The notes under the pieces: model-generated
What the model saw: the letters and a program-made list of their open reading frames with translations, nothing else
What the model was told of the DNA's origin: nothing
The model's database searches: none
Assembly (NCBI RefSeq): GCF_001922585.1
Contig: NZ_MRBS01000007.1
Coordinates: 1-64,000, forward strand
DNA: 64,000 bases
Source of the DNA: Pantoea sp. 1.19
Lineage (GTDB): Bacteria > Pseudomonadota > Gammaproteobacteria > Enterobacterales > Enterobacteriaceae
Reading direction: 5' to 3'
Shown here: positions 1-64,000 of the stretch, in pieces
Layout: each line of letters opens with the position of its first letter
Position numbering within the stretch: the first letter of the stretch is position 1
Position numbers and translations under genes: made by a program

Positions 1-47
1 AAGACCGGGCCTTTTGTTTTGCGCGCGGTTTGCGGCGGGCGCCCCGG

Positions 48-67
48 CCCGACGGTCGGGTTTTTTT
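48..67 (+). terminator. Rho-independent terminator
   Basis: A 5-bp GC stem (CCCGA, loop CGG, TCGGG) is followed directly by seven T residues on the plus strand. It would end a transcript entering from outside the window; the gene it serves is not visible. Confidence 0.5.
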
Positions 68-111
68 GCGTTCAGGCGCCCCGCGCGGCCGCCACCCCGA
101 CGCGCCGCGCA

Positions 112-449
112 TCAGCGCCCCTCCCCGCTATCCAGCAGCGCCGCGGGCGTATTGATATTGGCAAAAGCGGCGGGCGTATCAAACTCAACCGCCAGCCCTC
201 CGCACTGACTGAAAAAAGCCAGTACGCGCCGTTCGTTGCGCGCCAGAAAGGCGGCCAGCGGTGCGGCCAGCGTGGCGTGCAGCAGGGCGTGGGTCGGGCG
301 ATCGCGGCCGCCGGCGCGGGCCCACACGGCGCGTCGATCGCCCCTGGCCCGCTAGAGGTCCCGGGCCAGGGTCAGTGGAATGGCGGGGGCATCGCAGGCG
401 GCAAACAGATACCAGGGGCTGAGCGGATGCTGCAGGGGCGCTAACTATT
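112..449 (-). pseudogene. mobA: mobA remnant (molybdenum cofactor guanylyltransferase, C-terminal part)
   Basis: MobA attaches GMP to molybdopterin in the cytoplasm. One minus-strand frame reads the C-terminal half of the family: a WYLFAACDAPAIP segment like the family's FCPCDTPYIP, then RDRPTHALLH, NERRVLAFFSQCGG and the closing FANINTPAAL. An in-frame TAG lies just after LTLARDL, near 349-351. The frame also closes just upstream of LAPLQHPL, so the N-terminal half with the GTP-binding loop is gone. Truncation plus an internal stop make this a dead remnant. A functional copy may exist elsewhere. Confidence 0.75.
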
Positions 450-655
450 TCCCTACTTTCCTGCGGTGACGACCTGACTATCTCCAAGCCGTGCAGGATA
501 TTTTTCCGCAAATTACGCTTTTTTATACAGCAATAGACTAAAAAAGCGGTTCATGCCTGCTTAGCACAAAAATCCCAGTAATCCCCGCCCGGCTCTTTCA
601 AAATCACCAGCCGCTTAAAAGAACGTAGCTGAACAACTGCATCACGGAGTGAGTA

Positions 656-1810
656 ATGGCAAAACAGGGCACAAAGGGAAGAGGGGCGGCGCAGGCTATC
701 GTATGGGGCAGCGTGTTGTGGAGCAGCGCTGCGCTGGCAGAAGTCACCCTGCTGCAGCAGGATCGGGACAATCCCGACTGGCTTAGCCGTTTGAATCTGG
801 CGGTTGGCGGCAGTATTCGCCCGCAATTCAATAACATGACCGGCAGCGGCGATAAAGGATCGTTTAAGCGTAACGGTTTTGATGGCGGCACGCGGTTCCG
901 CTTCAGCGCCGATTACGCCCTGCGCGATGGCGTTAGCTGGATTACCTACTACGAAGTGGGGGTCAATGTCCCTAAAGTGTTTAACTGGGAGCCGCACTAC
1001 GCGCCGGGTGCCCCTAATACCACAAAACGGATGCTCTATACCGGCCTGAAGGCCGGAGAGATGGGGACACTGACCCTTGGCCAGCAGAACAGCGTTTACT
1101 ACGATGTGGTGGGGGCGAAAACCGATATCTGGGACGATGATATGCTGGGCCAGGCGCCGGGAAATGGCATCAGCGGTGACTACGACGGTTCTTACCGCGC
1201 CCGTAAGCAGATGAAGTTCAAAAACCGCTATGGTCAGACCGAGCTGTACGGGGCCTGGCTGTTTCCCGACAGCGAATACCTGCCCGGTGACGGTACGCGC
1301 TATCGGCGTAAGGGCGGCGGATCGCTGGGTGTCGACTATCACTTCTCTCCGGACCTGGTGTGGGGCATTGCGTGGAATGAGACGCGCGCGGAGATCAAGC
1401 GGCCCGCTGGCGGCGATGCCAAACGCTACGATCAGCACATTATTGGCACCGCACTGAGCTGGACGCCGGCGCAATGGACCTTTGCTGCCGGCGGCGGCTG
1501 GTATAAAAACTTCCTGAAGACGGCCAGTCATCGACCGGACAGCTACTTTGCTGGCGATGCCTGGGGCATTGAATATTTTGCCGGTTATAAGGTGCCTGTG
1601 GGGCGGGCGGCGCTGAAAAGCGTACAGCCCTATATCATGGGGGACCGACTGCAATACACCACGGGGCGTGACTATCATCGCATTGATAACGGCCTTGGGA
1701 TCACCTTTCAGTTCGACTACGGCTTTCGCGTGGATTATGAGCACGTATTTACTTCCAGCAGCGACAACCTCGGCGATATGAATCTGGTGCGTCTGCGCTA
1801 CGACTTCTGA
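656..1810 (+). CDS. outer-membrane porin-like beta-barrel protein
   Basis: 384 residues with an N-terminal signal peptide whose likely cleavage is after SSAALA (about residue 28). The rest alternates aromatic and polar residues as in a beta-barrel, and it ends in RLRYDF, the C-terminal phenylalanine used for insertion by the BAM complex. It is probably a diffusion porin of the general Gram-negative type. I do not recognise a named orthologue and the solute is unknown. The start has a good ribosome site (GGAG, 7-8 bases upstream). It stands alone between the mobA remnant and metA. Confidence 0.7.
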   Translation: MAKQGTKGRGAAQAIVWGSVLWSSAALAEVTLLQQDRDNPDWLSRLNLAVGGSIRPQFNNMTGSGDKGSFKRNGFDGGTRFRFSADYALRDGVSWITYYEVGVNVPKVFNWEPHYAPGAPNTTKRMLYTGLKAGEMGTLTLGQQNSVYYDVVGAKTDIWDDDMLGQAPGNGISGDYDGSYRARKQMKFKNRYGQTELYGAWLFPDSEYLPGDGTRYRRKGGGSLGVDYHFSPDLVWGIAWNETRAEIKRPAGGDAKRYDQHIIGTALSWTPAQWTFAAGGGWYKNFLKTASHRPDSYFAGDAWGIEYFAGYKVPVGRAALKSVQPYIMGDRLQYTTGRDYHRIDNGLGITFQFDYGFRVDYEHVFTSSSDNLGDMNLVRLRYDF

Positions 1811-1901
1811 TCGACAAGCGGCCGGCTACAGGCCGGCCGGATCGGCAGCCTGAAACATCTTCATCCATCGCCTCATCACTCGACAGCGCCGGAGATTCGG
1901 G

Positions 1902-1933
1902 GTATCTTCAGGCATCTGGATGTCTAAACGGTT
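1902..1933 (+). promoter_or_regulatory. candidate tandem MetJ boxes upstream of metA
   Basis: Adjacent 8-mers AGGCATCT (1910-1917) and GGATGTCT (1918-1925) resemble the met box AGACGTCT, with weaker 8-mers on each side. MetJ binds tandem 8-bp boxes and represses metA in E. coli. The position, 28-60 bases before the metA start, fits. Confidence 0.55.
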
Positions 1934-1960
1934 ATAGTGTTATGAGTGAGGAAGTGGGCA

Positions 1961-2890
1961 ATGCCAATCAGGGTTCCCGATGATTTACCCGCCGTGAGCT
2001 TTTTGCGCAAAGAGAACGTCTTTGTGATGACCAGCTCACGCGCCAGCACGCAGGAGATCCGTCCGCTGAAGGTGCTGGTGCTGAATCTGATGCCAAAAAA
2101 AATTGAAACGGAAAATCAGTTTCTACGGCTGCTGTCGAATTCTCCGTTACAGATCGACATCCAGCTGCTGCGCATCGATAGTCGGGAATCACGGAACACC
2201 CCCAGCGAACATTTGAACAACTTCTACTGTAACTTCGAAGATATCCAGCATGACAATTACGACGGGCTGATCGTAACCGGCGCACCGCTGGGCCTGGTTG
2301 ACTTTTGCGACGTTGCTTACTGGCCACAAATTGAAAGGGTGCTGCACTGGGCAAAAGAGCACGTGACCTCGACGCTGTTCGTCTGCTGGGCGGTGCAGGC
2401 GGCACTGAATATTCTGTACGGTATCCCCAAACAAACGCGAGAAACCAAACTGTCAGGCGTATTTGAACACACGATAAGTCATCCGCATGCGCTGCTGACG
2501 CGGGGCTTTGACGACACCTTCCTGGCACCGCATTCACGCTACGCCGATTTTCCTGCTCACCTGATTCGCCAGTATACCGATCTGGAGATCTTCGCTGAGT
2601 CGGCGGAGGGGGACGCCTACCTGTTTGCCAGCCCGGATAAGCGGATAGCCTTCGTTACCGGTCATCCCGAATATGATGCGTTCACGCTGGCGAATGAGTA
2701 TCTCCGCGATGTTGAGGCCGGACTGGCGCCGCCGGTGCCGGAAAACTACTTTCCGAACGATGATCCCCAGCGACCGCCGCGCGCCAGCTGGCGCAGTCAT
2801 GGCAATCTCCTGTTCACTAACTGGCTGAACTACTACGTTTATCAGATTACGCCGTACGATCTGCGTCAGATGAATCCAACCCTCGAGTAA
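1961..2890 (+). CDS. metA: homoserine O-succinyltransferase
   Basis: This is the first committed step of methionine synthesis, moving succinyl from succinyl-CoA to homoserine in the cytoplasm. It has 309 residues from the start [12 protein letters not shown], the same length and N-terminus as E. coli MetA. An in-frame start 15 bases upstream would add MRKWA, which the family lacks. Visible landmarks are [16 protein letters not shown], the catalytic-cysteine region [12 protein letters not shown], and FVTGHPEYD with the catalytic histidine. A strong terminator follows. Candidate MetJ boxes lie upstream. The neighbouring aceBAK operon matches the E. coli order. Confidence 0.97.
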
Positions 2891-2907
2891 AGCGACTCTC
2901 CTCCCTG

Positions 2908-2932
2908 GGGCCGCACTGGCGGCCCTTTTTTT
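2908..2932 (+). terminator. metA terminator
   Basis: A perfect 7-bp stem, GGGCCGC with GCGGCCC around an ACTG loop, is followed by seven T residues, 17 bases after the metA stop codon. Confidence 0.9.
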
Positions 2933-3022
2933 GCCTCTGTTAAATAACAAAATCGAAAACCATTATTTTGATTATAAAAATACTAATTTAATCAGTTAGT
3001 TATTTAATTTTGTTCAATTAAA

Positions 3023-3037
3023 TGGAAATAGGTTTTG
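3023..3037 (+). promoter_or_regulatory. possible IclR site in the aceB promoter region
   Basis: The left half TGGAAAT of the IclR consensus TGGAAATNATTTCCA is exact and the right half is poorly conserved. It lies in the AT-rich stretch about 115-130 bases before the aceB start. The operon context and the better copy near iclR support it, but the sequence match alone is weak. Confidence 0.35.
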
Positions 3038-3151
3038 ATTTTAATTTTTCGATCGTTATAGTGAGGATCGACAGGCGAAAAAACAGGCGATAGCGTGTTC
3101 CATGACGGATCGCGATCGCAGGGTAAGATCTTCACGATGAGGGCGGCGCCA

Positions 3152-4747
3152 ATGCAGCAGACATTAACCGATGAATTTGTTTTTAATCATGAGGATGGAA
3201 AAAAAAACCGGCAAATTCTGACCGATGATGCCGTCGCTTTTCTCCGTGAACTGGTGGTGCGCTTTGCACCAAAACGTACCGCACTGTTGGCGGAACGTAC
3301 GCTGTGCCAGCGCGAGTATGATGCGGGAAAATGCCCATCTTTCTCTTCGGAAATGGATTCCATTAAAAAAAGTGACTGGACGATACGCGGCATCCCCCGC
3401 GATCTGCAGGATCGCCGGGTCGAGATTACCGGGCCGGTGGATCGCAAAATGGTCATTAATGCACTTAATGCTAACGTCAACGTGTTCATGGCTGACTTTG
3501 AGGACTCCCTTGCACCGGAATGGGACAAATTGATCGACGGGCAGATTAATTTGCGCGATGCGGTGCGCGGCACAATCAGTTACACCAATGAGGCGGGAAA
3601 AATTTATCAGCTACAGCCGAATCCGGCGGTGCTGATCTGTCGCGTGCGCGGCCTGCATCTTCCGGAAAAGCACGTGACCTGGCGCAGTGAACCGATTCCC
3701 GGTTGCCTGTTTGACTTCGCCCTGTACTTTTTCCACAACGCGGAAGCGCTGCTGGCGAAGGGTAGCGGTCCCTATTTTTATTTGCCTAAGACGCAATCGT
3801 GGCGCGAAGCGGCCTGGTGGAGCGAAGTCTTCAGCTACGCTGAAGACCGCTTTAATATGCCGCGCGGCACCATCAAGGCCACGCTGCTGATTGAAACCCT
3901 GCCAGCGGTGTTCCAGATGGACGAGATCCTGTGGAGCCTGCGTGATCATATTGTCGGACTCAATTGTGGGCGCTGGGACTACATCTTTAGCTACATCAAA
4001 ACGCTCAGGCAGCATCCCGATCGGGTACTGCCAGATCGTCAGTCGGTGACCATGGATAAAGGTTTTCTGGATGCTTACTCACGACTGCTGATCAGAACCT
4101 GCCACCGGCGCGGCGCTTTTGCGATGGGGGGAATGGCGGCGTTTATTCCCAGCAAGGATCGCGAACGTAATGCCTGGGTACTGAATAAAGTGCGTGCGGA
4201 CAAGGAGCGTGAGGCGGCTAACGGCCATGACGGCACCTGGATTGCGCATCCCGGCCTGGCCGATACCGTGCGCGAGGTGTTCGATCAGGCGCTGGGCGAG
4301 CGGCACAACCAGCTGGATGTGCGGCGCGATGAAGATGCTCCGATTACGGCCGACATGCTGCTGGCACCCTGTGACGGTGAGCGCACCGAAGCCGGAATGC
4401 GGGCCAACATCCGCGTGGCGGTGCAATACATCGAAGCGTGGATTAGCGGAAACGGCTGCGTGCCGATTTACGGATTAATGGAAGATGCCGCCACCGCCGA
4501 GATCGCCCGTACCTCGATCTGGCAATGGATACGTCATCAAAAAACCCTGAGCAACGGTGAAGTGGTCACCGTTGCGCTATTCCGGCGCATGCTGGGCGAA
4601 GAGCTGCGGGTGATCCAGGAAGAGCTGGGCGATCAGCGGTTTAGTCAGGGACGCTTTGAGGAGGCTACCCGCCTGATGGAGCGCATCACCACCGAATCTG
4701 AACTGGTTGAATTCTTAACCCTGCCGGGTTACCGCTTACTGGCCTGA
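3152..4747 (+). CDS. aceB: malate synthase A
   Basis: Condenses acetyl-CoA with glyoxylate to malate, the second glyoxylate-shunt reaction. From MQQTLTDEF it has 531 residues, against 533 in E. coli. Conserved segments are [31 protein letters not shown] with the metal-binding acidic residues, [35 protein letters not shown] and the C-terminal LPGYRLLA. I chose this ATG because GAGGG lies about 8 bases upstream and the length fits. An in-frame ATG 15 bases earlier is possible. It is the first gene of aceBAK; aceA follows after 16 bases. Confidence 0.96.
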
Positions 4748-4763
4748 TAATAAGGAGCATCCC

Positions 4764-6068
4764 ATGACTTCTCGTACCCAACAAATTGAGCAGCTGCAAC
4801 AGCAGTGGCGCGATGCGCGCTGGCAGGGCATTACCCGTTCATACACGGCGGAAGAGGTCATCAAGCTGCGGGGGTCGGTCAATCCGGCCTGCACGCTGGC
4901 GCAGCGCGGTGCTGAAAAACTGTGGAGCCTGCTCAACGGCGGGGCAAAAAAAGGCTATATCAACAGCCTCGGGGCGTTGACCGGGGGGCAGGCGCTGCAG
5001 CAGGCGAAAGCCGGCGTAGAAGCGATTTATTTGTCGGGCTGGCAGGTGGCGGCGGACGCCAACCTGGCCGGCAGCATGTACCCGGATCAGTCGCTCTATC
5101 CGGTCAACTCCGTCCCGGCGGTGGTGGATCGGATCAACAACACGTTCCGCCGCGCCGATCAGATCCAGTGGGCCGGCGGTATCGATCGTGACGATCCGCG
5201 GTATATCGACTATTTTCTGCCGATCGTCGCGGATGCTGAAGCAGGATTCGGCGGGGTACTTAACGCCTTTGAGCTGATGAAGGCGATGATTACCGCGGGG
5301 GCGGCGGCGGTTCACTTTGAAGACCAGCTGGCCGCGGTGAAAAAATGCGGTCATATGGGCGGTAAAGTTCTGGTGCCGACCCAGGAAGCGATTCAAAAGC
5401 TGATCGCCGCGCGACTGGCGGCGGACGTAATGGACGTACCGACGGTGCTGATTGCCCGTACCGATGCCGATGCCGCCGATTTGCTGACCTCGGATTGCGA
5501 CCCCTACGACAGCGCGTTTGTGACCGGCGAACGCACGGCGGAAGGTTTCTTTCGCACCCGCGCCGGGATTGATCAGGCCATTAGCCGCGGTCTGGCCTAT
5601 GCGCCCTGGGCTGACGTACTGTGGTGCGAAACTTCCACGCCGGACCTGGTGCTGGCGAAACGCTTTGCCGATGCCATTCATGCGCGCTTTCCCGGTAAGC
5701 TGCTGGCCTATAACTGCTCACCGTCATTTAACTGGAAGAAAAATCTCGATGACCATACCATCGCGCACTTTCAGCAGTCGCTGGCGGAGATGGGCTATGC
5801 CTTTCAGTTCATTACCCTGGCGGGCATCCACAGCATGTGGTTCAACATGTTCGATCTGGCGCACGCTTACGCGCAGGGCGAGGGAATGCGTCACTATGTG
5901 GAAAAAGTGCAGCAGCCGGAGTTTGCCGCCCGCGATCGGGGTTATACCTTCTCCGCGCATCAGCAGGAGGTGGGTACCGGCTACTTCGACAGCGTCACGA
6001 CGATCATTCAGGGTGGCGCCTCATCGGTCACGGCGCTGACCGGGTCGACGGAGGAGCAGCAATTCTGA
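4764..6068 (+). CDS. aceA: isocitrate lyase
   Basis: Splits isocitrate into glyoxylate and succinate, letting cells grow on acetate or fatty acids without losing carbon as CO2. It has 434 residues, the same as E. coli. The signature KKCGHMGGK carries the catalytic cysteine at residue 195. Other landmarks are DADAGFGG-like [33 protein letters not shown] and [12 protein letters not shown]. The ribosome site AAGGAG precedes the ATG closely. It is the second gene of the aceBAK operon. Confidence 0.97.
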
Positions 6069-6089
6069 TCGCCCGTCCGGGCCATCCGA

Positions 6090-6115
6090 CCCTCCCGCCG
6101 CTATCGGTGGGAGGG
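6090..6115 (+). other. long hairpin between aceA and aceK
   Basis: A 10-bp stem (CCCTCCCGCC with GGTGGGAGGG, one G-T pair) with a 6-base loop lies between aceA and aceK. It has no T tract. In E. coli the aceA-aceK spacer also folds, and aceK is expressed far less than aceA. This hairpin probably plays the same role by stabilising upstream mRNA or hindering readthrough. Confidence 0.6.
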
Positions 6116-6152
6116 CATCCGTCACCGTTGCGTTCGATCGGGAGATTATCCG

Positions 6153-7898
6153 ATGCCCCCTCTGGAATCGCTGATAGCGCACACCATTCTGCAGGGCTTT
6201 GACGCCCAGTATGGTCGCTTCCTGGAGATCACCGCCGGGGCGCAGCAACGTTTTGAACAGGCTGACTGGCCGGCAGTGCAGCAGGCGATGAAAGCCCGTA
6301 TCCATCTCTACGATCATCACGTCGGGCTGGTTGTGGAACAGTTGCGCTGCATGACCGGCGGCCGGCAAACCGATCCGGCGCTGCTGGCGCGGATTAAAAG
6401 CCTGTATACCGGGATGCTGGCCGAATACCCGCGCTTCGAAATTGCCGAAAGCTTTTTCAACTCGGTCTACTGCCGGTTATTTAATCATCAGGCTCTCACC
6501 CCGGAGCGGCTGTTTATCTTCAGCGCCCAGCCGGAGCGCCGCTTCAAATCGTTCCCTCGTCCGCTGGCGCGGCGCTTTACGCCAGGCGACAAGGGGTGGC
6601 CGGCGATGCTCTCCCGGATGCTGACCGAGCTGCCGCTGCGCCTGCCGTGGCAAAACGTCGCGCGCGATGCCGACTACATTTACGCCCACCTGCAGGAAAA
6701 CTTTGCCGCCGACCAGCTGGCCGCGGGATATTTGCAGGTGGCGAATGAGCTGTTTTATCGGAACAAAGCCGCCTGGCTGGTGGGCAAGCTGTGCCTGCCG
6801 TCCGGCGTATTTGCGTTTCTCCTGCCGATCCACCGTAGCGATGAGGGGGAGCTGGTGGTCGATACCTGCCTGACCCGGCGGCGCGAAGCCAGCATTGTCT
6901 TCGGCTTTGCCCGCTCCTACTTCATGGTCTATGCTCCGCTGCCGGCGGCGCTGGTCGAGTGGCTACGCGAGATCCTGCCGGGTAAAAGCACTGCCGAGCT
7001 GTACATGGCGATCGGCTGTCAAAAGCACGGTAAAACCGAAAGCTATCGCGAATTTCTACACTATATACGCCAGACGGATGAGCCGTATGTCATTGCTCCG
7101 GGCGTCAAAGGGATGGTCATGCTGGTGTTCACGCTACCGGGATTCGATCGGGTGTTTAAAGTGATCAAAGATCGTTTTGCGCCGCAGAAAGAGGTGACGG
7201 CAGAGCGGGTGCGCGAATGCTATCAGCTGGTCAAAGAGCATGATCGGGTTGGGCGCATGGCCGATACCCAGGAGTTTGAAAACTTTGCGCTGGAAAAGGC
7301 GCGAATCAGCCCGGCGCTGCTGGCCGATCTGCTGCGGGAAGTGCCGGAGAAGCTAAGCGAGCGTGACGGTATGCTGATCATCAGCCACCTCTACCTGGAG
7401 CGGCGGATGACCCCGCTCAACATCTGGCTGGCCCGGGCGAACGACCGGGAACGGCGTGAGGCGATCGAAGAGTACGGCAACGCCATCCGTCAGCTGGCGG
7501 CGGCAAATATTTTTCCCGGCGATATGCTGTACAAAAACTTCGGTGTCACCCGTCACGGGCGGGTGGTGTTTTACGACTACGATGAAATCAGCTATATGAC
7601 TGAGATGTGCTTTCGCGATATCCCTGCCGCCCGCTATCCGGAGGACGAACTCAGTCACGACCCCTGGTACAGCGTCTCACCGCAGGATGTTTTCCCGGAG
7701 GAGTTCCGCCACTACCTGTGCGCCGATCCGGCCATTGCGGCGCTGTTTGATGAGATGCACGGTGAACTGTTTCAGGCCAGCTACTGGCGCGGGCTGCAGC
7801 AGCGCATTCGCGATGGACACATTGAAGACGTCTATGCCTACCGGCGGCGGCAGCGCTTCTGCGTACGCTTTGCCGCCGCCACCGCGCGTCCGGCTTAG
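6153..7898 (+). CDS. aceK: isocitrate dehydrogenase kinase/phosphatase
   Basis: Bifunctional enzyme that phosphorylates isocitrate dehydrogenase to switch it off, sending isocitrate into the glyoxylate shunt, and removes the phosphate again. It has 581 residues against 578 in E. coli. The kinase fold shows [14 protein letters not shown] with the ATP-binding lysine, MTPLNIWL, and the catalytic segment [18 protein letters not shown]. The start follows a GGGAG ribosome site. The stop overlaps the end of convergent iclR by 4 bases. Confidence 0.96.
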
Positions 7899-8728
7899 CG
7901 TCCGCCGCCGTATTCGCGGGTGATCTCTTTGGCGGCCTTAATCACCAGCGCCCCCAGCTCGGTTACCCGGTCGTCGGTAATGCGCGACAGCGGGCCGGAG
8001 ATGGAAATCGCAGCGAAGGGCTGGTGGTGTTCGTCATAAATACAGGCGGCGACGCAGCGCAGGCCGAGGGCGTGCTCCTCATCATCAAATGAAAAGCCTG
8101 CCTTGCGGATTTGTGCCAGATTCTCCTTCAGGCCCTGCGGAGCCATCAGCGTTCGTGGCGTGTAGTGATGCAGTCCCTTGCGATGCAGCAGCTCGCTGAC
8201 CTGCTCATCGTTCAGGTTGGCGAGAAAGGCTTTGCCGGCTCCGGAGGCGTGCATCGGCAGTTTGCCGCCAATCGGCGCCGACATGCGCATCAGCTGGGTA
8301 CACTGCACCTGATCGATGATCACCGCCTGGTGATCGCTCAAATCCAGCACCGCCAGATTCACCGTTTCGCCAGAATCCTCCATCAGCTTGCGCAGCATCG
8401 GGTGCACCATCGCCAGCAGGTTGCGGCTCTGCAGAAAGCTGCTGCCAACCACAAAAGCGTGGGCGCCGATGGTCCAGTAGCCGAGGTCGCCCACCTGACG
8501 TACAAAGCCTTGCTGCTGCATGGTGGTCAGCAGACGATGCGTGGTGGAGTTCGGTAAACCAGCCTGCTGGGCCAGCTCGGTCAGCGCCACGCTGCCGTGC
8601 GATTCGGCAATCAGCTCCAGCAGCGTCAGGCCGCGGGTCAGCGACTGCACTTGGCCGGTGGGCACGGCGCTTTTATCGGCGGCGGCGCGGGGTTTTTTAC
8701 CGCGTTTGGCGGGAGCGGGGGTAGCCAT
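7895..8728 (-). CDS. iclR: acetate operon repressor IclR
   Basis: Represses aceBAK; glyoxylate and pyruvate are its known ligands. It has 277 residues from [10 protein letters not shown] (274 in E. coli), beginning with a basic Ala/Pro tail typical of IclR. An HTH follows around [20 protein letters not shown] (about residues 50-70), then the effector domain with [22 protein letters not shown] and [19 protein letters not shown]. The start is set by GGAG 7-8 bases upstream; a longer in-frame start adding seven residues is less likely. The gene is convergent with aceK and divergent from metH. A good IclR-type site lies in its own promoter region. Confidence 0.95.
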
Positions 8729-8753
8729 ACGAACTCCTGTAAATTTCACTATA

Positions 8754-8768
8754 TGGAAATCATTTTCG
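8754..8768. promoter_or_regulatory. IclR operator (autoregulation)
   Basis: TGGAAATCATTTTCG matches the IclR consensus TGGAAATNATTTCCA at 12 of 14 defined positions. It lies 26-40 bases upstream of the iclR start. IclR represses its own gene in E. coli, so this is a likely autoregulatory site. Confidence 0.6.
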
Positions 8769-8827
8769 TTTTATTGGCGCACAATGCAACTGCTGTGAGT
8801 CTGGTCGGATCTGTCGGCTAACTGGCC

Positions 8828-8840
8828 TGAAGATGTCTCA
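8828..8840 (+). promoter_or_regulatory. candidate MetR site upstream of metH
   Basis: TGAAGATGTCTCA matches the MetR pattern TGAA-N5-TTCA except for one base in the right half. It lies about 83-95 bases before metH, a gene activated by MetR in E. coli. The internal AGATGTCT also looks like a single MetJ box, but MetJ needs tandem boxes and a neighbour is not clear. Confidence 0.4.
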
Positions 8841-8922
8841 GCATGGTTAGCTTTTACCCACGCAGAAGATATGCCAGTATGTCCTGCTGGCAGCGTGCCA
8901 GCGGACGCAGGAAGGGATTGAC

Positions 8923-11900
8923 GTGAGCAACAGAATCGACGCACTGTACCAGCAGCTGGCCAACCGTATCCTGGTGCTGGACGGCGGCATGGGGACGATG
9001 ATCCAACGCTACCGGCTGGAGGAGCAGGAGTATCGCGGGGCGCGCTTCGCCGACTGGCCGTGCGATCTGAAGGGCAACAACGATCTGCTGGTGCTGACGC
9101 AGCCGGCGATCATTCGCGAAATCCATCACGGCTACCTCGAGGCCGGTGCCGATATTCTGGAAACCAACACCTTCAACGCCACGTCAATCGCCATGGCGGA
9201 TTATCAAATGGGCGCGCTGTCGGCGGAGATGAACCTCGCCGCGGCCAGGCTGGCGCGCGAATGCTGCGATGCCTGGACGGCGCGCACACCCGAGCGGCCA
9301 CGCTATGTTGCTGGCGTACTGGGCCCTACCAACCGCACCTGTTCTCTCTCGCCGGACGTGAACGATCCCGCCTTTCGTAACATCACCTTTATGGAGCTGG
9401 TCGCAGCTTACCGGGAGTCGACCCGCGCGCTGATCGCCGGCGGTGCAGACCTCATTATGATTGAGACGGTGTTCGATACGCTGAACGCCAAGGCGGCCAT
9501 TTTTGCCGTCCAGACGGAATTTGATGCGCTGGGGGTGACGCTGCCGCTGATGATTTCCGGCACCATCACCGACGCCTCCGGGCGGACCCTCTCCGGGCAA
9601 ACGACCGAAGCGTTTTACAACTCGCTGCGCCACGCGCAGCCGCTCTCCTTTGGTCTGAACTGCGCACTGGGGCCGGATGAGCTGCGGATGTACGTTGCCG
9701 AACTGTCGCGCATTGCCGAAGGCTACGTCACCGCTCACCCTAACGCCGGGCTGCCGAACGCCTTTGGGGAATACGATCTCGATGCCGATGTCATGGCCGG
9801 GCAGATTGGCGAATGGGCGCGCGCCGGCTTTTTAAACATTGTCGGCGGCTGCTGCGGTACCACGCCGGCGCACATTGCGGCGATGGTGCGCGCGGTGGAA
9901 AACGTACCGCCGCGCCCGCTGCCAACCCTGCCGATCGCCTGCCGGCTCTCCGGGCTGGAACCGCTCAACATCGGTGCAGATACCCTGTTTGTGAACGTCG
10001 GGGAACGCACCAACGTTACCGGATCCGCGAAGTTTAAGCGGCTGATTAAAGAAGAAAAGTACAACGAAGCGCTGGAGGTTGCGCTGCAGCAGGTGCAAAG
10101 TGGCGCGCAACTCATTGATATCAATATGGATGAGGGCATGCTCGACGCCGAGGCGGCGATGGTGCGCTTCCTCAACCTGATTGCCGGCGAGCCGGATATC
10201 GCCCGCGTGCCAATCATGATCGACTCCTCGCGCTGGGAGGTTATCGAGAAAGGGCTGCAGTGTATTCAGGGTAAAGGCATCGTCAACTCGATCTCGATGA
10301 AAGAGGGCGAGGCGCAGTTTCTCGATCATGCGCGGCGGATACGCCGCTACGGCGCGGCGGTAGTGGTGATGGCGTTTGATGAGGTCGGCCAGGCCGACAC
10401 CCGCGCGCGCAAAATTGAGATCTGCCGCCGCGCCTATCGGCTGCTGACTGAAGACGTCGGGTTTCCGCCGGAGGACATCATCTTTGACCCGAACATTTTT
10501 GCCGTGGCCACCGGTATTGAAGAGCACAATCACTACGCCATGGATTTTATCGGCGCCTGCGAAGACATTAAGCGCGAACTGCCGCACGCGCTGATTTCCG
10601 GCGGTGTTTCCAACGTTTCGTTTTCGTTTCGCGGCAATGATCCGGTGCGCGAAGCGATCCACGCGGTGTTTCTCTACTACGCCATCCGCAACGGGATGGA
10701 CATGGGCATCGTTAACGCCGGTCAGCTGGCGATCTATGACGATTTACCCGCTGAATTACGCGAGGCCGTGGAGGACGTGATCCTCCATCGTCGCGATGAC
10801 GGCACCGAGCGGCTGCTGGCGCTGGCAGAACGCTATCGCGGCAGCAAAAACGACGATGACAGCAGCAAGCTGCAGGCCGAGTGGCGAAGCTGGGCGGTCG
10901 AAAAACGCCTTGAATATGCGCTGGTTAAGGGCATCACTGAATTTATTGAGGAAGATACGGAAGCCGCGCGGCTGAACGCCAGCCGGCCCATTGAGGTGAT
11001 TGAAGGTCCGCTCATGGCCGGGATGAATGTGGTCGGCGATCTGTTTGGCGAGGGTAAAATGTTCCTGCCGCAGGTGGTCAAATCGGCGCGGGTCATGAAG
11101 CAGGCGGTCGCCTATCTGGAACCGTTTATCAAGGCCAGCAAAGCGCAGGGCAGCAGCAACGGCAAAATCGTGCTGGCCACGGTCAAAGGGGATGTGCACG
11201 ACATCGGCAAGAATATCGTTGGCGTTGTTTTACAGTGCAACAACTACGAGATCATTGACCTTGGCGTTATGGTGCCCAGCGATAAGATTTTGAAAACTGC
11301 CATCGAGCAACAGGCGGATATCATTGGTCTGTCCGGACTGATTACGCCGTCGCTGGATGAGATGGTTAACGTGGCGAAAGAGATGGAACGCCAGGGGTTG
11401 ACACTGCCGTTGCTGATTGGCGGCGCCACCACCTCGAAGGCACACACGGCGGTAAAAATCGAGCAGCACTACAGCGGTCCGACGGTCTACGTACAAAACG
11501 CGTCGCGTACTGTTGGCGTGGTATCGGCGCTGCTGTCAGCCAGCCAGCGCGACGCGTTTGTCGCCCGCACGCGCCGGGAGTATGACACGGTGCGCATCCA
11601 GCACGGGCGTAAGAAGCCGCGCACTCCACCGGTGACGCTAAAAACGGCGCGCGATAATGATTTTGCCTGGGACTGGGCGGGCTATACGCCGCCGGTTGCG
11701 CACCGCCCCGGCGTCAGCCCGGTGCAGGCCAGCATTGCGACGTTACGCAACTACATCGACTGGACGCCGTTTTTTATGACCTGGTCGCTGGCCGGAAAAT
11801 ATCCGCGCATCCTTGAGGATGACGTGGTGGGTGAAGAAGCGCAGCGGCTGTTTACCGATGCCAATGCGCTGCTCGACAGCCTGGCGGCGGCAGGTTCGCT

Positions 11901-12606
11901 GACGCCTCGCGGCGTTGTGGGGATTTTTCCGGCTAATCGGGTCGGCGATGACATCGAGATTTACGCCGATGAATCGCGCTCTCAGGTTATTGAAGTAAGT
12001 CATCACTTACGTCAGCAGACAGAAAAATCCGGCTTTGCTAACTACTGCCTGGCAGATTTTATCGCGCCCAAAAGCAGTGGTAAGGCCGATTATCTCGGCG
12101 CGTTTGCCGTGACCGGCGGGCTGGAAGAAGATGCGCTGGCCGAGGCGTTTGACCGCCAGCATGATGATTACAACAAGATCATGGTGAAAGCGGTGGCTGA
12201 CCGACTGGCCGAAGCGTTCGCCGAATACCTGCATGAGCGGGTGCGCAAGGTCATCTGGGGCTATGCCGCCCACGAAAATCTCAGTAATGACGAGCTGATC
12301 CGCGAAAACTATCAGGGCATTCGCCCGGCTCCGGGCTATCCGGCCTGTCCGGAGCACACGGAAAAAGCGCAAATCTGGCGGCTGCTTGACGTTGAACACC
12401 ATACCGGTATGCGCCTGACCGAGTCGTTTGCCATGTGGCCGGGCGCGTCGGTTGCCGGCTGGTACTTCAGCCATCCCGAGAGTAAATACTTTGCCGTAGC
12501 GCAGCTGCAGCGCGATCAGATTGAGGATTACGCCGTGCGCAAGGGCATGGCGATCGGCGAGGTGGAGCGCTGGCTGGCACCGAATCTGGGCTATGACGCC
12601 GACTGA
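8923..12606 (+). CDS. metH: cobalamin-dependent methionine synthase
   Basis: Transfers the methyl group of methyltetrahydrofolate to homocysteine through cobalamin. It has 1227 residues, identical in length to E. coli. The homocysteine domain has zinc ligands Cys247, Cys310 and Cys311 (LNCALGPDE and GGCCGTTP). The folate domain shows [15 protein letters not shown]. The cobalamin domain has the DxHxxG motif with the cobalt ligand His759 ([12 protein letters not shown]). The C-terminal reactivation domain has [15 protein letters not shown]. The start is GTG with a GGAAGGG-like site upstream. The stop lies 3 bases from a convergent fimbrial adhesin gene. Confidence 0.97.
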
Positions 12607-12609
12607 AAC

Positions 12610-13635
12610 TCATTTATAGCTAACGGTAAAATTGACTTTGGCATTGGCGCGGCCAGCTTGCGGACTGTCCGCCGTTTTAATGTAGCGCGCATAAAAGTTC
12701 AGTACCGTTTCGCCGCGCGTGATGGCACCCGCCGGCGTGGCGGTACCGAGCGGAAAGGCCGTAACGCCATCCTCCCGCAAGATCTGAACTCCCACGCCCT
12801 TCGCCGTAGAGGTGCTGTCCAGGCCTGTGATGCCGTTGACGGCGTCGACTATCGTCGAGCCATTGACGGGCGTGAAGGTGACATTGACGATATTGTTCAG
12901 GCTGCTACCGGTTGCGCAATTGGTCAATGGAATTTGAAAGCGCTGCGGTTTACTCGTCGGGTGAAGGGTGCTGATGGAGACATTCCCCATCGGGACCGAG
13001 GTGACCGCGCCGGCGTTCGCTACCGTACAACTCTCTGCGGTCAGCGTGATGGAGAAGTCTGAGGTCAGAAAGGTGTTGTTCAGCGTGGTCAGCGACGACT
13101 TTCCCTTCACCACGTGCGTACCCGGCTCAATGTCACCGATTTTCACCAGCAGGACGCCGAGGGTAGGCGTATAAGTGTAGCTACCAGCAGGAACCTGCTG
13201 ATTAAGCGGGAAAAAAAGGGAGTCTTTAATGTTACCGAACGTTTTTATTCGCGTTAAGACGCCCACACCGGGGATGTTAGTCGGAAAGACCCTGCCGGCC
13301 GATGTGGGATAGCCGTTAGCGACCACATCCACCGGAGCGGCGGCTGAGGTATTGATGGCCGTAACGATAATCGGATTAGAGTAACAGTATAAGTAGGCGT
13401 AGCCACTCCAGTTAATATACAGCGTTTTTTCATCGCCAATAATGCTGCCGATGGGGGCCGATCGCGCCACGCTGATACCGCTGAATGTTCCACTGACATT
13501 GATCGTATCATCGTAGATATTCCACGCCGTAGACCACATGCAGGTATGTGATGGCTGTACGACCGTGTTGGCAGAGCGTGCATGCACTGAAAAAAAACAG
13601 AGTAGCAGGAACATTAATAATGATGCTGATTTCAT
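12610..13635 (-). CDS. orphan fimbrial tip adhesin (intact paralogue)
   Basis: 341 residues with a signal peptide (MKSASLLMFLLLCFFSVHA), an N-terminal region of about 170 residues with cysteines that is probably the receptor-binding domain, and a C-terminal pilin domain from about residue 205. The pilin part runs from LTAESCTV to the typical ending VNFTVSYK, used for donor-strand exchange. The C-terminal half, and the segment around TNIPGVGVL, closely resemble the broken adhesin at 16105-17150. No chaperone or usher gene adjoins it, so assembly would rely on the nearby operon. It is separated from that operon by the oppositely oriented yjbB. The ligand is unknown. Confidence 0.8.
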   Translation of the reverse strand: MKSASLLMFLLLCFFSVHARSANTVVQPSHTCMWSTAWNIYDDTINVSGTFSGISVARSAPIGSIIGDEKTLYINWSGYAYLYCYSNPIIVTAINTSAAAPVDVVANGYPTSAGRVFPTNIPGVGVLTRIKTFGNIKDSLFFPLNQQVPAGSYTYTPTLGVLLVKIGDIEPGTHVVKGKSSLTTLNNTFLTSDFSITLTAESCTVANAGAVTSVPMGNVSISTLHPTSKPQRFQIPLTNCATGSSLNNIVNVTFTPVNGSTIVDAVNGITGLDSTSTAKGVGVQILREDGVTAFPLGTATPAGAITRGETVLNFYARYIKTADSPQAGRANAKVNFTVSYK

Positions 13636-13639
13636 TTTT

Positions 13640-14451
13640 TATTTTCCGGGAAGAATATCCAGTAAGTTATTGTGGTTTTTTCTCACTGCGTCGTTAATCA
13701 TTTCCGTGATTATAGGCAAGCACCAGGTGGTGACTGCGCCTGTGAATAATGCATGAGGATGCGAAAGCGGCCTGACGCATTGTGATCATTAATGGATAAA
13801 GCAGCTTACCGTCCGCGGGCGGAACAGTATTGTCACTCATCCCCGTCAGGGAAAAAGACTGGCGGGTTCTGGCGCTGTTTAAAAGGGTGCCCGATATTGG
13901 ATTATTCAATGTGGCGTCGCAGAGAACCGCGTGCCAATGACCCGGCTCCGTGACTGCGCCCCGAGCCGGGAATACCGCGACGCACGGTATGACAGGGTTG
14001 TACTATGCTGACAAGCCGCAGGGGCACGGCGTGTTGATAACGCACCTAAAATCATACCGTGAAGAAGAATAAAGTGTAAATAATTAGTTAACGCAGCCGA
14101 TGGGTAAAGTTTTAAGTACCGGATTACAATTTTTTGCGATTAATAGTATCGCTATTTATTTTTTTCTGGGTTTTTTTACGATTATTCACTCTGTATTCCG
14201 CATACATATTAACAGCCGGATGCGATCGGCGCGGCAGCGCTTCCCCGCCCGGCAGGGGATCGGGACGTGCCACTCCTCAGGCCGTGAAGGCGGACCACGT
14301 GATATCCGTACGGCGACAGGAGGGAAGAGGATACCGGCGCGCGGTCACGATGAACATCGCACCCTGCTCGCCAACATGCTGTTATTATCTACTATTAAGA
14401 CGGCGCGCCGCGCGCGTTGCCGGTAAGCATTAAGGGCCAGGAGAGATACAG
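13640..14451. other. 812-bp spacer between the orphan adhesin and yjbB
   Basis: No convincing gene was seen. A TATAAT-like hexamer on the minus strand (13709-13714) could be the -10 of the adhesin promoter, but no clear -35 partner was found. A short minus-strand frame (13694-13909) and a hydrophobic plus-strand frame starting at 14100 resemble nothing I know. The part just upstream of yjbB presumably holds its promoter. Confidence 0.4.
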
Positions 14452-16083
14452 GTGTTAACGCTGCTGAATTTACTGTCTGCCGTCGCCATGCTGGTATGGG
14501 GAACCCATATCGTACGCAGCGGCGTCATGCGCGTCTGGGGGGCCGATTTGCGCCGGATACTGAGCCGCAGCGTAGAGCGTAAGCCGATGGCGTTTCTCGC
14601 CGGACTGGGCGTGACGGCGCTGGTGCAAAGCAGTAACGCCACGGCGATGCTGGTGACGTCATTCGTGGCTCAGGGACTGATGGGACTCACCCCGGCGCTG
14701 GTGATGATTCTGGGGGCCGATGTTGGCACGGCGCTGATGGCGAGGGTGCTGACCTTTGATCTCTCGTGGCTCTCACCGCTGTTTATCTTCTTTGGCGTGA
14801 TCTTCTTTCTGGGGCGCAAACAGACCCGTGCCGGACAGCTGGGGCGCGCGGCGATTGGGCTGGGGCTGATTCTGCTGGCGCTGCAGCTGATTGTTGCCGC
14901 CGCGGCCCCCATCACGCAGGCCTCGGGGGTAAAAGTTATTTTTTCCTCCCTGACCGGTGACATCATGATGGATGCGCTGATTGGGGCGGTCTTTGCCATC
15001 ATCAGCTATTCAAGCCTCGCGGCGGTACTGATCGCAGCAACGTTAACCGCTACCGGTGTGATCTCCTTTAAGGTTGCTCTCTGTCTGGTGGTAGGGGCCA
15101 ATCTTGGCAGCGGACTGGTCGCTATGCTAAATACCAGCGCCTCCAACGCCGCAGGTAAACGCGTGGCGCTTGGCAGCCTGCTGTTTAAATTTATCGGCAG
15201 TCTCGCAGTACTGCCGTTTATTGATTCGCTGGCATCCTGGCTGGATCGACTGCCGATGAACGACGAAGAGCTGGTGATTTTCTTCCACCTGTTCTACAAC
15301 CTGATTCGTTGCCTGATCATGGTACCGTTTGCCGCCCCGATGGCGGCGCTGTGTCAGCGGCTGATTGCCGAAGAGCCGGAAACGGAGTCGCGGCTTAAGC
15401 CGCGCCATCTGGACAGCAGCGCGCTGGATACACCCACGCTGGCGCTGGCCAACGCCGCGCGTGAGACCCTGCGTATTGGCGACGTGGTGGAACAGATGGT
15501 GATGGGGCTGAGCCGCGTGGTGCACGGCGAGCCGCGCGCCGAGCGCGAAGTGCGTAAGCTGGACGACGATGTCGATGTGCTCTATACCGCCATCAAACTC
15601 TACCTGGCGCAGATGCCCAAGGAGGATCTGGCGCAGGAGGATTCCCGCCGCTGGGCGGAGATTATCGAAACGGCGATGAACCTCGAGATGGCGGGCGATA
15701 TCATTGAGCGGATGGGGGGCGATGTGGCAGATAAATCGCTGGCGGCGCGGCGGGCATTTTCTGCCGAGGGGCTTCAGGAGCTGGATACGTTACTTGAACA
15801 GCTGCTCGGCAACCTGCGACTCAGCCTGTCGGTGTTTCTCTCGCGTGACATCACCAGTGCCCGACGACTGCGCCGCGCCAAACACCGCTTTCGCATCACC
15901 AACCGCCGTTATGCCCACGATCATGTCGAGCGCCTGCATCAGCACAACGTACAAAGCCTGGAAACCAGTTCTCTGCATCTCGGGCTGCTGGGCGATATGA
16001 AGCGCTTAAACTCGCTGTTTTGCGCCGTCGCCTACAGCGTGCTGGAGCAGCCCGACGATGACGACAGACGCGGCGGGGAATAA
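14452..16083 (+). CDS. yjbB: Na/Pi-cotransporter family protein YjbB (phosphate efflux)
   Basis: 543 residues, the same length as E. coli YjbB, an inner-membrane protein linked to phosphate export. The first 300 residues hold two NaPi repeats, with the paired motifs GVTALVQSSNATAMLVTSF and FAIISYSSLAAVL and the following GADVGTALMA and GANLGSGLVA. The C-terminal 200 residues form a PhoU-like helical domain (LANAARETLRIGD, NLEMAGDIIERMG). The start is GTG after AGGAGA. In E. coli metH is followed directly by yjbB; here a fimbrial adhesin separates them. Confidence 0.93.
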   Translation: MLTLLNLLSAVAMLVWGTHIVRSGVMRVWGADLRRILSRSVERKPMAFLAGLGVTALVQSSNATAMLVTSFVAQGLMGLTPALVMILGADVGTALMARVLTFDLSWLSPLFIFFGVIFFLGRKQTRAGQLGRAAIGLGLILLALQLIVAAAAPITQASGVKVIFSSLTGDIMMDALIGAVFAIISYSSLAAVLIAATLTATGVISFKVALCLVVGANLGSGLVAMLNTSASNAAGKRVALGSLLFKFIGSLAVLPFIDSLASWLDRLPMNDEELVIFFHLFYNLIRCLIMVPFAAPMAALCQRLIAEEPETESRLKPRHLDSSALDTPTLALANAARETLRIGDVVEQMVMGLSRVVHGEPRAEREVRKLDDDVDVLYTAIKLYLAQMPKEDLAQEDSRRWAEIIETAMNLEMAGDIIERMGGDVADKSLAARRAFSAEGLQELDTLLEQLLGNLRLSLSVFLSRDITSARRLRRAKHRFRITNRRYAHDHVERLHQHNVQSLETSSLHLGLLGDMKRLNSLFCAVAYSVLEQPDDDDRRGGE

Positions 16084-16104
16084 TCCACACCGCCTCGCGC
16101 GGGG

Positions 16105-17150
16105 TCATTTATAGCTTAGGGTAAAGTTTACCGCAGCGTTGGCGGAGCCGGAAAGCGTCACCGGCTGGGTTTGTACGTAGCGCGCCTGAAAATCCAGCGT
16201 CATCTCTCCCGGCCGCACCGGCGCCGCCGGCGTAAAAACCCCCAGTGGGACAGGCGTGCTGCCGTTTTCGCGTAAAATTTGGATGCCAATTCCCTGCGCG
16301 GTGGCACCATTTTTTAGCCCCAGAACGCCCTGTTCAGGCCCAACGCTGGCGGAGCCCGCCGCGCCGTCAAACTTAATGTTAACCATGTTGCTTAAGGCGC
16401 TACCGATCGCGCACTGGGTCAGTGGAATGTGGAAGGCGCTTAACGGGGCGCCGGTCACGCCGGGGGGACGGATGGCATCCCTGGCAACATGGCCCATGTT
16501 GACCGTTTTACTGCCGGCGTCGGCGGGGACAGTACAGCTGTCGGCCTGAACGGAAAAGGTCATCGAACCGCGCAAAAAAGTATAGCCCCCGGCGCTGAGC
16601 TCCATGGTGGTCGTCACCTGATGCGGCCCCGGTTCGACATCCCCCGTTTTAATCAGGAAGACGCCAAAGCCGTAATACTGCGGGGGGAGTGATGCACTCA
16701 TATTGGCGGCGTCAAACGTTGTCGGAAAAAAAACGCATCGTAGGCGCCCCCGCTCAGCTTAAATTTTACCAGTACGCCGATTCCGGGCACATTCGTGGAA
16801 TGGACCTTGCCGTCGCTATTGTCGACGCCCGGGACGCGAATATCGGGCAGCAGCGCACCGTTAGTAATACGGCTGATGATTTGGGCGGATTTTCCGCACG
16901 TCAGTCCCTCGTAACTGCCAAAATTTACCGGATCGGTGCGCGTTTCGGTTTCAATTACGGTTCCCGGCGTCCAGCTGCGGCGAATATCTTGCGCGCCGAG
17001 CGTTCGGGATGCCTGAAGGGTCGCATCACTGTAAGTTTTTATCCCCAGCCACCCCTTGGTGTAATACTGACATTTCGTGGCGGTGGGAGCGGCTCCGGCA
17101 GCCGAAGTAAAAAACAATAGCAGGAGAAAAATGGGTTTTATATTGATCAT
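16105..17150 (-). pseudogene. fimbrial tip adhesin with frameshift in a poly-T tract
   Basis: Last gene of the fimbrial operon; its start shares one base with the usher stop. The N-terminal frame (16698-17150) has signal peptide MINIKPIFLLLLFFTSAAGA and a receptor-like domain with KVHSTNVPGIGVLVKFK. It then shifts out of frame at eight T residues (A8 at 16726-16733 on the plus strand). One extra T restores FFFPTTFDAANMSASLPPQYYGFG and joins the C-terminal pilin domain (16105-16701), ending VNFTLSYK. The intact paralogue keeps LFFPLNQQ at this point. It may be a true null, a phase-variable gene or a sequencing error. Confidence 0.8.
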
Positions 17151-19648
17151 CAGGGCTGTTCACTCACTTGGCCACGACACGCGGCGGTACTGTAATTCAA
17201 ACCATCAGCGTGTGCAGCACCGTCTACCGTGATGTCAGCTGCGCAGCGCTGCGAAGCGCTTATTCCCCAGCTGGCGGTGATCCGCACGCGCTTTTCCGCT
17301 TCGGGCAAATTAATGAGCGCCTGTCCTGCCTGCCCGACTAACGTCAATTCGTTACCTTTTTCATCCGATATTGCGGCACCAAACGGAACATAGCTGCCAT
17401 CCTGACGTTTGAGCTGGGCCAGCAAACGCTGATTTTTCGTCACCCGATAGCGCAGGGCCACAATCGCGCCTTGTCGTGGATAAACTTGCTGAACGCGTCC
17501 ATCAATATCGACGCGGTTATCCACATTGCGCGTATCCAGCAGCACGCGGTTAGCGCGATAGGGGCGGAGATAAGGCACCAGCGCATAGCCGCGGCTGTTG
17601 GTTACCGCCGTGGGGGCATTTTGTAACCGTACGCCGGGCGTGTGATCGACTTCAACCAGTCCGACGGTGTCGCCCAGGCGCTGGCTGAACTCTACCCCGC
17701 CGGCGTGCATCAGTAGCGAACCACTGGCACTCATATTTCCGCTATGGTATTGCGGGCCGCGGGACACGCCGGCGTTAAGCTGCGCCCAGGACGTCAGCCA
17801 GCCTCCGGAGGCCGCATATTCCGTGCTCTTTTGCTGCTGCTGGTGCTGCAGGTTCAGGTTGTAGCTGAACTGACTGTGTTGGCCAGCGGAGCCGTTAAGG
17901 CCCACATTTTCACTGTAATCTCCGTCGCCATGACGACTCCCCGAAGCGGTAACGTTCATGCGGCCGAGCGGCACTGAAAGCGTCAGCGATAATTCAGTAT
18001 CCTGTTCCTTCAGATTCTGGCTCTTATGAAATGTCCGGCTGAGGTACATGCCTACGTTCAGGATGCCCAGCATGGTTGTGAATCCAGACTGTATCTGTCG
18101 GCTCTTCCGGGCGCTGTGCCACCAGGTCTGTTGATAGACGTTCATATAGAAGGCGCTGCCTTCACCAAGATTCTGCGTCAGTGACACTTCCAGCCGGTTG
18201 CGTTCATTGTCCGCCGTGCCGCCCAGCAGATGGAGAGCGTGGCGCTCATTGACCGCTTCAGTAAAAGAGCGATAGCCCTCCGTGGAGTGGCGGTAGCTGG
18301 CGAAGCGTACGTTGGTTCCACTGTCAAACGCCTTCCCGTAGCGCAGACTGTAACTTTGACCGGCTTTATGCAGCTCACGATAGTGTGTCCGTGACCAGGC
18401 CGTTTCCAGCGCAACGGCGCCCCATTGGCCAAGATTCTTACCGAGGCTAATTTGCGCCTTCTGAAACATGTCGCTGATCGTCGCGCCGGCGGCCAGTGTG
18501 ATGTCATGCCCCATCCCCCGCGCGCCCGACAGCTGGCCAAATACGGGTTGTACAAAATCACCGCCACCGGAATGGGATTGATATTTGCCCATCGCGATGT
18601 TGTAGCGCCATGTTCCCTGACGCAGCAGATTACCCAGCGTGGCAAATGGCTGAGTAAATTGACGAACCGAACCGTCGGCCTCGGTGATGGTCACTTCAAG
18701 ATCGCCATTGCCGGATGCCGTATTCAGATCGCGAATTTCAAACGGCCCGGGTGGCACCCAGGTGGTGTAAAGAGAGTAGCCGTGCTGCTTAATTTCCACT
18801 TTCGCCTGCGAATTTGCCACGCCGCGAATCACCGGCGAATAGCCTTGCATCGAGTCGGGTAGCATTTGCACCACGGAACCAAATTGCACACCGCGAAAAG
18901 GCACGCTTTCCATCACGTCTCCGCCGGTAAATAGCTCTCCGGCCTGCGCGCTGCCGAGCGTGCCGGGCAAATCTTTTTCCACGTAAGTGTTATAAGTCTG
19001 CCAATGGCGCTGATCATTCCATGAGGCTGAGGAGCGTAAGTGGAAGCCATAAAAATTGAAGCCACCGTCAAGATAGGCGCTCTTATTCTCGCTACTGCGG
19101 CTGTTTTTGGCTGATACCCGGGCCGCAGCCAGCTGATAATTCACTAACAGGGCGTTAATGCCATCGTCCCACGCGGCGGGATCGATGTAGCCTCTGGCCG
19201 TGGTGTCCAGAAAACGCTGCGGGATCTGCAGCATCAGCTTGAGCTTTTGACTGTCAAAAGCGATCGTAGCCCCGGCAATGTGTTCAGTGAGCGACGCGCA
19301 GTGTGCGTCTGCGAAGGTGTCCAGCGCGGAGCGACTCAGGCCGGCCTCTTGCAGCAGCGACGTCGGCAGGCAAGGTACCAGCTTGCCTGCCTGCAGGCGA
19401 AAGTCCAGCATATACTGTCCCAGTTCGTCGCGGTTCACCCAGACGGAGACCAGGTACTGTCCGGGCGGCATCTCCCGCTTTTGCAGGACCGCATTCAGGT
19501 CCAGCCGATCGCTACTACCGGCCGGAGAGGGGTTCATAAAGTCCTGATCAAACTCCTCACTGCCGGCGGCCTGCGGTGGCATTCCCCACGCGATGCCAAT
19601 CGCCAGGGTCAGTAACGAAGCGCGAAACTGAGGTGACTGTCTGTTCAT
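17150..19648 (-). CDS. fimbrial outer-membrane usher
   Basis: 832 residues, typical for a FimD/PapC usher, which receives chaperone-subunit complexes and extrudes the pilus through a 24-strand pore. It shows a signal peptide ending near PQAAG, an N-terminal chaperone-binding domain (EFDQDFMNP, YLVSVWVNRDELG), and the barrel and plug with PDSMQGYSPVIRGVA and VPPGPFEIRDL. The C-terminal domain has PRQGAIVALRYRV and a closing cysteine pair (QRCAADITVD and STAACRG). It lies between the chaperone and the adhesin on the same strand with short gaps, as in an operon. Confidence 0.95.
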   Translation of the reverse strand: MNRQSPQFRASLLTLAIGIAWGMPPQAAGSEEFDQDFMNPSPAGSSDRLDLNAVLQKREMPPGQYLVSVWVNRDELGQYMLDFRLQAGKLVPCLPTSLLQEAGLSRSALDTFADAHCASLTEHIAGATIAFDSQKLKLMLQIPQRFLDTTARGYIDPAAWDDGINALLVNYQLAAARVSAKNSRSSENKSAYLDGGFNFYGFHLRSSASWNDQRHWQTYNTYVEKDLPGTLGSAQAGELFTGGDVMESVPFRGVQFGSVVQMLPDSMQGYSPVIRGVANSQAKVEIKQHGYSLYTTWVPPGPFEIRDLNTASGNGDLEVTITEADGSVRQFTQPFATLGNLLRQGTWRYNIAMGKYQSHSGGGDFVQPVFGQLSGARGMGHDITLAAGATISDMFQKAQISLGKNLGQWGAVALETAWSRTHYRELHKAGQSYSLRYGKAFDSGTNVRFASYRHSTEGYRSFTEAVNERHALHLLGGTADNERNRLEVSLTQNLGEGSAFYMNVYQQTWWHSARKSRQIQSGFTTMLGILNVGMYLSRTFHKSQNLKEQDTELSLTLSVPLGRMNVTASGSRHGDGDYSENVGLNGSAGQHSQFSYNLNLQHQQQQKSTEYAASGGWLTSWAQLNAGVSRGPQYHSGNMSASGSLLMHAGGVEFSQRLGDTVGLVEVDHTPGVRLQNAPTAVTNSRGYALVPYLRPYRANRVLLDTRNVDNRVDIDGRVQQVYPRQGAIVALRYRVTKNQRLLAQLKRQDGSYVPFGAAISDEKGNELTLVGQAGQALINLPEAEKRVRITASWGISASQRCAADITVDGAAHADGLNYSTAACRGQVSEQP

Positions 19649-19670
19649 CGTGTCATCCGTGCGCCGTCGC

Positions 19671-20402
19671 TCAGTCCAGTGTCACATCCGGTTTTGGTGA
19701 GATGCCACCGTAGTCATTGATAATCGAAAAGTGGACAGTGCCCTGGCGGGAAGCCGTTTTGCCAGACAGCGCATAATCGTGGTGGCTAAAGGGCTTCAGC
19801 ATCACGGGATCGCTCACGTTAAAGGTATGACCGCCGCTGGAGAAGCGTATCTCAGAGAAGCTCAGGTTCCACGGCGAGGGGTTAGTGACCCGCAGGTGTG
19901 CCTGACCGCCCTGATCGACTCGCGCCCACTTGAGCGTTGCCGCGGCCTGGTCCGGCGAGCCGGCTAACCCGGTTGGGCGGTAAAAGAGTTTCAGCCGGGT
20001 ACGAATCGCGACGGTCAGCTGATTGCTGGCGCCGGTTTTACTGACCGTGGGAATCTCCTGTGCATTAAAGTAATACACGCTCTCCCGATCGGTGGGCAGC
20101 GCCGGGCGAGGCAGCGGGATAATCTTAACGATTTGCTCCTCAGAAGGCGCGACGCGAAAAAGCGTTGGCGTAACGATAAACGGAATTTCTTCATCGCTGC
20201 GTTCGCTCTCGCCGTTGATCCAGACCTGTACGGCATAATTATCTTTAGAGACGTTGCTCAGAGTGGCGGTGGCGCTGTTATCATTCTGATTAAATATGAT
20301 CCGGGTCTTATTGACCATAATACCAGCGCGGGCAGCGGAGAGAGAGATCGTTGATAAAAGCGCAATGAGCAGCATTTTTTTGATAAAAGTGCGCAGGGAC
20401 AT
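19671..20402 (-). CDS. periplasmic fimbrial chaperone (PapD-like)
   Basis: 243 residues from MSLRTFIKK, with a signal peptide cut after SAARA. It holds subunits in the periplasm and delivers them to the usher. Family marks are the strand-G1 anchor Arg in NKTRIIFNQ, PFIVTPTLFRVAPSEEQIVKI, YYFNAQEIP, and the second anchor Lys in TRLKLFYRP. An in-frame ATG 54 bases upstream lies right after a hairpin and has no signal-peptide form, so I prefer the later start (GGA nearby). It sits between the pilin gene and the usher. Confidence 0.92.
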   Translation of the reverse strand: MSLRTFIKKMLLIALLSTISLSAARAGIMVNKTRIIFNQNDNSATATLSNVSKDNYAVQVWINGESERSDEEIPFIVTPTLFRVAPSEEQIVKIIPLPRPALPTDRESVYYFNAQEIPTVSKTGASNQLTVAIRTRLKLFYRPTGLAGSPDQAAATLKWARVDQGGQAHLRVTNPSPWNLSFSEIRFSSGGHTFNVSDPVMLKPFSHHDYALSGKTASRQGTVHFSIINDYGGISPKPDVTLD

Positions 20403-20461
20403 AGCGTATCCAAATAAGTTTTTTGTCGAGGAAATACAATCCATCCTGGTCTGCATTTTTT

Positions 20462-20481
20462 CCGGCGCAGTGCTGCGCCGG
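20462..20481 (-). other. hairpin between pilin and chaperone genes
   Basis: A perfect 9-bp stem, CCGGCGCAG with CTGCGCCGG, has a 2-base loop and is followed by six A residues on the minus strand. In chaperone-usher operons a stem-loop after the major pilin gene often limits readthrough or protects the pilin mRNA. That would give far more pilin than usher. Confidence 0.6.
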
Positions 20482-20507
20482 TCATAAGCTTTATGAGGGA
20501 TAACGTA

Positions 20508-21059
20508 TTATTTATAGCTGATGATAAAGCCGACTTTGCCATCAGCCGAGCCCGCTTGCGCCTGGCCTAAAGCAACATATTGCGCCTGAAAGCTGAGTGG
20601 TTTTTCCAGACTGTACTCAGGGGAATCTTTGCCCATCAGCAATTCAGCGTTGTTACTGTCCAGCAGGCGAATGGCCACGTTCTTCGCTTCTTTGCCGCCG
20701 TCGGCTTTTAACTTAATATATTGCTGATTATCACCCGCCGTGCCGCTCATGGACGTAAAGCGAACGGAACCGGTCTTCCCCGTCAGATCACAGTTGCCGG
20801 CACCGCCCGAGGCGCTGTCGGTTACGGAAATCGTAAAGGTTGCCCCTCCCGCCGTATCATTTGCATTTTGCAGGCTGCTGGTTTGCACCGAGCCCATTTG
20901 AACGGTCTTATTATTGCCATTACCGTCCGTCACGGAAGCTGAACAGGTGCTGTCTTCGACGCTCCCCTCAAAGTTGATGGTGCCATCGATGGCCTGCGCG
21001 AAGATCGGCGTAAAGCTGATAACCGTGGTCAGGAAAAGGGCGATAAGCGATTTTTTCAT
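20508..21059 (-). CDS. major fimbrial subunit (pilin)
   Basis: 183 residues with signal peptide MKKSLIALFLTTVISFTPIFAQA and a mature pilin domain starting IDGTINFEGSV. The two conserved cysteines sit in EDSTCSASV and GNCDLTG, and the C-terminal beta-zipper ends KVGFIISYK. It is first in the operon order pilin, chaperone, usher, adhesin. A GGAAG ribosome site precedes the ATG. The pilin class (FimA-like) is clear but no serotype or named fimbria can be assigned. Confidence 0.92.
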   Translation of the reverse strand: MKKSLIALFLTTVISFTPIFAQAIDGTINFEGSVEDSTCSASVTDGNGNNKTVQMGSVQTSSLQNANDTAGGATFTISVTDSASGGAGNCDLTGKTGSVRFTSMSGTAGDNQQYIKLKADGGKEAKNVAIRLLDSNNAELLMGKDSPEYSLEKPLSFQAQYVALGQAQAGSADGKVGFIISYK

Positions 21060-21418
21060 TTTCTCTTCCTTCTATTTTCTATCAATAAAAATTAATAGGC
21101 TGAGCGGTTTTTGCCCAGCTTTAATCGTCGTCATTGCGAACTGACAGTATTTTTTAATGAACTATAAGCGACGTATTCTAATTAACAGGTAGAGAAAATA
21201 AACACAGAAACATTCATTAATATTACTTTCGATATTTTATATCGCAAGTATTTGTTTTGTTAATCTAAACGATTTATTTAGACTAGTTAATCGACAGTTA
21301 ACGGGCATGGCATGAAGAATATTAAGTTATGTGATGTGTTTGTCGGAGGCGTTCAGCGTGGAGTGCGGCGCCGAGCGGCCCGGCAACGCGTCCGGGCCGC
21401 TCGGCGGAGGCAGAGAGG
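21060..21418 (-). promoter_or_regulatory. AT-rich control region of the fimbrial operon
   Basis: No gene. The 360 bases upstream of the pilin are markedly AT-rich compared with the flanks. They hold a 15-bp palindrome (CGATAT TTT ATATCG, 21230-21244) and a TCTAAA/TTTAGA inverted repeat (21264-21269, 21277-21282). These are candidate sites for H-NS or a fimbrial regulator. I saw no matching inverted-repeat pair of the invertible-promoter type. Confidence 0.4.
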
Positions 21419-22336
21419 TTAATCTTTATGCGTAGGGCGGCCGGACCACCAGCCCGCCAGCAGCGAGCCGGACAGGTTATGCCAGACGGAGAACAGGGCG
21501 CCGGGCAGGGCCGCCAGCGGAGAGAAGTAGAGTTTGCCGAGCGTAGCGGCCAGACCGGAGTTTTGCATCCCGACCTCCAGCGCCAGCGTGCGGCAGGTGG
21601 ATTCGTCAAAGCCAAACAGCTTACCGCCCCAGTAGCCGCCGAGCAGACCGATAGTGTTATGCAGGATCACCGCGGCAATCACCACCAGCCCCACGGAGCC
21701 AATAAAACCCTGGCTGCCGGCAACCACGGCGCTGATGATAAGCAGAATACAGATCATGGAAAAGGCGGGGAGATAGGGTTCTATCCGCTTTACCAGTGGG
21801 TTCAGGGTGTGGTGCACCATCAGCCCGAGGGTGATTGGAATCAGCACGATTTTCACAATGCTCAACAACATGCCCACCACGTCAACCGTGATATGGGTAT
21901 CGACATATAAGCGCGTCAGCAGTGGAGTCGCCACCACCCCAACCAGCGCTGACACTGAGGAGATGGTCACCGACAGCGCCACGTCACCCTTTGCCAGATA
22001 GATCATCACGTTGGAGGCGGTGCCGCTGGCCACGCTGCCGACCAGAATCATACCGGCGGCGAGGTCCGGCGGCATGTGAAACAGTTTTGCCAGCCCCCAT
22101 GCCGCCAGCGGCATCACCAGATAGTGTAAAAAAGTGCCGGCAATCACCGGCGCCGGACGCAGCAACACCCGTTTAAAATCATCTATATGCAGCGTCACGC
22201 CCATGCCAAACATGATCAGCATCAGCAGGGTACTGATCCAGGGGCCGACGGCCAGAAAGGGGGTGGGTGCAGTGAAAGCGGCGAAGGAGAGCAGCAGCGC
22301 CCACAGTGGGAAAAGCCGGGTAAAAATGGCAAGCAT
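21419..22336 (-). CDS. panS: BASS-family transporter, PanS-like
   Basis: 305 residues of the bile acid:sodium symporter superfamily with about ten membrane spans. The start runs [18 protein letters not shown], and conserved parts include [28 protein letters not shown] and [14 protein letters not shown]. PanS of Salmonella moves ketopantoate and pantoate; the similarity in length and motifs suggests the same role, but the substrate is inferred. The AAGGA ribosome site lies about 10 bases before the ATG. It follows lysC on the same strand across a strong terminator, so it is probably a separate unit. Confidence 0.75.
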
Positions 22337-22466
22337 GTCCAGTAGTCCTTAAGCAGTCGAAGAGAAACAGACGTCTTTTCTGGCCGGAACCGGGCGCAGA
22401 CGTCCGCCCGATCATAGCATCAACGCGTAAGAGGCTGGGCGAGGTAAGCACGGGAAAAATCAGCAG

Positions 22467-22490
22467 AAAACCCCACCTGAGTGGGGTTTT
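22467..22490 (-). terminator. lysC terminator
   Basis: CCCCAC and GTGGGG pair around a CTGA loop, flanked by AAAA and TTTT, so it can work in both directions. It lies 22 bases past the lysC stop codon and before panS. Confidence 0.85.
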
Positions 22491-22511
22491 GCCAGTCGAA
22501 TCGCAGGTGTG

Positions 22512-23867
22512 TTATTCGAACAGATTGCGGTGCAGCGTTTGTACCACCTGCTCGGCATCCTGTCCGGGTACCAGGAAGCAGAGGTTATAGCTGCTGGCGC
22601 CGTAGCAGATCATCCGCAGGTTAAAAGGCTCCAGCACGCCAAATACCTCTTTACCCACGCCGCAGGCCTGCGACAGGTTATTGCCGATCAGGGCCACCAG
22701 CGCCAGATTTTCTTCCACTTCTACCCGGCACAGCGAAGAGAGTTCGGTCAGCAGCGCCTGGGTCAGCAGGGTATCCCCGGTAGAGGTCGAGCCGGTGGTA
22801 TCCAGCGTCAGCGCCACGCTCACCTCCGATGTGGTGATCAAGTCAACCGACATATTGTGACGGGCGAGGATATTAAACACTTCCGCAAGGAAGCCGCGCG
22901 CATGGAGCATGTTCAGGCTGTGTAGCGTCAGCAGCGTCTGGCGGCGCCGCAGTGCCAGCGCACGAAACAGCGGCGGATTCTGCGTTTCATTGCACACGCG
23001 GGTGCCGCCGGCGGCCGGATCTTTGCTGGAGCCGACGAACACCGGAATGTCACTGCGCACCGCCGGCAGCAGGGTCGCCGGATGCAGTACTTTGGCGCCA
23101 AAGGTCGCCATTTCGGCCGCTTCTTCAAAGGTAATTTCATCTATACGCTTGGCCGTTGGCACCACGCGCGGATCAGTAGTGTAAATACCGGGCACATCCG
23201 TCCAGATATCGACGCGGCCGGCGTGCAGCGCTTCGCCCAGCAGGGCGGCGGTGTAGTCGCTGCCGCCGCGGCCCAGGGTCGTGGTACGGCCTTTGGCCTC
23301 GCTGCCGATAAAGCCCTGCGTCACCACCAGTGCCTCGCGCAGACGCGGCTGCAGCTGGTTTTTGGCCAGTTCCGCCAGTGCGGCGACATCTGGTTCGGCG
23401 CGGCCAAAGCGATCGTTAGTGTGCATCACTTTGCGCACGTCGAACCATTCGGCATTGATCCCGCGCTGGCGCAGGATTTCGACGAACAGCAGGGTAGACA
23501 TCAGTTCGCCATGGCTGACCAGCTCGTCGGTGAGTGCCGTAGAATTGGCCAGCGCGGCCGCCTCAGACAGCACGGTAATGTTGTCCAGTATCCGATCAAT
23601 CTCTTCACGGATCACCGCGGGCTGCGATAGCTTATCAATGATGGCGTACTGAATTCGGCGGATTTCGTCGAGCAGGCGCGCGCGCGGTTCCTGCTCCTGC
23701 CCCTCCGCCAGGCTCACCAGCAGGTTGGTCACGCCGGCGGAGGCAGACAGCACCACCAGGCGGGTATTGTCGTCGGCCAGCACCACGTCGGCGCTGCGGT
23801 TCATCGCTGCGAAATCAGCGACGCTGGTGCCGCCGAACTTGGCGACGATTAATGCAGATTGGGACAT
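22512..23867 (-). CDS. lysC: lysine-sensitive aspartokinase III
   Basis: Phosphorylates aspartate, the first step toward lysine, threonine and methionine, and is inhibited by lysine. It has 451 residues against 449 in E. coli. It begins with the nucleotide-binding VAKFGGTSVADF, carries FIGSEAKGRTTTLGRGGSDYTAALL and TDVPGIYTTDPRVVP, and ends with two ACT domains (about residues 305-451; SVDLITTSEVSVALTLD and LVALIGNNL). A lysine riboswitch lies in its long 5' leader. Confidence 0.96.
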   Translation of the reverse strand: MSQSALIVAKFGGTSVADFAAMNRSADVVLADDNTRLVVLSASAGVTNLLVSLAEGQEQEPRARLLDEIRRIQYAIIDKLSQPAVIREEIDRILDNITVLSEAAALANSTALTDELVSHGELMSTLLFVEILRQRGINAEWFDVRKVMHTNDRFGRAEPDVAALAELAKNQLQPRLREALVVTQGFIGSEAKGRTTTLGRGGSDYTAALLGEALHAGRVDIWTDVPGIYTTDPRVVPTAKRIDEITFEEAAEMATFGAKVLHPATLLPAVRSDIPVFVGSSKDPAAGGTRVCNETQNPPLFRALALRRRQTLLTLHSLNMLHARGFLAEVFNILARHNMSVDLITTSEVSVALTLDTTGSTSTGDTLLTQALLTELSSLCRVEVEENLALVALIGNNLSQACGVGKEVFGVLEPFNLRMICYGASSYNLCFLVPGQDAEQVVQTLHRNLFE

Positions 23868-23989
23868 ACTATTTACAACCTCGTGTCAGCTTCTCCCGGG
23901 GCGTAAGGCGGCCGCTCGGGAAGCGAATATTCTGTCAGCATTGGCACAAGGGAAGAGCAGAGACGGGGGAGCGTAGAGCGGTATTCGCT

Positions 23990-24210
23990 ACGGGTCACCC
24001 AGAAGCGCCCCACCTTGCGGTACGTTCGCCGGGCGAACGTATCGGGTGACAACCCAGAGGATTCAGCCCCTGCGGTCGATGATCCCCGCTACCGCGGCGG
24101 GAATCACCTCGGCGTCGATCCCCCTGATGTGTTTTCACCGGATACGGTTCCTCCAACACACTGCCTGGTCGACGCGCCTCTTCTGGCTTGCGCACGCATG
24201 CGCAAGTAGT
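23990..24210 (-). promoter_or_regulatory. lysine riboswitch (L box) of lysC
   Basis: The minus-strand leader matches the E. coli lysC aptamer order. It opens with P1/P2 (ACTTGCGCATGCGTGCGCAAG), then CCAGAAGAGGCGCG, the AACACATCAGGG and CGCCGAGGTGATT arm, CAGGGGCTGAATCCTCTGG, TTGTCACCCGA and the closing CTTCTGGGTGACC. The following GTAGCGAATACCGCTCTAC and the CGTCTCTGCTCTTCCC stretch to 23940 resemble the E. coli expression platform, which mainly blocks translation start and exposes RNase E sites. Lysine binding should lower LysC synthesis. Confidence 0.93.
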
Positions 24211-24217
24211 GCATTAC

Positions 24218-24245
24218 ATTTAACGGGTTATCAGGGGTGTGTCAA
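24218..24245 (-). promoter_or_regulatory. lysC promoter
   Basis: On the minus strand TTGACA (24240-24245) is followed after 16 bases by TTAAAT (24218-24223), placing transcription start close to the aptamer. The -35 and spacer lie inside the last codons of the upstream antiporter gene. Confidence 0.6.
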
Positions 24246-26079
24246 TGGCAGATGGATGAACGTCTTTCACATTGTCCACGCTTTCCCCCGCGCCGGCAGG
24301 CGGCGGTACCAGCGCAATCAGCGTGCAGGGCGGTTGCGGTGGGGACTCCGCGCTCACCGGCAGCAGGCCTTCTTCTTCGCGCAGGCTAAACAGCGGGATA
24401 GCCGCAGGGTTTTTCTCCAGATAGTCCAGCCAGCCAAAATTCTCATTCAGCCGGGTGCTCTTAACGGTGGCGCCGCGGGCAATCAGTCCGCTCAGGCGCG
24501 CCCAGTTTTGCTCGGGGCCGAACAGCACCTCGTGGCGGCGAAAGCGCGGGCTTTCGGCATCGCCTCGGCCGCGCAGCACCGAACCGGAGCGGATTGCGCG
24601 TACCTTATCCTCGCCGAACAGATGGCTGAAGTGATACACCGCCAGCGCGTTTTGGTGACGGTTAGGCGACAGCGCCAGCACCTGTGCGGTGTCGCTCAGG
24701 TCGAGATAGTTCTCGGCGTGCTCTGACCACGCGTGGCCATAGTAGGCTGCGAGCCCCTCCATGCGCGCCTGGCGGTAATACTCCCAGCTGCTGTCGGTAA
24801 GCTGCACCGGCAGGCCCTGCTTGTGTAGCGCCTGAGCCAGAGCCCGCGCCACGCTGTTAGCACCGATAATCAGGACGCCGCGCGGCTCGCGACGCTGCAC
24901 GCGCAGCCAGCGCGCCAGCGGGCGGCTGGTGAGACTCTGCAGCACCACCGTACCAATAATCACCGCGAAGACTACCGTCACCAGCCGGCCGGCGCCCTGG
25001 TAGCCATTCTGCTCAAGCGTCAGGGCAAACAGCGAGCTGACGGCAGCGGCCACGATACCGCGCGGGGCGATCCAGCTGAGTAGCAATTTATCCCGCCAGT
25101 GCAGGCTACCGCCGAGGGTAGAGGCCAGCACGCACAGCGGCCGGGCGATAAACTGTACCACCAGCAGCAGCGCCAGTAGTGGCCAGCCGAGTGCCAGTAG
25201 CGCGTGCAGATCCAGGCGGGCGGCCAGAATAATAAACAGCCCGGAGATCAGCAGCGCTGATAGCTCTTCTTTAAAGGCGATGATATCGCTGAGGTCGATA
25301 TCGCGCATGTTGGCCAGCCAGATACCCATTACCGTGACCGTCAGCAGGCCGGACTCGTGCGCCAACGCATTGGACATGCCAAAGGCGGTCAGCACGATGG
25401 CCAACACGGCGAAGTTTTGCAGGTAGCCCGGTATCAGCACTCGGCGCAATATCTGCCCGGTCAGCCAGCCAAACAGCACACCGGCCAGCAGCCCCACGCC
25501 GAGGGTCAGACCAAAGGTCCAGAACAGGTGGGTCAATGACTCGGCTTTCTGATGTAGCACAATAAATTCAAACACCAGCAGGGTGAAAATGGCGCCGACG
25601 GGATCGATAACGATCCCTTCCCAGCGCAAAATCTGGTTAATGGCGGCGTTTGGACGCACGACCCGCATCAGCGGCGCGATCACCGTCGGGCCGGTGACCA
25701 CGGTGACGGCACCCACCAGTGCCGCAAGCTCAGGAGGGAAATTCAGCAGCCACCAGCAGGCGCCGCTGATCACCAGGAAAGTTACCAGCATGCCGACGGT
25801 GACCAGATTTCGCACCACGCCGCCCAGGCCGCGCACCTCATCGATGCGCAGGGTCAGGGCACCTTCAAACAGGATGATCGCAACCGACAGGGAAACCAGC
25901 GGAAACAGCAGATCACCAAAAAGCGCATCGGGCTGCAAAACGTGGCTTACTGGCCCGAGTAGAATGCCAAAAATCAGTAGCGGTAAAATGGCCGGTAAGC
26001 GTAACAACCACGCCAGCCACTGCGCCGCCAGCGAACTGAAGCCGATGACCACCAATAACAGGGGGGCGGATAACGTCAT
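24220..26079 (-). CDS. CPA1-type Na+/H+ or K+/H+ antiporter with RCK-like domain
   Basis: 619 residues. The first 400 form the monovalent cation:proton antiporter fold with about twelve spans (LLRLPAILPLLIFGILLGP, ILFEGALTLRIDEVRGLG, VVTGPTVIAPLMRVVRPN, EGIVIDPVGAIF, WIAPRGIVAAAVSSLFAL). A C-terminal nucleotide-binding-like part follows (GVLIIGANSVARALAQAL, about residues 405-530). NhaP-type antiporters look like this; the ion preference cannot be read from sequence. The lysC promoter lies inside its 3' end. It is divergent from pgi. Confidence 0.85.
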   Translation of the reverse strand: MTLSAPLLLVVIGFSSLAAQWLAWLLRLPAILPLLIFGILLGPVSHVLQPDALFGDLLFPLVSLSVAIILFEGALTLRIDEVRGLGGVVRNLVTVGMLVTFLVISGACWWLLNFPPELAALVGAVTVVTGPTVIAPLMRVVRPNAAINQILRWEGIVIDPVGAIFTLLVFEFIVLHQKAESLTHLFWTFGLTLGVGLLAGVLFGWLTGQILRRVLIPGYLQNFAVLAIVLTAFGMSNALAHESGLLTVTVMGIWLANMRDIDLSDIIAFKEELSALLISGLFIILAARLDLHALLALGWPLLALLLVVQFIARPLCVLASTLGGSLHWRDKLLLSWIAPRGIVAAAVSSLFALTLEQNGYQGAGRLVTVVFAVIIGTVVLQSLTSRPLARWLRVQRREPRGVLIIGANSVARALAQALHKQGLPVQLTDSSWEYYRQARMEGLAAYYGHAWSEHAENYLDLSDTAQVLALSPNRHQNALAVYHFSHLFGEDKVRAIRSGSVLRGRGDAESPRFRRHEVLFGPEQNWARLSGLIARGATVKSTRLNENFGWLDYLEKNPAAIPLFSLREEEGLLPVSAESPPQPPCTLIALVPPPAGAGESVDNVKDVHPSAIDTPLITR

Positions 26080-26284
26080 AAAACTTTTCCTTTCTTCGAG
26101 GGGAATGGCGCATACTGAAACGTGATGCGGACCTCATGTCCGCAACAACATCTTCAGGGTCAGGACACATAACAGCGTGGCAGGGCCACGCTTACTTAGC
26201 ATAAAAGCTTTGTGCTAAAGCGGCAAAGCGAACACCCGGTCCGACCCGATCGACGGTTCCTGTAAAAACTAAAAGAGTGTTGTT

Positions 26285-27931
26285 ATGAAGAATATTAATC
26301 CGACACAAACCGCCGCCTGGCAGGCTCTGCAGACCCATTATGAACAGATGAAAGACGTGACGATTGCCGATCTGTTTGCCGAAGATAGCGATCGTTTTTC
26401 CCGTTTTTCTGCCACATTTGATGATCAGATGCTGGTGGATTTCTCTAAAAACCGCCTTAACCAGCAGACGCTGGACGCGCTGCAGGCGCTGGCGCGGGAA
26501 ACCGACCTCAGCGGTGCCATTCGCGCCATGTTCAGCGGTGAAAAGATCAACCGTACAGAAGACCGCGCCGTGCTGCACGTTGCGCTGCGCAATCGTAGCA
26601 ACAGCCCGATTGTGGTCGACGGTAAAGACGTGATGCCGGAAGTCAACCGCGTGCTGGCGAAGATGAAAGCCTTCTCCGGGCGGATCATTAGCGGTGAGTG
26701 GAAAGGGTACACCGGTAAAGCGATTACCGACGTGGTGAACATCGGTATCGGCGGCTCCGATCTGGGACCCTACATGGTGACCGAAGCGCTGCGTCCGTAT
26801 AAAAACCACCTCACTATGCACTATGTGTCCAACGTCGACGGTACCCACATCGCGGAAACCCTGAAGCAGGTCAATCCGGAGACCACGCTGTTTTTGGTGG
26901 CGTCGAAAACGTTCACTACGCAGGAAACCATGACGAACGCCCACAGCGCGCGCGACTGGTTCCTGCACAGCGCGGGTGATGTGGCCCACGTGGCGAAGCA
27001 TTTTGCCGCACTCTCTACCAACGCGAAAGCGGTCGGTGAGTTCGGCATCGATACCGACAATATGTTTGAGTTCTGGGACTGGGTTGGCGGGCGCTACTCA
27101 CTGTGGTCGGCAATCGGGCTGTCCATCATCCTCTCCGTGGGGTTCGAACATTTTGAACAGCTGCTTTCCGGCGCTCACGCGATGGACAAGCACTTCGCCA
27201 ATACCGCGCCGGAGGAGAATCTGCCGGTGCTGCTGGCGCTGATCGGTATCTGGTACAACAATTTCTTCGGTGCGGAAACCGAAGCGATTCTGCCTTACGA
27301 CCAGTACATGCACCGTTTTCCCGCTTACTTCCAGCAGGGCAACATGGAATCAAACGGCAAGTACGTTGACCGTAACGGCCAGCCGGTGGACTATCAGACC
27401 GGCCCGATCATCTGGGGGGAGCCGGGCACCAACGGTCAGCACGCTTTCTATCAGCTGATTCACCAGGGCACCAAGCTGATTCCCTGCGACTTTATCGCGC
27501 CGGCGAAAAGCCACAATCCGCTGGCGGACCACCACAGTAAGCTGCTGTCTAACTTCTTTGCCCAGACTGAAGCGTTGGCGTTTGGCAAATCGCGAGAGGT
27601 GGTTGAGAAAGAGTTTGCTGATGCCGGCAAGGATGCGGCGTCCGTCGCGCATATCGTGCCGTTCAAGGTGTTTGAGGGCAACCGTCCGACCAACTCGATC
27701 CTGCTGCGTGAGATAACCCCGTACAGCCTGGGCGCGCTGATCGCGCTGTATGAGCATAAAATCTTCACTCAGGGCGCTATCCTGAACATCTTCACCTTCG
27801 ACCAGTGGGGCGTGGAGCTGGGCAAACAGCTGGCCAGCCGGATCCTGCCGGAGCTGGAGGACGCGGGTGAGATTGGCAGCCACGATAGCTCAACCAATGG
27901 CCTGATTAACCGCTATAAAGCCTGGCGCTAA
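26285..27931 (+). CDS. pgi: glucose-6-phosphate isomerase
   Basis: Interconverts glucose 6-phosphate and fructose 6-phosphate. It has 548 residues against 549 in E. coli. Family signatures are [30 protein letters not shown], the catalytic-glutamate segment [19 protein letters not shown] with catalytic His386, and [13 protein letters not shown] with the catalytic lysine. The ATG follows AAAAGAGTG. A strong terminator follows. The lysC-pgi linkage matches E. coli, but the antiporter is inserted between them. Confidence 0.97.
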
Positions 27932-27942
27932 GTCACCGGGAT

Positions 27943-27975
27943 AAAAAAGGGGAAGCCTCGGCTTCCCCTTTTTTT
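27943..27975 (+). terminator. bidirectional terminator between pgi and pit
   Basis: An A6 run, GGGGAAGC, a 4-base loop, GCTTCCCC and a T7 run form a near-perfect dyad. It ends pgi on the plus strand and the pit gene on the minus strand. Confidence 0.92.
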
Positions 27976-27987
27976 GGCGCATCAGGC

Positions 27988-29493
27988 TTAAATCAGCTTC
28001 AGCGCTATCCAGTACAGGCTACCGGACAACACGATAGAAATTGGCAGGGTGAACACCCAGGCCAGCAGGATATTCTTGATGGTACGCCCCTGCACGCCAC
28101 CGCCGTCCACCAGCATGGTACCGGCAACCGACGAGGAGAGGATGTGGGTGGTGGAAACCGGCATCCCGGTATAGCTCGCCACGCCAATCGACACTGCGGC
28201 CGTCACCTGCGCGGACATCCCCTGAGCATAGGTCATGCCATTACGGCCGATCTTCTCACCGATGGTCACTGCCACCCGGCGCCAGCCCACCATGGTACCC
28301 AGCGACAAGGCCAGCGCGACGGCAATGATTATCCAGACCGGCGCGTACTCAATGGTATTCAACAGATCGCCTTTCAGCTTGCTGAGGAAACGCTTATCTT
28401 CGGCGCTGGTATCCGGTAACTTCGCCACTTTATCTGCGGTATCCGAGATGCACATCATCAGGCGACGCAGCTGGTTACGCTGCTCTACGCCCAGCGCATC
28501 ATAGCTCTGCAGATCCCCCAGCAGTTGCTGCGCGTGGTTAATGGCCGGCATCACGCGATCGCTATTGCAGTGAAACTCCGTCTCCGGCGTGGAGACCAGG
28601 TTTTCCTGCGGTGCCGGAATGGCCGGCGGCGCCATCTTCACGATGTGCGTCAGCTTATCGCTATTTTGCTGATAATACTGCTCAAGGTGGTTCACCGCGT
28701 CCCGGGTACGGGTAATGTCATACCCGGAGGCATTCATGTTCACCACAAAACCGGCCGGGGCCACGCCAATTAGCACCAGCATAATCAGGCCGATGCCCTT
28801 CTGGCCGTCGTTGGCGCCGTGTGAATAGCTCACGCCAATCGCGGAGATAATCAGCGCGATCCGCGTCCAGAATGGCGGCTTTTTCTTGCCATCAATCTTT
28901 TCGCGATCGGCCGGCGTCATATGGATGCGTGCCCGCTTCTTGGTGCCGCTCCAGTAGCGACGCAGCAGAAACACCAGGCCACCGGCGACAATCAGGCCGA
29001 TGATGGGTGACACAATCAGCGAGGTAAAGACGCCAATCACCTTCGGCAGGTTCAGCGCCTCGACGACCGAGGTGCCGGTCACCAGCGCATTGGTCAGGCC
29101 AACGCCAATAATGGCGCCAATCAGCGTGTGGGAACTGGAGGCCGGTAAACCAAAGTACCAGGTACCGAGGTTCCAGATGATGGCGGCCAGCAGCATGGAA
29201 AATACCATTGCCAGGCCGTGGGTAGACCCCACATTTAACAGCAGGTCGGTGGGCAGCAGGTGGACGATGGCATACGCCACGCTGAGTCCGCCCAACAGCA
29301 CGCCAAAGAAGTTAAACACCCCGGCCATGACCACAGCGAGCTGTGAGCGCATTGCGCGGGTGTAGATAACCGTAGCCACGGCATTCGCCGTGTCGTGAAA
29401 CCCGTTGATCGCTTCATAAAAGAGGACGAACAGCAGGGCGATGACCAAGAACAGGCCGGTGTGAAAATCAAGACCAGCAAACAGATGCAGCAT
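27988..29493 (-). CDS. pitA: low-affinity inorganic phosphate transporter
   Basis: 501 residues (499 in E. coli PitA). This inner-membrane symporter carries metal-phosphate complexes with protons. Both PHO4 repeats are visible: [22 protein letters not shown] near the N-terminus and [15 protein letters not shown] in the middle, with [19 protein letters not shown] and [16 protein letters not shown] as the paired downstream motifs. A hydrophilic loop separates the halves. E. coli has two paralogues, pitA and pitB. Linkage to yhiN favours pitA. Confidence 0.92.
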
Positions 29494-29732
29494 AACGTTA
29501 CGCCATTTTTGAGGACATGAACGCGGCGCATTATCTGCGACAAATCACGCTGCGGCAAAGCGAAATCTGGCTTTTTTTAGCAGAAGTTGGCGGATTAGTA
29601 CATTTAATGGCCGAAATTATGCGAAAAATGAGCGAGTTACGGCCGCCGCTTTCGATGACGCTTTGGTTACGCTGGTATCCCCCTGGCGGACTCACTACAA
29701 TCAGCCTCTTTTGCTGGCTGCAGGGTGGTGCG

Positions 29733-30917
29733 GTGGAAAGGTTTGACGTCATTATCATTGGGGCCGGCGCCGCCGGCATGTTTTGCGCTGCGCAGGCCGG
29801 CCAGGCCGGGCGCCGCGTGCTGCTGCTCGACAACGGTAAAAAACCGGGACGTAAAATCCTGATGTCCGGCGGTGGCCGCTGTAATTTTACCAATCTGTAT
29901 ACCGATCCGGCGGCCTATCTGTCGCACAATCCCCACTTCTGTAAGTCCGCGCTGGCCCGCTACACCCAGTGGGACTTTATCGATCTGGTCAACCGCCACG
30001 GTATTGCCTGGCACGAAAAAACACTGGGTCAGCTGTTTTGTGATGACTCCGCCCAGCAGATTGTCGATCTGCTGGTGAACGAGTGCCAGCGGGGCGGCGT
30101 GCAGCTGCGTCTGCGCAGCGAAGTGCTCAGCGTCAGCCGCGATGCGCGTGGTTTTCAGCTGCAGCTGAACGGTACCACGGTGGCGGCGGATAAGCTGGTG
30201 ATTGCGACCGGCGGCCTGTCGATGCCCGGGCTGGGAGCTTCCCCCTTTGGCTATAAAGTGGCGGAGCAGTTTGGCCTGCGGGTCTATCCGACGCGCGCCG
30301 GCCTGGTGCCGTTTACGCTGCACAAGCCGCTGTTGGCGCAGCTGCACACGCTGTCCGGCGTCGCGCTGGATACCGCCATCACCGCCCAGGATGGGACGCG
30401 CTTTAAGGAGGCTATGCTATTCACGCACCGCGGGCTCTCCGGTCCGGCGGTGCTGCAGATCTCCAGTTTCTGGCAGCCGGGGGAATACGTCACCGTCGAT
30501 CTCTCACCGGATCGGGATCTGGCGGAGCTGCTTGATAATGTTCGCGACGCACATCCGAATCAAAGCCTGAAAACCACACTGGCCAAAGTGCTACCGCGGC
30601 GACTGGTCGATATACTTCAGGCGCTGGGGCAAATCCCCGACCTCACGCTAAAGCAACTCAACGCCAGGCAGCAGGCGGCGCTGGTGGCCGGGCTGCACGC
30701 CTGGCAGGTCCAGCCCAATGGCACAGAGGGCTATCGTACCGCCGAGGTGACGCTGGGCGGCGTCGATACCGATCAGCTCTCCTCGAAAACCCTCGCGGTC
30801 CGCGATGTCCCCGGCCTCTACTTTATTGGCGAGGTGGTCGACGTTACCGGCTGGCTGGGCGGCTATAACTTCCAGTGGGCGTGGAGCTCAGCGTGGGCCT
30901 GTGCGCAGGATCTGTAA
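29733..30917 (+). CDS. yhiN: HI0933-family flavoprotein YhiN
   Basis: 394 residues (about 400 in E. coli YhiN). An N-terminal FAD-binding Rossmann motif VIIIGAGAAGMFCA is followed by KPGRKILMSGGGRCNFTN and ends with GLYFIGEVVDVTGWLGGYNFQWAWSSA, which is diagnostic of the family. The exact reaction is not established. I chose the GTG at 29733 because the Rossmann strand begins three residues later; the frame extends upstream but without homologous sequence. It is divergent from pit, as in E. coli. Confidence 0.9.
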   Translation: MERFDVIIIGAGAAGMFCAAQAGQAGRRVLLLDNGKKPGRKILMSGGGRCNFTNLYTDPAAYLSHNPHFCKSALARYTQWDFIDLVNRHGIAWHEKTLGQLFCDDSAQQIVDLLVNECQRGGVQLRLRSEVLSVSRDARGFQLQLNGTTVAADKLVIATGGLSMPGLGASPFGYKVAEQFGLRVYPTRAGLVPFTLHKPLLAQLHTLSGVALDTAITAQDGTRFKEAMLFTHRGLSGPAVLQISSFWQPGEYVTVDLSPDRDLAELLDNVRDAHPNQSLKTTLAKVLPRRLVDILQALGQIPDLTLKQLNARQQAALVAGLHAWQVQPNGTEGYRTAEVTLGGVDTDQLSSKTLAVRDVPGLYFIGEVVDVTGWLGGYNFQWAWSSAWACAQDL

Positions 30918-31082
30918 TCTGGCTGCGCCGCCCGTCGCTGCGCAGGCGGCCAAAGGGCCCGGCAGGCGGAAGGGGGGCTTTTCCCTGTATCGGGCGTCAT
31001 GCATTCAGGGCGCGCATTCAGCACCACGGCGGGTGGAAAAAACCGGAATACAGTTATAGTAAATATCTTAAAAAAAGATCAA

Positions 31083-31128
31083 TCAGATAAAAAAAACTGC
31101 CCGTTTTTTATCTGACCGGCAGTTTTTT
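31083..31128 (+). terminator. double hairpin with mutually exclusive stems after yhiN
   Basis: Stem A pairs 31083-31094 (TCAGATAAAAAA) with 31104-31115 (TTTTTTATCTGA), a perfect 12 bp. Stem B pairs 31091-31101 (AAAAAACTGCC) with 31118-31128 (GGCAGTTTTTT), a perfect 11 bp. They share bases, so only one can form. Stem B ends in T6 and is the likelier terminator, about 165 bases past yhiN. Confidence 0.65.
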
Positions 31129-31565
31129 ACGCTGATTTCGCGGCTTATGTAAAAAAAAAGATAAGATACTATTAATGCTTTCGAGGTTCTTAAGTATGCT
31201 TTTTGGGTGTCTTCAGGAAACGAATGTGGGTGTAATGTCTGATAAAGGTGCTAAAAAACGGTCTGTGCTCACATGATTTTTTTGATCCACAGGCGAGTTC
31301 TGTTACCAGCCTTATGAATTATAAATAAAAAATATTTTCTACTAATAAAGCGGTAGTGACGGTAAAAACAGTAAAGTATAAAAATCATAATTAAGGGTGT
31401 TGCCATAAGAATTTCCATAAAGCATCAATCCTTTTTTTACTGGGGGTGAACAACTAAAAACATAAAAAGAAAGTGTTTTCAAGATGCACGATTTGGCCGC
31501 CGGGAGCGCGGATTGATTGATGAAATCCACCTGCGTATATTTACTGTATTTATGGAGGTGGCGTA
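31129..31565. other. AT-rich spacer upstream of the LuxR-type gene
   Basis: No gene was seen in about 440 AT-rich bases. The stretch differs in composition from the GC-rich flanks and probably holds the promoter of the downstream regulator. A specific -35/-10 pair could not be chosen with confidence. Confidence 0.35.
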
Positions 31566-32207
31566 ATGGAACTACGTACCAGATCAGCAATTGGAAAAGA
31601 AGTCATTTTTGTTACCGACGACAGTTTCTTTTCTACGGGAGTATTAGAGAGTCAGGTGGGTGTTGGCAACATATCTGCCATCCGATGGCATGACTTTTTG
31701 CATTGCCAGGCGGATAAAAACAATGTTCATTACGTTCTGGATATCTTTTATCACGGTCGATTAAGTCTGGAAATGTACATGCATTTTAAAATGCTGCACA
31801 CTAAGCGTAGCGCATCTCGATTTTTTATTCTCTACACAGATAAACAACAGGAAGCGATACTGGATATCATTGGCGTCGATATGGAACGCATCGACCGCCG
31901 GCTAAGTCTGCGGGCCATGCTGGATATCAGTTGCAAAAAGTCCAGGCATCAATACCGCATCTCCTGCGGATGTTTCGGACGACGGGTTAATTTTACCCGT
32001 CGGGAGCTGCAGGTGGTCGTACACATCATTCAGGGGAACTCAGAGAATAAGATTGCCGAGCTGCTGGGAATAAAACCGAAGACGGTGCTGGTCTATAAAA
32101 ATAAAATTTTCAATAAAATCGGCTGCCGAAGCCTGTGCCAGTTCTATTTTATTGTGCATCCGGTAAAAGACATTCTCATTCACGTGAGCCAGTTGTCCCT
32201 GTGCTGA
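31566..32207 (+). CDS. orphan LuxR-type transcriptional regulator
   Basis: 213 residues. The C-terminal 60 residues form a LuxR-type helix-turn-helix (FTRRELQVVVHIIQGNSENKI, then AELLGIKPKTVLVYKNKIFNKIG). The N-terminal 140 residues match no domain I recognise and lack an obvious phospho-receiver aspartate pattern. Small enteric regulators of this shape often control fimbriae or capsule, so a role in surface structures is possible but inferred. The start has a strong GGAGGTGG site. The gene is more AT-rich than its neighbours, suggesting acquisition. Confidence 0.75.
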   Translation: MELRTRSAIGKEVIFVTDDSFFSTGVLESQVGVGNISAIRWHDFLHCQADKNNVHYVLDIFYHGRLSLEMYMHFKMLHTKRSASRFFILYTDKQQEAILDIIGVDMERIDRRLSLRAMLDISCKKSRHQYRISCGCFGRRVNFTRRELQVVVHIIQGNSENKIAELLGIKPKTVLVYKNKIFNKIGCRSLCQFYFIVHPVKDILIHVSQLSLC

Positions 32208-32507
32208 AGGCGCGCGGCGTGGGGGGTACTCCGCAGGGTCAGCCTTGCCCTGCTGCCCCTGGTGCCTAACCTCACGCTGCCGGATGATGGGGAGGTGCCG
32301 CTCGCGAGCCGCTGGCCTCCTCCCGGATGAAACGTTTGTCTTCTGGATTTACCCTGGTGAAAACCGGCTTTGCCCGCCAGCGGGTTGCGAAACATCCTGG
32401 CAGGACGCAATGTGAGTTCGGAAGGCTATTTGACTTAACACGTATGGTTTAAAAGATTTCGCCCTCTCTCGCCAGGCGAGTTAATCCATACTCTCTATAC
32501 TGGCCCT
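32208..32507. other. 300-bp spacer between the LuxR-type gene and the broken receptor gene
   Basis: No gene, repeat or clear terminator was seen. The first half is GC-rich, the last 100 bases less so, and the broken chemotaxis gene begins shortly after. Confidence 0.3.
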
Positions 32508-34476
32508 GTGCTCTCCAGGGTAATTAACGCCTTTTATAATTATAAAATGCTGGCAAGTCATACCGTGACTGCGTGGTTAAATCGTATCAATCGTCCCCTC
32601 AAGTTTACTCCTTGGGCATTGGCGTCCCTGCTGTTTATCGTTCCCACGGCGCGGGTGGTGATCGCGAATAAACAGGCGATTGCCATTAAGGAGACCGAGC
32701 TGGCTGGCGTGCCGGATGAGCGAGCGGTGATGCGCCCGCTGGCGTAGCTGCAGCGCCGCGAGCGTCGTGCACCGCAGGCGGAGATCGGCGAGGTGCTCAG
32801 CGCGGATCGGTTCCCGCTTTCCCCCTCTTCCGGCAGCAGGCAGTACTGCCCGCATAACAGCACATGGCAAAACCTGAGCCGCGCGATTGCCGCCGGCCAG
32901 TATGATGCCAGCGGCAGTATGAAAGTGCATGAGCAGCTGATTGGCCAGCTGCTGACGGCGAATCAGGATATTTTTGATGCCTGGGGGCTGCCGCTCGACA
33001 GCGATCTGAGCAGCTGTGCCCTGTTGTCCAGCGGCTGGATTGCGCTGCCGGAGCTGACCGGGAGTCTGGGTAAGTGGCGTGCGTGGGGATCCATGATGCT
33101 GGCGCGCGATGAGCCATCCAGCAGCGAGGACAGCAACCAAATCGGTTTCTATCTCGATGCGGTGCGTCAGCAGCGTCAGCGACTTGACGCCGATCTGACC
33201 CGGGCCTTTGGTGCGGATCCGGCGCTGAAGGGCGTGCTGCGCGGGGTGCTTACTGAGACGCCGGCCGCCATCGCTGCCCTGACCGAGCGCACCGAGACGA
33301 TGTTTGCCGGCGCGGCCACCCGCGCGACGCCGACGCAGCACATCGCGGCCTGGAGTGCGGTGATTGACCAGGGATTTGTATTGAGAGAGGCCGTGAGCCG
33401 CGCGCTGGCGTCGGTGCGGACTATGACGAAAACCAGATCATCACCGATGCCCGTGAGCCGCGCGCTGGCGTCGGTGCAGCAGCAGCAAATAGCGGAAAAA
33501 AGGCTGTCGCTCTGGTTACTGCCTGGCACGTTGCTGATCATCTGCCTGCTGATTCTCGCCTGCGGGGGGCGGTGGTGCTCAGCGTCACGCGCTCACTGCG
33601 TCAGACCGTGTCCTTCGCCGGGGAGGTCGCCGCGGATAATCTGTCGCTGTCGGTACGCGGCAATAACGAGACCATGCAGCTGCTGCAGGCGCTGAATACC
33701 ATGAGCCAGCAGCTGTCGCGGCTGGTGCTGACGGTGAAACAGCATGCGCAGCAGATTCGCCAGTCATCGGAGGAGATTGCGCAGGGGCATGCGCACCTGT
33801 CGGCGCGCACTGAGGAGCAGGCTTCTTCGCGGGTCGGGACGGCTGCCAGCATGGATCAGCTTGCGGCAATTGTGCAGCACAATGTCGCAGGAACTGCCGA
33901 AGTTTCACGGCTCGCGACGTCGGCTTCCGATATCGCGCTGCGCAGCGGTGAGGCGATGAATGATGTCTTGCAAAGCATGCGTGACATCAGCCACGGCGCC
34001 GGCCAGATTCGCGACATGACTGCCGTGATTGACGGCATTGCTTTTCAGACCAACATTCTGGCCCTGAACGCCGCGGTGGAAGGCGCCCGCGCCGGTGAGG
34101 CCGGCAAGGGGGTTGCGGTGATTGCCACCGAGGTTCGGGTGCTGGCGCTGCGCTCGGCGCTGTCGGCCAAAGAGATCAGGACCCTGATCGATACCGCGGT
34201 CGCCAGGGGATCCGCATGACGGATGAGGCGGGTGACAGGAGGCGCCCGTCGGTGGCAGCGATTCAGCAGACCTCGCTGATGATGAGTGACATTCTGACCG
34301 CCTCAAATGCGCAGAGCCAGGGGATTCACCTGGTGAATAGTGCGGTAAATCAGATGGACAACGTTACCCAGCAAAACGCCATTCTGGTTGAGCAATCGGC
34401 CGCGGCGGCGACCTCGCTGGCCAATCAGGCCCGCGCGCTGGAAAATACCGTTGCGCTATTTCGCCTGACGGCCTGA
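32508..34476 (+). pseudogene. decayed methyl-accepting chemotaxis protein
   Basis: Fragments in three frames add up to one receptor. An N-terminal membrane span (LASLLFIVPTARVV) is followed by an in-frame TAG near 32745. A periplasmic helical region runs to a second span near 33520 ([19 protein letters not shown]). A frameshift near 33570 leads to a HAMP and signalling part with the receptor hairpin ([28 protein letters not shown]). Another frameshift and stop lie near 34219, before the C-terminal helices (QMDNVTQQNAILVEQSAAAA). At least three lesions make it non-functional. Two 27-bp direct repeats lie inside it. Confidence 0.9.
33391..33477 (+). repeat. 27-bp direct repeat, 60-bp period, in the receptor pseudogene
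   Basis: The same 27 bases, beginning CCGTGAGCCG and ending TCGGTGC, occur at 33391-33417 and 33451-33477, in the same frame 60 bases apart. The 33 bases between are not repeated, so this is not a simple tandem duplication. Confidence 0.9.
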
Positions 34477-34501
34477 GCCCGCGGCAGGCGGCGCGCCGGC
34501 A

Positions 34502-36346
34502 TCAGCGTACCGGCCGGGTGCGCCGGATCGGGCGCACCGCCGCGGGTGGGGGGGCATCAGCAATCCGTGCATCACCGTTTGGCAGCCCCGTATGCAGCCA
34601 CTTCCGCAGCGCGCCGGCAGGTAGCGCGGGCGAATAATAGAAGCCCTGCGCCTGATCGCAGCCATAAGACTGGAGCAGCGTCTGGGTGACCGCATCCTCT
34701 ACGCCTTCCGCCAGCACCTGATAATTCAGCGCCTTCAGCATGTTGATGATACTGTGGGCAATAATGCGTGAGGCTTCGTCGGAGGCGAGCTCGCTGATCA
34801 ATGATTTATCCAGCTTGATCACGTCCAGTGGCATATGGCGGAGGTAGCTGATATTGCTGTAGCCGGTGCCAAAATCATCCAGCGACAGGCAGAATCCCTT
34901 TTGACTGAGTTTTTTCAGCCCGTCGAGCGCCGCCGGGCTTTCCAGAATGCTTTGTGTTTCCATGCACTCAATCCCCAGCAGCGCGCGCGGCAGTCCGGCA
35001 CTGTGCATCAGCAGATCAACGCGCGAAGCAAATCCCTCGCGAGAAAAATCACATTCGCTGACATTAATCGAGACCGGCAGCATCTGTCCGTCATCGCGCC
35101 ACGCGCAGAGTTGAACCACCGTCTGTTGCAGTACCCAGTCGGTCAGCGCCGACATCAGGTTAGTTTGCTCGGCCAGCGGAACAAATATGCCCGGCGGCAG
35201 CTCACCGCGCAGGGGGTGGCGCCAGCGCAGCAGCGCCTCCAGGCCGATAGTCTCCCCGCTGTGCAGACAAACTTTCGGCTGATAAACCAGGTAGAGACCG
35301 TGGTTATGGCGCAGCGCTTCAGCCAGGTCATTCATCAGCATCAGATCGCTGGTCCGGCGGCGGTCCGTCGCGGCATCAAAATGCACCGCCAGCAGATCGC
35401 GATCGGTGGCTTCATGCAGCGCACTGATCGCCCGGCGCAGCCCCTCCTGCGGTGACAGCTCGCCCGCCGTATACCGGGTTTCTCCCACCCGCGGCGTCAG
35501 CGCAACGGCAATGCCGTCGCCCAGATCGGCGTTGATCCCCTGCAGCGCGGCGGCAATCGCCGTGATGCTCACCGGCGCCTCCGGCGGAGCAAGGATCGCG
35601 AAGCGACCGGTGGCGACGGTATACAGCTTGATCCTGGTTGCGTGACTGAGCCGCTGCGGCAGCAGCGTGGCCATGTGCTTGAGCAGGCGCTCCATTGGGA
35701 GCATGCCCCACGCGCGGGCCAAATCATAAATGCGTGCAATGTCCATGCACTCCATCACCACCAGTTGATGAACGCGTCCCGCCGCTTCGTCCTCCAGCGA
35801 TTGCAGGTCGCGCATCAGTCGCTGGCGATTAGGCAGCCCGGTGATGACATCGAGGAAACTGGCGGCGTGCCAGGCGTCGAGAAACGCCGTCACCAGTTCG
35901 GCCAGCAGGGTGAGCGTCGCCAGCTGCGTGCTGGAGAACGCGTGCGGGTGAGTGTCGGTGACGCACAGGGTGCCAAGAATGTGGTTATGGCGATTTTTCA
36001 GCGGGATGCCGGCGTAAAAACGGATCCCCGGTGTGCCGACAGCCAACGGGTGCTGCGCAAATCGCGGATCGTCAAACGTGTCCGGGATGACCATCGGCGC
36101 ATCGTCGTCTACCACATAGCGACAAAAAGAGAGGTCGCGCGAGGAGTTGGTGAGGGGAAATGCGTGGGCGACGGGGATCGTCTGGCGCTCCTGATCCAGC
36201 ACCGATATAAAACTGCCCGGAATGGCCAGCGCCTGGCTGGCCAGCTCGACAAAGCGCTTAAGTACCCTGTCGCGACTCTCATCCGGCGTTCGCAACAACT
36301 GCGCGGCCTGGGCCGCGTCATCATCGCTGTTCAGCGTAATCAACAT
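34502..36346 (-). CDS. GAF-(degenerate GGDEF)-EAL protein, probable c-di-GMP phosphodiesterase
   Basis: 614 residues from MLITLNSDDD, chosen for the GGAGGAG site just upstream. It is soluble, with no membrane span. A GAF domain (about 20-165; FCRYVVDDDAPMVIPDTFDDPRF) is followed by a GGDEF-like region (about 170-330) in which the active-site motif is lost (VATGRFAIL in its place). The C-terminal EAL domain (about 345-590) keeps GLEALLRWRHP, SINVSE, LSLDDFGTGYSNISYL, VIKLDKSLI and LAEGVED, so hydrolysis of c-di-GMP is plausible. The GAF ligand is unknown. It is convergent with the receptor pseudogene. Confidence 0.85.
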   Translation of the reverse strand: MLITLNSDDDAAQAAQLLRTPDESRDRVLKRFVELASQALAIPGSFISVLDQERQTIPVAHAFPLTNSSRDLSFCRYVVDDDAPMVIPDTFDDPRFAQHPLAVGTPGIRFYAGIPLKNRHNHILGTLCVTDTHPHAFSSTQLATLTLLAELVTAFLDAWHAASFLDVITGLPNRQRLMRDLQSLEDEAAGRVHQLVVMECMDIARIYDLARAWGMLPMERLLKHMATLLPQRLSHATRIKLYTVATGRFAILAPPEAPVSITAIAAALQGINADLGDGIAVALTPRVGETRYTAGELSPQEGLRRAISALHEATDRDLLAVHFDAATDRRRTSDLMLMNDLAEALRHNHGLYLVYQPKVCLHSGETIGLEALLRWRHPLRGELPPGIFVPLAEQTNLMSALTDWVLQQTVVQLCAWRDDGQMLPVSINVSECDFSREGFASRVDLLMHSAGLPRALLGIECMETQSILESPAALDGLKKLSQKGFCLSLDDFGTGYSNISYLRHMPLDVIKLDKSLISELASDEASRIIAHSIINMLKALNYQVLAEGVEDAVTQTLLQSYGCDQAQGFYYSPALPAGALRKWLHTGLPNGDARIADAPPPAAVRPIRRTRPVR

Positions 36347-36795
36347 GGTCTCCTCCGCTCCGGGGATCTGCGGAGGGACAGTCAGGAAAAGGGGCGACGG
36401 AACAGTACAGATGCGATTTCGCCAATGGCGCGCCAAAAAAACGCCTTATTTGATGATAGGCGGGGGGCGCGAGCTTGTCATGTCTATTTGCTAAAGATTA
36501 TTCCGTAGCGATGCGTTGGTAATATATCGGACAGGGGATAAAAAGGGCCTTAACCGACGCGCGGTTCGCTAGCGTGCTCACCATTAGCCCGGTAGTTATT
36601 TTATGTCTTTGTTTATCGCGTAACTGGAGAATAGTTGGCTTAATTAACGGTCATCATTTAGCAAAATAATCGAATGTGTCAGCGTGACAAATATTGACAG
36701 CTTTGCTCACGGGTGAGCGCACAGCTTTAATGTTTACTGACGTCGGCTGACCCAATCCGCGGCACACTGCGGTCCTGGGTTAAAAGGAGACGGTT
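36347..36795. other. 450-bp spacer between the EAL gene and a small lipoprotein gene
   Basis: No gene. It must hold the EAL and lipoprotein promoters. A TTGACA (36694-36699) is followed by a small dyad GCTCAC-GG-GTGAGC (36705-36718), a possible -35 with overlapping operator for the lipoprotein gene; no convincing -10 was found at the right spacing. Confidence 0.35.
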
Positions 36796-37011
36796 ATGCG
36801 AAAAACACGCGGCTGCGCCTGGCTGTTATTACTGATTTCACTGGCGGCCTGCAGCGTCCCCCCGGCGGCATCCGTGCTGCCCCATGGCGGCACGCATCAG
36901 CTGTCCACCCACGGTGGCGTAACGGACAGCGCCGAGCTTCCGGATGAACACATTGATGCACCGCGATCGCGTCCCGCCTGTTACGCCGGAGATCGCCCGA
37001 TGCGCGTCTGA
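36796..37011 (+). CDS. small predicted lipoprotein
   Basis: 71 residues. Residues 1-19 form a lipoprotein signal with lipobox LAAC, so Cys19 would be lipidated and the mature protein is about 53 residues. The rest is rich in Ser, Pro and His, with no motif I recognise. AGGAGA lies 6-7 bases before the ATG, which supports real translation. The stop codon abuts the end of convergent ptrR. Function is unknown. Confidence 0.6.
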   Translation: MRKTRGCAWLLLLISLAACSVPPAASVLPHGGTHQLSTHGGVTDSAELPDEHIDAPRSRPACYAGDRPMRV

Positions 37012-37872
37012 TCACTGCTGGCCGACCAGCAGCTGGCGTAGCGCTGTCAGATTGACCGAGCGCGCCTCTTTTCGCCATACCAGCCAGGTGGGTACATTGC
37101 GCAGCGTCGGTGAGATCGGCCAGATGCTGATGGTTTTTGCCCCGGGCAGGTGATCAAGCAGGCTGCGCGGGGCCAGCGCCAGTCCAGCGCCAGCGCTGAC
37201 GCAGGCCAGCATGCCGTGGTAAGACTCCATTTCGTAGATGCGTCCCGGCGTCGCACCATCGTCCTGAAACCACTGTTCAAAGCGGCGGCGATAGGCGCAG
37301 GTGCGGCGAAAGGCATACAGCGGTGCCCCGGCCACGTCGCGAGCACGGCGCACCGGCGGGTGATCGCCTGCGGCCACCAACACCATCTCCTCCTGCCACA
37401 CCGCCATCCCGGTGAGCACATCGGTATCAATCGGGCCATCAATAAAGATCGCGTCCAGTTTACCCGCCAGCAGGGCAGCGGTCAGATCGTCCGACGGGCC
37501 GGTAGTGAACTCCAGCGCCACCTGGTCGTAGAGCTGATGATAGCGGGCCAGCAGCGGTGGGATCCGCACCGCCGCGGTACTCTCCAGCGCGCCGAGGGCA
37601 AAGCGGCCGCGCGGTTCGCCCCCCGATAGCACGCTTTTCGCTTCCTCCAGCTTCGCGAGGATCTGGCTGGCATACTGCCAGAACAGGTGGCCATCCGCGG
37701 AGAGACGCAGGCGCAACTTCTCGCGAATAAACAGCTCACAATCCAGCTCTTGCTCCAGCTGTTTAATGCGCGTCGATAAATTGGAGGGCACCCGGTGCAG
37801 GCGCGCTGCCGCCTGGCTGATCGATCCACATTCGGCTACCGTACAAAACATATTCAGCTGACTGATATCCAT
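37012..37872 (-). CDS. ptrR: LysR-type regulator PtrR (YneJ)
   Basis: 286 residues from MDISQLNMFCTVAECGSISQ; the HTH covers about residues 1-60 (AAARLHRVPSNLSTRIKQLE), followed by the LysR substrate domain. It is divergent from the succinate-semialdehyde dehydrogenase gene, the same arrangement as E. coli yneJ-sad, where PtrR controls sad. The assignment rests on this context and the family match. An in-frame start four codons earlier exists. Confidence 0.85.
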   Translation of the reverse strand: MDISQLNMFCTVAECGSISQAAARLHRVPSNLSTRIKQLEQELDCELFIREKLRLRLSADGHLFWQYASQILAKLEEAKSVLSGGEPRGRFALGALESTAAVRIPPLLARYHQLYDQVALEFTTGPSDDLTAALLAGKLDAIFIDGPIDTDVLTGMAVWQEEMVLVAAGDHPPVRRARDVAGAPLYAFRRTCAYRRRFEQWFQDDGATPGRIYEMESYHGMLACVSAGAGLALAPRSLLDHLPGAKTISIWPISPTLRNVPTWLVWRKEARSVNLTALRQLLVGQQ

Positions 37873-37986
37873 AACCTTTCTCAATTAGTGAAGGATGGAT
37901 TCATTATAATTCACTTTAAAAGATGGTTTCACTGACCTACAGTAAAAAACGTACAGTATCCGTTCACCCACTTTGGGAGTGTGATA
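37873..37986. promoter_or_regulatory. divergent ptrR-sad control region
   Basis: 114 AT-rich bases separate the two starts. TGAA and TTCA half-sites recur here, for example TGAAGGATGGATTCA, as expected for a LysR regulator acting on a divergent promoter pair. Confidence 0.45.
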
Positions 37987-39375
37987 ATGAGTAACGCAGT
38001 AAATGATGGCGCCCTGTCGCGCAATCCGGCGACCGGCGAAGAGCTGGCCCGCTATCCTTACGACGATGCGGCGGCGTTAGAAAAGGCGCTGGTCCGCAGC
38101 CAGCGCGCGTTTACCCAGTGGCGGACGACTCCGCTCAGTGAGCGGGCGGCGCAGCTGACCCGTATCGCGCAGGCCTTGCGCCAGCAGGCGGAGTCGCTGG
38201 CGCAGATGATGACCCGCGAGATGGGGAAACCGATTGTCCAGGCGCGCGCCGAAGTTGAAAAGAGCGCTTCGCTCTGTGACTGGTACGCCGAACACGGCCC
38301 GGCGATGCTGGCGCCGCAGGCCACTCAGGTGCCGGATAACAAAGCGGTGGTTGCCTATCGTCCACTGGGGACGGTGCTGGCGGTGATGCCGTGGAACTTT
38401 CCGCTGTGGCAGGTGCTTCGCGGCGCCGTACCGGCGATCCTGGGCGGTAACCCCTATCTGCTCAAGCACGCGCCCAACGTCATGGGCAGCGCCAAACTGA
38501 TCGAAAAAGTGCTGCTTGATGCCGGATTACCCGACGGGGTGTTCAGTGCGATCAATGTCACTAACGACGGCGTTTCCGCGGCGATCGCCGATGCGCGCAT
38601 CGCGACGGTGGCGGTCACCGGCAGCGTGCGTGCCGGTCAGGCGATTGCTGAACAGGCCGGACGCGCGCTGAAGAAAAGCGTGCTGGAGCTGGGCGGCGCC
38701 GATGCGTTTATCGTGCTGAACGATGCCGATCTGGATGAGGCGGTTAAGGCGGCGGTGGTTGGCCGCTTCCAGAACAGCGGACAGGTGTGCATTGCCGCCA
38801 AGCGCATCATTGTTGAAGCCGGAGTGGCGGCGACGTTTGAAGCGAAATTTATCGCCGCGGTGCAGGCGCTGAAGGTTGGCGATCCGCAGGACGAGGAGAC
38901 TTACATTGGTCCGATGGCGCGCGCCGACCTGCGCGATGAGCTGCACGCTCAGGTGCAGGCGTCACTGGCTGAAGGCGCGCGACTGGTGCTGGGCGGCGAA
39001 AAGCTACCCGGTCCCGGTAACTACTACGCGCCCACGGTCCTTGCCGACGTGACGCCGGCGATGACCGCCTTCCGCCAGGAACTGTTTGGCCCGGTGGCTT
39101 CGCTGATTGTGGCTCGCGACGCGGAGCACGCCGTTGAGCTGGCTAATGACAGCGATTTCGGCCTTGGCGGCACTATCTGGAGCGCCGACGAATCGACCGC
39201 GCTGGAGATGGCCGCGCGGCTGGAGACCGGTGGGGTCTTTATCAATGGCTATACCGCTTCCGATCCGCGCGTACCGATCGGCGGGGTGAAGAAGAGCGGC
39301 TACGGACGCGAGCTGTCGAGCTTCGGTCTGCATGAGTTCTGCAATGTGCAGACCGTGTGGCGGGATCGCCGCTAA
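37987..39375 (+). CDS. sad: succinate-semialdehyde dehydrogenase Sad (YneI)
   Basis: Oxidises succinate semialdehyde to succinate with NAD, part of GABA and putrescine breakdown. It has 462 residues, as in E. coli Sad. Shared segments include MTREMGKPIVQARAEVEKSA, LCDWYAEHGPAML, VMPWNFPLWQV and LLKHAPNVMGSAKLI. Catalytic residues are Glu234 (VLELGG) and Cys268 (NSGQVCIAAKR). The ATG is preceded by GGGAG. An alternative GTG lies two codons upstream. The linked regulator supports the assignment. Confidence 0.95.
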   Translation: MSNAVNDGALSRNPATGEELARYPYDDAAALEKALVRSQRAFTQWRTTPLSERAAQLTRIAQALRQQAESLAQMMTREMGKPIVQARAEVEKSASLCDWYAEHGPAMLAPQATQVPDNKAVVAYRPLGTVLAVMPWNFPLWQVLRGAVPAILGGNPYLLKHAPNVMGSAKLIEKVLLDAGLPDGVFSAINVTNDGVSAAIADARIATVAVTGSVRAGQAIAEQAGRALKKSVLELGGADAFIVLNDADLDEAVKAAVVGRFQNSGQVCIAAKRIIVEAGVAATFEAKFIAAVQALKVGDPQDEETYIGPMARADLRDELHAQVQASLAEGARLVLGGEKLPGPGNYYAPTVLADVTPAMTAFRQELFGPVASLIVARDAEHAVELANDSDFGLGGTIWSADESTALEMAARLETGGVFINGYTASDPRVPIGGVKKSGYGRELSSFGLHEFCNVQTVWRDRR

Positions 39376-39810
39376 TACGGCGTGGCGTTTTTGCGCCACT
39401 GACGCGGGTTGATGCCAAACCCGCGGCGGCAGGCCGGTAAAAATGCACTCACATTCGGGTAGCCCAGCAGCAGCGCCATCTCCGAGACGGGCTGCTGCTG
39501 TCGCATATAGTGCCCAGCCAGATAGCAGCGCACCTCCCGTGCCCGTTGAGTCAAGCGGGTGCCCGCATCGCGCAGCCGCCGCTGCAGCGAACAGCCTGAC
39601 AGCCCGATTTTATCCGCTATCGTCTCAAGCGTTGGCTCGCCCTGCATCAGCGTCAGCTGTACCTGACTGCGCGCCTCGCCCACCAGTCCCTGCTGCGGAA
39701 GGCGGCATTGAGCCGTCGAATGGCATCCTGCCTCACCCGCAGCAGCATGGGGTCGCTGTCCGGCATCGCCCGGCTCAGGTCTCGCCTGGGCAGCGGCAAA
39801 TAGCAGGACA
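39372..39810 (-). pseudogene. AraC-family regulator remnant
   Basis: The C-terminal HTH pair is readable (LMQGEPTLETIADKIGLSG, then SEMALLLGYPNVSAFLPACRRGFG), as is the typical ending NPRQWRK. Upstream, the matching linker (MPDSDPMLLRVRQDAIRRLNA) lies in another frame, so there is a frameshift near 39705. The N-terminal arabinose-binding-like domain is missing. Its end overlaps the sad stop by 4 bases. Confidence 0.8.
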
Positions 39811-39841
39811 GTCATGCGCTGAATTGCGCGAATGCTAACAG

Positions 39842-39869
39842 GGCGGCGGTGAAAACAGCCGCCTTTTTT
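39842..39869 (+). terminator. Rho-independent terminator upstream of the cybC remnant
   Basis: GGCGGC pairs with GCCGCC across a 10-base loop and is followed by six T residues. No intact plus-strand gene ends just before it, so it may belong to a deleted neighbour. Confidence 0.6.
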
Positions 39870-39890
39870 ATAACAATAAGGAGTGAAGCA

Positions 39891-40278
39891 ATGCGTAAAA
39901 ATTTTGATAGCAATGTTGAGTAGCACCCTGTTGTTGTCCAGCTATACCGCGCTGGCGCAGGACCTGGAAGGCGATATGGATATCCTGAAAGGGGCCTATC
40001 GTACCGTACAAAAAAGCAATGATAAGGGCGAAGTGGTCAAAGCATTAATCGATATGCGTGCCGCAGCGGAAGATGCCAAAAGCCATATGCCGGATAAATG
40101 ACAAGGCCAGCCCGCTGACAGCGCGCAGGTCAAAGACTATCATGCCGGGTTAGATACGCTGATTGGGCAGATTGACAGCAGCCTTAAACTGGCCAACAGC
40201 GGCGATTTGGTCGGTGCCAAAAAAGAAGCAGAAGGCTTTGCCGCCAGGCGCGGTGCAAACCACAGGCCGTTCCGTTAA
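39891..40278 (+). pseudogene. cybC: cytochrome b562 remnant
   Basis: A periplasmic four-helix haem protein in related bacteria. The protein text runs through DLEGDMDILKGAYRTV (with the axial Met), VKALIDMRAAAEDAK, LDTLIGQIDSSLKLANSGD and RGANHRPFR, where the axial His is kept. Two lesions are seen. Translation from the ATG at 39891 (AAGGAG upstream) fails because one extra A in the AAAAA run shifts the signal peptide. An in-frame TGA lies at 40099-40101 after SHMPDK. It is probably dead, though recently so. Confidence 0.85.
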
Positions 40279-40313
40279 TCGCATTTAACGTGGTGGGTTC
40301 TTTCCCCCCGAGA

Positions 40314-40451
40314 TTAAAGGCGCTCGCCGTTTGCTAACGCCTGTTCGCTGCCTGGCTGACTCAGCCGCGTCATTAAATCCAGAAGTACCGAGATATCCTC
40401 TTCCCTTGTGCGCCAGGATGACACGCTGATGCGCAGTGCTGGTTGCCCCTG
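40314..40451 (-). pseudogene. PLP-dependent decarboxylase, C-terminal fragment
   Basis: About 45 codons, reading GQPALRISVSSWRTREEDI and ending QALANGERL then TAA. The pattern LRISVSSWRTTEEDI is typical of the end of pyridoxal-dependent decarboxylases. The rest of the gene is missing, and the upstream side is fused to transporter sequence. Confidence 0.6.
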
Positions 40452-40454
40452 TCA

Positions 40455-40815
40455 GACCGTTGCGCCAATCACCGTGTGAGAAAACAAAAACGGAGGCTGG
40501 CTGAGGGGCAGAACCATCGCGCTCCAGAAAATGTTAAAAACCGCAAACATCAGCATGGCGAGCACGCCGCGCACCTGTAATACACGATCGTCGCAAAAGC
40601 AGGGACAGCATTGAGCGGAGCAGGGCGGAATAAGAGGATGTTGGCGCAGTGGCCGGGGCCGCAGGCAGCTGCCGCCACAGCGGTAAGGCCAGCGCCAGCC
40701 TCATCGCGGCGGCACAGAGATACACCGCCTGCCAGCCTGCCAGGTCGCTGCTGCTGCCGGCAAACACGGGCGCCAGCAGCAGGCCGATAAATACGCCGCC
40801 CTGTGCCGCGCCCAC
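40455..40815 (-). pseudogene. MFS transporter internal fragment
   Basis: Two membrane-span segments of a major facilitator protein are seen: AQGGVFIGLLLAPVFAG with LAGWQAVYLCAAAM, and, after a frameshift near 40600, VRGVLAMLMFAVFNIFWSAM with PLSQPPFLFSHTVIGA. Neither end of the gene is present. It abuts the decarboxylase fragment on one side and a DUF4311-like fragment on the other. Confidence 0.7.
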
Positions 40816-40816
40816 C

Positions 40817-41315
40817 ATGCGCCCACCACGCAAGGCATGGGCGCATTTCGTACACTGGGCGAGCTCAACTCCTGCGAGGGTGACCCCGCCTCTCACTTCT
40901 CCTTTGGTTTAGGCTTCTTCTTCAACGCCTGGGCTTCCTCCGTGGCCGCCGGGTCCTTCACCCAAGACCTCGACCACCGCATTATCCTCAACTGGGGCGC
41001 GGCAGCGCTGATGATCAAAAACCACAACGTTGCCGACACGCTGCATAACCCGAAGAAGATGGCGATTGCCTGCGGCATTATCGGCATGATCGTGTTGGCG
41101 TTCCTGAACTCTACCGCCTCGGCGGTGCCGGCGGCGCTCCAGGTCACGGCGGTGAAAGTGCTGGTGCCGGCGGCGAACCTGCTGGTTAACACGGTGATAC
41201 CGGTTATCTTCTGGCTGGCCGCGATTGATGCCGGGAAAAAATCGGGCTTCTGGGCCACCATTTTTGGCGGTCTGGCGCCGCTGATTATGGGCAATGCGGT
41301 GCCGGGGCTGGTGGG
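40817..41315 (+). pseudogene. DUF4311-like membrane protein fragment
   Basis: About 165 codons of a conserved membrane protein: GMGAFRTLGELNSCEGDPAS, HFSFGLGFFFNAWASSVAAG, NWGAAALMIKN, HNPKKMAIACGIIGMIV and APLIMGNAVPGLV. This matches my memory of the DUF4311 family, found in small operons with DUF4310 and DUF4312. The N-terminus and the C-terminal end after VPGLV are missing, and partner genes are absent. Confidence 0.55.
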
Positions 41316-41382
41316 GCGCTGGATCGCTGCCTCGCCCGGTGCGCGTGAGTCAGCCGGCCCTCCGTCGGGAGGACCGCGAAGT

Positions 41383-42462
41383 TTAACCGGTAAACACCGT
41401 TTTAATCAGGCCGTTCACGCGCGGCCAGCGGCTGCGGGTCAGGACGGCGACCAGCTGGCGCTGAGCCAGCACCACCAGCACCGGCAGCGTGTAGGCCAGC
41501 CAATACTTCAGCATGACCGACGGGGTCACCTCCACGCGGCGGAACACTTCCACGATCGGAATATGCCAGAAGTAGATCCAGATGGTATTGCTGGAGATAA
41601 ACACTACCGCCTGCTTCAGCTTACCTTCCCTCACGTGCTGCAGTTTTAGCCAGGAGGCAAGGGCGCAGAGTGCGGCGCAGGCCACAATCCCCCACGAGAG
41701 GTAGAACAGGGTAGGCGGGTATTTAAAATCCTGGGGCCACAGAAGCGCGCCGTGGCCCCGACTCAGGGACCACGCCTCCATCGTCATCATCACCAGCAGC
41801 GAAAAGCCGCCCCAGGCATACAGATCGCGGCGTCCGGTTTTATACAAATAGCCGAGGCAAAACATCACGCCATAAGAGAGCAGGGGAAAAGCCACCTGCC
41901 AAATCAGCTTGCCAATCGGGCTCTCTTTGTTCACTCCATCGCCAAACTGATAAAACACCAGTGACAGCCCCACTTCGGTAAGCAGATAGAGGCCAAACAG
42001 CGCCAGAGGAGAGAGGCGATCAAGCAGAAATTTATACACCACCGAAAACAGGGAAATCAGCAGGAATACGCGGATCACCCAGAAATAGCCAAATCCCTGT
42101 AATTTATAGCTCGATAGCTGTTGCTGGTGGGTGGCAATATCGTCAAACAGACCGCCGCTGAGGGGAAAAATTACGAAGTAAAGCAGGGTGATAAAGGCCC
42201 AGGCGGGCAGCACCATGCGTTTAAATCGGGAGAAAAAATAGTGAATGATATTAGCCTGGCCCCCCCTGGAAACGCAAAACGCCATACCGGAGACAAACAC
42301 CATCAGCGGCACGTCAAAAGTGCGAAACTGAAACAGTCCGTTAGGGGGAAAAACGTGCGCCAGAATAATCAGCGACAGTCCGAGAAAGCGAAACAGATCG
42401 ATAACGAAATCGCGCTGACCGGGTTGCGGGGGGTGCACACTCATAAGATTTATATCCGCCAT
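41383..42462 (-). CDS. membrane acyltransferase (acyltransferase-3 family)
   Basis: 359 residues with about ten membrane spans. The start region FVIDLFRFLGLSLIILAHVFP carries the conserved Arg and His of the family, and FDVPLMVFVSGMAF and RMVLPAWAFITLLYF follow. Such proteins add acetyl or other acyl groups to surface sugars such as O-antigen or exopolysaccharide. No polysaccharide cluster adjoins, so the acceptor is unknown. The ribosome site is weak; a start six codons later is possible. Confidence 0.8.
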   Translation of the reverse strand: MADINLMSVHPPQPGQRDFVIDLFRFLGLSLIILAHVFPPNGLFQFRTFDVPLMVFVSGMAFCVSRGGQANIIHYFFSRFKRMVLPAWAFITLLYFVIFPLSGGLFDDIATHQQQLSSYKLQGFGYFWVIRVFLLISLFSVVYKFLLDRLSPLALFGLYLLTEVGLSLVFYQFGDGVNKESPIGKLIWQVAFPLLSYGVMFCLGYLYKTGRRDLYAWGGFSLLVMMTMEAWSLSRGHGALLWPQDFKYPPTLFYLSWGIVACAALCALASWLKLQHVREGKLKQAVVFISSNTIWIYFWHIPIVEVFRRVEVTPSVMLKYWLAYTLPVLVVLAQRQLVAVLTRSRWPRVNGLIKTVFTG

Positions 42463-42667
42463 AGAAAACCATCAACAAGGCTGCCTCATCGCGGGCAGCC
42501 GGCCTACGTTAACACCGGGTCAGGCGAGATGAATGTCATTCTTTCGGGCTCATCCGGTGGTTCAGGGTCGATGGAGATACAGGTGGCTGATTTACCGTAA
42601 TAAAAATACAGACTGAGGAAACTCTGAAAACGTCGCACGCGGCCGAAATGGGAATTGTCCGCCTCAC

Positions 42668-43570
42668 TTATCCCAGCTCGCGGTGCAGCTGCTGCTGCAG
42701 GTCATCGGCAAAATGACGCACCCGGGACGACAGCGTGTGCTCTGACTGAAACAGCATCCACGCATGGTAGGTATCCATTCGCCACTCCGGCAGCAGGCGT
42801 ACCAGCTGGCCGCTGGCCTGCGCATCGCGGGCGATATAGTTCGGTAAATAGGCAATCCCGCTGCCGGCCAGGGCAGACTGCATTAATGCCACGCTGTTAT
42901 TGGCGCGGAATCGACTGCGGACGTTAATGTCCACTTTCTGTTTATCTTTACGAAAGGGTAATGAGATTGTGTGGGCCGGGCCGCGAAACAATATATAATC
43001 ATAGCGCGGCAGGTCATCCGGGGTCTCAATATTCCCCAGCGGCTGAAGATAATCCGGGGTGGCATATAATCCCCAGGTGACGTCAATTAACGGTTTAACC
43101 AGCGGGTGTTCGGGTGGCTCGCGGTCGATAACAATTGCAATATCATACTGGTCTTCCAGCATATTGACGGGTTTGTCCGTCAGGTCTAAATCAATATTTA
43201 CGTGAATATTATTAGCAATAAAACGATTCAGCGCCGGTACAATACACTGACAGCCGAAGGTTACCGGTGAAATAAGATGCAGGCTGCCAACCGGCTCTTC
43301 ATGAAAATGGCGAATAAAGCGTTCGGCATTTTTTACCTCGCTTAATATACGCGTACAATAGTCGTAGTAGCTCAGTCCAACTTCGGTCACGGTGATCTTG
43401 CGGGTAGTGCGATTCAGCAGCTGCGCCCCCAGACGTATCTCCAGCTGCGAGATTTCCCGGCTCACGGACGATTTTGATAACTGCAGGCTTTTGGCGGCTT
43501 CGGTAAAACTCAGCGTATCAACCACGCGGGCAAATACCACCATGGAGGTCACATTATCAATTGGGTTCAT
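42668..43570 (-). CDS. LysR-type regulator divergent from a LeuCD-like pair
   Basis: 300 residues with an N-terminal HTH (TLSFTEAAKSLQLSKSSVSR) and a LysR effector domain of the CrgA-like branch (SLHLISPVTFGCQCIVPALNRF, GSGIAYLPNYIA). It is transcribed away from the dehydratase pair across a 200-bp gap. The usual LysR arrangement implies that it controls that pair, with a substrate of the pathway as the likely inducer. Confidence 0.85.
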   Translation of the reverse strand: MNPIDNVTSMVVFARVVDTLSFTEAAKSLQLSKSSVSREISQLEIRLGAQLLNRTTRKITVTEVGLSYYDYCTRILSEVKNAERFIRHFHEEPVGSLHLISPVTFGCQCIVPALNRFIANNIHVNIDLDLTDKPVNMLEDQYDIAIVIDREPPEHPLVKPLIDVTWGLYATPDYLQPLGNIETPDDLPRYDYILFRGPAHTISLPFRKDKQKVDINVRSRFRANNSVALMQSALAGSGIAYLPNYIARDAQASGQLVRLLPEWRMDTYHAWMLFQSEHTLSSRVRHFADDLQQQLHRELG

Positions 43571-43771
43571 CCTGGATTCCAGTCAGACGCAGCGGGATCA
43601 GAGGCACACCATAGCATATTCGGACCCCGCCTGCGGTAGCCCGCGCACCGTTATGCTGTGGCGCACTGTTGTTCGCACAGGAGGACAATCGCCGCTGCCG
43701 CACGGTTTTGGTTGCGCGAACGGCGTCAGGGGGGTTGGATAGAGGCCTGAGGATTGCCGGAGAAACAGGAA

Positions 43772-45070
43772 ATGGGGTACACGCTGACGCAAAAAATTCT
43801 GGCCCGCGCCAGTGGACGCGACGTCGTCCACGATGGCGAGATGTTGTGGGTAAATATCGACTGCCTGATGTCTCACGATCCCTGTTTGCCAGGAGTGGCC
43901 AGCGTTTTTCACCAGCAGTTTGGTGCGCAGGCGCGGGTATGGGATCCCGAGCGCGTGGTGCTGATACCGGACCATTTTGTCTGGTCGGCGGACGCGCAGG
44001 CGAATGAGAACATTCGCGTAATGCGCGACTTTGCCGCCCGGCAGGGCATCGTCCATTTTTACGATCCCGGTACGCCCGCCTACAAAGGGGTGTGCCATAT
44101 CGGTCTGGCAGAAGGGGGCCATGCGCGCCCCGGCGAGGTCCTGCTGGGGACCGACTCGCACACCGTCACCGCCGGGGCTTTTGGCGCATTTGCCGTCGGG
44201 GTGGGAATTACCGATGCCGCCTATGCCATGGGCACCGGGCAGCTGCCGCTGAAAGTGCCGGCCACCACGCGCGTTAATCTGGTTGGAACACCCCCGCCGA
44301 CGCTGATGGCCAAAGACATGATCCTCGCGCTGCTGGGGCAGCTGCGGGTAGATGGTGCCACCTATGAAACTCTGGAATTTGGCGGCAGCGTAGTGGAGGC
44401 AATGAGCGTGGATGAACGCATGACCCTGTGCAATATGGTGGTTGAATGCGGCGCCAAAAACGGCATCATGGCGCCAAACGCGGCGACGCTGGCCTGGCTG
44501 GCGGCGCGGGGCGTAGCGCCGGGCGAGATACTGCACGCCGACGAAGATGCGCTCTACCGACGCACGCTGACCCTGGATGTCAGCACGCTCAGGCCGCAGG
44601 TAGCGCGCCCGGGCTCACCGGATAACGTGGTGCCGGTTGATACACTCTCCCGGGTGGCGCTCGGGCAGGCGTATATCGGCTCCTGCACCGGCGGCAAGCG
44701 AGAGGATTTTATCGCCGCGGCCCGGGTTCTCAAGGGACATCGGGTCGCAATTCCGACCTTTGCGGTGCCGGCCACCAAAGCCGTCTTTCATCAGCTGATC
44801 GTCACCACGATCGCGGGCCAGTCGATCTATCAGATCCTCTGTGATGCCGGGGTGATGCTGACCGCCGAGGCGGGCTGTGCCGCCTGCTGCGGTGGGCCGG
44901 CGGATACCTTTGGTCGGGTTAACGATCCGATTTCAGTGATCTCCACCACGAACCGCAATTTTGTTGGCCGCATGGGACATAAGCAGGCGCAAATTTATCT
45001 TGCCTCGCCCGCCACCGTCGCGGCCAGCGCGATCGCCGGACACATTATCGCCCCGGAGGCAGTAGCATGA
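43772..45070 (+). CDS. LeuC/homoaconitase-family dehydratase large subunit
   Basis: 432 residues from [15 protein letters not shown] (GGA just upstream; a TTG start six codons earlier is also in frame). Aconitase-superfamily marks are [22 protein letters not shown] and the [4Fe-4S] ligands in [10 protein letters not shown] and AGCAACCGG. It differs from a standard biosynthetic LeuC in length (about 466 in E. coli) and sits outside a leuABCD operon. The substrate may be a malate-type acid such as citramalate, dimethylmalate or homocitrate; sequence alone does not say which. It overlaps the small subunit by 4 bases. Confidence 0.85.
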
Positions 45071-45603
45071 GTACGATCATTCGCGGCACCGTTTACGTGC
45101 TGGGTGACAACGTGGATACCGATCAGATCCTGAGCGCGAAATACCTTAAGGTGAATCCGGCGACCGCCGCGGGGCGGGCGCAGCTGGGCGCGCTGGCGAT
45201 GTGCGGATTACCGCCCGGAGCGGCGCCGTTTTTACAGGACGCTGGCCAGGCGCGGCACGCTATCCTGGTGGCGGGGCGCAATATGGGCTGCGGATCGTCA
45301 CGGGAGCACGCGGTGGTCGCGCTGGGCGCAGCGGGCGTAAAAGCGGTGCTGGCGGAGTCGTTTGCGCGGATCTTTTTTCGTAACTGCGTGGCGACCGGCG
45401 AGCTGCTGCCGCTGACCTGCACCCACCGGCTGGCTGACTGGCTCTGTACCGGGGATGAGGTAGTGATTGACGTGGCCAGGCAGCTGGTGACGCGGGTGCG
45501 GCAGCAGGCGGTGCTACCCCTTGAGCCGGCTGGCGAACTGGCCAACATCATTGATGCGGGCGGCCTGTTTGCCTTTGCCCGCGCCAGTGGACGTATTGCC
45601 TGA
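45067..45603 (+). CDS. LeuD-like dehydratase small subunit
   Basis: 178 residues forming the swivelling domain of the aconitase superfamily: [32 protein letters not shown] and [20 protein letters not shown]. The ATG overlaps the large-subunit stop (ATGA), a sign of translational coupling, so the two should form one enzyme. It is shorter than E. coli LeuD (201) and closer in size to archaeal-type small subunits. The reaction is inferred only as hydro-lyase isomerisation of a small carboxylic acid. Confidence 0.85.
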
Positions 45604-45610
45604 CGGACCG

Positions 45611-46435
45611 CTACTGTAGCCCCTGCAAAAAGGCCAGCAGATCGGCGTTCAGCTGCTGTTGATGCGTGACGGTAAAGCCGTGCGGGCCATTGTCGTACAC
45701 GGTTAGCTGCGCGCCGGCAATCTGCGCCGCCGTCAGTTTACCGGTGGCGGCAAAAGGCACGATCTGGTCGTTATCACCGTGGATAACCAGGGTCGGTACG
45801 TCCACTTTGGCCAGGTCGGCGCGGAAGTCGGCTTCCGCAAAGGCGGTAACGCAGTCCAGCGTACCTTTCAGCGAGGCCAGCAGCGCCATGTTCAGCGTCT
45901 GGCTCAGCACGCCCTCAGAGACCTGCTGTCCGGCATTCAAACCGTAAAACGGCGTAGCGAAATCGCGGATAAACTGCGCGCGGTCGTTCCGCACGCCCTG
46001 GAGAATATCCTCAAACGCCTGGCGCGCCACTCCGTCAGGGTGATCGTCGCTTTTCGCCATCAGCGGGGTGACTGCCCCCAGCAGCACCAGCGCTTTGACG
46101 CGCGTCGTGCCGTAGCGGCCAATGTAGCGGGTGATGTCGCCGCCGCCCATCGAGAAGCCCACCAGCGTTACCTCGTGCAGATCCAGATGGCCGATCAGCG
46201 CATGGATATCCTGCGCAAAGGTATCGTAATCATGACCGTTCCAGGGCTGATCGGATCGGCCAAATCCGCGCCGGTCGAAGGCGATCGCCCGATAGCCGTT
46301 CTCCGCCAGATGAGTCAGCTGGCTGTCCCACATGTCGGCATTTAACGGCCAGCCGTGACTGAACAGCACTGGCTGACCGCTGCCCCAGTCTTTAAACCAG
46401 ATGTTAACGCCATCGGCAGTGGTAAAGGTCGCCAT
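45611..46435 (-). CDS. alpha/beta hydrolase (cofactor-free haloperoxidase-like)
   Basis: 274 residues from MATFTTADGVNIWFKDWGSG with GGAGA upstream. The fold shows FSHGWPLNADMWDSQ (oxyanion loop), the nucleophile elbow GFSMGGG, the acid in VIHGDNDQIVPF and the catalytic histidine in NGPHGFTVTH. These are the features of non-haem chloroperoxidases and related esterases, which usually act as esterases or perhydrolases in the cytoplasm. It is convergent with the LeuCD-like pair with only 7 bases between, and is probably not part of that unit. Confidence 0.85.
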   Translation of the reverse strand: MATFTTADGVNIWFKDWGSGQPVLFSHGWPLNADMWDSQLTHLAENGYRAIAFDRRGFGRSDQPWNGHDYDTFAQDIHALIGHLDLHEVTLVGFSMGGGDITRYIGRYGTTRVKALVLLGAVTPLMAKSDDHPDGVARQAFEDILQGVRNDRAQFIRDFATPFYGLNAGQQVSEGVLSQTLNMALLASLKGTLDCVTAFAEADFRADLAKVDVPTLVIHGDNDQIVPFAATGKLTAAQIAGAQLTVYDNGPHGFTVTHQQQLNADLLAFLQGLQ

Positions 46436-46584
46436 ATTGTCTCCTGTCCTGAAAGGGATAAAGGGGGGAGGCTTAAGGATAGGCACGTGGAGGGGAAAAC
46501 AACAGCCCCCTGTCACCGCAGGGCGGGAAGGGGGAGGAAAATACATCGCGTTATCTCGCGCGGCTCAGCGCGCGCGACAGGGGA

Positions 46585-47364
46585 TCAGTAGTAGTCGCCG
46601 TGGCGGTAGTCCCAGGTGGTGAAAATATCGGACATCATCGCCATGATCTTGTCCACGTCGAGGCCCTTGCGGATCAGCACCGGACAGGGGAAAACTTTGC
46701 GCTCGCCTTTCTGTTCCGGCACCAGCTTGCCGTCGCCGTCCACCATTGACACCATCACGCCCTGCTCATAGCGGGTTTTTTCGCTGTCGTTGGGCTGAAT
46801 GGATTTCACGTAGTCGTTAGCGCCGATAATCAGGTCTGCGCGTGCTTCAATGCGCTCACCGATGCCTTCCACCAGGCCGCGATTGCCTTTACCTGACGGA
46901 TTCGCCGAGCTGGCGAAGGAGAATTTACCGTGCGCCTCCCACAGCGTTTTTGCCAGAATTTCACCTGGCTTGCCGAATTTAATCACGAAGCAGCTGGTCT
47001 GGCGGCCGTCCATCATCAGCTCTTTTGAGCCGTCATCCGGAATGCGCGCGATGGCCTCTTCTTTCCACGGCAGGATGCAGCCGAGCAGCACGTCCGCGTC
47101 CCAGTGCTGCTGATACAGCTGTTCAATTTCCGGATTGAGCTGTGCCAGCGATTTCAGCTGCTCCAGCGAGCCGCACAGCACCACGCCGGGCTTATTACGG
47201 TTACGCTGCTTGGCCTCGAATTTACGCTCCAGGCCGGCTTTGTCTGAGGTCATGATGATGTAGCCGACTTTGGTCGGACAGACGATCATGCCACCGTCTT
47301 TCGATAAAATCTCAACGGCTTCCGGCTGTAAGCCTCCATTCCACTGAACTTTTTTGCTGCTCAT
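46585..47364 (-). CDS. Sua5/YciO/YrdC-domain protein
   Basis: 259 residues from MSSKKVQWNGGLQ. The YrdC-like fold is suggested by LSKDGGMIVCPTKVGYIIMTSDKAGLE, AKQRNRNKPGVVLCG, and FSFASSANPSGKGN near residue 150. True TsaC/Sua5 enzymes make threonylcarbamoyl-AMP for tRNA modification and show KxR-SxN residues. Here KQRNRNKP and SSANPSG are comparable, but the protein is divergent and longer than TsaC. The role is unknown. An in-frame GTG lies five codons upstream. Confidence 0.65.
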   Translation of the reverse strand: MSSKKVQWNGGLQPEAVEILSKDGGMIVCPTKVGYIIMTSDKAGLERKFEAKQRNRNKPGVVLCGSLEQLKSLAQLNPEIEQLYQQHWDADVLLGCILPWKEEAIARIPDDGSKELMMDGRQTSCFVIKFGKPGEILAKTLWEAHGKFSFASSANPSGKGNRGLVEGIGERIEARADLIIGANDYVKSIQPNDSEKTRYEQGVMVSMVDGDGKLVPEQKGERKVFPCPVLIRKGLDVDKIMAMMSDIFTTWDYRHGDYY

Positions 47365-47396
47365 AGCGATACCTTTCACTTAAATCGAAGAAGTCA

Positions 47397-47882
47397 TTAA
47401 CGTTGGTAGAGACCCGTCACCGATGCTTTTGCCAGGGTGTGGGCTTCAATCATAAAGCGGGCGACGGCGTTGGTGGCGCTGGCGTCCAGCGCAAGGGACG
47501 GCACCGACAGCGCATGCACGCTGAAAACATAGCGATGCGGTTTATCCCCTTCCGGCGGACAGGCGCCGCCAAAGCCGGCGAGACCATAATCATTGATGCT
47601 TTGCACGCTGCCGGCAGGCATCTGCTCACCGCTGGCGATGCCGGCGTTGGCCGCCAGCGCAGACACCGTGGCCGGAATATTAAACGCCACCCAGTGCCAG
47701 AAGCCGCTGCCGGTCGGCGCGTCCGGGTCATAGCAGGTGATGGCAAAGCTGGCAGTGCCGGCCGGTGCATCCTGCCAGCTCAGCGCCGGAGAGCGGTTTT
47801 CGCCGCTGCCGCCGAAGCCGTCAAACTCCTGGGCTTTGGCTAAAAAGGCGTTATCCGTAAAGTCGGTCGATACGATTTTCAT
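47397..47882 (-). CDS. YbhB/YbcL-family (PEBP-like) protein
   Basis: 161 residues, the usual length for bacterial phosphatidylethanolamine-binding-protein relatives. The ligand-site motifs are ENRSPALSWQDAPAGTASFAI, CYDPDAPTGSGFWHWVAFNIP, and GGACPPEGDKPHRYVFSVHAL. No signal peptide is present, so it is cytoplasmic. The physiological role of the family in bacteria is unsettled. It precedes the Sua5-like gene by 32 bases on the same strand, and co-transcription is likely. Confidence 0.9.
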   Translation of the reverse strand: MKIVSTDFTDNAFLAKAQEFDGFGGSGENRSPALSWQDAPAGTASFAITCYDPDAPTGSGFWHWVAFNIPATVSALAANAGIASGEQMPAGSVQSINDYGLAGFGGACPPEGDKPHRYVFSVHALSVPSLALDASATNAVARFMIEAHTLAKASVTGLYQR

Positions 47883-48007
47883 CAGCTACTCCTGCGGCGT
47901 TAAGCATACATGCATCCTACCGCAGTTTTTCTCTGCGGCAAGACGCCAGAGAGAAAAGGGGGCATTGTTTCACTACGGCAACAATTGGTGCCCGGCCGGC
48001 ACCGGGA

Positions 48008-48172
48008 CTACAGCTCAAATCCCGGCGCAGAATACGTTTTTTTGCACGCGCTGGCTTCCGGCGTGGTTTGGCAGTCAGGGGCAAAGGGATTCAGGCTGGC
48101 GCGGTTACAGTAAGCCAGCAGCAAAACAATGACCGCCAGCACCAGCCAGCGTTTTTTGGGTTTGAATCTCAT
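48008..48172 (-). CDS. small single-span membrane protein
   Basis: 54 residues from MRFKPKKRW: a basic start, one membrane span (LVLAVIVLLLAYC, about residues 9-22) and a short outside part with two cysteines (DCQTT, SACKK). I do not recognise it. An ATG six codons upstream is in frame. The chosen one has GGA just before it, while the earlier one follows a terminator closely. Real translation is plausible but unproven. Confidence 0.45.
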   Translation of the reverse strand: MRFKPKKRWLVLAVIVLLLAYCNRASLNPFAPDCQTTPEASACKKTYSAPGFEL

Positions 48173-48192
48173 GATTCCGGGATCGCTCATTG

Positions 48193-48215
48193 AAAAAGGG
48201 GCACCTTAGCGCCCC
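48193..48215 (-). terminator. terminator of the OprB-like porin gene
   Basis: On the minus strand GGGGCGC pairs with GTGCCCC (one G-T pair) around a TAAG loop and is followed by five T residues. It lies about 55 bases past the porin stop codon. Confidence 0.8.
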
Positions 48216-48270
48216 ATGGATCAAATTGCAAAATCCGGACCGGTGCCGGCCCCTCGCTTGGCGAGCATCA

Positions 48271-49614
48271 TCAGAAGTTGATGTTGGCGCTGATGCCGCC
48301 GACAAAGGCATCTTTCACCTGGCTTACCGCACCGGGTGACGCAACGTATTGCAGGCTGGGGCGCACCGACAGCCACGGCGTGGCGTGCAGGTTATAGTAC
48401 AGCTCGTAGTTGTACTCAGAGCCTTTCTGCACCGGCAGATACGTTGGGTTGCGGTAGTCATGCACCTGGTTTTCATTGTTGACCTGGCGCTGCATACGGC
48501 CATAGTCGTCGTTGACGTGGATACGGGCAGCGCCCAGCCCAATCTCATCCTCTGACCGGCTGGCGAACGGCCCTTTCCAGACCAGAGAGATGGACTGATA
48601 GTTGTCGGTTTTTGACGTTTTGTGATCGTTCATCACCGCCTGCACGGCCAGCGTCAGACCGCGGGTATTATCGCCGTCCATCGCAAACAGTTGCTGCTGT
48701 GCCAGCACGTAGCCGCCATAGGCGTGAGCGCTTTGCCCATAATCACCGCGGTCATAGCTGTGCCAGACGTCGCCGTCGACGGAGGAGTAGTAGAAGCCCA
48801 GGCGGTAATTCCCCGGCAGCTTATTGGCCCCCAGCAGCGGCTTCCAGCCCAGCTCGACCGGCACCAGATTGCCCAGCGTCGGGCTGCCATCGAGATAGAA
48901 ACCATTTCCGCGATCGTAGTTATTACGGTTTTGATTATAGAACCCGACCTGGAAGAAGACCTCAGGGGTGATATTCAGCTTCACGCGGCCGCCCCACTGG
49001 GAGACCGGCCAGTTAAACCAGCGATCGCCGCGCCAGTTGCCCGCCTGACCGCCGCCAAACGCCAGGTTCTCGAATTTGCTGTCGAGCGAATCAAAATCCT
49101 CGCCGACGGTAACGCGGCCGGCCTTCACCTCCAGCAGGTTGTCAAACAGTCCCTTATTCAGCCAGAACTGGGTCAGACGCCAGGTTTGCCCGCGCCCCCA
49201 CACTTCCTGCACTGATGAGAGGCCGCCGCTGCGCGGATCGTTGAGGTAGGGGGTGAGATCCTGGCCGTTACGCGAAGTGATAGTGAATTGAAATTGCGTA
49301 TCCTGCCAGTTCAGCAGTTTATCCAGGTCCAGCGTCGTGCCAAAGGCCCACTGGTCGGTATAGCGCATCGTGGTGGCACTGTGATAGCCCCCGGCAAGGT
49401 TCGCGGCGGATTCCAGGGTGTAATTTACCTGAAAATCGACGCCGTCCTGCTGAAGCTGGCTGCGGTAGCCGCCCCAGTCGCCAAGCAGCCAGGGGGAGTC
49501 GGGATCAAACGGAGCCCGATCGGCCAACGCCGCGCCGCTCAGCAGTAAAGTGGCTATGCCTGTTAATCGGGCACACTGTTTGATGCGCCACGCTGCCTCT
49601 GTTTTCCTTTCCAT
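48271..49614 (-). CDS. OprB-family carbohydrate-selective porin
   Basis: 447 residues with a signal peptide ending SGAALA (about residue 31), then DPDSPWLLGDWGGYRSQLQQDGVDF, the typical OprB opening. It continues as a beta-barrel rich in aromatic residues and ends in SANINF with the terminal Phe. OprB porins let glucose and other sugars cross the outer membrane. It is monocistronic, with its own terminator; a 16-bp palindrome lies in its leader. No sugar transport genes adjoin, so the substrate is inferred. Confidence 0.88.
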   Translation of the reverse strand: MERKTEAAWRIKQCARLTGIATLLLSGAALADRAPFDPDSPWLLGDWGGYRSQLQQDGVDFQVNYTLESAANLAGGYHSATTMRYTDQWAFGTTLDLDKLLNWQDTQFQFTITSRNGQDLTPYLNDPRSGGLSSVQEVWGRGQTWRLTQFWLNKGLFDNLLEVKAGRVTVGEDFDSLDSKFENLAFGGGQAGNWRGDRWFNWPVSQWGGRVKLNITPEVFFQVGFYNQNRNNYDRGNGFYLDGSPTLGNLVPVELGWKPLLGANKLPGNYRLGFYYSSVDGDVWHSYDRGDYGQSAHAYGGYVLAQQQLFAMDGDNTRGLTLAVQAVMNDHKTSKTDNYQSISLVWKGPFASRSEDEIGLGAARIHVNDDYGRMQRQVNNENQVHDYRNPTYLPVQKGSEYNYELYYNLHATPWLSVRPSLQYVASPGAVSQVKDAFVGGISANINF

Positions 49615-49644
49615 GAAAGTGACCTTTTATTGTTGTTTTACGCT

Positions 49645-49660
49645 GTCCTGCCGGCAGGAC
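49645..49660. promoter_or_regulatory. 16-bp perfect palindrome in the porin leader
   Basis: GTCCTGCCGGCAGGAC is its own reverse complement and lies 30-46 bases before the OprB-like start. It could be an operator or a leader hairpin. A second dyad, AATTCAT/ATGAATT, occurs further upstream (49719-49744). Confidence 0.45.
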
Positions 49661-49781
49661 GCACGGATGCCCGGGGCCGTCAGCGGCTCACGGTAAGCAT
49701 TTTCGGCATAAAACACCAAATTCATGACAACAGGGTTATGAATTCGTGCGGAAACCCAGGTTGAAAATCAAATTTAACACG

Positions 49782-50516
49782 TTATGCCTGTTTGTCAGGG
49801 AACGATTCGTCGTTTCTGAAGTCGCGCAGGGGGCGCCGCTGCTGACCTTCCGCATCCCGATTATCCTCCGCCAGCCAGCTCAGCAGGGCGGTACGGTTGG
49901 CCGGCCATTCACTGTCCAGGAGAGACAGCCAGTCGGTATCGCGGCTGCGGCCCTTGTAAACCAGCGCCTGGCGAAACGTGCCCTCATAGCGAAAACCCAG
50001 CCGCTCGGCGGCGCGCCGGGAGGGACGATTCAGACTGTCACATTTCCACTCAACGCGGCGATAGCCCAGCGTATCGAATGCGTACTGCATCAGCAGAAAA
50101 TGGGCCTCTGTGGCCATCCATGTGCGCTGCAGCACGGGCGTGAAGGCCACATGGCCCACCTCCATCACGCCACTGGCGGTATCAATACGCATCAGCGCCA
50201 GCGTGCCCAACGGCCGGGAAGACGTCTGGCAGATAACGGTAAAATGCTGCGCATCGCGGCAGCTCTCCAGTCGCGCGGCGTAAGCGATAAAGTCCGCTTC
50301 GCGCAGGAAAGGGCCATCAGACATCCAGCTCCAGCCCCGACCATCGTCGGTTTCAGACCACGTCTGATACAGCGCCGCCGCGTGGGCGTCGGCCCGCAGC
50401 GGAACCAGCCGGCAGTGCTTACCCTGCAGGACTACCGCCTGCGGCCATGGGCGCGGCGTCCAGAGGGGCAGTTCGGGCCCCACCGGTTGGCCCCAGGCAT
50501 TGAAGTGAATAGACAT
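49782..50516 (-). CDS. GNAT-family N-acetyltransferase (RimJ/RimL type)
   Basis: 244 residues from MSIHFNAWGQPVG, chosen for GGGAG upstream. The fold shows HCRLVPLRADAHAAALYQ, MEVGHVAFTPVLQRTWMATEA with the acetyl-CoA-binding turn, and YRRVEWKCDSLNRPSRRAAERLGFRYEG, characteristic of the RimJ/RimL branch. These acetylate protein N-termini or small molecules. A conserved WxQPVGP opening is shared with yeast-type uncharacterised relatives. Substrate unknown. Confidence 0.85.
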   Translation of the reverse strand: MSIHFNAWGQPVGPELPLWTPRPWPQAVVLQGKHCRLVPLRADAHAAALYQTWSETDDGRGWSWMSDGPFLREADFIAYAARLESCRDAQHFTVICQTSSRPLGTLALMRIDTASGVMEVGHVAFTPVLQRTWMATEAHFLLMQYAFDTLGYRRVEWKCDSLNRPSRRAAERLGFRYEGTFRQALVYKGRSRDTDWLSLLDSEWPANRTALLSWLAEDNRDAEGQQRRPLRDFRNDESFPDKQA

Positions 50517-50577
50517 GCGACGCTCCCTGCTTAGCAAAATGGTCAGCGGTATACTCTGCGGGGGAGGCGGTGAAAAA

Positions 50578-52146
50578 TCAATGTCCGGGGGCGGGCTGTT
50601 CGGCGTGCAGACCCAGCCAGTCCATCAGGGCCTGACTGCCCATCGGCCGGGCGTAGAAATAGCCCTGTATAAAGCGCACCTGATGGTGACACAGCCAGTG
50701 AAACTGTGCGGCGGTCTCTACTCCCTCGGCCACCACCTGCAGCTCAAGCGTATGGCCAAGGTGAATAATCGCTTCCAGAATCGGCGTCTCCCCACCTTTG
50801 TCCTCAATAGCGTGAACAAAGCCGCGATCGATTTTCAGGTAATCCAACGGAAAGCGTTGCAGGTAGGAGAGGGCGCAATGGCCGGTGCCAAAGTCATCAA
50901 TCGCGACGCGGATGCCTGCCTGACGCAGCTGGCGAAGGTGCGCGGTGGCGAGGGCATCGTCACCAATCAGGCTGCGCTCGGTCAGCTCCAGCACGATCGT
51001 CAGTCGGTGACGGGACAGCTGCGAGGCAACATGCTGAATGTCATCGACAAACTGCGCATCCTGCAGGTGCGCGGCGGCGATATTGATGCTCAGATGAAAG
51101 CCATCCGGCAGCTGCCAGCGCTGGCTGTCACGCACGATAAGCCTCAGCAAATGATGGGTGAGGGAAACGATGCAGCCCTCGCGTTCGGCGAGGGTAATAA
51201 AGCTATCCGGCGCCATCTCGCTGCCGTCGCGCCGCCGCCAGCGCAGTAGCGCTTCGACACCGTAGCAGCGCCGGTGGCGCGCGTCGTACAGCGGCTGGTA
51301 ATGCACGTAGAATTCCTCGCGGGCGATGGCCCGACGCAGCTCATCGGCAAAAGCACGCTTGCGCTTGATAAACACGTTGGCCAGCGCGGCTAACAGCAGG
51401 GTGAGGATCAGCGTCACCGGCAGGAAGGTGAAGAAATTTTGCCGCCACGCATCGGCGACACTGGCGCCGGGAACGGTGATCGTGACGTGAATGGGAAAGC
51501 GCGCTGAACTCTGTTGCCAGACGCGGGGCGCCAACCAGCTTGGCTCTGCCGGCATATCATCATCGGTTTCAATACGATAGCCGTTATCAACGCGCAGCGA
51601 CAGGTGATTACCGCGCTGGTCATGGATGGCGCGCATCACGTCCAACAGGTATTGCGCTTCGACCAGGGCATAGGCACCATAGCCCTGCGTTCCCCGGCGG
51701 ATAAACAGCACCGCCGGGCGATTTGGGACGCCCCAGGTGCCGGCGACGGAGAGGCTCCACCAGGCGCGATTTACCTCCGGCAGCGGCCCCAGAATCATCT
51801 GCTGCAGCGAGCCGTTTTCATTGCCAAACGCCGAGGAGCAGGTCACCAGGTCGCTGGCGGTCATCCCGATGGAGCGGAAATAGGCATACTGCGCACTGTA
51901 ACGCTGCAGCATCGTTTCTATCTCATCACACGACTGCCTCTCCAGCGGGCGCAGCCGGTCAATCATATCCCAGGCTTCATCGCTGATGCTCTCGGCCTGG
52001 GCGATCAGCAGGCTGGCATCGGCCTGCTGCTGACGCAGAATTTGCTGCTGCGCCAGGTACAGACTGAAACCTGTCGCCAGCGTCAGCGGCAGCAGGATAA
52101 CCCACAGCAGCAGCATGACGTTTTTTACGCGTTGGCTAATCCCCAT
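50578..52146 (-). CDS. CSS-motif EAL c-di-GMP phosphodiesterase
   Basis: 522 residues from MGISQRVKNVM (GGTGGGGGG upstream). Two membrane spans (about 10-30 and 235-255) bracket a periplasmic CSS domain with cysteines in RQSCDEIE and VTCSSAFGNENG. In E. coli PdeB/C/D-type enzymes these form a redox-sensing disulfide. The cytoplasmic EAL domain keeps GVEALLRWRR, SINIAAAHL, LELTERSL, AIDDFGTGHCALSYL, LKIDRGFV and VAEGVET, so it should be active. Disulfide loss in the periplasm would be expected to change activity. Monocistronic. Confidence 0.9.
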   Translation of the reverse strand: MGISQRVKNVMLLLWVILLPLTLATGFSLYLAQQQILRQQQADASLLIAQAESISDEAWDMIDRLRPLERQSCDEIETMLQRYSAQYAYFRSIGMTASDLVTCSSAFGNENGSLQQMILGPLPEVNRAWWSLSVAGTWGVPNRPAVLFIRRGTQGYGAYALVEAQYLLDVMRAIHDQRGNHLSLRVDNGYRIETDDDMPAEPSWLAPRVWQQSSARFPIHVTITVPGASVADAWRQNFFTFLPVTLILTLLLAALANVFIKRKRAFADELRRAIAREEFYVHYQPLYDARHRRCYGVEALLRWRRRDGSEMAPDSFITLAEREGCIVSLTHHLLRLIVRDSQRWQLPDGFHLSINIAAAHLQDAQFVDDIQHVASQLSRHRLTIVLELTERSLIGDDALATAHLRQLRQAGIRVAIDDFGTGHCALSYLQRFPLDYLKIDRGFVHAIEDKGGETPILEAIIHLGHTLELQVVAEGVETAAQFHWLCHHQVRFIQGYFYARPMGSQALMDWLGLHAEQPAPGH

Positions 52147-52307
52147 CCCCCCACCTGTGCTCTCCACTGTTGTCTCCCCTGCAGGGTGACCATCGTTACG
52201 GATCCTTCCGGCTGACAGGGCAGACTGCGCGACCGGCGCAGCGGCGGCGTCGCTTCTGTTCGGCATTTGATAACAGTGTAGCCAGCGCGTCGCAGATTGC
52301 GCAGCGG

Positions 52308-53354
52308 TTATAGTCGCCGCTCCCGCGGGCGGCCATGGCCGAGCAGAATGGCCAGCTTGCTACCGCCGGGGGTGGTCTCCATCAAAATTTTGGCCACGCT
52401 GGTCAGCGGTACCGACAGCAGCATGCCTACCGGGCCAAACAGGGCGCCCCAGAAGATGAGCGACAGGAAGACCACCAGCGTGGATAAACCCAGCCCCCGC
52501 CCCATCAGTCGCGGCTCCAGCATATTACCAATCAGCATATGGATAGCCATAAACAACGCGCCGACCAGCGCCGCGTCCACCACGCTGTTCAGCAGCAACG
52601 CCTGTAATACCGGAGGAATACCGGCAACGATCGGGCCAATATTAGGGATAAAGTTCAGCAAAAAAGCCAACACGCCCCACAGCAAAGCGAAGCGAATGTC
52701 CAGCAGCAGCAGCGCCAGCCAGACGGCGACGCCGGTCAGCAGGCCGATCGCCGTTTTCAGTGCCAGATAGTGGGTTACTCCTTTCAGTGCGCGGTGTAAC
52801 CCGGCGATGTGGATCTGCGGATTTTGCAGGGCATAGCGCAGCTTGTAGGGAAGATGGTGCACTTCAAACAGCATAAAAATCACCGTCATGACCACCAGTA
52901 CCAGGTTGGTCATTGCGTGAGAAAAATGGGTCAGAACCGCGGTAGCGACGTCCATCATGGCGCCCGGATCGAGGCGTGAGGCAAGCGCGGAGGTGGATAA
53001 ATTCATGTGCAGACGCCGGGCAACGTGCTGCACTACCGCCAGCTTCTGCTCCATCATCGCCTGCAGCTGGGGATAGAGGCTGTTAAATTCATCGATCGAA
53101 CTGGCGAGCATCGCCAGCAGCAGCGAAATGGCCAGCATGATCACCACCACCACCAGGCTGATGGCCACTCCCCGCCGCAGGCCGCGGCGCATCAGCATCG
53201 CCACCAGCGGATTCAGTACAATGGCGAGGAACAGCGCCAGTAAAAACGGCACCAGCCAGGCAGCCGCAGCGTGCAAACCAGCCAGAATGACCACCAGTGA
53301 TGCCATTTTTAGCAGCATATTCTGCCCCATCTTCTCCGTTTCCCGCTGTGTCAT
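52308..53354 (-). CDS. tqsA: AI-2E family transporter, TqsA-like
   Basis: 348 residues with about eight membrane spans. The family pattern is clear: WLVPFLLALFLAIVLNPLV, the FALLWGVLAFLLNFIPNIG block, the NMLEPRLMGRGLGLS motif and LVVFLSLIFWGALFGPVGMLLSVPL, all close to E. coli TqsA (344). TqsA has been linked to autoinducer-2 export, but many family members act as small-solute or cation exporters, so the substrate is open. GGGAG precedes the ATG. Confidence 0.8.
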   Translation of the reverse strand: MTQRETEKMGQNMLLKMASLVVILAGLHAAAAWLVPFLLALFLAIVLNPLVAMLMRRGLRRGVAISLVVVVIMLAISLLLAMLASSIDEFNSLYPQLQAMMEQKLAVVQHVARRLHMNLSTSALASRLDPGAMMDVATAVLTHFSHAMTNLVLVVMTVIFMLFEVHHLPYKLRYALQNPQIHIAGLHRALKGVTHYLALKTAIGLLTGVAVWLALLLLDIRFALLWGVLAFLLNFIPNIGPIVAGIPPVLQALLLNSVVDAALVGALFMAIHMLIGNMLEPRLMGRGLGLSTLVVFLSLIFWGALFGPVGMLLSVPLTSVAKILMETTPGGSKLAILLGHGRPRERRL

Positions 53355-53660
53355 ACCGGCTCCCGTCAGGCGTTTATGCAGTGAGTCTGTTTTTTTCTGC
53401 TTACTTATTGTTTTATATCGTTGATTTAACGGCGGTGCCGTGCGGCCACGCCGCCGTGCTGCTGTCAGTGTAACGTGAATTGTCCGGTTTACTTATGCCA
53501 TTACTCCGGAATGCGCGGTGTCCGGGCCGATCGCAGCGCTCCGTGGTCCGGTGGGCATCGGGTAGCACTCTGAAAATACGCCACAGGCCGTCTTTTGGGG
53601 CGGCATGCGATACGCGGGAGTGCGATACTGCGCGCTGGCCCCCGGCAGAAGGAGTCCGTA
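53355..53660. other. spacer between the TqsA-like gene and the lyase gene
   Basis: About 300 bases without a recognisable gene. It should contain the divergent promoters. No operator pattern stood out. Confidence 0.35.
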
Positions 53661-56063
53661 TTGCCCGTCTCTCGTCGTTCCCTGCTTCGCCACATCACCG
53701 CCTGTGCGGCCGGACTGGCGCTGCCCGTGCGGTTGCCCGCCGCGTCCGCGCCCGCGCCCGTCGCAATGCAGGCCAGGCTTATCGCCCGACGGCGGGCGTG
53801 GCTGACCGGTGGTGACGCCGCGGCGCATCCTGCTCTGGACGCTGCGCGCGCCGCGCTAGTGATACGTGCTACGCCTCTGCTGCTCTCTCGTGAACGGTCG
53901 GCGCCGCGTCGACAGCTGTGGCCGGACATTTCGGTAGCGCGCTTTGGCGACAGGCGTCGTGATACCGGCGGGCTGGCCATTGCCTTTCAGCGACTCTATC
54001 TGATGGCGCTGGCGTGGTGCGTGCCCGGCAGCTCGCTGAGCGGCGATCCCGGCCTGAAAGCCGCGCTACTGCAGGACGTTGAACTGGCCTGCGCGCTGTT
54101 TGCCCGCCGCAGGACGGTGGGTAACTGGTGGCAGTTTGAAATTGGCATTCCTCGCGATGGCATGAACATTCTGTTTTTACTGTACGACGAGATACCGGCC
54201 GCGACCCGGGAAACGTTTCTGGCTGCCTGCCGCTGGTATGCACCGGATGCTAACACCCGTGGACGACGGGGGACCACGCCGGAAACCGGCGCTAACCGTG
54301 CGGATAAAGCCTTGATGACCTTTATGCGCGGTCTGCTGTCTGCCGATTGGGCGGAGATGAACGCGGCCGCGCTGGCGCTGGCGGATGAGGCTGGACAGGG
54401 GCGGCATTCGCTGTTTCGTCTGGTGACCGACGGCGATGGCTATTATCGCGACGGATCATTTATTCAGCATGACACGCTGCCGTACGCCGGAGGATACGGG
54501 CTGGTGCTGCTGACCAGCCTCGCGGAGATGTTGCACCTGATGGCCGGCACCCCCTGGACGCGCCCGGAAGCGGAGCGCACGTTTATTGCTGAACGCCTAC
54601 GCCACGCCTATGCGCCTTTTATGTGGCAGGGGAGGATGATGGACAGCGTGCGCGGACGCAATGTGGCGCGTGAGTTTCAAAAAGATTATCAGGCCGGTTT
54701 TGATCTGATCAGTGCAACGGTCGGACTGGCGGCGGCACTGCCCCCGGCGCTGGCGTGGGAGATGCAGCAGCTGGCGCGTCGCTGGCTGGCGCAGAATCCG
54801 CATTCGCTGTTCGATGATGCCACGCGCAAAATTGGCGATAAGGCCAGGGTATTGCTGCTGCAGCAGCGCCTGCGGGCGCAGACTGAGCCGCATGCCTTTA
54901 CCCGGGTTTTTAACGCGCAGGCGCGGGTGGTCCACCAGCGTCCGACATGGGCCTTTGCCCTTAATCTCGCCTCCACGCGCATCGCCCGCTACGAATACAT
55001 CAATCGTGAAAATCGCCATGGTTGGTATCAGGGTGACGGTATGCAGTTTCTTTACCTGGCGCGCGACAGCGGGCAGTTCAGCGATAACTTCTGGCCCACG
55101 GTCGATCCTGCGCGCCTGCCGGGGATTACCGTCGATGCCAGCGGTCAGCACACTGCGCCGGGGCAGACAGATCAGGGGGCGCCGCTGGGCGGCAGCGAGG
55201 TGGCCGGCGGCGTCACGCTGTGCGGACGGCAGGGCGTGGCGGGATTAGCGCTGGTCTCGGCTTCCGGCGCGACCACGGCGCTGAAATCCTGGTTTCTGCT
55301 TGAGGATGCGGTGTTGTGCCTCGGCTCCGCGATTAGTGGACGCAGCGGTACGCCAGTCACCACGGTGATCGACAACCGCTGGCTGGATGACCCGGCGACG
55401 GCGGTAACGGTTGATGGACGGCCGCCGCATCCGGCGGCGGCGAGCGATGGCGGCTGGGCGCAAACCCTGCACGTGGCGGGCGTCGGCGGTTACGTGTTGC
55501 TGACGGATACGCCGGCCCGCGCGGCCTGGGTGGCGCGCGAGGGCAGCTGGCATGATATTTTCAGCGACGCGAATGCGGTCAGCCTGCGGCGCTGGCACAA
55601 AAACTACCTGACCCTCACCCTTGAGCACGGTAGCGATCCGCAGGCGGTGCGTTACGGCTGGTTGCTACTGCCTGGTGCGACGCCGGCGGAAACTGCCGCC
55701 CGGTATCGCCATCCCGGCGTTGAGATACTGGCGCAGAACGCGATCGCCCACGTGGTGGCGGTGGCCGCGCAGCAGGCGACGCTGGCGCTATTTTTTCACC
55801 GCGGTACCGCCGCGGGGATCGCCTGCGATGGCCCGGCTGCGCTGGCCTACCGCGACAGCGGCGACGCAGTGACGCTCTGCCTCGCTGCCATCGCCGGTCA
55901 GTTAGCGCTGCGGGTGACGCTGCCGCTCTCCTGTGCCGGTGCGACCATCGTGCAGTGCGATCCCGGCGTGACGGTGGTGAGTCACCAGCCGCTGACGCTG
56001 CAGATCGACAGCCGCGGCGGCAGTGAACAGTGCCTGACTCTTCGGCGCGGATGTCGACCCTGA
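53661..56063 (+). CDS. polysaccharide lyase family 8 protein (hyaluronate/xanthan lyase-like)
   Basis: 800 residues from a TTG start with AAGGAG 8-9 bases upstream; no ATG fits the signal peptide. The N-terminus VSRRSLLRHITACAAGLALP looks like a Tat or Sec signal. PL8 marks are GNWWQFEIGIPRDGMN, TGANRADK with the catalytic Asn, DGYYRDGSFIQHDTLPYAGG with the catalytic His and Tyr, SVRGRNVAR and HGWYQGDGMQFLY. These enzymes cleave uronic-acid polysaccharides such as hyaluronan, chondroitin or xanthan by beta-elimination. The C-terminal part forms the family's beta-sandwich. Substrate unknown; plant or microbial polysaccharide is plausible. Confidence 0.85.
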   Translation: MPVSRRSLLRHITACAAGLALPVRLPAASAPAPVAMQARLIARRRAWLTGGDAAAHPALDAARAALVIRATPLLLSRERSAPRRQLWPDISVARFGDRRRDTGGLAIAFQRLYLMALAWCVPGSSLSGDPGLKAALLQDVELACALFARRRTVGNWWQFEIGIPRDGMNILFLLYDEIPAATRETFLAACRWYAPDANTRGRRGTTPETGANRADKALMTFMRGLLSADWAEMNAAALALADEAGQGRHSLFRLVTDGDGYYRDGSFIQHDTLPYAGGYGLVLLTSLAEMLHLMAGTPWTRPEAERTFIAERLRHAYAPFMWQGRMMDSVRGRNVAREFQKDYQAGFDLISATVGLAAALPPALAWEMQQLARRWLAQNPHSLFDDATRKIGDKARVLLLQQRLRAQTEPHAFTRVFNAQARVVHQRPTWAFALNLASTRIARYEYINRENRHGWYQGDGMQFLYLARDSGQFSDNFWPTVDPARLPGITVDASGQHTAPGQTDQGAPLGGSEVAGGVTLCGRQGVAGLALVSASGATTALKSWFLLEDAVLCLGSAISGRSGTPVTTVIDNRWLDDPATAVTVDGRPPHPAAASDGGWAQTLHVAGVGGYVLLTDTPARAAWVAREGSWHDIFSDANAVSLRRWHKNYLTLTLEHGSDPQAVRYGWLLLPGATPAETAARYRHPGVEILAQNAIAHVVAVAAQQATLALFFHRGTAAGIACDGPAALAYRDSGDAVTLCLAAIAGQLALRVTLPLSCAGATIVQCDPGVTVVSHQPLTLQIDSRGGSEQCLTLRRGCRP

Positions 56064-56980
56064 AAAGCGGATCGGCCTGGCCGAAAAAGCCGACTGCCGG
56101 CGGTATGGGAGTGCTCAATCCGCAGGCCGGAACGCTGCCGGCCGCCGCCGCTGCTCCCGTTCGCGGGCGGCCCGGTGGCGATACCTGTTGCCCAGGGGGC
56201 CCAGTGGGCGTGGTGCCATCCCGCTGCTCCCCCGGCAGAATCATCTGCGCAGCAGTGGGTGCCGTGCTTACGATCGCTATTCCAGACTGCCAGTAGCATC
56301 GCATCCTGCCATTCGCGCAGCGCCAGCGGGGCGTGTGGAGGGTAAAAATCCCGGCGCGTTACTCCGGACGTCAGCGGGCAGGCGATCCGCCGCGCGCCCC
56401 GATCGCCGGGATCACGGCAAGGCGATCGCGAGCCGGGTGGGTCCCATCGGGCGGCCCATCCCCCACTCCCCGCACCGGTAATGGCGTGCAGCGCCGGCTT
56501 CGCGCTCAGGCCGGGATGCCGACAATGATCAGGGCCTCAGCGCGGCCGGTCACTTTCCGGGATATGATTCGCAAAGCCTGCATCCGGCGGCGAGCGGTCC
56601 GTTGCGGGAAGGCGCTGACAATGAGCGGCGGGGGCTGCGCAGGATACTGGTCACGGAGACGACGCGAATGCCGCGCAGCAGAAGAGGCTGGCGAAGCCTG
56701 GCGGTGGGTGGCGCGCGTCCACGGGCCCGTTAAAAAACGCAGGTGATGATCGGCGCTGGCCGGGCGCGAGCGGCTGAGCTTTTGAGCCGGCGGGTGGCGC
56801 TGCGGCGGGAGCGTATCCGGCGACGGAAGGGAGATTCTGGCCGGTGCTCTCACGGCGGCAGGGGCGATGACACCGAAGCCGCCGCGCATCAGTCCGTTCC
56901 GGGATGCGCTAAGGCGGGGGCCGGGATACGGCAGGGCGGTTCACACAGCGGGCCGCGGCGGCGGACCCGCTGCGGGGCGA
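56064..56980. other. 917-bp very GC-rich region without a clear gene
   Basis: Neither strand gives a recognisable protein. Short frames on both strands have composition-driven Arg/Pro/Ala-rich translations. A minus-strand stretch (about 56510-56590, ALRIISRKVTGRAEALIIVG) vaguely recalls the sugar-binding domain of LacI-type regulators, so a decayed regulator is possible, but the match is weak. Confidence 0.35.
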
Positions 56981-57538
56981 TTACTTCACTCTGATGCTGC
57001 TGACCACACTTTCAGCGTCGGTTTGCGCCTGCTGCTGGTTATCCGCCGGCAGGGTGATTTGCAGCGTCACCAGTTTGCCATCCACCTTGCCCAGTACGAC
57101 CGTTGACCACGCCGACTGGCCATTAGCGCTCATTACCGTATCCAGCTGCTGCATCGGCTGGCCGCCGATCTCAATCGCTTTATTGCTCACGACCTGCAGG
57201 TTGGCATCGCGGTTGCGCTGCTGCTGCTCCAGGCGGCCGGTCAGCGTATCCAGGCTTTCGCTGGTGGCGTCGCCGGCAATCACGATGATTGCACGCTGGC
57301 CGGTGCCGTCAGCGTAGACGTGCATGTTGTTAGACTGGGTGCCCAGTTTACCGCTTTGGTCGGACATTCCCGGCGGCAGGGCAAAAGTAAACTTGCCATC
57401 CAGCAGGCTAACGCTCTGTGCGGCCTGGCTGCTGGCGCCGGCGCTGTCGGCCGCCGGGGCGCTATCCTCTTTACCATCGCAGGCGGCAAGCGTAGAGACG
57501 AACAGCGCAACGGCGGCATATTTCAACAATTTTTGCAT
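56981..57538 (-). CDS. dcrB: DcrB-family lipoprotein
   Basis: 185 residues from MQKLLKYAAVALFVSTLAAC; the lipobox LAAC predicts a lipidated Cys20. The body matches E. coli DcrB: NNMHVYADGTGQRAIIVI, LEQQQRNRDANLQVVSNKAIE, and LQITLPADNQQQAQT. DcrB is needed for infection by phage C1 and related phages and affects envelope lipoprotein maturation. The start is supported by AGGG upstream. It follows yhhQ on the same strand, as in E. coli. Confidence 0.93.
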   Translation of the reverse strand: MQKLLKYAAVALFVSTLAACDGKEDSAPAADSAGASSQAAQSVSLLDGKFTFALPPGMSDQSGKLGTQSNNMHVYADGTGQRAIIVIAGDATSESLDTLTGRLEQQQRNRDANLQVVSNKAIEIGGQPMQQLDTVMSANGQSAWSTVVLGKVDGKLVTLQITLPADNQQQAQTDAESVVSSIRVK

Positions 57539-57593
57539 GGGATTCCCTATGTGCATTCCGTGACGTTTATCAGGCTCTCATAGAACCTGAAAG

Positions 57594-57619
57594 CCGGGGC
57601 AAAAGCAACCTTGCCCCGG
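57594..57619 (-). other. hairpin between yhhQ and dcrB
   Basis: A 9-bp stem, CCGGGGCAA with TTGCCCCGG, has an 8-base loop. No T tract follows on either strand, so it is more likely an mRNA-stability element or weak attenuator than a full terminator. Confidence 0.45.
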
Positions 57620-57629
57620 TGACAGAATG

Positions 57630-58295
57630 TTAGCCGAAATGGAGGCGTGCGTGCGCCTGTCGTCGCGCCAGCCGCTTCAGCGCCGCGTCGAGCAGCAGGC
57701 CGTAGGCCGGCAGGAAGAACAGCATGCAGATCAGTACCTTGAAGCTGTAATCCACCAGCGCAATTTCGACCCAGTGGCTGGCCATAAACGGATCGGTACT
57801 GCGATAAAAGGCGATGAAAAAGAAGGCCAGCGTGTCGCTGATGTTGCCGAGGAACATCGCCGCTGCCGGTGCCATCCACCACTGCGGCCGCTGGCGCAGA
57901 CGGTTAAATACGTGCACGTCGAGGATCTGGCCAAGCACGTAAGCCATAAAGCTGGCGCAGGCGATCCGCGCTACCACGATATTTACCTGCTGCATCGCCG
58001 CCCAGCCCTGCCAGGCGCCGTCGTAAAACAGTGAGGAGACCGTATAGGAGATAAACAGCGCCGGGGCCATCACCGCCAGAATAATACGGCGCGCCAGCGG
58101 GGCACCAAAAATCCGCACGGTTAAGTCGGTGGCGAGGAAAATAAACGGAAAGCTGAACGCCCCCCAGGTGGTATGAAAACCAAACAGGGTGATGGGCAGT
58201 TGCACCAGGTAGTTGCTGGAGGTGATCACCAGCAGATGAAACAGCGACAGCCAGAGCAGTGCCCGGGTCCGCTGACGCGGAGTAAAAGTAAGCAT
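57630..58295 (-). CDS. yhhQ: queuosine precursor transporter (VUT family)
   Basis: 221 residues, as in E. coli YhhQ, which imports the queuosine precursors preQ0 and preQ1 through the inner membrane. About six spans are visible, with the family region FPFIFLATDLTVRIFGAPLARRII and NISDTLAFFFIAFY. GGCTC lies just before the ATG. It heads the dcrB pair and is divergent from tusA, the same arrangement as in E. coli. Confidence 0.93.
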   Translation of the reverse strand: MLTFTPRQRTRALLWLSLFHLLVITSSNYLVQLPITLFGFHTTWGAFSFPFIFLATDLTVRIFGAPLARRIILAVMAPALFISYTVSSLFYDGAWQGWAAMQQVNIVVARIACASFMAYVLGQILDVHVFNRLRQRPQWWMAPAAAMFLGNISDTLAFFFIAFYRSTDPFMASHWVEIALVDYSFKVLICMLFFLPAYGLLLDAALKRLARRQAHARLHFG

Positions 58296-58498
58296 ATTGA
58301 GCCTTTTTGCTGAATGGGGTGAGGGAACCCAGTAAGACGAATGTTGCCGTGCGAAAGCAGCGGCGGCGGCATATTACCAATTACCGCCGCCATTGCAATG
58401 GTGAATCTCTGCGCAATCGATTCCCCGGTCATTCGCTTGCGCCCGCTCTGCACCGCGGTAAAATAAGCGCCCGCTAACCCATGCTCGCCGGGAGAATC

Positions 58499-58744
58499 AT
58501 GAGCGACCTGTTTACTTCCCCAACCCATACGCTGGATGCCCTTGGCCTGCGCTGCCCGGAGCCGGTGATGATGATAAGAAAAACCGTCCGTCAGATGCAG
58601 GAGGGAGAAACCCTGCTGGTGATTGCCGACGATCCGGCAACCACCCGCGATATTCCCGGCTTCTGCCGCTTTATGGAGCATACGCTGCTGGCGCAGCAGA
58701 CGGACGCGCTGCCCTACCGCTTTTTACTGCGTAAAGGGCGCTAG
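58499..58744 (+). CDS. tusA: sulfur carrier protein TusA
   Basis: 81 residues. Accepts sulfur from IscS as a persulfide and passes it to TusBCD for 2-thiouridine in tRNA, and also feeds molybdenum cofactor synthesis. The catalytic Cys19 sits in [17 protein letters not shown]; the C-terminal end [12 protein letters not shown] is typical. The ATG follows GGAG. An in-frame start six codons upstream is disfavoured. The stop overlaps convergent zntA by 4 bases. Confidence 0.97.
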
Positions 58745-60987
58745 CGCTGCCGCAACAGCCGCAGAGCGTTGGCCGTCACCAGCACCGTGGCGCCGGAATC
58801 GGCCAGCACTGCCAGCCACAGGCCGGTAAAGCCCGTCAGGGTGGTGACCAAAAACAGCGTTTTCAGGCCCAGTGCGATGGCCACATTCTGTCCGATCACC
58901 GCACGGGTACCGCGCGCCAGGCGCAGTAAACTGACCAGGCTGCCGAGATGATTGCGGGTCAGCGCGGCGTCGGCACTCTCCAGCGCCACGTCGCTGCCGC
59001 TGCCCATGGCAATGCCAATGCGGGCGGCTTTCATCGCCGGCGCATCATTGATACCGTCACCCACCATTGCCACCGGGGCCTGCTGATTCAGTGCGGTTAT
59101 TGCCGCGACCTTATCCGCCGGCAGCAGGCCGGCCCGATAGTCTATTCCCAGTTCGCTGGCGATGGCCGCCGCCGCACGCGGATGATCGCCGGTGAGCATC
59201 ACGCTGTGCAGGCCCTGCTTGCGCAGCGCAACCAGCACTTCACGCGCCTCGGGCCGCAGGGTATCGCGCAGCGCGTACAGCGCCAGCGGTCGCTCTGCGG
59301 CGCACTGAACGATCACTGTGCTGCCGCTGGCTTCGGCGCGAACGATGTCCTGCCGCTGCGCCGCGCTCAGCGAACCGACCGCCAGCGCCGACGGCGCGCT
59401 CAGGCGGATCTGTTCTCCGGCGATTTCGCCGCTGATGCCGCGTCCGGCAACGGTACGCACCCCCCGCGCGGTGGCGGGGGCTACGCCCCGATCGCCGGCG
59501 TAGCGGACGATAGCCTGCGCCAGCGGGTGGTGACTGCCCTGCTCAAGGGCGCTGGCCTGCGCTAACAGCGTCTCCTCCGGCATGGCCGAACACCAGCGCG
59601 TAAGCTGTATCACCTGCGGCGAACCGGCGGTCAGCGTGCCGGTTTTATCGAAGGCCAGCGTACGAATACGCGCCAAATCCTCTAGCGCGGCACCTCCCTT
59701 AATCAGCGCCCCGTGCCGTGCCGCCGCCGCCAGTCCGCAGGCAATGGCGGCGGGGGTGGAAATCACCAGCGCGCAGGGGCAGCCAATCAGCAGCAGGGTC
59801 AACGCCTTGTAGATCCACGGCTGCCAGTCGGCAGCGGTGAGCAGCGGCGGCAGCAGCGCCACTGCCAGCGCGAGCAGCATAATCGCCGGCGTATACAGGC
59901 GGCTGAAGCGGTCAATCAGGCGGGCGATGGGCGCGCGCGTTGCTTCAGCCTCTTCGATCAACTGCAAAATGCGATCGATTGCGCTGTCGCCGGGTTCGGA
60001 GAGCACGTCCAGCGTCACTCGCCGGTCAAGGCACAGGCTGCCGGCGGCCAGGCGCTCGCCCGGCTGGCGATCGACCGGCAGGGATTCGCCGGTGAGGGCG
60101 CTTTCGTCAAAGCTGGCGGGCTCGTCGCGCAGGCGTGCGTCGGCGGGCAGACGATCCCCGGCGGAGATTTCGATCAGGTCGCCGGGGCGTAATGCCGCCA
60201 CCGCCACCGTCTCGCGGCGGCCCGCGCGCAGCCGCACGGCGTGCTCCGGTTTCAGGGCCATCAGCGCAGTGATCCCCTGGCGGGCACGCGCGGCGGCAAA
60301 CCCCTCCAGCCGCTCGCCGAGCAGAAACAGCAGCAGGACGACCGCGGCCTCATCGGTGGCACCGATCGCCAGCGCACCGAGAGCGGCGACGCTCATCAGC
60401 GTGTCGATAGCGAACGGATTGCCGTGGCGAATGGCCTGCCAGCTGGCGCGTAACACAGGCATCAGGGCGATAGTGGTAGTGATAGTGAATGCTAACTTAC
60501 TGTAGGCCGGATCGGTCAGTTTAAGCAGACTACTGATGGCCACCAGCAGGGCAATAAGCAGTAAAAAACGCCAGCGCCGCCCGGCGCCGGCGGGGGAAGC
60601 CGGCGGGGAGCTGCCGCCGGCGATCAGGTCGAATCCGGCGGCGGAAACCGCCCGTGAGACCTCCTCCGTGACGTCGCGATCGGCGCTGATGCACAGTTTT
60701 TGCGAGGCAAACAGCACCTGAGCACGGTGTACGCCAGGGAGCGGTTCCACGGCCTGCTCAATACGGCGCGCACAGCCGGCGCAGTCCATCCCACGCACGC
60801 CGTAGCGGCGTGAAAATGCGGCGGTGTCCCCGGGGTCGGCGGTGGGGCGATGGGACCCGCGGGGCGGCAGCAGTACGGCAGACGAGGCGGTGGTCAGCGG
60901 CAAGAGTCGCTGAATCTGCGGTTGGATAGCGCGGCGATCGGTATGTGCGGCGGCCGACTGGACGCCGCAGGATGAGAACCATGACAT
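58741..60987 (-). CDS. zntA: Zn2+/Cd2+/Pb2+-exporting P-type ATPase ZntA
   Basis: 748 residues against 732 in E. coli, with a longer Cys/His-containing N-terminus. An HMA domain has [10 protein letters not shown] (Cys69, Cys72). Later come [10 protein letters not shown], the transmembrane metal site [10 protein letters not shown], the phosphorylation motif [20 protein letters not shown] and the hinge [14 protein letters not shown]. The C-terminal span ends [18 protein letters not shown] with the invariant Asp. It pumps toxic divalent metals out of the cytoplasm. The promoter carries a clear ZntR operator. GGAG lies before the ATG. Confidence 0.96.
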
Positions 60988-61029
60988 AGAGACTCCTGAA
61001 TCACTTTGGGGCCATTGCCCAAGATGCAG

Positions 61030-61061
61030 AGCTTACACTCTGGAGTCGACTCCAGAGTCAA
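61030..61061 (-). promoter_or_regulatory. zntA promoter with ZntR operator
   Basis: A 22-bp perfect palindrome (61037-61058, core CTCTGGAGTCGACTCCAGAG) sits between a -35 TTGACT (61056-61061) and a -10 TAAGCT (61030-61035). The spacer is 20 bases, the over-long spacing that MerR-family activators such as ZntR correct by twisting DNA. The core is the same as the E. coli zntA operator as I recall it. Confidence 0.93.
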
Positions 61062-61092
61062 GCCTCTGTTGTCATGTCAGCGTCTTGTCGAT

Positions 61093-61719
61093 TCAGTAAA
61101 ACAGCGTGCGTACGACCATAAAGTGGCCGATAAAGTACCCGGCGGCGATGATTGCGCGGTCGGCGGTGAAGCGTCGGCGAAAGTGCGAAATCAGCCAGAG
61201 AATGTGCGCGACAAGCAGCAGCGTCGTGCCCACCATCAGGGCGAAGCTAAAATCGTTCGGCAGGGTCAGGTAGCGTTCAAACGCCAGCCAGGCCATGACC
61301 ACCAGCATCACGACAAAGGCGGCCACCGCCCATTTCAGCGTCTCCAGACGCGTCCAGATGATGGCCAGTACCAGCCCCGCGACGATGGCCAGTGCAATCG
61401 CCACCGGCCAGTGCGGCGCGAAGGGAGCCCCGCCGACGAAGTAGGCGGTATACAACAGACTGGAGAGAAAAAATGCGCCAATCGCCCAAAGCGTGCGCGT
61501 CGGTGACAGCAGCAGCAGCGCGTCACCCAGCAGCGTCGCCACCAGACCGGCGACAACCAGCCAGCCCATCAGGCTAAACATCGGCGCCTGCCAGGCCAGC
61601 CCGAGCAGCAGCAGCAGGGTCAGCGGTTTAAACAGCCAGCGTTGCCACTGGGGGCCACGATACGCGGCATCAACATACAGCCAGCCGGAAAACACGACGG
61701 CCAGAAAAGACCACAACAT
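61093..61719 (-). CDS. yhhN: YhhN family membrane protein
   Basis: 208 residues, the length of E. coli YhhN. About eight spans are present, with conserved VDAAYRGPQWQRWLFKPLTL, GDALLLL and the C-terminal HFRRRFTADRAIIAAGYF and GHFMVVRTLFY. The family is related to TMEM86/lysoplasmalogenase proteins; the bacterial function is not established. GGGAG lies before the ATG. Order zntA-yhhN as in E. coli. Confidence 0.92.
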   Translation of the reverse strand: MLWSFLAVVFSGWLYVDAAYRGPQWQRWLFKPLTLLLLLGLAWQAPMFSLMGWLVVAGLVATLLGDALLLLSPTRTLWAIGAFFLSSLLYTAYFVGGAPFAPHWPVAIALAIVAGLVLAIIWTRLETLKWAVAAFVVMLVVMAWLAFERYLTLPNDFSFALMVGTTLLLVAHILWLISHFRRRFTADRAIIAAGYFIGHFMVVRTLFY

Positions 61720-62027
61720 AATGCACTCCCTGATTAACGGATTTCTTCAATGAGTGGGCGCGCCGGCGCGGTAGCGTGCTCCGCCCAAAACGAAAAAGTC
61801 AGTGAGGGGACCGCACGATTGCGCGCCGCCGCCGCGGCGTGGAACTCTGGCAAGTGTAGGTGAAGGCGCGTTGGAGTGACAATCAGCCTGTTCCGGCTCC
61901 GCGTGAGGGACGGCGGCAAGCGGTCCCTCACGCACCCGATGGCGGTCGGCGTTAAGCGCCTCAGGCTTGCAGCAAAAACGCCATAAAGTTAGCCGGTGGA
62001 GGGGCAGTAATGAATGTGAGTATTCAC
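61720..62027. other. 308-bp spacer where E. coli carries yhhM
   Basis: E. coli has yhhM here, but no frame resembles it. The spacer holds a perfect 11-bp-stem hairpin (61901-61911 with 61923-61933, GCGTGAGGGAC and GTCCCTCACGC, 11-base loop) without a T tract. The last 40 bases resemble an ordinary gene start region for yhhN. Confidence 0.5.
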
Positions 62028-62303
62028 TTACTTTCTTTTGATCGGCGGCTGCTTTTTCTGCCACGCCAGCAGCTCAAATACGCCAAACAGGAAGATTTTG
62101 GTCTGATCCGCGCCGCTCAGCGTCGGCCCCTCTTTCGGCTGAGTGGCTTTAAGCAGGGTCAGCTGTAATCCGTGCATCACCACCATAAAAAACAGCGCAA
62201 CGTGCAGGAAATATTTCAGCGGCGCCGGCCACGGATGGATCACATTAACAACCAAAAACCCCCAGACGCAGAGCATCAGCAGACGACCGAGATTAAGCAA
62301 CAT
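62028..62303 (-). CDS. yhhL: DUF1145 family membrane protein YhhL
   Basis: 91 residues from MLLNLGRLLMLCVWG, with two membrane spans and the family pattern NVIHPWPAPLKYFLHVALFF and HGLQLTLLKATQP. Function unknown. The ATG follows GGAG, and the start overlaps the rsmD end by 11 bases, which indicates coupling with rsmD in one transcript. The longer upstream frame lies inside rsmD and is not coding. Confidence 0.9.
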   Translation of the reverse strand: MLLNLGRLLMLCVWGFLVVNVIHPWPAPLKYFLHVALFFMVVMHGLQLTLLKATQPKEGPTLSGADQTKIFLFGVFELLAWQKKQPPIKRK

Positions 62304-62901
62304 GAGCAGACTCCTGTTCGGATTGGGGATGGCGCAAATAGAGGCGACAGGCGACCTGCCCGGCAATTTTTTCCCGGTGCAATCGCCAATGGGCGGGCAC
62401 CGGCGGAAGGCCGTTTTCGACCTCGCTTTCAACATAAATCAGGGCGTCTTCGCTCAGCCAGCCGCGCTGTTCCAGCCGCGCCAGCGTTTCGCCTAGCAGC
62501 CCCTGGCGGAAAGGGGGATCGACAAACACCACGTCGTACGGCTCACCGGCCTGGGCGAGGAAGGTCAGTGCGTCGGTTTGCAGCACGCGGGCCCCGCGGG
62601 CGCGCAGGGTCTCCAGATTACGTGACAGCTGCTGGGCCACCGGCCGCGCCAGTTCAAGCAGGGTCGTTGGGCCGGCGTAGCGCGACAGCGCTTCCAGACC
62701 CAGCGCACCGCTGCCGGCAAAACAGTCAAGGCAGCGGGCATCCTGTATCCAGGGGGCCAGCCAGTTAAACAGCGTCTCACGCACGCGGTCGGTGGTCGGA
62801 CGCAGGCCGGCGCTGTCGGGCACCGGCAGTTTGCGGCCGCGCCACTGGCCGCCAATGATGCGGATCTCGCCGCTGCCGCCGCTGCGGTTTTTTTTCGTCA
62901 T
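62293..62901 (-). CDS. rsmD: 16S rRNA (guanine966-N2)-methyltransferase RsmD
   Basis: 202 residues from MTKKNRSGGSGEIRIIGGQWRG. It methylates G966 of 16S rRNA in the 30S subunit. SAM-binding LDCFAGSGALGLEALSRYA and the catalytic DPPF motif (VVFVDPPFRQGLL) are intact; DSAGLRPTTDRVRETLFNW and ALIYVESEVENGLP are family marks. A longer start three codons upstream is possible. It is divergent from ftsY and first in the rsmD-yhhL unit. Confidence 0.96.
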   Translation of the reverse strand: MTKKNRSGGSGEIRIIGGQWRGRKLPVPDSAGLRPTTDRVRETLFNWLAPWIQDARCLDCFAGSGALGLEALSRYAGPTTLLELARPVAQQLSRNLETLRARGARVLQTDALTFLAQAGEPYDVVFVDPPFRQGLLGETLARLEQRGWLSEDALIYVESEVENGLPPVPAHWRLHREKIAGQVACRLYLRHPQSEQESAHVA

Positions 62902-63081
62902 GATGCTCACAACTCGTCATAATTTGTTGCGTAGTTTAACGGGCGAAAGCGGCGCTGGAAACGGTAAAAAAGGGTGCTGTGATGCGCAACAGAGAAAGTG
63001 TTAGACTAATGTGCTTAATAATCGACGTGATTTTTCTTTAGGAACCGATTCGGTTCTCCCCGCGAGGAGTGGTGTTACGCA
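62902..63081. promoter_or_regulatory. divergent rsmD-ftsY promoter region
   Basis: 180 bases separate the starts. A TAGACT hexamer (63002-63007) could be the ftsY -10. A near-perfect palindrome GAACCGA-T-TCGGTTC (63042-63056) lies in the ftsY leader, 26-40 bases before its ATG, and would form a small hairpin. Confidence 0.4.
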
Positions 63082-64000
63082 ATGGCAAAAGATAAAAAAC
63101 GGGGCTTTTTTTCCTGGCTTGGCTTTGGCAAAGGGGATCAGCCAGAAAAGCAGGAAGTGAGCAAGGAAACGATAGCGCCGCCGGAAGAGGCGCAGGATGC
63201 CCCAGACGATGCCGCCACGCCCGCCGGACACCCCTCGCCTGCCGGGGAGCCCGCCGTTGCCCGCGACGCCGGGCAGACTGACGCCGCGCTGCCGCATCAG
63301 CCGGAGACGCAAGCCGACGCTGCGCCGGTGGCGCCGTCGGTACCCGAATTGAATCTGCCGCCAGAGCCAGAGCCAGAGCCAGAGCCCGCTCCGGCGCCAA
63401 CCCCGCAGCCGGAGCCCGTGCCAGAGTCCAGGCCGGCGCGCGCCCCTGAACCGACGCCAGAGCCCGTTCCGGCGCCAACGCCGCAGCCGGTCCCCGTGCC
63501 AGAGTCCAGGCCGGCGCGCGCGCCTGAACCGACGCCAGAGCCCGTTCCGGCGCCAATGCCGCAGCCGGTCCCCAAGCCAGAGCCCGTTCCGGCGCCAACC
63601 CTGCAGCCGGAGCCCGTGCCAGAGTCCAGGCCGGCGCGCCCCCCTGAACCGACGCCAGAGCCCGTTCCGGCGCCAATGCCGCAGCCGGTCCCCAAGCCAG
63701 AGCCCGTTCCGGCGCCAACCCTGCAGCCGGAGCCCGTGACAGAGTCCAGGCCGGCGCGCGCCCCTGAACCGACGCCAGAGCCCGTTCCAGCGGCAACGCC
63801 GCAACCGGAGCCCGTGCCAGAGCGAGAATCCGGGCAGGGACCGGCCCACGCTGCCGAAGCGGTAGCGCCGGCGCCGGTCACGCTGGCGGATCCCGCTCCG
63901 GAGCAGGAGGAGGTGGAAGCGGCGAGCGCCGATGACGCGCCGCCGGCGCGGGAGCAAACGCGCCCGACCAAAGAGGGGTTTTTCGCCCGTCTGAAGCGCA
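63082..64000 (+). CDS. ftsY: signal recognition particle receptor FtsY (N-terminal part; runs off the window)
   Basis: 306 residues are visible and the NG GTPase domain lies beyond the end. FtsY docks SRP-ribosome complexes at the inner membrane. It starts MAKDKKRGFFSWLGFGKG, the membrane-binding amphipathic opening. The acidic A domain follows, here extended by Pro/Glu/Val-rich repeats (about residues 94-250). The N-domain start TKEGFFARLKR appears at about residue 297-306, about 100 residues later than in E. coli. GAGGAG lies 12 bases before the ATG. Confidence 0.95.
   Translation, partial: MAKDKKRGFFSWLGFGKGDQPEKQEVSKETIAPPEEAQDAPDDAATPAGHPSPAGEPAVARDAGQTDAALPHQPETQADAAPVAPSVPELNLPPEPEPEPEPAPAPTPQPEPVPESRPARAPEPTPEPVPAPTPQPVPVPESRPARAPEPTPEPVPAPMPQPVPKPEPVPAPTLQPEPVPESRPARPPEPTPEPVPAPMPQPVPKPEPVPAPTLQPEPVTESRPARAPEPTPEPVPAATPQPEPVPERESGQGPAHAAEAVAPAPVTLADPAPEQEEVEAASADDAPPAREQTRPTKEGFFARLKR
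63361..63800 (+). repeat. in-frame tandem repeats in the ftsY A domain
   Basis: Two neighbouring 120-bp copies, 63541-63660 and 63661-63780, differ at only two bases. A 78-bp version of the same unit precedes them (63463-63540), with a diverged copy before that. Units are multiples of three and encode PEPVPAP..PQP.PV-type and ESRPAR.PEPT segments, so copy number can change without breaking the frame. Confidence 0.92.

What the first reader, a model, noticed from the sequence alone, without database searches (positions are those of the whole stretch)
16105..17150. Tip adhesin interrupted exactly at an 8-T homopolymer
The operon's adhesin is open in two halves that differ by one base at a T8 run. 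One added T rejoins them into a full two-domain adhesin whose joint aligns with the intact paralogue. Slippage at such tracts is a known way to switch surface proteins on and off, so this may be a phase-variable adhesin caught in the off state. A real null mutation or an assembly error would look the same.
Basis: partly seen in the sequence, partly recalled or inferred. Interest (0 to 1): 0.6.

Follow-up and report, generated by a model that had tools for sequence, protein, structure and literature searches.

The report
Fimbrial adhesin gene broken at T-run
The gene for the sticky tip of a bacterial surface fibre is split in two at a run of eight T's; this is most likely a recent slippage mutation, and nothing available shows that it is a built-in on/off switch.

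Summary
The last gene of a minus-strand pilin-chaperone-usher-adhesin operon is open in two frames overlapping by 58 bases, and a T8 run (16733-16726) lies in that overlap. Both halves match the intact paralogue at 12610-13635, changing frame at the run. The paralogue has a T7 run at the same place, in frame.

The switch reading is not shown. Such runs are ordinary here: 15 A/T runs of 8 or more in 243 kb of predicted coding sequence, against 9.9 (sd 2.3) in synonymous shuffles. The run encodes Phe residues both adhesins share. mutS and mutL frames are open. No orthologue or second isolate was found, so tract-length variation could not be tested. Two of nine usher loci of the sister genome are broken too, one in a frame overlap holding only a G6 run. 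The other 25 long coding runs surveyed show no break at the run, which argues against a poor assembly but not against one wrong base.

Best reading: a recent one-base slippage null. A phase switch, a sequencing error and recoding stay open.

The parts
20508..21059 (-). Fimbrial pilin subunit, 183 aa
   Evidence: PF00419, 51.9 bits
19671..20456 (-). Periplasmic fimbrial chaperone, 261 aa
   Evidence: PF00345 129.5 bits and PF02753 61.2 bits
17150..19648 (-). Outer-membrane usher, 832 aa, full length
   Evidence: PF00577, PF13954 and PF13953 all matched
16698..17150 (-). First half of the tip adhesin, 150 aa: N-terminal signal-peptide-like stretch (judged by eye) and most of the receptor-binding part
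   Evidence: 35 of 102 residues identical to the paralogue
16726..16733 (-). T8 run at which the reading frame changes
16698..16701 (-). ATGA: stop of the first half overlapping the first ATG of the second
16105..16701 (-). Second half of the tip adhesin, 198 aa: end of the N-terminal part and the pilin domain
   Evidence: PF00419 54.5 bits; C-half frame 92 of 214 identical to the paralogue
16660..16713 (-). Possible RNA stem-loop 11 nt downstream of the run (weak)
   Evidence: 71-nt fold z -1.79, 10 of 200 shuffles as good; other lengths z -0.22, -1.22, -0.16
12610..13635 (-). Intact orphan paralogue adhesin, 341 aa
   Evidence: PF00419 58.1 bits, PF22003 22.2 bits, below its cut-off of 27
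13211..13217 (-). T7 run of the paralogue at the homologous place, in frame
13590..13597 (-). T8 run near the start of the paralogue, in frame

Best explanation
This is the distal, two-domain tip adhesin of a four-gene chaperone-usher fimbrial operon. It carries a recent one-base length change, most likely from strand slippage at a T run that is there because neighbouring Phe residues are encoded. Shown: the two halves, the frame change at the run, the otherwise open operon, the intact paralogue. Inferred: the first half (exported, without a pilin domain) cannot be held by chaperone and usher, and the second half (pilin domain, no signal peptide) is not exported, so the fibre lacks this adhesin in the sequenced cells. 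It could revert at the ordinary rate of such a run, but there is no sign that the run was selected as a switch.
For: The frame change is bracketed to the T run by the paralogue. No further stop or second frame break is seen: each half is open and the pilin domain matches to its end, so the lesion looks young. A/T runs of 8 or more are ordinary in this genome. mutS and mutL frames are open, which argues for a low slippage rate. Gene loss occurs in this genome (malG remnant) and in usher genes of the sister genome, two of nine loci. Fimbrial pseudogenes by frameshift are common in host-restricted Salmonella (PMC3373541, passages), homopolymers are longer in Escherichia pseudogenes (PMC8928963, passages), and frameshifted genes without clustered homologues are mostly ascribed to errors or recent indels (PMC3711429, passages).
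Against: A switch in its off state would look the same. Of 27 pilin-domain ORFs scanned only the paralogue has an A/T run of 8 or more, and the interrupted gene has one too, which is mildly suggestive of a shared property. A single sequencing error would also look the same.
Confidence: 0.52

Rival explanations
1. Sequencing or assembly error: the gene is intact in the organism and one base was miscalled at the run.
For: A homopolymer is where many platforms err; the rest of both halves is open; the sequencing platform is unknown to me.
Against: No general problem: the ORFs holding the other 25 long coding runs go on for at least 46 bases past the run; 26 of 27 genes comparable with E. coli are in one frame, 21 of 21 with CwR94. 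The 20 runs scored as intergenic were not examined for broken genes.
Confidence: 0.2
2. Dedicated phase-variable adhesin: slippage at the run switches the tip adhesin on and off at high rate, and the genome was caught off.
For: Surface adhesin, break at the longest run of the gene, both halves conserved, in-frame runs in the sister adhesin. A poly(A) tract in Listeria inlA varies about 1000-fold above point mutation (PMC2831843, abstract).
Against: No variation data; run of ordinary length for this genome; open mutS and mutL; A/T runs of 8-10 in H. influenzae usually differ by substitution, not length (PMC2651432, passages); in wild-type P. aeruginosa accumulation lines only one indel fell in a homopolymer (PMC4702332, passages). 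The run is 417 bases into the gene, not near the 5' end where such runs gather.
Confidence: 0.18
3. Recoding: ribosomal -1 frameshifting or transcriptional slippage at the run makes some full-length adhesin from the gene as it is.
For: The first frame reads TTT TTT TTC, which holds a -1 slippery heptamer (recalled); a stem-loop of -18 kcal/mol starts 11 nt downstream.
Against: The stem is marginal: z -0.22, -1.79, -1.22 and -0.16 for the four stretches folded. No orthologue conserves the layout, and the paralogue is in frame without it. The run is one short of the nine at which slippage is usually counted (PMC1088944, abstract and passages), and a transcriptome study in E. [quoted passage not shown]
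Confidence: 0.07
4. Two separate genes joined by translational coupling at ATGA.
For: The stop and the next ATG overlap.
Against: The second product would begin inside the receptor-binding part and shows no signal peptide by eye; its frame stays homologous to the paralogue upstream of that ATG, up to the T run.
Confidence: 0.03

Closest known systems
Chaperone-usher fimbrial operons of the type 1 / long polar fimbria group
   Same: Pilin, chaperone, usher and distal two-domain adhesin; NCBIfam's best usher matches are LpfC (459 bits) and FimD-like models.
   Different: All usher matches are far below the curated cut-offs (1271 bits for LpfC); closest ushers in the genus are 35% identical or less.
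MrkD-type fimbrial tip adhesins (PF22003 with PF00419)
   Same: N-terminal receptor-binding part and C-terminal pilin domain.
   Different: Matches of 22.2 bits (paralogue) and 14.8 bits (first half) against a cut-off of 27; membership not claimed.
Frameshifted fimbrial pseudogenes of Salmonella (PMC3373541)
   Same: Otherwise undeleted fimbrial cluster with a gene lost by a frameshift.
   Different: Different fimbria and lineage; there pseudogenes were assessed over many strains, here one genome.
Homopolymer contingency genes, such as Listeria inlA (PMC2831843)
   Same: Surface protein interrupted at a homopolymer.
   Different: Variation of tract length was measured for inlA; here it is unknown, and the run is mid-gene rather than at the 5' end.

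Membership tests
Chaperone-usher fimbrial operon | Pilin, PapD-like chaperone, full-length usher, distal pilin-domain adhesin on one strand | tested here: met
MrkD-like receptor-binding domain | Score above Pfam's curated cut-off of 27 bits | tested here: not met
   22.2 and 14.8 bits
Homopolymer phase-variable (contingency) gene | Frame break at a simple repeat, rest of the gene open | tested here: met
   placement in the T run rather than the adjoining C run is inferred
Homopolymer phase-variable (contingency) gene | Tract longer or more frequent than expected, in such genes in particular | tested here: inconclusive
   15 observed, 9.9 (sd 2.3) expected in all coding sequence sampled; among pilin-domain ORFs only the two sister adhesins have one
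Homopolymer phase-variable (contingency) gene | Tract length varies within a culture or between isolates | not testable with these tools
   No reads, second isolate or orthologue found
Homopolymer phase-variable (contingency) gene | Reversible on/off phenotype | not testable with these tools
   Needs culture
Programmed -1 ribosomal frameshift gene | Slippery heptamer in the first frame | tested here: met
   TTT TTT TTC read in frame; the motif is recalled
Programmed -1 ribosomal frameshift gene | Downstream stimulatory structure beyond chance | tested here: inconclusive
   z -0.22, -1.79, -1.22, -0.16 for four stretches
Programmed -1 ribosomal frameshift gene | Layout conserved in relatives | not testable with these tools
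   No orthologue found; the paralogue is in one frame
Transcriptional-slippage gene (9A/9T type) | Run of nine or more A or T | tested here: not met
   Run of eight; criterion from PMC1088944, which notes that shorter runs may slip in some bacteria

The most novel reading that the evidence does not exclude
The gene is functional as written: slippage of ribosomes on U UUU UUC before a stem-loop makes a small share of full-length tip adhesin beside an excess of exported receptor-binding fragment, so that recoding sets the amount of tip.
Probability: 0.05. Interest if true: 0.65.

Novelty: new member of a known kind. Interest (0 to 1): 0.17.

Why it matters
If it were a switch, it would be a homopolymer-controlled tip adhesin in an enterobacterial chaperone-usher system, where the on/off control usually described is promoter inversion or methylation (recalled). 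As the evidence stands it is one more fimbrial gene interrupted by a frameshift, and a reminder that a break at a homopolymer is not by itself evidence of phase variation.

Tried and rejected
Orthologues from which to read tract length: none found. DNA in 60 genomes including the own; first half in 295 family genomes and 394 order genomes, own included and partly the same genomes; usher in genome contigs by six 8-residue patterns, which reaches close relatives only; plasmids by DNA and protein; E. coli genomes; viral contigs. The paralogue as query finds matches in 161 of 295 family genomes and 74 plasmid records, mostly over the pilin domain alone and at under 45% identity in the rows listed, too distant to bear on the run.

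Structure prediction of the paralogue with three rows was useless (mean pLDDT 31.6), so no fold search was made; solved structures match the paralogue's pilin domain only. Downstream RNA structure as proof of recoding: rejected as marginal. Systematic assembly error: not supported. Mutator state: not supported; mutS and mutL judged by domain match and open frame only.

Full report
What is there. The window is the first 64 kb of contig C39 of a 3.79 Mb, 41-contig genome, GC 59.5% in the window. CwR94 came from a strawberry leaf and was screened for aphid killing (PMC8966022, passages). On the minus strand, between yjbB and a symporter gene (both named from homology and by reading), lies a chaperone-usher operon: pilin 21059-20508, chaperone 20456-19671, usher 19648-17150 and the adhesin region 17150-16105. 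The adhesin region is open as 150 aa in one frame and 198 aa in another. The two frames overlap only from 16758 to 16701, and a T8 run at 16733-16726 lies in that overlap. The first ORF ends 28 bases past the run, stop included; its stop overlaps an ATG of the second frame as ATGA.

Where the frame changes. The intact orphan paralogue at 13635-12610 (341 aa) matches the first half up to ...DAFFF (35 of 102 identical) and the second frame from .FFP on (92 of 214). At the same codons the paralogue carries a T7 run in frame. A short C run follows the T run in both genes and differs between them, so the change in length cannot be placed with certainty in one or the other. I favour the T run because indel rates rise with run length, as measured in mismatch-repair-deficient lines (PMC4702332 and PMC5854121, passages). 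The break lies inside the N-terminal part, about 50 residues before the pilin domain, not at the domain joint.

Is the run special? In 306 kb of this genome (window plus 15 stretches, about 8% of it, chosen as neighbouring contig and other fimbrial loci, so not a random sample) there are 46 runs of 8 or more A or T, or 7 or more G or C. A simple codon-score gene set, uncurated, puts 26 of them inside genes, 15 of these A/T. A hundred synonymous shuffles within genes give 9.9 (sd 2.3) A/T runs, so such runs are somewhat in excess, across the sample. Nine of the 15 lie within 150 bases of a predicted start; the adhesin's is 417 bases in. TTT makes up 64% of Phe codons in the long ORFs. Of 27 pilin-domain ORFs scanned (28 matches, one outside the stretches), only the paralogue has an A/T run of 8 or more; the interrupted gene was scanned there in its second half only, and its T8 is. 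That the two sister adhesins alone carry such runs is mildly suggestive of a switch, but the run that broke sits on Phe codons that both share.

Is it an error? The ORFs holding the other 25 coding runs continue for at least 46 bases past the run; the 20 runs scored as intergenic were not examined for broken genes. Of 99 E. coli K-12 proteins compared with 184 kb of this contig, 35 matched; 8 with a best match under 50% identity were dropped, and 26 of the remaining 27 are in a single frame, one of them (ftsY) aligned over 63% of its length. The exception is malG: two frames, an apparent small in-frame loss, and no malF, malE or lamB match in the stretch, so a real remnant. CwR94 genes found in this genome: 21 of 21 in one frame; the reverse gave 21 of 22, the exception being a short, weakly matching ORF. 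There is no sign of a general homopolymer problem, but one wrong base cannot be excluded.

Is it a switch? Evidence from variation is missing. No orthologue was seen in 59 other genomes by DNA, 294 other family genomes or 393 other order genomes (three weak hits, E 0.001-0.009), nor in the plasmid, E. coli and viral collections; the closest other ushers of the genus are at most 35% identical. The operon looks acquired: in CwR94 yjbB and the symporter gene are 16 bases apart and metH and yjbB under 120, with neither operon nor paralogue between them; GC of the operon genes is 52.5-57.6% against 59.3-60.4% for metH, yjbB and the symporter gene. mutS and mutL frames are open. In H. influenzae, A/T runs of 8-10 usually differ between strains by substitution (PMC2651432, passages). 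On the other side, a poly(A) tract in Listeria inlA varies about 1000-fold above point mutation, and A/T runs gather at the 5' ends of genes (PMC2831843, abstract). In CwR94, ten usher matches fall on nine loci. One locus reads in two frames whose 79-base overlap holds a G6 run, though the aligned pieces do not pin the junction to it; another has an internal TAG. Six G's are, in my judgement, too short for a contingency tract. Fimbrial genes in this genus thus seem to be lost by ordinary mutation, as in host-restricted Salmonella (PMC3373541, passages). A survey of frame transitions asks for five or more related frameshifted genes before calling phase variation and ascribes lone cases mostly to errors or recent indels (PMC3711429, passages).

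Could it work as it stands? The first frame reads TTT TTT TTC, which holds a -1 slippery heptamer (recalled). A stem-loop begins 11 nt downstream; four stretches folded gave z of -0.22, -1.79, -1.22 and -0.16. [quoted passage not shown] I give recoding 7% in all, 5% for the programmed form.

Consequence, inferred from established chaperone-usher biology. The first product would enter the periplasm but lacks the pilin domain that chaperone and usher hold; the second lacks a signal peptide (judged by eye). The fibre would be made without this tip, or poorly, unless the paralogue replaces it.

Verdict. Observation confirmed. Odds: recent slippage null 0.52, sequencing error 0.20, dedicated switch 0.18, recoding 0.07, two coupled genes 0.03; these are judgements. 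Four literature searches (9 listings, 8 different papers) listed no paper whose title or abstract start announces a homopolymer-switched enterobacterial tip adhesin; of these I read passages of PMC2651432 and PMC3373541 only.

Noticed in passing
12610-13635: Orphan tip-adhesin paralogue directly downstream of metH on the opposite strand, with no chaperone or usher ORF seen next to it; it might serve the neighbouring operon.
   Followed up: partly
L089:10147-13620: In Enterobacteriaceae bacterium UBA2655 the same gap between yjbB and the symporter gene holds a 1157-aa ORF that reads like an autotransporter adhesin (by eye); the gap may be a hot spot for surface-protein genes.
   Followed up: no
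L061:9338-10194 (contig C39:73338-74194): malG remnant in two frames, without malF, malE or lamB matches in the stretch: real gene decay in this genome.
   Followed up: partly
L057:3366-3445 and L052: Two usher loci of the sister genome CwR94 are broken: one in two frames (overlap holds a G6 run), one by an internal TAG.
   Followed up: partly
L061:5474-7284 (contig C39:69474-71284): Pieces similar to E. coli yhhZ in three frames, best 49% identity over 211 residues; left out of the frame survey by the 50% cut.
   Followed up: no
63082-63999: The ftsY homologue starts with a long Pro/Glu-rich repeat (PEPTPEPVPAP-like); E. coli FtsY aligns only from residue 185.
   Followed up: no
306 kb sample (window, L061-L075): Nine of 15 coding A/T runs of 8 or more lie within 150 bases of a predicted start, in line with the 5' bias reported in PMC2831843 (abstract).
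   Followed up: no
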